Positions 1 through 36,795 of a DNA stretch of 36,795 bases are shown here, piece after piece; the stretch's first letter is position 1; each line of letters opens with the position of its first letter. This DNA comes from Verrucomicrobiia bacterium. GTDB lineage: Bacteria > Verrucomicrobiota > Verrucomicrobiia > Limisphaerales > UBA11358. The notes under the pieces were generated by a model. That model searched no databases. It had not been told where the DNA came from and saw only the letters and a list, made by a program, of their open reading frames with translations. A program made the translations under genes and the position numbers. Location of the stretch: assembly GCA_030038175.1 (NCBI GenBank), contig JASHPN010000291.1, positions 1 through 36,795 on the forward strand. Reading direction: 5' to 3'.

Positions 1-1334
1 AGATAATCGGCCACGTCAATCGGCGCGGCGTTGAGCGTAAGATTTTTCCCGCCTTTGCCGGCGCGTTCCACCCAATAAACGTGGTCTGGCGCGCCCTGCT
101 CCAGAAACAGCTTCACTTCGTCGCGCAGATCGGCCAGGCGGCGGTTGCATTCAACGAGTTCCTGGCCCATGTCCTTGTCATTGCTCAGCTTGACCAGGTC
201 ACTGACGGCTTCCCGCAACCGTTGGACCGGCAGCGTGACGTTGTCCGGCGCCAGTTCCGGCCGCCGGATGCGCAGTTCCGTCCAGTTTCGCCTGGCGCGC
301 GATTCGCCGCCGCCAAAGCTGTTTTTCTTCACCGCTTTTTGAATTTCATCGCAAGCGGATTCGACCTTGTCAAAAAACTTGTCCGCTTCGGCCAAAACCT
401 CCGCCGCCAATTTCACGGCCGGTCCCTGCCGCAACGTTGCGAGCAATCCTTTCTCGGTGCGGGGATTCCACAACCGGTTGACGGCATAACGCATTTGGCC
501 GCTGGAAACACTCAGGCCGATGTGCCGCGAGGCGACCTGTTCCACGGTGTGAGCCTCGTCAAAGATCACGAAATCATTTTTGAAGAGAATTCCGCCGTCC
601 ACGTCGCTGTCAATGCCCGCCAGCAGGGTGAACAGGAGCGTATGATTCAAAACCAGGACGTCCGATGACAGAATCCGGTTGCGGGCGCGCTGAAAGAAAC
701 AAACTTCGTGGTCTTTCGCGAAATCGGAAGGAAATCCGCAGATTTTGGGGGCACAAAGGCCGCGTTCGGAGCACACTTGCGCCCATACTTTCGGGTCCGG
801 CTCGATGTCAAAATCCGAGAGGCTGCCGTTCCGGGTGGTTTTCGACCATTCGTAAATGCGCTGCAATTCGGCGGTTTCGGAAGTTGTGAAAAGATTTTTG
901 CTTTGCTGGACGGCTTTATGGAGCCGGTGAGTGCACAGGTAGTTGGCCCGGCCTTTGAGCATGGTAAAAGCAAATTTCACCGGCTCGGGCAAGGTCCCGA
1001 GCACGCCGGCCAGCATCGGCAAATCCTTCTCGATCAATTGCTCCTGCAAATTGATCGTATGGGTTGAAACCACGGCCTTTTTCTTTCGGGAAACGGCAAA
1101 TAAAATGGCGGGGATCAAATAAGCCAGTGATTTGCCGACGCCGGTCCCGGCTTCCACGGCCAGATGCTCGCCGTTTTGGAGCGCACGGGCGACCGCAACC
1201 GCCATTTCCTGCTGCTGCGGGCGAAATTCAAAATTGCGCGCGCGGGACAAAATCCCGTTCGGCGAAAAAATTTCGGCGGTCTGCGACATGATGTCCGCTC
1301 CCGCCAAAGGCTCTTGTTCGACAACTGCGATCAT
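1..1334 (-). CDS. DinG/XPD-type ATP-dependent DNA helicase, C-terminus off the left edge
   Basis: Reverse-strand reading MIAVVEQEPLAGADIMSQTAEIFSPNGILSRARNFEFRPQQQEMAVAVARALQNGEHLAVEAGTGVGKSLAYLIPAILFA...; Walker A GTGVGKS, FeS-type cysteines (YLCTHRL...VCSERGLCAPKICGF), DEAH box (VIFDEAHTVEQ). Absent from the ORF track because it runs off the edge. Confidence 0.9.
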   Translation of the reverse strand, partial: MIAVVEQEPLAGADIMSQTAEIFSPNGILSRARNFEFRPQQQEMAVAVARALQNGEHLAVEAGTGVGKSLAYLIPAILFAVSRKKKAVVSTHTINLQEQLIEKDLPMLAGVLGTLPEPVKFAFTMLKGRANYLCTHRLHKAVQQSKNLFTTSETAELQRIYEWSKTTRNGSLSDFDIEPDPKVWAQVCSERGLCAPKICGFPSDFAKDHEVCFFQRARNRILSSDVLVLNHTLLFTLLAGIDSDVDGGILFKNDFVIFDEAHTVEQVASRHIGLSVSSGQMRYAVNRLWNPRTEKGLLATLRQGPAVKLAAEVLAEADKFFDKVESACDEIQKAVKKNSFGGGESRARRNWTELRIRRPELAPDNVTLPVQRLREAVSDLVKLSNDKDMGQELVECNRRLADLRDEVKLFLEQGAPDHVYWVERAGKGGKNLTLNAAPIDVADY

Positions 1335-1424
1335 TACTTTCCAGCATAACAGCGGTATTTCAGAGAAAAAACGAAAATGACAAACCAGCGATACCTGCAT
1401 TCCAGAGCAGAACCGGGGAGCGTC

Positions 1425-1600
1425 CGTCAGACCGCCCGGAGCGCGACTGTGTCCCATCAGGGGGACCAGTCGCAGCATGTCCGCAATGCGTTGAGTTGCG
1501 GCTCATGAGCGAGGCCTCCGGCTGTTAACAGGCTGCGACTGGTCTCCGACACAGTCGCGCCCCGAGGCGCGTGTGCTCCCCGCTTTCTCCTTTCGATTTA
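1425..1600. repeat. Dispersed nested-hairpin repeat, copy R1
   Basis: GCGACTG-T-GTCCC-ATCAGG-GGGAC-CAGTCGC (1443-1473) and GCGACTG-GTC-TCC-GAC-A-CAGTCGC (1535-1558); 'gaccagtcgcagcatgtccgcaatgcgttgagt' recurs inverted and diverged in R3. Confidence 0.75.
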
Positions 1601-1625
1601 CGGCCCTTTTTTTTAGATTATTTGG

Positions 1626-3143
1626 GTGAAATCTAAAGGCGCGGTTTATTTGGTGGGCGCCGGGCCGGGCGACGCGGGATTGCTGACGTTGCGCGGCGCG
1701 GAATTGATCGGCCGCGCCGATACAGTGGTCTATGACCTGCTCGTCAATCCGGCCCTGCTTCGGCTGGCGCGGCCGGGAGCGGAACTGATCTCGCGCGGCA
1801 AGCGCTCCCAAATGCCGCAGGAAAAAATCACCGCCATGCTCATCGCCAAGGCCGGGGAAGGAAAATTAGTGGTGCGCCTCAAAGGCGGCGATCCGTATGT
1901 TTTTGGCCGCGGCGCCGAGGAGGCGATGGCCCTGGCCGAGGCTGGAATCTCCTTCGAAGTCGTGCCCGGGGTGTCTTCCGTTGTCGCCGCGCCTAATTAC
2001 GCGGGCATTCCGCTGACCCACCGGGACTATTGTTCCAGCTTCACGGTTTTTACCGGCCACGAAGCCGAGGAACGCGCCGAAGGCCAGTTGCTCTATAGCC
2101 AGATCGCCAAAATCCCGGGAACCAAAGTCGCCCTCATGGGCACGGACACCCTGGACGAGTGGACAAAGACCGTCATGGCCCACGGCCTCTCTCCGGACAC
2201 GCCGGCGGCCATCGTCCAATGGGGCACGTGCGGCAAGCAAAAATCCGCGGACGGGACGCTGGGAACCATTGGCGGGCTGGCCAAAGAAAAAAAATTTTCG
2301 CCGCCGGCGCTGGTGATCGTCGGCGACGTGGTCCGGCTGCGGAGCCGGCTGAATTGGTTCGAGAAGCGCCCGCTGTTTGGAAAGCGGATTGTCGTGACGC
2401 GCGCGCGGAACAATGCCGGTGAGTTTTCCCAAAAGCTGGCCGATTTGGGCGCGGAAGTCCTTGAAATTCCCGCCATCAAGAGAATGCCGCCCGAGGACAA
2501 ACAGAATGTCGTGGATGCGATGCTCTCGCTCAATTCCTACGATTGGCTGGTTTTCACCAGCGCGAACGGGGTGACGGGGTTCTTCGATTTGTTCTTTAAA
2601 CATTTTCACGACCTGCGCGACCTGGGCGGCGCAAAAATCGCGGCCGTTGGCCCCGCCACCGCCGCGAAACTGCATGAGTTGCATTTGCAGGTGGACGCGG
2701 TGCCCGATGAATTCCTCGGAAAGAAAATCGCCGAGACGATGGCCAAACATAGCAGCCTCGAAAATTGCAAGATTTGCCTCTTGCGCGCGGACACGGCCAA
2801 TGCCGACTTGCCGCGGGCCCTGGAGGAATTCGGCGCGATTGCGGACGACATTGCCGTCTATAAGACCGTGGGCGAGACCGAAAATATTTCCGGCGACGTC
2901 GAGGATTTTTTGAAAAACGGCGCGGACTGGGTAACGTTCACCAGCGGTTCGACCGCGCAATTTTTTCATGCGCGCTTTGACCTTCTGAAATTGTCCAGGC
3001 AGTTCCCGCAAATGAAACTGGCCTCGGTGGGTCCCGAAACGGGCAAAGTCATTCGTGCGCTCGGGCTGGAGCCGAAAATCGAGGCCCGGGAGCACACCGC
3101 TAAAGGGTTGCTGGCCGAATTGGTGCGGGCTGAAACCAGTTGA
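1626..3143 (+). CDS. cobA-hemD: Uroporphyrinogen-III C-methyltransferase / uroporphyrinogen-III synthase fusion (CobA-HemD)
   Basis: YLVGAGPGDAGLLTLRGAELI and VVRLKGGDPYVFGRGAEEA SUMT motifs, followed by a HemD domain (RIVVTRARNNAGEFSQKLADLGAEVLEIPAI...). GTG start. Confidence 0.93.
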   Translation: MKSKGAVYLVGAGPGDAGLLTLRGAELIGRADTVVYDLLVNPALLRLARPGAELISRGKRSQMPQEKITAMLIAKAGEGKLVVRLKGGDPYVFGRGAEEAMALAEAGISFEVVPGVSSVVAAPNYAGIPLTHRDYCSSFTVFTGHEAEERAEGQLLYSQIAKIPGTKVALMGTDTLDEWTKTVMAHGLSPDTPAAIVQWGTCGKQKSADGTLGTIGGLAKEKKFSPPALVIVGDVVRLRSRLNWFEKRPLFGKRIVVTRARNNAGEFSQKLADLGAEVLEIPAIKRMPPEDKQNVVDAMLSLNSYDWLVFTSANGVTGFFDLFFKHFHDLRDLGGAKIAAVGPATAAKLHELHLQVDAVPDEFLGKKIAETMAKHSSLENCKICLLRADTANADLPRALEEFGAIADDIAVYKTVGETENISGDVEDFLKNGADWVTFTSGSTAQFFHARFDLLKLSRQFPQMKLASVGPETGKVIRALGLEPKIEAREHTAKGLLAELVRAETS

Positions 3144-3185
3144 TGGTGACCCGATATCGCGGCAACCCAAAAAACAGAGGCATCC

Positions 3186-4790
3186 GTGACAATTCCAGAG
3201 ATCAACCGGCGCGATGCACTCAAGGCAATGGGCGCATTGGCCGCAGGCGCCGTTCTGCCGGCTCTCGGCGCTCCCGAATTTCCGGGGCGCAAACCGAACA
3301 TCGTGTTCATCGAGTGCGACCAATTCCGGGCGGATGTCTGTTCCCGCGAGGGATTTCCCCTGGATACGACGCCGTTCATGGATTCTCTGGCCCGAACGGG
3401 CATCTGGTTCAACAAGGCCTATGCGGCCTCGCCATCCTGTGTCCCCAGCCGGAACTCTTTGTGGACGGGGCGGTGGCCGACGTCCACCGGCATCAAATCA
3501 AACGCGAACCTGAACGACACTCCGAATTTCAATGTGGGCCTGGACGACGTCGTCAAAGCGCAAGGGTACAAAATGGCGGCCATCGGGAAAATGTTCCATT
3601 CTTATTTGCGTTTGCGGCCGCAGGAATTCGATTATTACAGACCTTACGGGCACCTGGGCCAGCCCGGAGCCACGGATCCCGAGGTGAAGCGATTTAGCGC
3701 CTTTCTTGAGAGCACCGAATTTTACGCCTCGCTCGAGCCTTCGCCCTTTCCCGCTCAAATGCAGCAGCCGTATCGCATGGTGACCGACGCACAGAATTGG
3801 ATCAACTCGCTGGACGGCCGCGATCCATTTTTTTTATATCTTTCCATCAACGAACCGCACAATCCCTACCAGGTTTCCGAACCTTATTATTCGATGTTTC
3901 CGCCCGATCAATTGCCGCCGTTAAAGGCCGGCCCGGAAACGATCAGAAAAAAGGGACGAAAATATGTCCAATTGAAGGAATTGATGCTCAAAGCCTATCC
4001 CGCCCTGGATGAAGATATTCCCCGCATCCGGAGCATCTACTTCGGGATGATGCGCCTGATTGACGACCAGGTCAGGCGCCTGGTGGATTTTCTCAAAAGG
4101 AAGGGCGTTTATGAGAATACCGTGATTATTTTTGCCGCCGACCATGGGGATTATGCCGGGGAATACGGCCTGATCAAGAAAGGCGCGGGCGTTCCCGAAT
4201 GCCTCACCCGCATTCCAATGCTTTGGCATGGTCCCGGAATCATGCAACAGGCGGCGCCGCACCCCGCTCATGTTTCCAACACCGACCTTTTCCCGACGAT
4301 TTGCGGGCTGTTGGGGGTCCCCTTGCCCGACGGCGTTCAGGGACGAAATCTGTGGCCTCTGTTGACCGGACAAACTTATCCGGAACAGGAATTTGCCGGC
4401 ATGCTGGTGATGCAGGGCATGGGAGGACTGGATTATTCCAGCATCAAGGAACTGAATCCTTTCAAGGAAGGCGCCCTCCATCACGGCAGTCCCCGATATT
4501 TTGACGAACTGAACAGTTGGACGCAAAGCGGGATCCTGCGAATGCTGCGCAAAGGAGATTGGAAACTTGTTTACGATATGCAGGGGCGCGGAGAACTGTA
4601 TCATCTGGCGGAAGATCCCGCGGAATTGAACAATTTTTATGGGTTGGCCGCGCATCGCTCAAAGCAAACCGAATTGCTTGCGGACCTGCTCGCCTGGGAA
4701 CTGCGCACCCAGGACCCGCTGCCGCTCCCGGAAAACGGCCCTCACAAATACGTTTTGAAACGCGATCCAAATAATTATTGGGCTTCTTAA
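3186..4790 (+). CDS. Sulfatase (arylsulfatase/choline-sulfatase-like), exported
   Basis: Tat-like N-terminus NRRDALKAMGALAAGAVL; KPNIVFIECDQFRAD; formylglycine motif CVPSRNSLWTGR; AADHGDYAGEYGL. Confidence 0.93.
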   Translation: MTIPEINRRDALKAMGALAAGAVLPALGAPEFPGRKPNIVFIECDQFRADVCSREGFPLDTTPFMDSLARTGIWFNKAYAASPSCVPSRNSLWTGRWPTSTGIKSNANLNDTPNFNVGLDDVVKAQGYKMAAIGKMFHSYLRLRPQEFDYYRPYGHLGQPGATDPEVKRFSAFLESTEFYASLEPSPFPAQMQQPYRMVTDAQNWINSLDGRDPFFLYLSINEPHNPYQVSEPYYSMFPPDQLPPLKAGPETIRKKGRKYVQLKELMLKAYPALDEDIPRIRSIYFGMMRLIDDQVRRLVDFLKRKGVYENTVIIFAADHGDYAGEYGLIKKGAGVPECLTRIPMLWHGPGIMQQAAPHPAHVSNTDLFPTICGLLGVPLPDGVQGRNLWPLLTGQTYPEQEFAGMLVMQGMGGLDYSSIKELNPFKEGALHHGSPRYFDELNSWTQSGILRMLRKGDWKLVYDMQGRGELYHLAEDPAELNNFYGLAAHRSKQTELLADLLAWELRTQDPLPLPENGPHKYVLKRDPNNYWAS

Positions 4791-4804
4791 CCTGGCAGCG
4801 CATT

Positions 4805-4945
4805 GGCCGGAGCGCGGCTGCCTGCCCTTCCGTAGCCTTTGGCGAAGGAGGGTGTCCCGCTCCGAGCGGGACCAGCCTCAGCACCCCGTGACGCATTGAT
4901 TCGCGCCTGTGGGCAAGTCGTCCGGCTGCCAGCCGCGCCCCGAAT
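4805..4945. repeat. Dispersed nested-hairpin repeat, copy R2
   Basis: ggagcgcggctgcctgcccttccgtagcc...ggcgaaggagggtg shared with R3/R5; GTCCCGCT-CCG-AGCGGGAC inner stem at 4854-4872. Confidence 0.75.
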
Positions 4946-4999
4946 TTTGAAATTCCTGAACTTTTTTTTTATCGAATTGTCTATATAATCACGGTCGGA

Positions 5000-7075
5000 A
5001 TGGGTTTCAAACACATGACCAAATTGAGTCAACGCAACGGCTTGCCCCGGGAAGCCGGGCGATTTTATTTGCCTTTGAGGGACCTCATTTTTAATGCACA
5101 GAAGATGCCGCCCCTAACGGGGCTCGGGATTCTATCGCTTTTATACTACAAATATGTCGCGCCTACGGCGCTTGCATTCGGACATCAAGTGTCCGGTGGT
5201 GCGTATCAAAGCCCCATTAGGGGCGACATATATGTAGAATGCAGCCCCAAAAAAGAAGAAGCCCCGTTAGGGGCGGCATATTCTAACACAAGCTCACAAA
5301 AATCAAGACGTGCCCTGCCTTGGCTCACGCGGTATCTGCTCCTTTCAATTTGCTTTTTTATCCCGTTTATTTCGCAGGCCGCGAATTTCACAGCCTCGCT
5401 GGACCGTGATACGATTACCCTGGGCGAGAGCGCGACGCTGTCCCTGACCTTTGAAGGCGGCCAGCCCGGCAATGTCCCGACGCCGGACGTGCCCGGCCTG
5501 CAGATCGTCAGCACCGGCAATTCCAGCAGCGTCAGCTTTAATAACGGAAACAACCAGATGAGTTCAGTGTTCACGGTCACCTTCTCCGTCACGCCGCAAC
5601 AAACCGGCACTTTTACGATTCCCGGGATGGTCGCCGATATCGGGGGCCAGCAAATCCGGACCGATCCGATCAAATTGACGGTGGTGCAGGCATCCGGTCC
5701 CACCGCGGCCCAAATTAATTCGGGTTCGCAAGTTGCCTTTATGCGTCTCTCGCTCCCGCGGAAGAAAGTTTATCCCGGGCAACTCATCAGCGGACAATTG
5801 CAATTATGTTTTCGCGATGACGTCCAGCAGGAGGCCAATTTTCAAATCACTTCCCTGCCGGCGAATGGATTTACGATTGGCAAGTTCGTTCAGGGCGGGA
5901 CCGAGCGCGCCCAAATCGGCAGCCGGGTTTACAAGGTCATCCCGTTTTCCATCGCGCTGGCGGCCACGAAAACCGGCGCGTTGAGCGTCGGCCCGATTTC
6001 CGCCAGTGTCGTGCTCATGATGAACAACGGCGGAGGATGGGGACCGTTTGGAGGTTTTTTTGGGGAGCAAAAGCAGGTAATGCTGACCGCCGATTCGGTG
6101 ACCGCTGACTCGTTTCCGCTCCCCGCGCAAAATGTTCCGGCGAATTTCACTGGCGCCGTCGGAGATTACTCAATGATCGTCAGCGCCGGTCCGACCAACG
6201 TGGCCGTGGGCGATCCGGTGACCGTGCGCGTGGAAATTACCGGCCGCGGGGCCGTTGATTCCGTCCAGCTTCCCGACCAAACCGGCTGGAGTCATTTCAA
6301 AATCTTCTCTCCAACCTCAAAGACCCGGCTGGACGACGACCTGGGGGACGCCGGCGCCAAAACCTTCGAAGAAATCGTCACGCCGGAGAACGCGGACGTC
6401 CGCGAATTGCCGCCGTTTTCATTTTCATTTTTCAATCCGGACGATGGAAACTATCATACCTTAACTCAACCGGCCATGCCGCTGGCAGTGAGATCGGCGG
6501 GCGCGACGCCGTTGCCAACTATCACGGCGGGGGCCCGGCAACCGGAAAGCCAGGCGCCGCAGGATATCGTGCCCATCCGGCAAAATTTGGGCACGCCGGC
6601 GGCGGCGGCGGCCATTCCGTTCATTGCGCGCCCCTCTTTTATCGCGTTGCAAAGCGTTCCCGTTTTGGCATTTTTTGCGGCGCTGGTTTGGCGGAAGCGC
6701 ACGGATCATCTGGCCAATCATCCGCGTTTGCGCCGGCAGCGGGCCGTCGCGCAAATCGTCGCAGCCGGCCTGGAGGACTTGAACCAATTCGCCATCCAAA
6801 ACAAGGCGCCCGAGTTCTTTGCCATGCTGTTTCGCTTGTTGCAGGAACAACTGGGCGAACGCCTCGACTGTCCGGCCATTTCGATCACCGAGGCGGACGT
6901 GGATGAGCGGCTGGTCCGGATGGGCGCCCGGCCGGAAACGGTGGAGGCTCTTCGCGAACTATTTCAAGCCTGCAATCAGGCCCGGTACGCCCAGGTGCAA
7001 ACGTCCCAGGAGCTTTCCGCCCTGGTCTCAAAATTCAAAAAAACCGCCGGCGATCTCCAGCAATTGAAAGCATGA
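5000..7075 (+). CDS. batD: BatD-family (oxygen tolerance) protein; start codon uncertain because the 5' end overlaps a repeat tract
   Basis: Signal peptide LLLSICFFIPFISQA then ANFTASLDRDTITLGESATLSLTFEGG; BatD-type Ig-like repeats, C-terminal TM; ATGA overlap with a BatE-like gene. Confidence 0.82.
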   Translation: MGFKHMTKLSQRNGLPREAGRFYLPLRDLIFNAQKMPPLTGLGILSLLYYKYVAPTALAFGHQVSGGAYQSPIRGDIYVECSPKKEEAPLGAAYSNTSSQKSRRALPWLTRYLLLSICFFIPFISQAANFTASLDRDTITLGESATLSLTFEGGQPGNVPTPDVPGLQIVSTGNSSSVSFNNGNNQMSSVFTVTFSVTPQQTGTFTIPGMVADIGGQQIRTDPIKLTVVQASGPTAAQINSGSQVAFMRLSLPRKKVYPGQLISGQLQLCFRDDVQQEANFQITSLPANGFTIGKFVQGGTERAQIGSRVYKVIPFSIALAATKTGALSVGPISASVVLMMNNGGGWGPFGGFFGEQKQVMLTADSVTADSFPLPAQNVPANFTGAVGDYSMIVSAGPTNVAVGDPVTVRVEITGRGAVDSVQLPDQTGWSHFKIFSPTSKTRLDDDLGDAGAKTFEEIVTPENADVRELPPFSFSFFNPDDGNYHTLTQPAMPLAVRSAGATPLPTITAGARQPESQAPQDIVPIRQNLGTPAAAAAIPFIARPSFIALQSVPVLAFFAALVWRKRTDHLANHPRLRRQRAVAQIVAAGLEDLNQFAIQNKAPEFFAMLFRLLQEQLGERLDCPAISITEADVDERLVRMGARPETVEALRELFQACNQARYAQVQTSQELSALVSKFKKTAGDLQQLKA
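5104..5290. repeat. Cluster of AGCCCCRTTAGGGGCGRCATAT-type palindromic units, two inverted and two direct
   Basis: 5210 agccccattaggggcgacatatatgtagaa; 5259 agccccgttaggggcggcatattctaa; reverse strand agcgccgtaggcgcgacatatttgtagtataaa (5139-5171) and gagccccgttaggggcggcatc (about 5104-5125). Confidence 0.85.
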
Positions 7076-7833
7076 AACGTTTTCTCTCCATTCTTTTGGC
7101 CGCCCTGGCCATGTGTGCCGGCGCCGGGACGCTGCTCGCCTCGAATGCCCCGTCGGATTTTTCGGCAGCCAACCAATTCTATGCCGAAGGAAAATTTTCG
7201 GAGGCCGCAAAAGTTTATGAGAGCCTTCTTAATTCCGGCGTGATTTCGCCCAACCTGCTTTTCAACGACGGCAATGCAGAATTCAAGGCCGGTAACGTGG
7301 GCCGCGCGATTGCGGCGTACCGGCGCGCCGCTTTGCTGGCCCCGCGCGACTCGGATGTTCACGCCAATCTGGGCTTCGTCCGCAATCAGGTGCAGGGCGA
7401 CACCTTGCATGAAAACGATTGGTCCCGGATGGAGGGATGGCTCGGCGCCTTGACGTTGAATGAATGGGCGGCATGGACGGCAATATTATTCTGGCTCACC
7501 TTCCTCCTCTTTGCCGCGCTCCAATTCCGTCCCGCCTTGAGAAATCTGTTACGCACCCCGGCCCGCATCGCCGCAGTGGCCGCGGTCTGTGCCTGCGCGT
7601 GCCTGGCCGGCGCCGTACACCTTCACTATTCCGAATCCGTAGCCGTGGTGGTTTTGCCGGATGCGGTGGCCCGGAGCGGCCCCTTTGCCGACGCGCAAAA
7701 CGCCTTCGCCGTCCACGATGGCGCCGAGCTGGCCGTTTTAGACCGGATCAATGGCTGGGTGCAAGTCAGCGACGACAACGGCCGGTCCGGCTGGATGCAG
7801 AACGCGCAGGTTGAAGTGATCCCGGCAATTTAA
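7072..7833 (+). CDS. batE: BatE-like TPR plus SH3-domain membrane protein
   Basis: ANQFYAEGKFSEAAKVYESLLNSG...NLLFNDGNAEFKAGNVGRAIAAYRRA TPR; two TM segments; C-terminal SH3-like segment VLDRINGWVQVSDDNGRSGWM; overlaps batD. Confidence 0.8.
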   Translation: MKRFLSILLAALAMCAGAGTLLASNAPSDFSAANQFYAEGKFSEAAKVYESLLNSGVISPNLLFNDGNAEFKAGNVGRAIAAYRRAALLAPRDSDVHANLGFVRNQVQGDTLHENDWSRMEGWLGALTLNEWAAWTAILFWLTFLLFAALQFRPALRNLLRTPARIAAVAAVCACACLAGAVHLHYSESVAVVVLPDAVARSGPFADAQNAFAVHDGAELAVLDRINGWVQVSDDNGRSGWMQNAQVEVIPAI

Positions 7834-7931
7834 ACAGAGCCGCGACCGTGAGGGAGCGGGAGGGACGTGCCTTCGCGCAGGCACCGAAAAATGGTCTCGG
7901 GGAGCAGCAGAAACGAGAAAAGTATGCCGGC

Positions 7932-9092
7932 TCAAACCGGCTCCAGGTTTCCGTCCCGCCCCAGGCGCATTTTGCGGCCGCGCCATTCGATCGTGTTTCC
8001 GCAAAATGCGGCCGTCCAAATAGCAAATTGCAGCAGGTCCTTGATCGGCACGAGCCAGGCCGGCGCCACGGCGCGCCGCCCTTCCGCAAATCGCCGTTGC
8101 AGGTCCTGGGCGAGCGCGACTCGAATGATTAAGAGAGCGATCGCCGCCAGCGGCATGCAACATGTCCTGGTTCCAGCCAGCGCCGCTCCGAGCCAAAGCA
8201 GTGGCCACAAGGTTGGATTGGATAAAATGCTGAAAAAATAAGGAAGCGGCTGGCAGGCCCGGATTGTGCGTGCCCATCGGAGTTGATGCATCCAACTGTC
8301 GCGCCATCCCATGGGCCGGTCCCAGCATTCCACCACCACCGGACATAGCGCCGTTTTGCCCCCGTTTCGCACAATTCGGTTCCCGATTTGATAATCGTCC
8401 GCCAGACAGTTGGCCAGGGATTGAAAGCCTCCGATGCCGTCGAGGGATTTCCTCCTTACGAGGATTGCGGCGCCCATGGCAAAATCAATCGGCTTCAACG
8501 TCTGCGATTGCAGGACCTGGCTCCAAAAATCCGCGTTGACGGCGATGGCTTCCCATTGCATTGCCAGGGTCACGGGATTGGCCAGGCGATAAAAACAATG
8601 GACCAGCGCGACCTCGGGCCGGCGCAGCGGCGCGGCGAGATTGGCAAAAAAATCGCGTGGCACCCGCACGTCGGCGTCGGCGACTAAAATCAAATCGTGC
8701 CGGGCCGATTTTTCAAGCTGAATGAGGGTGGATACTTTGGCGTTGGCGCCCAGGGATTCGGCGCAGACTGCCAATTGCGCGTCGGCGCCGGGATAATCTT
8801 GAATGAGGTTGCGGACAACTTCACAGGCCGGGTCATCCGCTTGTGCCGCGCCGAAGAGCAATTGGACCGACCCGGTGTATTCCTGCCGGAACCACGTCCG
8901 CAATGACTCCGCCGTTGTGTCATCGCAGCCTTTGATCGGTTTTAGGATGGAGATGGAGGGTGAAAAGGCGGGGTCGGCGATTCGGCGGTGCAGTGGGAAT
9001 TTTCGAGCGGCGGCAAATTGCCAAAAAGCCGATGCCGCGCTGAGCACGGCCAGCGCGCCGAGAATGACGTTTAATAGAATCACCGGCGGCAA
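7932..9092 (-). CDS. HpnI/ceramide glucosyltransferase-like GT21 family glycosyltransferase
   Basis: SISILKPIKGCDD, DLILVADADVRVPRDFF, FAMGAAILVRRK, LADDYQIG and HQLRWARTIR; TTG start abutting the upstream stop codon. Confidence 0.85.
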   Translation of the reverse strand: MPPVILLNVILGALAVLSAASAFWQFAAARKFPLHRRIADPAFSPSISILKPIKGCDDTTAESLRTWFRQEYTGSVQLLFGAAQADDPACEVVRNLIQDYPGADAQLAVCAESLGANAKVSTLIQLEKSARHDLILVADADVRVPRDFFANLAAPLRRPEVALVHCFYRLANPVTLAMQWEAIAVNADFWSQVLQSQTLKPIDFAMGAAILVRRKSLDGIGGFQSLANCLADDYQIGNRIVRNGGKTALCPVVVECWDRPMGWRDSWMHQLRWARTIRACQPLPYFFSILSNPTLWPLLWLGAALAGTRTCCMPLAAIALLIIRVALAQDLQRRFAEGRRAVAPAWLVPIKDLLQFAIWTAAFCGNTIEWRGRKMRLGRDGNLEPV

Positions 9093-11162
9093 TCAGGCCG
9101 GAACCCCAGCGGCCTTGGCTTCCGGATGCTCGTCCAGAACCAGGACCCCATGAGGGGGCAGATCGTAATTTCCGGAAAAAGTATTGCCGGTCAAAAAATC
9201 GTGCATGGGCTTGTAGAACTGGACGCGAATGGGCGAATTCTGGTGGTTGAGCAGGAAGAAAATGCGGGTGCCGTCCTTCTCTCTCATGCTGACTTCAATA
9301 TTTTCGGGCACCTTGAGCAGCGGTTGCAGGCCGCACAACTGCCGAAGCCAGCCGATCAGGTCATGGTAGAACGGCTGGTGGCTCATAGTGCCGATGTAAA
9401 TGGCTTTGCCCAGGCCAAAACTATTCATGGTCATGGCCGGGCGGCCCGCGTAAAAATCCTTCGCATACACCGCCAGGATCTGGCAGCCGTCAGGTTCGAT
9501 GATGTCGCACCAGGTTTTGGCCGGATGCAAATGGCTGGTGGGGAAAGTTCCCTTGAAGGTCAGATGATTTTCGTCTCCCGGCATAATCGGGTCGAACTCC
9601 ACGACCTCCAAGCCAAACAAATCCGTCATGTTTCCGGGATAGCCGGTGTTTGGGGAGATATGGTTTTGATTGACCAGCCCGGTGTTGAACGTGCTGACCA
9701 GCGTCCCGCCGTTTTGGACGTAGAGTTTTAAGCGGTCCACCTCGGCGTCCGCCAAAAGCTGCATGGAGGGCGCGAAGATGATCTTGTACTTGCCCAGGCC
9801 GTCCGTCGGGCGGGCAAAATCCACCTGGATGTTGCGGTCATGCAGGGCGTTGTAGATGAGCTGGATGTGTTCTCGCAGGTCAAAAAACTTGCTGGGCTGA
9901 ATCGGCTGCTGCAGGGACCATTCATTGTCATGGGTGTAAAGAATGCAGACGTCCGCCGCGACTTGCGTGTCCTTAAGCACCGGGGCCAGAAGTTTTACTT
10001 CCTCGCCCAGTTGGCTGATTTCTTTGAGCGTCCGGGTGCTGTCCGCCTGGTGGCGCAGGATTGCGCTGTGAAATTTTTCCGGTCCAATGCGCGGCTGTCT
10101 CCAGCGAAAATACAGAATCCCCGTGGCGCCGCGGGAAATTAATTGATACGTAAAGAGGCGGATCGCCCCGGGTCGCACCGCGGATTTCGCCTCCTGCCAG
10201 TCCGCTTGTCCCACCTTTTGTTCCATCGCCCAAAAACCGGGTTCGCCATCGGGGGTATTGACGGCGTCTTTTTTGAGCGAGCGCAGCATGTCAATGTCAC
10301 AGGCCAATTCGGAGGTCTTGGTTTTGAGGGGAACGTTGCTTTCGATCGAGACAAAGTCCACGGCTTCGGCCATGTCGAAATGGTCGTATTTCCGAAGGAA
10401 AGCGCGCATGGTGACCGTTACCGGCTTTTCGCAATGCTCGCGCAGGAGGTTGGCCTGCATCTTGACAAATTGCACCATGGTATCGCTGCTGAATCGGTTC
10501 CAATCCAGCAACAAGGCGGGATTATGCATTGCCGGCGCGCGCATGGGCATGGGCACCTGGTCGAAGGAGGTGACCGTCTGCCCCCAAAAGCGCAGGCCCA
10601 AAAGCTCGTTCAGCCGATCAACCGTCTTATATTTGGCCTCCAGCCACAGGTGCCATTCGTCGCGGGTGGCCTGATTGTAGGAAAGTTCGGTGTCGTTGCC
10701 GCCGATGCTGTTGTCAATTTGCCAGGCGATCAATTGGGGATGGTCGCACAAAGCCTTGGCCATGGCGGTGACAATGCGTTTGGAATAATCCCAAAAAACG
10801 TCGCTGCACAGGCAAACCGCGCGGCGCGTACCTTCGTATTTGGGCAACCCGCGGTCGTCCAGGGGAAGAATTTCGGGATGCTTGTGCGCCAGCCAGACGG
10901 GCGGCGCCGCCGTGGGCGTGCCCAGGACCACCTTGATATCGTAGCGGCCGAGGATGTCCATGACCCTTCGCAGCCAGCCAAAATCGTATTTGCCTTCCTG
11001 CGGCTCGCAGATCCCCCAGGAGAATTCGCCAATGCGGACGACATTGAAACCCGCCTGCGACATCAATTCCGCGTCCCGCTCCCAGGCGCCCTCAGGATGA
11101 TCGGCATCGCCGCCATAGGGGTAAACACATTGCTCGGGGTAATAGTCAACGCCAAAAAACAT
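9093..11162 (-). CDS. GH42 beta-galactosidase-like protein (acid/base Glu apparently substituted)
   Basis: MFFGVDYYPEQCVYPYGGDADHPEGAWERDAELMSQAGFNVVRIGEFSWGICEPQEGKYDFGWLRRVMDIL; GTPTAAPPVWL; trimerisation-like C-terminal domain. Confidence 0.9.
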   Translation of the reverse strand: MFFGVDYYPEQCVYPYGGDADHPEGAWERDAELMSQAGFNVVRIGEFSWGICEPQEGKYDFGWLRRVMDILGRYDIKVVLGTPTAAPPVWLAHKHPEILPLDDRGLPKYEGTRRAVCLCSDVFWDYSKRIVTAMAKALCDHPQLIAWQIDNSIGGNDTELSYNQATRDEWHLWLEAKYKTVDRLNELLGLRFWGQTVTSFDQVPMPMRAPAMHNPALLLDWNRFSSDTMVQFVKMQANLLREHCEKPVTVTMRAFLRKYDHFDMAEAVDFVSIESNVPLKTKTSELACDIDMLRSLKKDAVNTPDGEPGFWAMEQKVGQADWQEAKSAVRPGAIRLFTYQLISRGATGILYFRWRQPRIGPEKFHSAILRHQADSTRTLKEISQLGEEVKLLAPVLKDTQVAADVCILYTHDNEWSLQQPIQPSKFFDLREHIQLIYNALHDRNIQVDFARPTDGLGKYKIIFAPSMQLLADAEVDRLKLYVQNGGTLVSTFNTGLVNQNHISPNTGYPGNMTDLFGLEVVEFDPIMPGDENHLTFKGTFPTSHLHPAKTWCDIIEPDGCQILAVYAKDFYAGRPAMTMNSFGLGKAIYIGTMSHQPFYHDLIGWLRQLCGLQPLLKVPENIEVSMREKDGTRIFFLLNHQNSPIRVQFYKPMHDFLTGNTFSGNYDLPPHGVLVLDEHPEAKAAGVPA

Positions 11163-11298
11163 ACGATTTGCGATTCGGTTGAGCTGCGTTCCGGCTACAC
11201 AAAAAATTTAACGGATGGCTGGTGGTTTCGCAATCTAAAAGTGTTTTAAAAAGGATTTGATTGAACCGCCCTGCGCGGTTAACAGTTGTGCCGGTACT

Positions 11299-12036
11299 AT
11301 GTTTGAAAATATCGGCGAAATGGTTCTGCTGTTATGGCGAACCGTGCTGGCACTGCCGTTTGCCTGGCGGCAGCGGCAAAAAATCTTTGACCAATTCTTT
11401 GAAATTGGCAACGCGAGCCTGCTGATGGTCTGCATGCTCTCGTTTTTCATCGGGGCGGTGCTCACCCTGCAAACCGGCCCCGTCCTGGTGCACCAGAGCT
11501 TCTCCAGCTTCGTCGGCGGCATCGTGGGCTACGCCATGGCCAAGGAAATGGCCCCCGTCATGATGGCTATTTTGATCGCCGGCCGCATCGGCTCGTCCAT
11601 GGCCGCCGAAATCGGGTCCATGCGCGTGTATCAGGAAATTGACGCCCTGCGAACCATGAACATCAACCCCATCCATTACCTGGTTTTGCCCCGCCTCATT
11701 GCCCTGGCGGCCGCCCTTCCGATGCTCGTGGTCTTCTCCATCCTGGTCGGCTGGTTCGGCGGCGCGGTCGTCGCGGAAGTCAACAACCAGATCAGCATCC
11801 CTTTCCAGGCTTTCTTTTCCGACCTGCGCGATATCGTCAAAATCAAAGACGTCGCCAACGGCGTGTTCAAAAGCTTCTGTTTCGCGGTCATCATTGGCAT
11901 CGTCTCGTGCCATCAGGGTCTGGTGACCATCGGCGGCCCCCGCGGCATTGGACGGTCGGTGACCAAAGCCGTGGTCAATTCCATCGTGCTCATCGTCATT
12001 TTTGATTATCTTCTCACCCGGGTACTCCTCAAATGA
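11299..12036 (+). CDS. mlaE: MlaE-family ABC transporter permease
   Basis: EMAPVMMAILIAGRIGSSMAAEIGSMRVYQEIDALRTMNINPIHYLVLPRLIAL is the diagnostic MlaE segment. ORF-track start 11257 trimmed to ATG 11299. Confidence 0.93.
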   Translation: MFENIGEMVLLLWRTVLALPFAWRQRQKIFDQFFEIGNASLLMVCMLSFFIGAVLTLQTGPVLVHQSFSSFVGGIVGYAMAKEMAPVMMAILIAGRIGSSMAAEIGSMRVYQEIDALRTMNINPIHYLVLPRLIALAAALPMLVVFSILVGWFGGAVVAEVNNQISIPFQAFFSDLRDIVKIKDVANGVFKSFCFAVIIGIVSCHQGLVTIGGPRGIGRSVTKAVVNSIVLIVIFDYLLTRVLLK

Positions 12037-12803
12037 ACGACTCAAGCAACCATGAAGGCGTAAGCCTCCAAGTGCGGGGCTTGCGAAAAAGTTTCGACTC
12101 GCAGGAAGTCCTTAAAGGCATTGATTTCGATGTCAAGCCGGGTGAGATTTTTGTCATCATGGGCCCCAGTGGCAGCGGCAAAAGCGTGTTGCTCAAACAT
12201 CTCATCGGCCTGGAAGCGCCGGATGCGGGCGAAATCCTGATCAACGGCGAATCCATTCAATCGGCTGACACCTCGGAAAAGTACCGCCTGGCGATGGTCT
12301 TCCAATCCGGCGCCCTCCTCAACTCCCTGACTGTGGGTGAAAACGTGGGGCTTTATTTGACCGAACACCGGCTGAAACCGCCTGCGGAAATCCAGAAAAT
12401 TGTTTCTCAAAAACTCCAGGACGTCGGCCTGGCCGATGCCATCAACAAAACGCCGTCCGAACTTTCCGGCGGCATGAAAAAACGCGCCGCCATCGCCCGC
12501 GCGCTGGTCATCGAGCCCCAATTGATTCTTTACGACGAACCTACCAGCGAATTGGATCCCCTTTCGGCAGTTGTGGTGGGCGAAGAAATCTTAAAACTCA
12601 AAGAACGCATCGGGGTGACCTCCCTCGTCGTGTCCCACGATCGCGATCTGGCCTTTGGCATTGCCGATCGCATCGCCTTTATCAGCGAGGGCCGAATTGT
12701 TGCCGTCGGCGTCCCGGATGCGGTCAAACATTCCGGCGACCCCGCCATCCAAAAATTTCTGCGGGCTGATTTTAAACCTGAATCCCAAACGAAACATATA
12801 TGA
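12033..12803 (+). CDS. mlaF: MlaF-family ABC transporter ATP-binding protein
   Basis: Walker A GPSGSGKS, signature LSGGMKKR, Walker B LILYDEPTSELDP; overlaps mlaE and mlaD. Confidence 0.94.
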   Translation: MNDSSNHEGVSLQVRGLRKSFDSQEVLKGIDFDVKPGEIFVIMGPSGSGKSVLLKHLIGLEAPDAGEILINGESIQSADTSEKYRLAMVFQSGALLNSLTVGENVGLYLTEHRLKPPAEIQKIVSQKLQDVGLADAINKTPSELSGGMKKRAAIARALVIEPQLILYDEPTSELDPLSAVVVGEEILKLKERIGVTSLVVSHDRDLAFGIADRIAFISEGRIVAVGVPDAVKHSGDPAIQKFLRADFKPESQTKHI

Positions 12804-13750
12804 AAAACTCATTGGAAACACGCCTCGGCATTTTTGTCGTCTTTGTCGTCATGGCCGCGGTAATCATTGTCGAAACCCTCAACGGCTGGCATTTCTTCCA
12901 GCACGGCTATCACGTGAGCGCGCTCTTCGACACCGTGCAGGACCTCAAGACGGGCGACAACGTCAAAATGGCCGGGGTTGAAATCGGGCGCATTGAAAAA
13001 ATTGCGATCGAAGACACCAAGGTCCGCGTGACCATGGCGCTGAACGCCGACGCGCCCGTCAAAACCGACAGCACGGCCACCATCAAATTCACCGGCTTGA
13101 TGGGCCAAAACTTCGTCGCGATTGAATTTGGCACGGCGGGCGCCCCGCGCGCGATTGATGGCACCGTTTTAACCACCACGGAACAGCCCGACCTCAACGC
13201 GGTCATGGCCAAGCTCAACGACGCGGCCAGCGGCATCCAAAACGCAATGAAAGGTTTCACCGGCGACACCATTAATAATCTGCTCGGGCCATTGACGGAC
13301 TTGATCAAGCAAAATTCCGGCAATCTCAGCGCAACGGTGACCAACATTGAAAGTATCACCGGCCAAATTGCCGCCGGGCGGGGAACGGTCGGCAAATTGA
13401 TTTACGATCAAACTCTGTACGATTCGGCCATGAACACCGTTTCCAATCTCCAAAGCGCGATCGCCAGCGCCCAACTGATGGTCAACGGCATTACCAACGG
13501 CCATGGCACCCTTGGCAAATTGATGACCGACGATACGCTTTACACCGCGACCACCGCCTCGATGACCAACCTTGAGGAAATCATGATAAAAATCAACCAT
13601 GGCCAGGGCACGGTCGGCAAACTGGTCAACAACCAGGATTTCTATAAGAATGCCCAACTCTCTCTGCAAAAACTGGATAAAGCAGCCGATGGCCTGGAAG
13701 ACCAGGGCCCGCTTACCGTCCTGGGCTCGCTGGTAAGTACTTTGCTTTAA
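12800..13750 (+). CDS. mlaD: MlaD/MCE-domain substrate-binding protein
   Basis: N-terminal TM, MCE domain FDTVQDLKTGDNVKMAGVEIGRIEKIAIED...TATIKFTGLMGQNFVAIEFG, then GTVGKLI/GTLGKLM/GTVGKLV repeats. Confidence 0.92.
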   Translation: MKNSLETRLGIFVVFVVMAAVIIVETLNGWHFFQHGYHVSALFDTVQDLKTGDNVKMAGVEIGRIEKIAIEDTKVRVTMALNADAPVKTDSTATIKFTGLMGQNFVAIEFGTAGAPRAIDGTVLTTTEQPDLNAVMAKLNDAASGIQNAMKGFTGDTINNLLGPLTDLIKQNSGNLSATVTNIESITGQIAAGRGTVGKLIYDQTLYDSAMNTVSNLQSAIASAQLMVNGITNGHGTLGKLMTDDTLYTATTASMTNLEEIMIKINHGQGTVGKLVNNQDFYKNAQLSLQKLDKAADGLEDQGPLTVLGSLVSTLL

Positions 13751-13754
13751 GCGG

Positions 13755-14234
13755 ATGGACGAACCTGTCATTGACCTGCAAAGCGACGATTATTTCATGG
13801 GCGAAGCCTTGCGCCAGGCGGCGCGCGCCTATGAAGCCGGAGAAACGCCCGTGGGCGCGGTCATTGTGCGCGCGGGGCGCATTATCGCGCGAGCCTTCAA
13901 TCAGGTGGAATTGCTGAAAGACGCCACCGCCCACGCCGAAATGCTGGCGCTCACGCAGGCCCAGGAAGCCGTCGGCGATTGGCGCCTGACCGATTGCGCG
14001 CTTTACGCCACCAAGGAGCCTTGTCCGATGTGCGCCGGCGCCATTGTCCACACCCGGATCGCCCGGGTGATTTTTGGCGCCAGCGATCCCAAGGGCGGCG
14101 CCGCCGGCAGCGCGCTCAATTTGCTCCAGTTTCCCACCTTGAACCATCATTGCGATATCACGCAGGGTGTCCGCCAGGCCGAATGCCGCGCGTTGTTAAA
14201 GAATTTTTTTGCCGAACAAAGGGCGAAGCCGTAG
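13755..14234 (+). CDS. tadA: tRNA-specific adenosine deaminase TadA
   Basis: ATAHAEMLAL (HAE) and KEPCPMCAGAIVHTRIARVIFGASDPKGGAAGS. Confidence 0.9.
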   Translation: MDEPVIDLQSDDYFMGEALRQAARAYEAGETPVGAVIVRAGRIIARAFNQVELLKDATAHAEMLALTQAQEAVGDWRLTDCALYATKEPCPMCAGAIVHTRIARVIFGASDPKGGAAGSALNLLQFPTLNHHCDITQGVRQAECRALLKNFFAEQRAKP

Positions 14235-14261
14235 CCGATCCTGGACTGACCGAAATGGGAA

Positions 14262-14422
14262 CGCCCGGAGATGGCTGCCTGCCCTTCCGTAGCCCCGCTC
14301 GGCGGGGCGAAGGAGGGTGGGCGCCGGCACCAGCCGGCGCTCATGTATGGCGACGACTCATCGCATTGCGAACATGCCGCGACTGGTCCCGCAGACGAGA
14401 CACAGCCGCGCTCCGACGGGCC
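14262..14422. repeat. Dispersed nested-hairpin repeat, copy R3
   Basis: ggctgcctgcccttccgtagccccgctcggcggggcgaaggagggtg (identical core in inverted R5); GCGCCGGC-ACCA-GCCGGCGC (14321-14340); GCGACTG...CAGCCGC (14379-14409). Confidence 0.78.
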
Positions 14423-14468
14423 TTTTTAGCCTTTTGCGGTGGCTCGGATTTGTTAATATGGTTTGCCC

Positions 14469-15560
14469 ATGTATCGAACGCACAATTTACATGTCAAAGA
14501 GATCGTCCGGCTGCTGTCGCCGAACGAATTGAAGTCGCACCTGCCCTCAAATGAAAGCGTCGGCGCGACCGTGGCCCGCAGCCGCGAGCGCATCATTCGC
14601 ATCCTGCGCCGCGAGGACCCGCGCCTGCTCGTCGTAATCGGACCCTGCTCCATTCACGAGAAGAAGTCGGCCCTGGAATACGCCGAACGCCTGAATGCGC
14701 TTCGGCTGGAAATGGCGGACCGGATGGAAATTGTGATGCGCGTTTATTTTGAGAAGCCGCGGACCACCATCGGCTGGAAAGGGTTGATCAATGACCCGCA
14801 TTTGGATGGTTCGCAGGACATTGAGACCGGCCTCAAAATTGCCCGGGAACTCTTGCTGCAAATCGTGGGCCTGGGTTTGCCCGCGGCCACCGAATTTTTG
14901 GACCCCATTGTGCCGCAATACATCGCGGAGCTGGTGTCGTGGGCGGCCATCGGCGCGCGCACGACCGAATCCCAAACGCACCGGGAAATGGCGAGCGGCC
15001 TTTCCATGCCGGTGGGATTGAAGAACGGGACGGACGGCAGCTTGCAAGTGGCCATTGACGCCATGGGCGCCACCCGGCATCCCCACAGCTTTCTGGGCAT
15101 CAATGACGACGGCGTCACCAGCATCGTGCGCACGACGGGAAATCCCCACGCCCACGTGGTCTTGCGCGGCGGCCGGGCCAAGACCAACTACGACGCCGAG
15201 AGCATCCGGCAGGCGGAGGAAAAACTGATTTCTGAAAAATTGGACCCGGTCCTCATGGTGGATTGCAGCCATGCCAATTCGGAGAAGAAATTCGCGCGGC
15301 AGGAGGACGTCTGGCACAGCGTGATTCGGCAGCGAGTCGAGGGCACGCGCTCGCTCATTGGTTTGATGGTGGAGAGCAGTTTGTTTGAGGGCAACCAGCC
15401 CATTCCCAAAAATCCAAAAGAGCTGCGCTATGGCATCAGCATTACTGACTCATGCATCGGTTGGGAAACGACCGAACGAATGCTGCGCTGGGGCTATGAG
15501 ACGCTGTCGAAGTCGGCGCCAGCCGCGGTAACAGATCCGCACGCGCCTGCCTCCCCATAG
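14469..15560 (+). CDS. aroG: 3-deoxy-7-phosphoheptulonate synthase (DAHP synthase, AroF/G/H type)
   Basis: [61 protein letters not shown]. Track start is TTG 14463; ATG at 14469 preferred. Confidence 0.93.
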
Positions 15561-15690
15561 TCCCGCTCCGGGCGGGACGACGGCGGGTGAGCAAACGGCC
15601 AACAACGGAACGAATATTACCTTTTCCGGACACCCGCCCGGATTCTCGAACGCGAGGCGCGTTCGAGCACACGCGAGGGCGCCCAGGCTC
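15545..15690. repeat. Dispersed hairpin repeat, diverged copy R4, between convergent genes
   Basis: tagtcccgctccgggcgggacgacggcgggtg; perfect CTCGAACGCG-AGG-CGCGTTCGAG at 15645-15667. Confidence 0.6.
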
Positions 15691-15702
15691 CCCGGGCGCA
15701 AA

Positions 15703-16947
15703 TCAGGGCCAATTCCAGCTAAGCGGAAAGCGAACGCGGTAGTATTGCTCGATGCCCGAGGGCACCGTATTGGTCGGGCCAGCGCCTACGCTGGAATTGT
15801 TTTGTGGCGCACCCGGATAGATCGAACCGTTGCCGCTGGGCAATTGTACTGGAGGCAGGGGGGCCGCATACACAAAAACGGATTGATTCGTGCTGACGCT
15901 GGTGAAATTCGTGGCGGCCGTCCAGGTCCAATAGGCCTGGGCTTGCCCGCTGTTTGTGCAACCGTCCACATAACCATTCAGCCCAACCGGCACGTTGAGG
16001 AGGGTGAGCTGGTTGGTAATCACGGCGTCCGAATTGGGACTGAGCACGGCAAGATGGCCGAGCTTGACCGGGGAAATCATTTGCTGAACGGTATCAGCCA
16101 TAATTTCGTGAAACTTGGCGCTCGGATCTGTCGGATCCCAAAAAACGAAATTGGTGCCCGGGCCATTAATCGCGGGATTCTGCAAATCATCCAGTGCATC
16201 TATCGGGACACCGTCATAGAGGGCATTGGTCAAGCCATATGCCGCGGAGTTGGTCAGCGCGTTGTCGAGAAGGCCGAAAAAGTCTGGTTCGTAAATGGTC
16301 AGGCCGGGCAAAGTCTGCACCGCCTGATTCAACAGAGCCGCGAATTGGGAGTTGAAATTAAATATCTGCTGCCGAATAAACGCCCGGTCGCCGGGATTAT
16401 TAATCATAATTCCATCAAATTCCGGAATCTCAGTGAGATCCACCGCGTTGGGCATGACGATTGTCCGGGCGCCCTTGGCGTAGAGGCTGTTGATAATTGA
16501 CCAATGGTTGCTCAAAGATTGATTGATTGCGGCGCTCCACTGAGCTTGATTTTCGGAAGTCTCAAATGTGGCAATGTCATTGACAAAATCGGCATCGTTC
16601 ACCCAAACGACATATAGAGCAGTCGGACTGTCCGAGGGCGTGGGAAAATTATTGATGTTGGTGATCAGGTTCAAACTGTAATCGCCGTAGTAGGACCAGT
16701 TATTCGGCGAATTTGACCAGTTCGAATTGGTGATTGAATTTGCGCCGAGGCCCTGGCGTTGCGCCAACACCTCAACCCACACCCGGCCGTTGGAATTGCG
16801 GTAACCGTAATAATATTGGGACGGCGCATAATTGGTGGTCGTCGAAACGCCGTCACCAAAAATGTACATTGACGTAAATGCCTGGCCTGAAACAAGGGTC
16901 AAGCAAAGAAACAAAGCACCTATAATCCAACAGTTTAAGGTTCTCAC
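15703..16947 (-). CDS. Secreted SGNH/GDSL-type hydrolase
   Basis: Signal peptide; FGDGVSTTTNYAPSQYYYGYRNSNGRVWVEVLAQRQGL block I; C-terminal WDPTDPSAKFHEIMA block V. Confidence 0.8.
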   Translation of the reverse strand: MRTLNCWIIGALFLCLTLVSGQAFTSMYIFGDGVSTTTNYAPSQYYYGYRNSNGRVWVEVLAQRQGLGANSITNSNWSNSPNNWSYYGDYSLNLITNINNFPTPSDSPTALYVVWVNDADFVNDIATFETSENQAQWSAAINQSLSNHWSIINSLYAKGARTIVMPNAVDLTEIPEFDGIMINNPGDRAFIRQQIFNFNSQFAALLNQAVQTLPGLTIYEPDFFGLLDNALTNSAAYGLTNALYDGVPIDALDDLQNPAINGPGTNFVFWDPTDPSAKFHEIMADTVQQMISPVKLGHLAVLSPNSDAVITNQLTLLNVPVGLNGYVDGCTNSGQAQAYWTWTAATNFTSVSTNQSVFVYAAPLPPVQLPSGNGSIYPGAPQNNSSVGAGPTNTVPSGIEQYYRVRFPLSWNWP

Positions 16948-17108
16948 AGTCCCCGTAAATTACTGGATTACTGGAAAAAGTCAATATAAGAAAAATCCCT
17001 TATTTTTTATGGCCGACCTTCCCCAGCAGGAAATTTGCTGGCGTTGCCCGCGTGAATGCCCCAAGCTTTTGGCCTGGGCGCTCATGGCACAGGCATAACT
17101 CATTAAAT

Positions 17109-18371
17109 ATGAACAACTTGCTAAAATTTGTTGCGGCCTTATTTGCTTGTCAGTGGTGTGCGGAGCGTGTCCTAGGCAATGGCTTTACCCTCGGGGACCA
17201 GGATGCCTTTGCCACGGCGCGCGGTGGAGCATTTGTCGCCACGGCGGATAATCCGTCGGCCATCTATTATAATCCGGCGGGCATCGCCCAACTCGATGGC
17301 GACAACCTTCGAGGCAGTCTTTATGGAATCTATCTTGATCAGGCTTACCAGCCTATGGCCGGCGCTGCCAGTGCCGGAAACACTTTTCGTAATTCGGACC
17401 ACTTGGCCGCCGTGCCTTCCGGTTTTTATACGCACACTTTCAAGAATTCCCCCTGGACGGCCGGGCTAGGGGTTTATGCTCCGTATGGGGGCAGCATGAA
17501 CTGGTCGCCGAACACGGGTTTTGCAACAGTCGCAACGCTGGGCAAGCTCACGTACTTTTCGATCAATCCTGCCCTGGCATTGAAACTTTCCCCGCAGTTT
17601 TTAATCGGCGCTGGATTGATCGCAAATTATACGGACATGGATGTCCAGCAATGGCTCAACCCATCGCAACTGTCTCCAAACGGATTCCAGTTTAGGGGAG
17701 ACGGCTGGAGCATGGCATACAATATCGGGGCATTATGGCAGCCGATTCAGCAGGTTTCGGTCGGCGCAAGCTTTCGCAGTTCGTCCCCTGTCACCTTGAA
17801 GGGCCGCACAGTGGTTCAAGCGGTGCGCGAGGCACAGGTGACAACCCCCGCGCAAATGGAGCTGACTTTTCCCCTAAACGCCACCTTCGGCGTGTCTTAT
17901 CGGCCCACGCCAAAGTGGAACCTGGAATTTGACGCGGTTTACACGGGCTGGAGCAGTTTCGGCAGCACGACCATCCAGCAACAACAAGCCCCAGAGTCCG
18001 GTGTGGGCCAGGATATTGCAGGAACGCTCGATTGGCAGGATAGCTGGACTTATGAATTTGGCGTCACTCGATATTTGGGCAAGGACTGGCATGTCAGCGC
18101 CGGTTACGCATATGACGAAAACTCCGTGCCGAATCAGTTTTACACTCCGCTGGCAGCCGATTTAGATCGGCACTTCTTCAGCCTGGGAGTTGGGTTTGCA
18201 GGCAAAACCATTAATTTCGATGTCACTTATCAATTCGGATATGGGCCGCCCAACACCGTTACGGGCAGCCTTCCGTCGTTCACGCCTGACCAATTCAATC
18301 CGGAAACAGCCAATGGCAAATATAGTTTCTTCAGCAACGCCGTGATGGTGTCAGCGGGGATTCATTTTTAA
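17109..18371 (+). CDS. OmpP1/FadL/TodX family outer membrane transporter
   Basis: GNGFTLGDQDAFATARGGAFVATADNPSAIYYNPAGIAQLDGDNL N-terminal FadL motif; terminal Phe (SAGIHF). Confidence 0.92.
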   Translation: MNNLLKFVAALFACQWCAERVLGNGFTLGDQDAFATARGGAFVATADNPSAIYYNPAGIAQLDGDNLRGSLYGIYLDQAYQPMAGAASAGNTFRNSDHLAAVPSGFYTHTFKNSPWTAGLGVYAPYGGSMNWSPNTGFATVATLGKLTYFSINPALALKLSPQFLIGAGLIANYTDMDVQQWLNPSQLSPNGFQFRGDGWSMAYNIGALWQPIQQVSVGASFRSSSPVTLKGRTVVQAVREAQVTTPAQMELTFPLNATFGVSYRPTPKWNLEFDAVYTGWSSFGSTTIQQQQAPESGVGQDIAGTLDWQDSWTYEFGVTRYLGKDWHVSAGYAYDENSVPNQFYTPLAADLDRHFFSLGVGFAGKTINFDVTYQFGYGPPNTVTGSLPSFTPDQFNPETANGKYSFFSNAVMVSAGIHF

Positions 18372-18402
18372 CGGGCTGCTCATCCATTCGGCCGAAGAAC
18401 GC

Positions 18403-19368
18403 ATGAATGAATTTCTCACAGTGCTGACCGCGGTGCTGCCGGTGTTTGGCATCATGGCGGTTGGTTTCTGGCTGCGGCGGCGCGGCTGGCTGACCGCCGA
18501 TGCGGACCAAAGCCTCATGCGGCTCACCATCAATCTCCTGCTGCCCTCACTGATTTTCGATTCCGTTCTGGACAACGCGGCCTTGCGCCGTCCCGAGAAT
18601 CTGTTGCTTCCGCCCTTGCTGGGTTTTGGCATGGTGGCCGTGGGCATGGGCGTGGCGCGCTGCTTTACCGGCCTGGCCGGCACGACCACTAAGCCGGAGC
18701 AACGCACTTTTGTTTTACTGGCCGGTTTGCAAAATTACGCGTACCTGACGATCCCCTTGTGTTTGTCTTTGTTCGGTTCAGGAACGACGGGCGTCCTGTT
18801 CGTCCACAACGTGGGAACGGACCTGGCCATGTGGACCATGGGCATTGCCGTGCTTACCGGCCGCGGCGCGGCCGGCGGCTGGAAAAAGATCGTGAACGCA
18901 CCCCTGATCGCCCTGTTGTGCGCCTTAGGGTTGAACTTTCTGGCCATGTTCTTTCATCCACCGGCGCCGGTTCTGGTGGCGGGCGGCATTGTTTTGACGG
19001 GCCTCCATTGGCTCGGCCAAAGCGCGATTCCGATGGCGCTGATTTTGATCGGCGCCATTGTGGCCGACCACTTCGAGGAAGCGCGTGGCGGAAAGGCCGC
19101 CCGGATCGTGCTGGCGTCTTCAGTCGTGAGGCTGGCAATCATGCCGGTTTTGTTCCTGTTGCTGGCGAAATTCTTCCCGTGCTCAACGGACTTGAAGCGG
19201 GTGCTGGTCCTGCAAGGAGCGATGCCATCGGCCACCCTGCCCATCGTGCTGGCCCGGCATTATGGCGGCGACGCCCGTGTGGCCATCCGCATCGTTCTGG
19301 GCACGTCCCTCTTAGGTATTGTGACGATACCGTTGTGGATTCGGCTGGGAGAACGACTGGTAAATTGA
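18403..19368 (+). CDS. AEC (auxin efflux carrier) family transporter
   Basis: About ten hydrophobic segments; VLPVFGIMAVGFWLRRRGWLTADADQSLMRLTINLLLPSLIF; GAMPSATLPIVLARHYGGD. Confidence 0.85.
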   Translation: MNEFLTVLTAVLPVFGIMAVGFWLRRRGWLTADADQSLMRLTINLLLPSLIFDSVLDNAALRRPENLLLPPLLGFGMVAVGMGVARCFTGLAGTTTKPEQRTFVLLAGLQNYAYLTIPLCLSLFGSGTTGVLFVHNVGTDLAMWTMGIAVLTGRGAAGGWKKIVNAPLIALLCALGLNFLAMFFHPPAPVLVAGGIVLTGLHWLGQSAIPMALILIGAIVADHFEEARGGKAARIVLASSVVRLAIMPVLFLLLAKFFPCSTDLKRVLVLQGAMPSATLPIVLARHYGGDARVAIRIVLGTSLLGIVTIPLWIRLGERLVN

Positions 19369-19373
19369 AATCG

Positions 19374-20078
19374 TCAATTGGCTGTTCCAATTTCCGCCTT
19401 GGCCTCCGCGAAATCCTTCTGGAAATCCTTGTTCTTTTTCATCTGATGCACGATGGCCTGGGCCAGCACGCGCCCGGCGTAGATATCGGTCGGATAATGC
19501 CGGGCAATTTCCACCCGATGCCACCCGATTGAACGCGCCTTGGCCAGGATGGCGTCACGCTTGTCCGGAAATAAATCGGCCAGCACCAGCGCCAAAACCA
19601 TGGATTCGGTCGAATGCCCGCTCGGATAGCTGAAACTCTTCTCCAGTTTGCCTTCCGCCAGGCTCGGATCAATCTTGTACGGCCGCGGACGCTTCCAATA
19701 ATCCTTGGAGCCGTCCGTCACCGTCTCCGCATCGGCCTGGACCCGATGAAAAAACGCCTCGGTTATGGGAAATTTGCCGGGCTGAAAAAACGGCCCGATC
19801 TGCGGGGTAAAATTGAAAATCGAAAATTTATGCTCGCTAAAAGCGGCGGCCACGTCGTTGCTGGGAGCCGAGCGGCTGACCTCACGGACCTCCTGCAGGT
19901 CCGCGGCCTGCTCCGGCGAATCCGGCAGGGGCGGCGGCGCGAGCAACGCCACGGTATCCGGTTTGCCTTCCGGCAGATAATGCGTGTCCGCCGCTTGCAG
20001 CGGGGCCAGCGAAAGACAGAGAAAGGCAATGCATCCGTAGAGGTCTAACCGTTTGAACATCGAGGATTTCAATTTCAT
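19374..20078 (-). CDS. PAP2-type (class A non-specific acid phosphatase-like) exported phosphatase
   Basis: KDYWKRPRPY, SYPSGHSTESM, GWHRVEIARHYPTDIYAG phosphatase motifs; start placed at MKLKSSMFKRL (track start at TTG 20144 falls inside a Pho-box-like site). Confidence 0.88.
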   Translation of the reverse strand: MKLKSSMFKRLDLYGCIAFLCLSLAPLQAADTHYLPEGKPDTVALLAPPPLPDSPEQAADLQEVREVSRSAPSNDVAAAFSEHKFSIFNFTPQIGPFFQPGKFPITEAFFHRVQADAETVTDGSKDYWKRPRPYKIDPSLAEGKLEKSFSYPSGHSTESMVLALVLADLFPDKRDAILAKARSIGWHRVEIARHYPTDIYAGRVLAQAIVHQMKKNKDFQKDFAEAKAEIGTAN

Positions 20079-20125
20079 AAACTTTTTCGGGCGGCGGGAT
20101 ATTACCGGGAAACCATTCCCGATTG

Positions 20126-20143
20126 TGTGACATTTCTGTGACA
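20126..20143 (-). promoter_or_regulatory. Pho-box-like direct repeat TGTCACA-GAAA-TGTCACA
   Basis: Perfect 7-bp direct repeat with 11-bp period, 48 bp upstream of the PAP2 phosphatase ATG; TAATAT at 20099-20104 lies between. Confidence 0.65.
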
Positions 20144-20282
20144 AATGAAGACTCTCGGCAAGTATGGCAAATAAGCCCCGGATTCCATCATCGGTGTCAC
20201 TCTTAGCGTTTGATGAATCGTAAAAGAGTTGTAATGTAAGAAGTGGAGGACATGAGCATGTTTTTGGTTTTCGAATTTTTTG

Positions 20283-20468
20283 CTAAATGCTGGCCAAATT
20301 TCGCGTCGCCTTGTCAGCGTATGCGACACACGCCTCGTCTGCGTCAACCAAGATTCGAGAAACCGTTTTCTTGGAGATGCCCATCATCCGCATTGCGCTG
20401 TGGAGCGAGCACCTTCGATGAGAAAACCAGCCGCCTTTTGCCCCTTCCTCAATACTCAATCTGTTCAC
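20283..20468 (-). pseudogene. IS1-family transposase N-terminal remnant (frameshifted, truncated)
   Basis: VNRLSIEEGAKGG[..]LHSAMRMMGISKKTVSRILVDADEACVAYADKATRNL resembles the IS1/InsA-type HTH N-terminus; the region between needs two frame shifts (alternate frame GFLIEGA); no catalytic domain follows. Confidence 0.72.
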
Positions 20469-20480
20469 GCCAACAGTGCA

Positions 20481-20498
20481 TGCTTGCCTTGGCAAGCA
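20481..20498. promoter_or_regulatory. Inverted repeat upstream of the small-ORF/protease cassette (candidate operator)
   Basis: TGCTTGCC-TT-GGCAAGCA, 8-bp perfect arms, 13 bp upstream of GTG 20512. Confidence 0.4.
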
Positions 20499-20511
20499 AT
20501 CAAGGAAATAT

Positions 20512-20772
20512 GTGAAAAAAGTTAATAAATCAGTGTTGACAAAATCGCGCAAACGTGCAAGGATGCGGCGGATGCCGAAAGCGACATCAGTTAAAATGCG
20601 TCTAAAGCGTTCGAGAACAGGCAAAAAAAGTCATGTTCTTGAGCACCAATATAACAAGTTTTTTGTTCCGCCGCCGCCTCGCTTTTGGCAGTCCGATGAG
20701 GATATTACCCCCTTCGATCAGCCTTCGCCGCTAAAATGGGTTCCCACCGAAACTATCTACGGCATTGGGTGA
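20512..20772 (+). CDS. Small basic hypothetical protein with Pro-rich/acidic C-terminus
   Basis: GTG start preceded by AAGGA; MKKVNKSVLTKSRKRARMRRMPKATSVKMRLKRSRTGKKSHVLEHQYNKFFVPPPPRFWQSDEDITPFDQPSPLKWVPTETIYGIG; 12 bp from the protease gene. Longer form starts at 20476. Confidence 0.5.
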   Translation: MKKVNKSVLTKSRKRARMRRMPKATSVKMRLKRSRTGKKSHVLEHQYNKFFVPPPPRFWQSDEDITPFDQPSPLKWVPTETIYGIG

Positions 20773-20784
20773 TGCCTTGAACAG

Positions 20785-21831
20785 ATGCCTAATTGGGGGG
20801 ACATCGTCAAAGATATACAGAAGGTTCAAGCTGAAGAACTTAACAGATGCAATCAATTCAATGTTGATGCACAAAGATGTCAAGTTAATGCTCAACTTCA
20901 CAACGCCATAAATGTTGTTAAAAAGGGCTATTTGGACAAGCTTTATACCCGAACGGGAAGGAACGTGATTGCCTACTATTCCGGCTTCCTTTCCAAAAAG
21001 CCAATAAGAGGGATTGAAATAAACGATGAAGATAAAAACGGTTTTATGATGGCCGTTCATAAGCTCGACCGTAGCAAGGGGCTTGACCTTATTCTTCACA
21101 CACCCGGCGGTGGAATCACTTCAACTCAATCCATTGTTGATTATCTTCACAAGATGTTCCGCCCAAATAAAAATTCCCCGCCGGACATTCGTGCAATTGT
21201 TCCTCAAATTGCCATGTCAGCAGGAACGATGATTGCGTGTTCATGTAAAGAGATTTGGCTAGGAAAGCATTCAAACCTTGGGCCAATTGATCCTCAAGTG
21301 AGCGGATGGCCTGCCTACGGGGTTTTACTGGAATTTAAGAAAGCCTGCGAACAAATACGGGCCGACCCTAGTAAAATTCCTCTCTGGCAAAGCATCATCG
21401 GCCAATATCGGCCAGCATTTCTAGGGCATTGTAGGAACGCAATTGACCAATCAAATTCGTTTGTCAGAAAGCAGTTGGCCAACGTTATGTTTAAGGGCGA
21501 TGCCAACAGACACAACAAAGCCGCCAAAATTGTTAAACATTTATCGGATTATACCAAAAATAAAATGCATGATCGTCATATCCATTTTGAAGAATGCGAA
21601 AGGATTGGACTGAAAGTGAGGCTGATCGAACACGCAAAAGATAGTCGCGGTTACAACGACGACGAATTCCAAGATTTAGTCCTAACGGTGCATCACTGTT
21701 ACATGCACCTCCTGATGAATACACCAGTAATTAAAGCCATTGAAAACCACAACGGGGGAGGTTATTTCAAGCGCGAACCAATGGAGATGCCAAAGACGAA
21801 TCAGGCGCAGGCAGATTTTTTGTCCACCTAA
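20785..21831 (+). CDS. SDH-family Clp-fold (SppA/ClpP-like) serine proteinase
   Basis: GRNVIAYYSGFL, LDLILHTPGGGITSTQSIVDYL, nucleophile elbow AMSAGTMIACSCKEIWLGKHSNLGPIDPQ. Confidence 0.88.
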   Translation: MPNWGDIVKDIQKVQAEELNRCNQFNVDAQRCQVNAQLHNAINVVKKGYLDKLYTRTGRNVIAYYSGFLSKKPIRGIEINDEDKNGFMMAVHKLDRSKGLDLILHTPGGGITSTQSIVDYLHKMFRPNKNSPPDIRAIVPQIAMSAGTMIACSCKEIWLGKHSNLGPIDPQVSGWPAYGVLLEFKKACEQIRADPSKIPLWQSIIGQYRPAFLGHCRNAIDQSNSFVRKQLANVMFKGDANRHNKAAKIVKHLSDYTKNKMHDRHIHFEECERIGLKVRLIEHAKDSRGYNDDEFQDLVLTVHHCYMHLLMNTPVIKAIENHNGGGYFKREPMEMPKTNQAQADFLST

Positions 21832-21836
21832 TCGTT

Positions 21837-21860
21837 GCCGCCTCTTGGGCGGCTTCTTTT
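21837..21860 (+). terminator. Rho-independent terminator of the protease gene
   Basis: GCCGCC-TCTTG-GGCGGC stem-loop followed by TTCTTTT, 5 bp after the stop codon. Confidence 0.75.
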
Positions 21861-22113
21861 CAACGCTTATTTATCAGTGCCGCCTGCGTGTTTTAACGCC
21901 TTTACGGTTCCCTATTTGCCAAGAGCAACCGCGGCAGGATTTTGGACGGCGTTGGCGCGCTGAACCCAAATATCCCCAAAAACTCGGATCTATGGGGTGT
22001 CTTTTCGCTTTACCAAACGGCAAGCACCTCATAATCACATTAAAAATGGGAATAATTTTCAAAGTAGCCCGCTGTTCCTCTTCCAATCCAATTTACATGA
22101 GCGTCCTAAATGG

Positions 22114-22119
22114 TATAAT
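22114..22119 (+). promoter_or_regulatory. Extended -10 (TGG-TATAAT) of mnmA
   Basis: TGGTATAAT ending 9 nt before GTG 22129. Confidence 0.5.
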
Positions 22120-22128
22120 TTCGTTTCT

Positions 22129-23268
22129 GTGAACCTGGAAAAGCGTCAACGCGTCGTCTGCGGCATGAGTGGCGGAGTGGATTCCTCCGCCACGGCCGCC
22201 CTTTTGCTGGAGCAGGGCTACGACGTCATCGGCATCACGCTCAAGCTTTGGCCGCAGGATTGTGTCAACCGCGCCGAGGACAAATGCTGCGGCCCCCAGG
22301 CCGTCACCGATGCCCGCTCCGTCTGCGATAAATTGGGCATCCCCTATTACCTGATTGACGAAGCCGCCGAATTCCAGAAGCACGTCATCCAATATTTTGC
22401 CGACGAATACAAGGCCGGGCGCACGCCCAATCCCTGTGTCATGTGCAATCAAAACCTGAAGTTCGGCCGGCTGATTGACCGGGCCGCTCAACTTGGGGCC
22501 GATTACATCGCCACCGGCCATTTTGCCCGCATTGAAAAGATTGTGGAACAGTGCTTCCAGCCTGTTCAAAATGGCTCGAACAGGCAGGATGCCCGTTCCA
22601 CTAAGGTCCGCTACCTCCTCAAGCGCGGGCGCGACTTGCGCAAAGACCAGAGTTATTTTCTCTTTTCGCTGCGCCAGGACCAGCTCGCCCGCGCGATGTT
22701 TCCGCTCGGTGAAAAAACCAAGAGCGATACCCGGGCCGTGGCCCGCCATTGCAACCTCAAAACCGCCGATAAGGAAGAGAGCATGGAGATTTGTTTCGTG
22801 CCGGACAACGACTATGGCAGCTTTCTCCAACAGGCCCATCTTGCCCAAAAGCATCGCGGCGACATTGTGGACCTGCAGGGCCGCGTGCTGGGCCATCACG
22901 ACGGCATCGAATTTTACACCATCGGCCAGCGGCGCGGCCTGCGCATTACCACGCCCGAACCGGTCTATGTGATTGAATTGGATGCGGAAAACAACCGTGT
23001 GATCGTTGGCGACGGCTCCGCTCTCGACCGCAACGAATTTGCCGCCAGCCATTGCAATTGGATCCCATTCGATAAACTCGCGGAGCCGATCGAAGTCACC
23101 GCCAAAATCCGTTGCAACCATCCGGGCACGCCGGCGACCGTGACGCCAACGGTTAACGGCTCGGTGAGCGTGAAATTACATTCCCCCCAGCGCGCCATCA
23201 CCCCAGGCCAGGCCGCGGTATTTTATCAGGATGATCTTGTCGTAGGCGGCGGCTGGATTGCGCGATAG
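22129..23268 (+). CDS. mnmA: tRNA-specific 2-thiouridylase MnmA, with a repeat-like in-frame insertion
   Basis: VVCGMSGGVDSSATAALLLEQGYDVIGITLKLW; NPCVMCNQNLKFG; IATGHFARIE; KRGRDLRKDQSYFLFSL; FYTIGQRRGL. Confidence 0.94.
   Translation: MNLEKRQRVVCGMSGGVDSSATAALLLEQGYDVIGITLKLWPQDCVNRAEDKCCGPQAVTDARSVCDKLGIPYYLIDEAAEFQKHVIQYFADEYKAGRTPNPCVMCNQNLKFGRLIDRAAQLGADYIATGHFARIEKIVEQCFQPVQNGSNRQDARSTKVRYLLKRGRDLRKDQSYFLFSLRQDQLARAMFPLGEKTKSDTRAVARHCNLKTADKEESMEICFVPDNDYGSFLQQAHLAQKHRGDIVDLQGRVLGHHDGIEFYTIGQRRGLRITTPEPVYVIELDAENNRVIVGDGSALDRNEFAASHCNWIPFDKLAEPIEVTAKIRCNHPGTPATVTPTVNGSVSVKLHSPQRAITPGQAAVFYQDDLVVGGGWIAR
22561..22598. repeat. Palindromic repeat unit inside mnmA
   Basis: CCTGTTC-aaaatggctc-GAACAGG and GAACAGGCA-GGA-TGCCCGTTC hairpins. 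Confidence 0.7.
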
Positions 23269-23294
23269 AATTCATTGCGGTGCTATCACTGTTA

Positions 23295-23506
23295 TCGCCG
23301 GCCCCCGCCTGGAGCGCGACTGCTCGCCGCGCCATAGCGAAGCGACGGCGGGTGTCCCGCCCGGCGGGATCAGTCGCAGCGCGCACGTCTGGGAGCCACG
23401 CACGAAGCACGGTGTTTTAGGGTATGCCTCACTGCGGCAGGCGCTGCCGCACACCCTCCTTCGCCCCGCCGAGCGGGGCTACGGAAGGGCAGGCAGCCGC
23501 GCTCCG
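23295..23506. repeat. Dispersed nested-hairpin repeat, copy R5
   Basis: ggagcgcgactgctcgccgcgccatagcgaagcgacggcgggtgtcccgcccggcgggatcagtcgcagc on one side; caccctccttcgccccgccgagcggggctacggaagggcaggcagccgcgctcc (inverted R3 core) on the other. Confidence 0.78.
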
Positions 23507-23513
23507 TCAAAAA

Positions 23514-23543
23514 AAACAGGGCAGGCTTGCGCCTGCCCTGTTT
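23514..23543 (-). terminator. Rho-independent terminator of the 1241-aa secreted protein gene
   Basis: AAACAGGGCAGGC-TTGC-GCCTGCCCTGTTT 13-bp stem; on the minus strand followed by a T run. Confidence 0.8.
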
Positions 23544-23559
23544 GTTGCCAGGAACCCGA

Positions 23560-26500
23560 TTATGGACTTGTCACACGATAAAATTCCGTCGGGTTGGTCG
23601 CCTCGAGGCCGGTAAAACTGTAGGTGCCGGCGGGCGATTCCGTCGGATGGCCAAGGTTTTGCCAGGCGCCCAACAGATTGGTCGAGCCCCAGAGGGTAAA
23701 GCTGGCTCCGGATACGTTTGTGAACGTAAGCGACGCAAGCCCGCCGCTCAATTGCAGGGCATTGCTCAAATTCGGCCGCGTGACCGGCGCCGTGGCAAAT
23801 ACCAGGGTCGCACCGGAAACGCCCGCCACTGAATTCGAGGCGGTAATTTGATATTGATAGAATCCCGGAGCCAATCCGGCGAGCGATGCACTGACAATTT
23901 CCGGGCTGCTGCCGGACGCCAATACGTTGGTAACCGTTTCGTTCGTCGTGGCGCCGACCGGACCGTAGCTGAACCAGTACTTCGTCGCACTGCCATTCGG
24001 ATTTATGAAGGCGTTAAGGGTCGCTCCATTCGCGGTAAGTGACGATACCGGCCAGGTAGCCACCAACGGAGCGCCTGGAATGGCCAACGGCGCAAACGCG
24101 ATGCCCTTCAGAGTGGCGCCGGCGGACGTGGTATAGAGCAGGTTGGTTGCGGTGATATTGATGGGCTGGTTCCATCCCCCGGAATCATGAACGTGGATGA
24201 CGCTGTTGCCGGCCGAGCCGCCGCTGCCGGTCGTGTAATAAAGATCAGCGCCGCCGCTGACGTTGGTCACCGCACAAAAACCGACGCCGCCATTCGGGGT
24301 CGGCCAACTGCCATCCGTTGTCGCGTAGGTGCTGCCGGCATTTACCCAGATGGGCTGTCCCGTATTGGGATCGTACGTGCCGGTAAAATAATACTTGTAA
24401 ATTGCGCCGGATGTGGTGTTGGTGCCGTCAATGTAATAAGCGGTGTCATAATTCGTCCCGTTGTTTCCCGACCGCAGCATGTAGAAATCCAACACGCTGC
24501 CATTCGTCGGAAATCCTTCCAAAGGAAAGAGGAACTGGAGGCCGCTTGAAGGCGACGGTACGATCGCCAGGACGGTCGAGTTCGGGTCCGTGCCGCCTTC
24601 CTGTTGCAAGGCATAGACCACGCCGCCAAAGGCCTTTAGCCCTCGAACATTGGCAGGATTGTTTGTTGAGTACGGAATATAAGCAGTGTTTGAATTGTCG
24701 CCGTTCGTATAGACCCCGCCTTTGTCACCCATGAAATAAGTCACGTCATCAATGGTCGCGGCGCTGCGCGCCTGATCCGCAGTGCTGCCTCCCAATCCAA
24801 CGTAGGTGGTCGCCAGATTAAACTGGCCTCCGACATTAATCGTTCCGGCTCCGCGCGGATTAATGGTGGTGACATCGGAAACCGTGGAGTCTCCACACAG
24901 CGCCGCGGTGAAGCACAAGAGTGTTCCGTCCTGGCTGTCGGACAGGTCGCCCGTCGAACCGGAGCTGCTTTGGCGCAGGTAATTCGATCCGGTGGAAGTG
25001 GCGGGAACCGGGATGGTATTCACCGGCACGGACTGGTCGGAAATGGTCGGACTCAATTCAAGGATGCTGAAGGTCGAGTTGGCCGAGGCCACGTCTTCCT
25101 GTTCAACCGCCAGATTTCCCGGGGTGAACCCCGCTGCCGCCGGCGCGGGAATATTAAAGGCCGCCGAATTGGTCATGGTATAGGCCAGATTCAAATTGGT
25201 TATGCCGCTGGCCGTAAAGGTGACGGTCGCGCCGGAAACGGCCCCCGGGCTGATGGCCGACAAATTGGTAAAATAGACCGCGCCGCCCGCCAGGGTTTGG
25301 CTGGGAGCGCTGCCCCCGCCAAAAGTCCATCCGGCACTGGGCGCCGCCGTGAAGGTGGCCGTGCCATTCGTCGCCACATTATTGTATTGGTCATAGAGGG
25401 CCAGGGCAGGCTGTGCGACCAGCGTGCCGCCATTTCCGGTAGGCGCCACCGGCTGCGAGGTGATGACCAGGCTTGTTGCTGCGCCGGGCGAAATGGCCTG
25501 GGCATACAGGTCCGCGTTGTAGTTGGTTGCGTTAATCGTAATGTTGAGCGTGCCGGCCAATTCCAGCAGAGTCGAGGCGGACGGAATGAAGACGATCTGG
25601 CCGGCCGATACCACGTACGCCGTGTTCGTAAGCGTCGTGCCATTGACCTTGATGCCGGACAGATTGTTGCGCCAATTGGCGTTGTCAGTAAATGTATTAG
25701 TGAAAGGACCATCCACCGTGGCAACCGGAGCCGGAGTGATAACGGGCGGAGTCTCTTTCTGGGCAGTGGCGACGCCGATGATGTAAATGTTGTCAAAGCG
25801 CCAGTTGCCCGACGTGTTGTTCAGCGCCGTTCCAGTGCCATTGATGCAGGACGCCCCCGTGGAAGCGTTCACCATCCTGACGGCAAAATTGGGATTGCTG
25901 GCCGCCAGAGGATCGGTAATAACGACGGACAGGTTGGTAAACCATTGCTGTCCGTTCGAATAGGGAACGGCGCTTACGAAATAGCCCTGAACGGAATTGG
26001 AATCGAAATTGGCGGAATCGGCGGTATTATTGGAAAAATTCAAATAGGTTTCGGCCTGGGCGGCGGGGATCGTGATCGGAAGATTCGACCAATTGATGCC
26101 GTCCACGGTGTATTCAAATTGAAGGTTCGCTTCACCCTGTTTGGTCAAATACCAGTCGAACGCGACCTGAATATTGGTGAAACCCGTCGTATCCACTGAG
26201 AATTGCGCCCCCTGGCTGCCGATCGGCGCCGTGCTTGTCCAACCGTTGACGCTCGAGCCGGGCCCGTTGCCACGAATGCGCCAGATCTGGGTATAATTGG
26301 TAATTCCATCCGAACCGGTATCGCCGGTCGCGCCCTGGGTCACGTCAGGACCATTGGTTGTTCCTGAACCATAGAGTTGCATGCCGATGCATGCGGCGGA
26401 AACCGCCCCTATGGCATTGTTCAAAGACGGGGCCGGGTCAGGTGTGATTTGTTGGGGCAGCCCCTCAAAATTCCATTCGACGATCGGCTCGGGAGGGGCG

Positions 26501-27285
26501 GGCGGCACAGGCATATTGGTGCCGGTAATCAGGATGTTGTCATAACGCCAATTGCCGGAACTGTTATTATAGATGCCGCCGGTTTGATTGCTGCAGGAAG
26601 TTCCCGTGGCGGCATTGACGATTTCGATGGCAAAATTTGGATTGTTGTCCACGGCGGGAACACCGGACAAATCAACGGTAAAATGATTATACCAGCCCCC
26701 GCCACTTATGTTCAATTGCATATAGGGCCCCATGATGATTTGGGATTGAGAACTATTGTTCTGGGCTGCGGCCCCATTGGTATTGGAAACGATCGCGGCA
26801 TCGGTCCAGGTACCGCCGCCATCGGTGGTGTACAGGCAGGCGACCAGGCCTTCCGCCGCTGAGGTCGTGTATAAATCAAATGATACCTGGATATCTCCAT
26901 TTCCCGCGGTGCTGGCCGCAAATTCGGCGCCCTGGGTGGCAATCGGAGCATTGGTTGACCAGCCGTTGGGAGTGCCGGCGCCGCCGGAAACGCTGCCGCC
27001 GCGGATGCGCCAGCCGTAAGAGCCTGAGCCAGTGGAAGCGCCGGCGGTGGACAAAATATCCGCGTAGGCAAGACTGGGGGTCGTACCGTCATTGTAATCG
27101 TTGGTCATCCCCAGCACAGTCGCACTGCCGGCTCCAATAACGGGCTCGGGACTGTTACTGTTGCTATACAATCCCGGATCGGTTTTGAGATTGTCAAAAT
27201 CCCAATCCGCAATGGTATTTGTTTGGGCCTGGCTCGTAATGGCCGTGAAGAGGGCAATGCCTGCTGCGATGATGGTTTTTTTCAT
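23560..27285 (-). CDS. Very long secreted/cell-surface protein (1241 aa) with duplicated N-terminal module and C-terminal ...FYRVTSP domain
   Basis: Signal peptide MKKTIIAAGIALFTAITSQA; two related modules each ending SGNWR(Y/F)DNI(L/Y)I(T/I)G; Ig/Fn3-like segments; uninterrupted ORF. Confidence 0.85.
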   Translation of the reverse strand: MKKTIIAAGIALFTAITSQAQTNTIADWDFDNLKTDPGLYSNSNSPEPVIGAGSATVLGMTNDYNDGTTPSLAYADILSTAGASTGSGSYGWRIRGGSVSGGAGTPNGWSTNAPIATQGAEFAASTAGNGDIQVSFDLYTTSAAEGLVACLYTTDGGGTWTDAAIVSNTNGAAAQNNSSQSQIIMGPYMQLNISGGGWYNHFTVDLSGVPAVDNNPNFAIEIVNAATGTSCSNQTGGIYNNSSGNWRYDNILITGTNMPVPPAPPEPIVEWNFEGLPQQITPDPAPSLNNAIGAVSAACIGMQLYGSGTTNGPDVTQGATGDTGSDGITNYTQIWRIRGNGPGSSVNGWTSTAPIGSQGAQFSVDTTGFTNIQVAFDWYLTKQGEANLQFEYTVDGINWSNLPITIPAAQAETYLNFSNNTADSANFDSNSVQGYFVSAVPYSNGQQWFTNLSVVITDPLAASNPNFAVRMVNASTGASCINGTGTALNNTSGNWRFDNIYIIGVATAQKETPPVITPAPVATVDGPFTNTFTDNANWRNNLSGIKVNGTTLTNTAYVVSAGQIVFIPSASTLLELAGTLNITINATNYNADLYAQAISPGAATSLVITSQPVAPTGNGGTLVAQPALALYDQYNNVATNGTATFTAAPSAGWTFGGGSAPSQTLAGGAVYFTNLSAISPGAVSGATVTFTASGITNLNLAYTMTNSAAFNIPAPAAAGFTPGNLAVEQEDVASANSTFSILELSPTISDQSVPVNTIPVPATSTGSNYLRQSSSGSTGDLSDSQDGTLLCFTAALCGDSTVSDVTTINPRGAGTINVGGQFNLATTYVGLGGSTADQARSAATIDDVTYFMGDKGGVYTNGDNSNTAYIPYSTNNPANVRGLKAFGGVVYALQQEGGTDPNSTVLAIVPSPSSGLQFLFPLEGFPTNGSVLDFYMLRSGNNGTNYDTAYYIDGTNTTSGAIYKYYFTGTYDPNTGQPIWVNAGSTYATTDGSWPTPNGGVGFCAVTNVSGGADLYYTTGSGGSAGNSVIHVHDSGGWNQPINITATNLLYTTSAGATLKGIAFAPLAIPGAPLVATWPVSSLTANGATLNAFINPNGSATKYWFSYGPVGATTNETVTNVLASGSSPEIVSASLAGLAPGFYQYQITASNSVAGVSGATLVFATAPVTRPNLSNALQLSGGLASLTFTNVSGASFTLWGSTNLLGAWQNLGHPTESPAGTYSFTGLEATNPTEFYRVTSP

Positions 27286-27354
27286 TTTGTGTTTTTAAGA
27301 ATTGGCGCTCCGCTAAAAATCCGGCAGAATTAAACTGCAAAGGTATTACACAGG

Positions 27355-27383
27355 AATGTCGTTTCCGTGACAAATGCGTGACT
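27355..27383 (-). promoter_or_regulatory. Pho-box-like triple half-site AGTCACG-CATT-TGTCACG-GAAA-CGACATT
   Basis: Three 7-mers with 11-bp period, 70 bp upstream of the 1241-aa protein ATG; TAATAC at 27343-27348. Confidence 0.55.
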
Positions 27384-27515
27384 TTGTCCACAATCGCTGA
27401 CCGGAAAATTCAGCCGGGGCTTTAACCAATGGATTTAGCGCTCCAAAGCAGTCTCAAATCGGAGTTTTTTCTATTTTAATTCAGAAAGAGAAAGCAGGGT
27501 TTACGGTCCTCATCA

Positions 27516-27533
27516 TGTCACCGAATTGTAACA
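27516..27533 (+). promoter_or_regulatory. Pho-box-like direct repeat TGTCACC-GAAT-TGTAACA
   Basis: Two 7-mers with 11-bp period; 11 bp later TATTCG as candidate -10; upstream of the pseudopilin gene. Confidence 0.5.
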
Positions 27534-27578
27534 CAATCAGCACATATTCGTAAAAATTTAATTCAATCATTATCGCGA

Positions 27579-28445
27579 ATGATTGAGGCAAAAAAAGTAA
27601 ACCCTAAGAAACCTGCCAGTGAAAACGGATTCACTCTAATTGAACTCCTCGTCGTCATCGCCATCATCGCGATTCTCGCGGCCGTCCTTCTGCCGGTGCT
27701 AAATCAGGCGGAAGTCAGGGCGCAGGAGGTCGCCTGCATGAACAACATGAAACAATGGGGCGCGGCCAATTCGATGTATGTGGATGACAATAACCAGGTA
27801 TATCCCTGGCCACGATTCCAGGTCAGCAGCACTGCCGAACAGGACAATCCAACCTGGGAACAGGTCATCGAGCAATATGATGCCGGCGAGAAAGACGATA
27901 TTTGGTTTAACGGACTCCCCAATTACGTCGGCAACCAGCCGTTGTATTGGTGGGCCGACCCTGCCCGCACCGCCAACTATGCCGTAGGCAAAACCATTTT
28001 TATTTGTCCACGCGCCGCCGCCCTGGGCATCAACCCGGCGGATGCCAACGCAAGCACGGGAGACATGCTCCCAAATCAACGCCCGCTCTTTCAATACTCG
28101 ATGAACTCCAAATCCCTGGCCAACGAGAGTTCCACGGCCATTCTCAAAACCCAGATCATCAAGAACCCTGCCGCCTTTGTCGTATTTTCAGACGTCCGCT
28201 ACCGGTCGGATGACCTCCCTTATTATGGCACCACGCCCGACGACCTGGCCACCCCGCACTGCTATACCACGCGGTTCTCCGCCCGCCACAACCAGGGCGC
28301 CAATATCACTTTCGGCGACGGACATGCAGCCTACTACAAATACCAGTACGTCGTCGCCGGTCCCAACAGCACCGCTACTACACCCGGGCATGATCCGGGT
28401 GATTGGGACATCAATTGGGATTGCAGCGGCATCACCGTGCCGTGA
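27579..28445 (+). CDS. Type II secretion pseudopilin-like protein (prepilin N-methylation motif, H-X9-DG C-terminus)
   Basis: [49 protein letters not shown]. Confidence 0.92.
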
Positions 28446-28487
28446 CATTTTCGTGCCTTTCGTCTTCGGCGGATGTAAACTGGGCAT

Positions 28488-29606
28488 GTGATCCGCAACA
28501 TCATTTTTGACTGGTCGGGTACGCTCGTGGACGATCTGCCCGCCGTCCTCAAGGCGTCCAATTTCGTCCTCGTGCAAGCCGGCAAGGCCGAAATGTCGCT
28601 CGAACAATTTCGCGCCGAATTTTCCCTTCCCTTCGTCCGCTTTTACGATCGTCATACGCCGCACGTGCCCATGGAACAGCTCGAAGAATGGTTTCACGCC
28701 GAGTTCAAGCGCGCCCAAACCTCCGTCTGCGAGCTGCCTCATGCCCGCGATTTCCTCGAATTTTGTCGCGCCCAAAAAATGCGGATGTTTGTCTTGAGCA
28801 GCGTTCATCAGGACCATTTTGCGGTGCAATGCGGCGTCACCGGCTTTGACGCCTTCCTCGAAAAGCCCTACACCGGCGTCGCGGATAAACGGGAAAAAAT
28901 CCACGAAATCCTCCGCCAACACCGATTGGACCCGGCCGAAACCCTGTTCATCGGCGATATGGAGCATGATATCGAGACCGCCCGGCACGGCGGCGTTCAG
29001 TCCTGCGCCGTCCTCACCGGCTACAACACGCTGGAACAATTGCGCGCCGCCAAACCCGATTTGATCGTCGAACATCTTTCCGAGTTGCGCGACGTTCTGG
29101 AGCAAAATAACCTGGATTTGAAACCCCGGGATTCCGGCAAGCCGGAAAATCCTCGATCTTCGGTCTTCCATCCTCGTGTGCCGCTCGCCACCGTCGGCGC
29201 GCTCATTTTCAATTCCAAAAACGAGGCGCTGATGATTCGCACCCACAAATGGTCGAATCTCTGGGGCATTCCCGGCGGAAAAATCAAATTTGGGGAAACC
29301 GCCGATGCCGCCCTGCGCCGGGAAATCCTCGAGGAAACCGGCCTGAAAATTTCAAAGATTGAATTTGTCCTCGTCCAGGATTGCATCCATTCAAGGGAAT
29401 TTTACCGCGACGCCCATTTTGTTCTTTTGAACTACATCTGCCGCTGCCCCGCAAAAACTCCCCGCGTCAGATTGAACGACGAAGGCCGCGAATTTCGCTG
29501 GGTCAAACTGGCCGAAGTCAAAAAAATGAAACTGAATAAGCCGACCCGGATCCTGGTCCAGGCCGTCCTGAAAAGCCAAAAACGCAAATCCCGAATCCCG
29601 CGGTGA
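28488..29606 (+). CDS. HAD-superfamily hydrolase / NUDIX hydrolase fusion
   Basis: HAD: IIFDWSGTLVDD, FVLSSVHQDH, TLFIGDMEHDIETARHGG. NUDIX box: GGKIKFGETADAALRREILEETGLKI. GTG start. Confidence 0.9.
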   Translation: MIRNIIFDWSGTLVDDLPAVLKASNFVLVQAGKAEMSLEQFRAEFSLPFVRFYDRHTPHVPMEQLEEWFHAEFKRAQTSVCELPHARDFLEFCRAQKMRMFVLSSVHQDHFAVQCGVTGFDAFLEKPYTGVADKREKIHEILRQHRLDPAETLFIGDMEHDIETARHGGVQSCAVLTGYNTLEQLRAAKPDLIVEHLSELRDVLEQNNLDLKPRDSGKPENPRSSVFHPRVPLATVGALIFNSKNEALMIRTHKWSNLWGIPGGKIKFGETADAALRREILEETGLKISKIEFVLVQDCIHSREFYRDAHFVLLNYICRCPAKTPRVRLNDEGREFRWVKLAEVKKMKLNKPTRILVQAVLKSQKRKSRIPR

Positions 29607-29950
29607 AAATCTCCATTGTTGATCTCGAGGTGTCGTACTGCGTCGGGGTGCCGGACGAAGAGCGGGCCAAACCGCAGCGCCTGCTCTTGACCGTCGAAAT
29701 GGAATCCGATTTTTCCGCCGCGGCCAGGTCCGATTCCATCCGTGACACCATTGATTATTTTGCCGTTTCCCGGCGGCTGCTCGGATTCGGGGACGGACGA
29801 AGCTGGAAATTGATTGAAAAGCTCGCCGCCGATCTTTGCGATATGGTCCTGGCCGAATTCAGGCCCAAAAGCGTCCTGATCGAAGTGAAAAAATTTCCCA
29901 TTCCGGAGGCGCGATATGTTTCAGTCACGATGAATAAAAGAGGAGCTTGA
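29603..29950 (+). CDS. folB: Dihydroneopterin aldolase FolB
   Basis: KISIVDLEVSYCVGVPDEERAKPQRLLLTVEME...DTIDYFAVSRRLL...IEKLAADLCDMVL...SVLIEVKKFPIPEARYVSVTM; 4-nt GTGA overlap with the upstream gene. Confidence 0.88.
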   Translation: MKISIVDLEVSYCVGVPDEERAKPQRLLLTVEMESDFSAAARSDSIRDTIDYFAVSRRLLGFGDGRSWKLIEKLAADLCDMVLAEFRPKSVLIEVKKFPIPEARYVSVTMNKRGA

Positions 29951-30043
29951 GACTATTTAAATTGGTGCGATAATAGTCGGAGCGCCATGCCAACCGTAGA
30001 AGTATCCAAATTCGGACCTCTCACGTCACATCGGTAGCCACTT

Positions 30044-32779
30044 TTGAGTATTATCGTGAAAATAGCCGCCTGCTTGTCGCTGGCGAGCCTGGTCGCCGGG
30101 TTCTGCTGTCCGGCGGGCAACGCGCAGATCATCTATTCCAACGCCTTTAACGGCGCGGCGGCCACCCTGAACGGAACCGCGCCAACGCTGGCCAACGGTC
30201 TCGCCGGCGGGGTTCAATCCGCGCAGTGGACCTGCACCTATACCAACGGCATGGACGGGACCGTTCTGGCAAATGGCGCCCTGGGCACCAACGCAGGATC
30301 CGTGCTCCTGCCGTTCACGCCGCAGTTGGGTTGCATTTATACTATGACCGCCTCACTCACGGTGCCGGCATCCATGTCCGACTGGGTCGCGATGGGTTTT
30401 GCGCAATTCAACACACAAACCAATAATCCGGGTTACTCGCGGTTCACTGACAACCCTCCGGATGGCTATGGATGGATCGATGCGAGCACCGGCGGCAGCG
30501 ACCAATTGTTCGGAGGTCCGAAAACGTCCGTTGGAGCGACCCCCGCTTCCGTGGCGTTGCCGAGTGCGGGAACCTACACCCTTCAGATCATCTTGAATAC
30601 CGTCGGTACTCAATGGACGGTCTCGGCCTATGTCAACGGCACTCAAATCGGCACCAACATCGTCTATGGCACAAATCCCACCATCGCTTATGCCGGGATT
30701 GGGCAAAATCAGTTCGCCGCAGGTTCCCTGGGAATTCAATGGAATTATTGGTCGTTGTCGGTCACGCAGGAGCCGACGCTGACAACCAACCTTTGGGTCG
30801 CTCCCGCGGCGGAGGGCGCGGGCGACGGCTCGGTGCCCAGCAACGCGGCTTACTATCTCAATGCTTCTTTCTGGAGCGGGGTCGCAAATGAAATTCAGTC
30901 CGCAAACGTCACCGTCAACTTCCTAAGCGGCGCATACAACGCCGGCAGTCTAAACCTGACGAACATGGGCAACCCCCAGCATCCGTTGGCGCTTGTGGCG
31001 AAGACGCCTCAAGGCCCCATTTTCAGTCCCTCCGCCAATATCTTTCAGTTATACGGATGCCAATACTTCGAAATCAACGGCCTGGTGTTCAACGGCCCTT
31101 CGCCCTATTGGGGAATCTACTGCATCCCAAATGGCTCCATGTCGTGCCGAAATATCGAAATCACCAATTGCTGGTTTTTAAACCTGACGAATGCCTATTA
31201 CGCGGCCATTGGACTGCTCAATGGAACGAGGAGCGTCCAGGTGCTCGATTGTAATTTCACCAATATCACCGCCGGCGATCATCAACACATGATTTATGCC
31301 CCGCACGATATCGAGGACGTGGTGGTTTCAAACTGCGTCTTCCAGGATTGCGACGCGGATTATGTGCGTTTCCGGGATGATTCGGAATATTGCGTGGTGC
31401 AGGATTGCACGTTCATCAGCACGATGGCCGCGTCCGGGTGGCCTTTTGTCAGCGCGGAATTGTACAATGAAACAAACTCCGATTCCGTCCGTGATGAATT
31501 CTTCGGGACTTATTTTCAGGTCTGCAGCAATTCGTTCATTTACGAAGCGGGAGGCGGTTCAGGGCCTTACTCCGGATTGCACTTCAGCGATACCGGCTGG
31601 TCGCCCCAAAGCTACGATTGCGACCTGACCACATCGCAAACCAACCAGTTGATCACCGGCGCCGTTGCCTCCCAGCAAGCGTTTATGGAAACCAATTTCG
31701 GCATTACCGCTTCCGACATCAAAATGTTCGGGAACACCTACTCGGGAGCGTCCTATCACCTGGACTATCAATATGTTTGGGACGGCAGCGCCCCTTATAA
31801 CAACTGGCAGGGCACCATTGGCCTCAACAACGTGGCCGATTCGAGCGGCGCGCTGATGGGACCGCCCCCGGTGATGCGTAACAGCAACTTCGACCGGCAA
31901 GGGCTGCTGCTGGCGCCGATTTCGCCCGGCGACGATGATTATGAGTGTCTGTTTCGCAACTGGCAGTGCAGCCCCAAATATACGGACATCCTTTTGTCAT
32001 CCAACTTTTATGGGACGAATAATGCCTTGCGCTTTGATAATACAAAAAGCCAGTACGCGTATCAGTGGATTTCCCCGCCCGGTCCGAACTGGACGATGGA
32101 TTTCCTGTTCGCCATTGGCTCGTCCTTCACCGGGACGGGCACAAAATTCCAGTTGGACCTCATCCATAACGACGTCACCGGCAGCAAACTCTCGCTGGGC
32201 GTGGACAACCTTGGCCGGTTCGGCATTTACAACGGCAGCACGTTCACCGTCCTGCCCGGGCTTGGCGCCGTGTCTTTCTCGACGGACAACACCGGCGATG
32301 GCACATACACCGATCCCAGCGATGTCCTGAACGTCTATCACCTGCGCATCGTCGGCAATTATTCCGCTTCCACGCCTTACGTGAGCCTTTACGCCAGTGA
32401 CGCCAATTCCATGGCATTAGATCACCAGGCCACGGGCCTGAGTTATTGGGTGGGCAGCAGTCCCGTCAGCGGCCAATCCAGTCCGGAAACGGCGATCTTC
32501 TACAATTACACGGCCCCCGTCTTGATCGGCCAAATCGTCTTTACCGAAGGAATCCCGCCCGCCCTCGCCGGCGCGTCGGTCCAGGGAAATAATGTCATCC
32601 TAAGCGGAACCGATGGCTCCGCCAACGCCGCCTATTACGTCCTCTCCTCCACCAACGTCACCGTGCCCCTGGCCGACTGGACCCGCGTGAGCACCAACAC
32701 GGTCTCCGGAAACAATTTCTCCATCACGAACCCCTTGCCCGCCTCGCCGCAGACGTTCTACAGCTTGCAGCTTCAGTAA
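30044..32779 (+). CDS. Secreted right-handed parallel beta-helix protein
   Basis: Signal peptide (likely GTG start 30056); beta-helix repeats (FEINGLVFNG, CRNIEITNCWFLNLTN, VQVLDCNFTNIT, VVVSNCVFQDCD, CVVQDCTFIST); C-terminal STNVTVPLADWTRVS...FYSLQLQ. Confidence 0.85.
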   Translation: MSIIVKIAACLSLASLVAGFCCPAGNAQIIYSNAFNGAAATLNGTAPTLANGLAGGVQSAQWTCTYTNGMDGTVLANGALGTNAGSVLLPFTPQLGCIYTMTASLTVPASMSDWVAMGFAQFNTQTNNPGYSRFTDNPPDGYGWIDASTGGSDQLFGGPKTSVGATPASVALPSAGTYTLQIILNTVGTQWTVSAYVNGTQIGTNIVYGTNPTIAYAGIGQNQFAAGSLGIQWNYWSLSVTQEPTLTTNLWVAPAAEGAGDGSVPSNAAYYLNASFWSGVANEIQSANVTVNFLSGAYNAGSLNLTNMGNPQHPLALVAKTPQGPIFSPSANIFQLYGCQYFEINGLVFNGPSPYWGIYCIPNGSMSCRNIEITNCWFLNLTNAYYAAIGLLNGTRSVQVLDCNFTNITAGDHQHMIYAPHDIEDVVVSNCVFQDCDADYVRFRDDSEYCVVQDCTFISTMAASGWPFVSAELYNETNSDSVRDEFFGTYFQVCSNSFIYEAGGGSGPYSGLHFSDTGWSPQSYDCDLTTSQTNQLITGAVASQQAFMETNFGITASDIKMFGNTYSGASYHLDYQYVWDGSAPYNNWQGTIGLNNVADSSGALMGPPPVMRNSNFDRQGLLLAPISPGDDDYECLFRNWQCSPKYTDILLSSNFYGTNNALRFDNTKSQYAYQWISPPGPNWTMDFLFAIGSSFTGTGTKFQLDLIHNDVTGSKLSLGVDNLGRFGIYNGSTFTVLPGLGAVSFSTDNTGDGTYTDPSDVLNVYHLRIVGNYSASTPYVSLYASDANSMALDHQATGLSYWVGSSPVSGQSSPETAIFYNYTAPVLIGQIVFTEGIPPALAGASVQGNNVILSGTDGSANAAYYVLSSTNVTVPLADWTRVSTNTVSGNNFSITNPLPASPQTFYSLQLQ

Positions 32780-32782
32780 TTT

Positions 32783-34576
32783 TCACAGTTGCGAGAGGAA
32801 TTTCCCGGGCGTCAGGCCGCCCTCGCTAATGCAAGTGACTTTAGTCCACGGTTTTCCCGGAACGCCGTCCGCGACGCCGCGCCATTCCACCGCCGCCTGG
32901 GACCGCGAATCCGGCAGCGGCCATTGGCCATGGATGGCGGTGCATTCCTTGTGCAAAGCATCCCAGCGCGCCAGCCAGACATACCGGACCGCCAGATGGC
33001 CCAGGCGAACCCGCGCCAGCAGGTCGGGATCACCGGCGACCGCGCGTTCCGCCTTTTGCCAAAGTTTTTCCGCCCGGGCGAGCGTCTGAAAATGGAGGAA
33101 CGGCGCATCGGTGGGCGAACCGCACGTGAGATTGTAGCCGCGGGAAGCGTCGTTGAGCAGGTTTAGGTATTGCCAAATCGGTTTGCCGGCCGGGCCGTAA
33201 TAGCCATCGAGAAATTCACGAATCAGCGCGCGATCGTTCTGCCGGGGGTTCCACATCATTTGCGCCAGCACCCAGGCGCGCATTTCGGCCATCTCGGAGC
33301 CGTACGATTGATAGGCGCCTTCCTCAAAAACGCCTTTCACGTGGTGGGCCTGGAAAAAACGCAGGTTGGGACCAAGCTCAAACCAGTTTGGAAACGGCTG
33401 GACATAATGCGCAAAGTCCGTCACGTAGTCCCAAACATAAAGCCGGTCGGCGATCTCGGACCAACCGCGAATGTCCGACCCGAACGCCGCGTTGGCCGGG
33501 CTGTCCAGCGGCTCGCGAAAATTGCATTCGATGCTGCATAACCGGATGATGACATTGGGCCGGGGCCGCAGCGTTTTGGGCGGTCTGCGCGTGTATTGGT
33601 AGGCCAGCGTGTCCACGGCCACGTTCGGAAATTCGGGCTGGATTTTTTCCGCCACATAGTTCACGAAGGCCAGCATGGAGCCCGAAGGCGAACCTTGCGC
33701 CTCATCCAGGGCGCGGCAGTTGGTGCATTCGCAGGGGCGGACGTTGTCGTTCTGCGACACGCTCACGATGCTGGCATCCGGGGACTCACGCAGCCATTCC
33801 TCGACCCGGCCCACGACGAAATCGCGCAGTTGGGGGTTCGACAGGCAAAGCTGCGCGTCGTGGCCCGTGCGCTTTCCGTTGATGAGGCTGAACCATTCAG
33901 GGTGGATGGAAAAATATTTTTCCGGCGGCACCAGCGCATACGATGTGTGGACAAATCCCTTGTAAATAATATGTCCGCCTTCGTCCGGCGGGATGGGCGT
34001 GGAATTGCCGTTGCACCCATTGCGCCATGCCCAATCAGGGTTGCGGGCGGTGTACCAGAACGGCTCGCGATATTCAAATGCGGGTTTTTCGCAGACGTTC
34101 AAGTCGCTGATTCGCAAAGTGGACTGCCGGGGAACAGTGCTGGCCCACGGCGTCCACCAGCGTACGCCGCATTGTTCCTGAAGAAAACGGCTGACCGCAT
34201 AGAGCGTCCCGCGCGGACGCCCGCCCGCCAGCAGCAGCCGCCCGCCTTGTGTGCGCATCACTAATTCCTCATTTCCCAATTGGTCAAACGGCTCATTCTT
34301 GAACAAGGTCCGCGCCGCGGCGCCCGGTCCAACGATGATGGCCCGCGCCGGAGCGGTGGTGTTCGTCTGAATCTCGAAGGTGGCGCCGGTGATTTGTCCG
34401 AGGCCTGCCGCCAATTGCTGCGCCGCGAACATTTCGGTGGCCGTCGCCGCCGGATCGACGACAATCATCATGTCCGCGCGGCCATGGTGCGCAATCACGG
34501 TAGCGCCCGCCGGCCAAACCCAAAGAGCCAGAAACAGAAGAATCAACACCTTGATTTTAGTTCGAAGAATTTCCAT
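32783..34576 (-). CDS. DUF4838-domain glycoside hydrolase-like exported protein
   Basis: Signal peptide; GH67/GH20-like N-domain (ATEMFAAQQLAAGLGQITGATFEI...GTLYAVSRFLQEQCGVRWWTPW); HPEWFSLINGKRTGHDAQLCLSNPQLRDFV; SVSQNDNVRPCECTNCRALDEAQGSPSGSMLAFVNYVAEKI. Confidence 0.88.
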   Translation of the reverse strand: MEILRTKIKVLILLFLALWVWPAGATVIAHHGRADMMIVVDPAATATEMFAAQQLAAGLGQITGATFEIQTNTTAPARAIIVGPGAAARTLFKNEPFDQLGNEELVMRTQGGRLLLAGGRPRGTLYAVSRFLQEQCGVRWWTPWASTVPRQSTLRISDLNVCEKPAFEYREPFWYTARNPDWAWRNGCNGNSTPIPPDEGGHIIYKGFVHTSYALVPPEKYFSIHPEWFSLINGKRTGHDAQLCLSNPQLRDFVVGRVEEWLRESPDASIVSVSQNDNVRPCECTNCRALDEAQGSPSGSMLAFVNYVAEKIQPEFPNVAVDTLAYQYTRRPPKTLRPRPNVIIRLCSIECNFREPLDSPANAAFGSDIRGWSEIADRLYVWDYVTDFAHYVQPFPNWFELGPNLRFFQAHHVKGVFEEGAYQSYGSEMAEMRAWVLAQMMWNPRQNDRALIREFLDGYYGPAGKPIWQYLNLLNDASRGYNLTCGSPTDAPFLHFQTLARAEKLWQKAERAVAGDPDLLARVRLGHLAVRYVWLARWDALHKECTAIHGQWPLPDSRSQAAVEWRGVADGVPGKPWTKVTCISEGGLTPGKFLSQL

Positions 34577-34707
34577 CCGCGATTTTCATCCCGCCGCCCG
34601 GATTGGCAAGCCATTTCGCAACCAAATCCATCCGTGGCCGATCCTTTTTCTTTTTGCATTCTGGCATTGTTGCACCCTGTATGACTTCACCCTATCACTA
34701 AAATATC

Positions 34708-34878
34708 GTGCCGGAGGCACACCTGGAAAGTAGCCAGACACGAAGTGTCTGGAAATCACGGCAAAAGTTCATCCGTCCTGAAGGGACGGCGGGATCCGCT
34801 CAGATATTTTCCAATGTCCCCTCAGGACCTGGTTCGTCCTATCCGGAACCCGGACACTCCGTGTCTGGCTACTTTCCA
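34708..34878. repeat. Nested inverted-repeat element with 29-bp outer arms
   Basis: TGGAAAGTAGCCAGACACGAAGTGTCTGG (34724-34752) versus CCGGACACTCCGTGTCTGGCTACTTTCCA (34850-34878), 2 mismatches; inner GTCCTGAAGGGAC (34775-34787) versus GTCCCCTCAGGAC (34816-34828). Confidence 0.88.
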
Positions 34879-34971
34879 AAGTCACGCCGCGACCTGACGA
34901 CACACCGGTTTGAGTTTTAATTGTTAATTTTCTGTAACCTTTGTCCCGATTTCCATAGGTATAAGGTAGAA

Positions 34972-36795
34972 ATGGATACCAAACGCATCTGCTCGGTTTG
35001 CGGCAAGCCCCTGGCGTCCAACGCGCCCGAAGGTTTATGCCCCGAATGCCTGCTCAAAGTGGGCCTGGGCACCGGCGTGGATATCGGGCCGGACACCGGC
35101 GGAAAAGCGCCGCGCTTTGTTCCGCCCAAAACCGAAGAACTGGCGGCAAAATTTCCCCAATTGGAAATCCTCGAATTTATCGGCCAGGGCGGCATGGGCG
35201 CGGTTTATAAAGCCCGCCAAAAACAATTGGACCGCGTGGCGGCCTTGAAAATCCTGCCGCCCCAGGCCGGCGGTCCGGCCTTTGCCGAGCGTTTCACGCG
35301 CGAGGCCCGCGCGCTCGCCAAACTCAACCATCCGCACATCGTCACACTCTACGAATTCGGCCAGAGCGATGGCCTGTTTTATTTCCTCATGGAATTTGTG
35401 GACGGCGTCAACCTCCGGCAACTGCTCAGCCACAGCCGTATCTCGCCCCGCGAAGCGCTGGCCATCGTGCCCCAGATTTGCGAGGCGCTCCAATTCGCGC
35501 ACGACTCAGGCATTGTCCATCGCGATATCAAGCCCGAAAACATCCTGCTCGACAAAAAAGGCCAGGTAAAAATCGCCGACTTCGGCGTTGCCAAAATGAT
35601 TGCCGAAGGCCTGGCCGGCGGCGCCGCGCCAACGGCGGGCGCGCCCGGCGAATTGACCGAAGCCGGAAGCACGCTGGGCACGCCGCAATATATGGCGCCG
35701 GAACAAATCAAAAATTCGGCCGAAGTGGACCATCGCGCCGATATTTATTCTCTCGGCGTCGTGTTTTACCAGATGCTCACCGGCGAATTGCCCTCGGGCA
35801 AAATCGAACCGCCGTCGTCCCGCTCACGCGGGATCCACATTGACGTGCGCCTGGACGAAGTGGTGCTGCGCGCGCTCGAGAAAAAGCCGGAAATGCGCTT
35901 CCAGCAGGTCAGCGAAGTAAAAACCATCGTGGAGACGATTGCCGCCACGCCCGAACCTCCGCCTCCCGAAACTCCTCCCGCCAATCGGATTGAACCCGTA
36001 AATCCGATGGCCGGATATAGGGGTCACTGGCCGGGTTACGAATACAAATCAAAGCGGACATTGTTTGGCCTCCCATTGCTGCATGTCGCCAATGGGTTCG
36101 ACCCGGACACCGGAAAGGTTCGGCACGCGCGAGGCATAATCGCCATCGGCGGCGTCGCGACGGGTGTTGTTGCCATGGGGAGCCGCGCGTATGGCTGTCT
36201 GGCTTTCGGCGGCATCGCCGTCGGCATGCTGGCAGTTGGCGGCTGCGCCGCGGGCGTTATCTCGTTCGGCGGATTGGCCATCGCCCTCGCCCTGGCCATC
36301 GGTGGATGTACCCTGGCTCCGGTCGGCATCGGCGGGCTTGCGGTCGGTTATTTTGTCATCGCCGGCCAGGGTTTTGGCGCGCACATTCTGGATTCTCATA
36401 CCCGTAACCTGAACGATCTCCGCCGGGTTTATAATGGCAAACTGTCTCTGCTCGTTTGGGCCATGTGGACCATCTGGGCCGCGCTGTTATGGTGCATGCT
36501 TTTCATCAATCACTGGGCGAGGAAAAAAGATCTGGCCGCACACGGCAGCTCACCGCCGGCGCGGCGTTTCGGCAAGGTCGGTTCAATCGCGCCTTTGGCA
36601 ATTATCCTGGTTGCCGTCGCAATCGCCTCCTCCGTCCGTACGTTTGTCACTACGCCTCATCGTGCGGGAACGGGCGCCGCGCCAACCGCCGCCGTTCCCG
36701 AAAAATCTCGCGGCCTCGTCTTAAACGGACCGCCGTTCATCGCAAAACTGCAACAGGCCGCCGTGGAATTGGCCTTTGTCGGGGATGAACCCTGG
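34972..36795 (+). CDS. Serine/threonine protein kinase with N-terminal zinc ribbon and C-terminal Gly/Ala-rich repeat membrane region; runs off the right edge
   Basis: ICSVCGKPLASNAPEGLCPECLLK; FIGQGGMGAVYKARQKQLDRVAALKIL; IVHRDIKPENILLDKKGQVKIADFGVAKM; STLGTPQYMAPEQIK. Open to the window end, so absent from the ORF track. Confidence 0.93.
   Translation, partial: MDTKRICSVCGKPLASNAPEGLCPECLLKVGLGTGVDIGPDTGGKAPRFVPPKTEELAAKFPQLEILEFIGQGGMGAVYKARQKQLDRVAALKILPPQAGGPAFAERFTREARALAKLNHPHIVTLYEFGQSDGLFYFLMEFVDGVNLRQLLSHSRISPREALAIVPQICEALQFAHDSGIVHRDIKPENILLDKKGQVKIADFGVAKMIAEGLAGGAAPTAGAPGELTEAGSTLGTPQYMAPEQIKNSAEVDHRADIYSLGVVFYQMLTGELPSGKIEPPSSRSRGIHIDVRLDEVVLRALEKKPEMRFQQVSEVKTIVETIAATPEPPPPETPPANRIEPVNPMAGYRGHWPGYEYKSKRTLFGLPLLHVANGFDPDTGKVRHARGIIAIGGVATGVVAMGSRAYGCLAFGGIAVGMLAVGGCAAGVISFGGLAIALALAIGGCTLAPVGIGGLAVGYFVIAGQGFGAHILDSHTRNLNDLRRVYNGKLSLLVWAMWTIWAALLWCMLFINHWARKKDLAAHGSSPPARRFGKVGSIAPLAIILVAVAIASSVRTFVTTPHRAGTGAAPTAAVPEKSRGLVLNGPPFIAKLQQAAVELAFVGDEPW

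Follow-up and report, generated by a model that had tools for sequence, protein, structure and literature searches.

In folate synthesis, the removal of the last phosphate from dihydroneopterin monophosphate (DHNMP) is a step of the textbook pathway that is usually written as 'non-specific phosphatase', without an assigned gene, and the gene for the hydrolase of dihydroneopterin triphosphate (DHNTP) is unknown in many bacteria. A 2007 survey named no gene for the DHNMP step, which it ascribed to a non-specific phosphatase, and recorded FolQ as missing in most genomes (PMC1971073). The stretch of DNA analysed here (the window; 36,795 nucleotides from a Verrucomicrobiia bacterium) contains a gene in which a HAD domain and a Nudix domain are fused immediately before folB. 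This locus raises the question of whether the two steps from DHNTP to dihydroneopterin are carried out by one protein, as an initial annotation had proposed.

The presence of both domains in a single open reading frame was borne out by Pfam, with both models matched far over their cut-offs (Table 1): HAD_2 (PF13419) was found at residues 5-175 with E=5e-19, and the NUDIX match (PF00293) scored 77 bits against a cut-off of 21.1. The AlphaFold model of the fusion protein has a mean pLDDT of 92.3, and disorder is confined to the linker (residues 216-229). The best Foldseek matches of the N-terminal half were the phosphoglycolate-phosphatase-like HADs 2hsz, 2ah5 and 3mc1 (probability 1.00), and the C-terminal half matched Nudix enzymes including NudI (6dt3) and Ndx1 (1vc8). 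The Nudix box, which had been described as complete, reads G264-x5-E270-x7-R278-E279-xx-E282-E283, with no variation at its catalytic positions among 39 homologues; box and fold together place this half in the Nudix superfamily. The reported 4-nt overlap was also found, the TGA of the fusion gene lying at 29604-29606 and the GTG of folB at 29603-29605.

Table 1. Features of the HAD-Nudix fusion gene and folB in the window (aa, residues of the fusion protein).
Feature	Position	Strand	Description
HAD-Nudix fusion ORF	28488-29606	+	GTG start, 372 aa; candidate two-step enzyme from DHNTP to dihydroneopterin; order-wide conservation
HAD domain	28500-29099	+	aa 5-204; HAD-IA, helical cap, phosphoglycolate-phosphatase-like fold; PF13419, AlphaFold, Foldseek
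HAD motif I, D8-W-S10-G-T12	28509-28523	+	Ser where a second Asp is usual
HAD motif III, Lys134	28887-28889	+	Invariant, 134/134
HAD motif IV, G156-D157-M-x-H160-D161	28953-28970	+	G, D, M, H and D invariant, 134/134
Interdomain linker	29106-29177	+	aa 207-230; pLDDT <50 at aa 216-229
Nudix hydrolase domain	29187-29549	+	aa 234-354; PF00293 E=2e-21; Foldseek
Nudix box, GX5EX7REUXEEXGU	29277-29345	+	aa 264-286; catalytic positions invariant, 39 homologues
Stop/start overlap GTGA, fusion gene/folB	29603-29606	+	4 nt; sequence
folB, dihydroneopterin aldolase	29603-29950	+	PF02152 E=4e-23; sole copy found in genome

The HAD half has the fold, cap and motifs of the HAD-IA group (D8, S/T104, K134, D157 and D161, with PF13419 and TIGR01549 above cut-off), and departs from it at the second Asp (D+2) of motif I, which is Ser in all 134 class members. 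In most HAD phosphatases this second Asp is the general acid/base; it is absent from phosphonatase, P-type ATPases, haloacid dehalogenases and some sugar phosphatases. The motif had been read correctly as DWSGT (D8-W-S-G-T) in the initial annotation, which cautioned that the HAD might be atypical. The missing second Asp stands, but the motif proved to be a clade-invariant signature in a domain with its nucleophile Asp, Lys and motif IV Asps intact: DWSGT occurs in 134/134 class members, in contrast to DWNGT in all seven of the nearest outside HADs, and the same 134 all keep Asp8, Lys134 and G156-D157-M158-x-H160-D161. Since DWSGT is invariant and the other catalytic residues are intact, the substitution is an old family trait and not a sign of decay, and a degenerate HAD was ruled out. 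The Ser would also suit a HAD half with little or no catalytic activity, whose part would be that of a scaffold or partner for FolB or the Nudix half; however, with Asp8, Lys134, Asp157, His160 and Asp161 invariant in 134/134 and the second Asp likewise missing from the nearest outside HADs, such a role is highly improbable. In an active enzyme, other residues, perhaps Ser10 or the invariant His160, may replace the second Asp, and His160, which is common to the class HADs and the nearest outside HADs, is our suggestion for the proton-transfer substitute. With a family profile, members score at least 252 bits and the nearest other HADs at most 106, and the family is coherent and class-specific. 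The DWNGT-bearing outside HADs (L218-L224), which also carry the motif IV His, have no folB within 3 kb; they and the DWSGT HADs possibly belong to a wider family without the acid/base Asp.

The HAD-Nudix fusion is a core gene of its order. Present as one copy in the window genome (5.39 Mb, 92% complete), it was matched in 258 of the 293 genomes of the order and, whole or in part, in 162 of 236 sampled genomes of the class. Of the 80 nearest named loci, 76 have folB downstream of the fusion gene; in 54 of the 76 the spacing falls between -23 and +30 nt, and one value of -357 nt is probably due to a frameshift. The close spacing is conserved among relatives, whereas the exact 4-nt overlap is not. 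No third operon partner as constant as this pair was found across the 80 loci, and therefore the upstream prepilin gene, which is not a constant neighbour, looks incidental. That gene (27579-28445, +) ends 42 nt upstream of the fusion gene and encodes a prepilin-type protein that carries the N-terminal methylation motif PF07963 and is weakly similar to DUF1559. Two further ORFs, at 23560-27285 (-; 1241 aa) and 30044-32779 (+; 911 aa), flank the folate pair and have signal-peptide-like N-termini.

The most telling evidence comes from outside the window. Across the class, HAD-FolB is the constant link and the Nudix half comes and goes. Among 40 class loci fetched beyond the order, the HAD is fused in frame to FolB, without Nudix, in seven (L140-L144, L153 and L155); another 21 have folB in the same locus (about 0.8 kb away in L167), ten have the HAD without a nearby folB and two had no room. 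All five of the HAD-FolB fusions that were scanned with Pfam contain HAD_2 and FolB in one ORF with strong E-values, and the fusions retain the conserved acidic, Tyr and Lys residues of FolB. Chance or a single-genome artefact is ruled out by the order-wide conservation together with the HAD-FolB fusions in single-contig genomes. In one family in which the HAD lies away from folB (f68), FolB is fused behind a circularly permuted YpsA SLOG domain: the ORF L265:1417-2385 (-) contains both PF12694 (E=7e-52) and PF02152 (E=6e-24), and the N-terminus of L270:1450-2385 (-) resembles it. On a quickly built tree of 142 HAD domains, which has some long branches and SH-aLRT as its sole support measure, the HAD-FolB fusion requires about three changes, at least two of them on well-supported (starred) branches, and Nudix presence requires 13, at least seven of them on such branches. 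These counts by themselves do not separate Nudix gain from loss; the simplest reading, in which the direction is inferred, would be an ancestral HAD-Nudix gene beside folB from which Nudix was lost repeatedly, in some cases so that the HAD ended up joined to FolB. HAD-only and HAD-FolB genomes gave no ortholog of the Nudix half (best 37-45 bits, against 196-216 in true members), which rules out a separate Nudix ortholog in the HAD-only genomes. Lineages that have the HAD and lack this Nudix half show that the halves can be separated, and there the first step must be carried out in another way.

By the classical Rosetta-stone argument, the repeated fusion to FolB predicts that the HAD carries out the DHNMP phosphatase step, for which it is a strong candidate. 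The specificities of Nudix and HAD enzymes are poorly predicted by sequence, and NudI, the best structural neighbour of the Nudix half, might point to a nucleotide-pool or sugar-nucleotide hydrolase that is co-transcribed with folB and has no role in the pathway. However, the recurrent in-frame HAD-FolB fusion and the class-wide linkage would be hard to explain without a functional link, which makes this explanation quite improbable. The mobility of the Nudix half also bears on the division of labour, as the HAD half could be the essential enzyme that strips all DHNTP phosphates alone, with the Nudix half accessory or housecleaning. HAD and FolB remain linked where Nudix is absent, the Nudix half is without an ortholog in HAD-only genomes, and HADs lacking the acid/base Asp fit substrates with good leaving groups, to judge from other HADs. 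Nevertheless, this division is unlikely: conservation of the Nudix half is close to that of the HAD half, its box is invariant and its position ahead of folB is kept through much of the class, and HAD-only genomes may employ an unrelated Nudix enzyme.

FolE2 and FolK are present in the window genome and in all relatives searched; FolE was not found in the window genome. One contig (C338; L284) carries the genes for both FolE2 and FolK, separated by about 3 kb in which a LytB/IspH homologue is located. FolB, single-copy in the genome, exceeds the cut-offs of PF02152 (82 against 31.8 bits) and TIGR00526 (68.6 against 45.05 bits), and scores 64.3 bits with the equivalog TIGR00525, for which the cut-off is 72.15. 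The sole PTPS carries the QueD-type motif Cys-x-x-x-His-Gly-His, so that there is no sign of a PTPS-III bypass of FolB. There are seven Nudix matches in the window genome. A standalone NudB was not recognised among the four other Nudix proteins scanned in this 92% complete genome (best 31 against 103 bits, with the weaker matches L185 and L186 outside the scan); one of the four passes a MutT cut-off. The Nudix half itself scores 27.6 bits with the NudB equivalog NF006961 (cut-off 103) and is no closer in sequence to NudB than to other Nudix families; in our reading, it may act like a DHNTPase while lying outside NudB by sequence. Homology was not informative about the Nudix substrate, in line with the separate positions that DHNTPases occupy in the Nudix tree (PMC5389931).

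The initially proposed role in the steps from DHNTP to dihydroneopterin gains much stronger support from comparative genomics than the one locus gave it, through the conserved folB linkage, the recurrent HAD-FolB fusions and the presence of FolE2, FolK and FolB, with the NudB equivalog and PTPS-III unseen. With a probability of roughly 0.6, the fusion protein acts in folate synthesis as a bifunctional pterin hydrolase, the substrates being inferred from context. FolE2 would make 7,8-dihydroneopterin triphosphate, from which the Nudix half would strip pyrophosphate to leave DHNMP; the HAD half would then take off the last phosphate, and FolB, from the overlapping downstream gene, would cleave the dihydroneopterin to 6-hydroxymethyl-dihydropterin for FolK. 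The HAD step, just before FolB, is the better supported half of the proposal. More tentatively, the class-specific DWSGT family might be a dedicated DHNMP phosphatase that works without the second Asp, the motif IV His perhaps acting as the acid/base; joined several times to FolB, and also to a DHNTP-hydrolysing Nudix domain, it would make up a three-step pterin module in a large part of the class.

The substrate of canonical FolB is dihydroneopterin free of phosphate, and the order HAD-Nudix-FolB of domains and genes does not decide whether the HAD acts before or after it. If the FolB of this clade cleaved DHNMP directly, the HAD half would act afterwards, on the released glycolaldehyde phosphate or on phosphoglycolate derived from it. 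The nearest curated models to the HAD half are phosphoglycolate phosphatases, which act on a two-carbon phosphate, and an archaeal PTPS-III is annotated as 'dihydroneopterin monophosphate aldolase' (quoted in PMC5041015). However, all phosphoglycolate phosphatase scores are far under the equivalog cut-offs (NF009695, 59 against 225 bits; TIGR01449, 56 against 180 bits), and this, together with the canonical substrate of FolB, makes action after FolB improbable.

Several observations stand against the bifunctional reading. Judged by sequence, neither domain is closest to a known pterin phosphohydrolase, and Ser takes the place of the usual general acid/base Asp of motif I; the HAD is also away from folB in the ten class loci noted above. 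Furthermore, FolB is kept in 22 of 31 sampled genomes lacking the HAD, often in a divergent form with a FolK-like ORF directly downstream; FolB thus does not strictly co-occur with the HAD, which is not universally needed, and other phosphatases can do the job. The FolBs of such genomes (L246, L248, L251, L252, L255 and L257-L262) score 46-64 bits with the profile of HAD-linked FolBs, which themselves score about 117-150 bits with it, suggesting two FolB types in the class. Some genomes lack both HAD and FolB (e.g. G378 and G071), which fits a loss of the folate pathway.

Compared with known systems, the HAD half resembles the phosphoglycolate-phosphatase-like HAD-IA enzymes (2hsz, 2ah5 and 3mc1) in its fold, helical cap, motif I nucleophile and motifs III and IV, but differs in having DWSGT in place of DxDGT, in falling under the cut-off of every equivalog and in its linkage to folB. 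Phosphonoacetaldehyde hydrolase, with DWAGT as motif I, lacks the acid/base Asp as the HAD half does, but the match is weak (26.5 bits against a cut-off of 220) and the gene context is different. The Nudix half shares with E. coli NudB and L. lactis FolQ the Nudix fold and box and the proposed reaction, and like L. lactis folQ it is linked to folate genes; unlike these enzymes, it is fused to a HAD, and its NudB score is far under cut-off. A literature search, with most subscription papers outside its reach, found neither a paper that assigns a gene to the DHNMP phosphatase nor one that describes a HAD-FolB fusion. A fused FolQ-FolB of Parachlamydia is listed in Table 2 of the 2007 survey (PMC1971073), and in it, as at the locus described here, a Nudix DHNTPase candidate is physically tied to FolB; however, the fusion marked there is limited to FolQ and FolB, with no mention of a HAD phosphatase. 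The tie between Nudix and FolB has a precedent in Parachlamydia, whereas that between HAD and FolB appears to be new.
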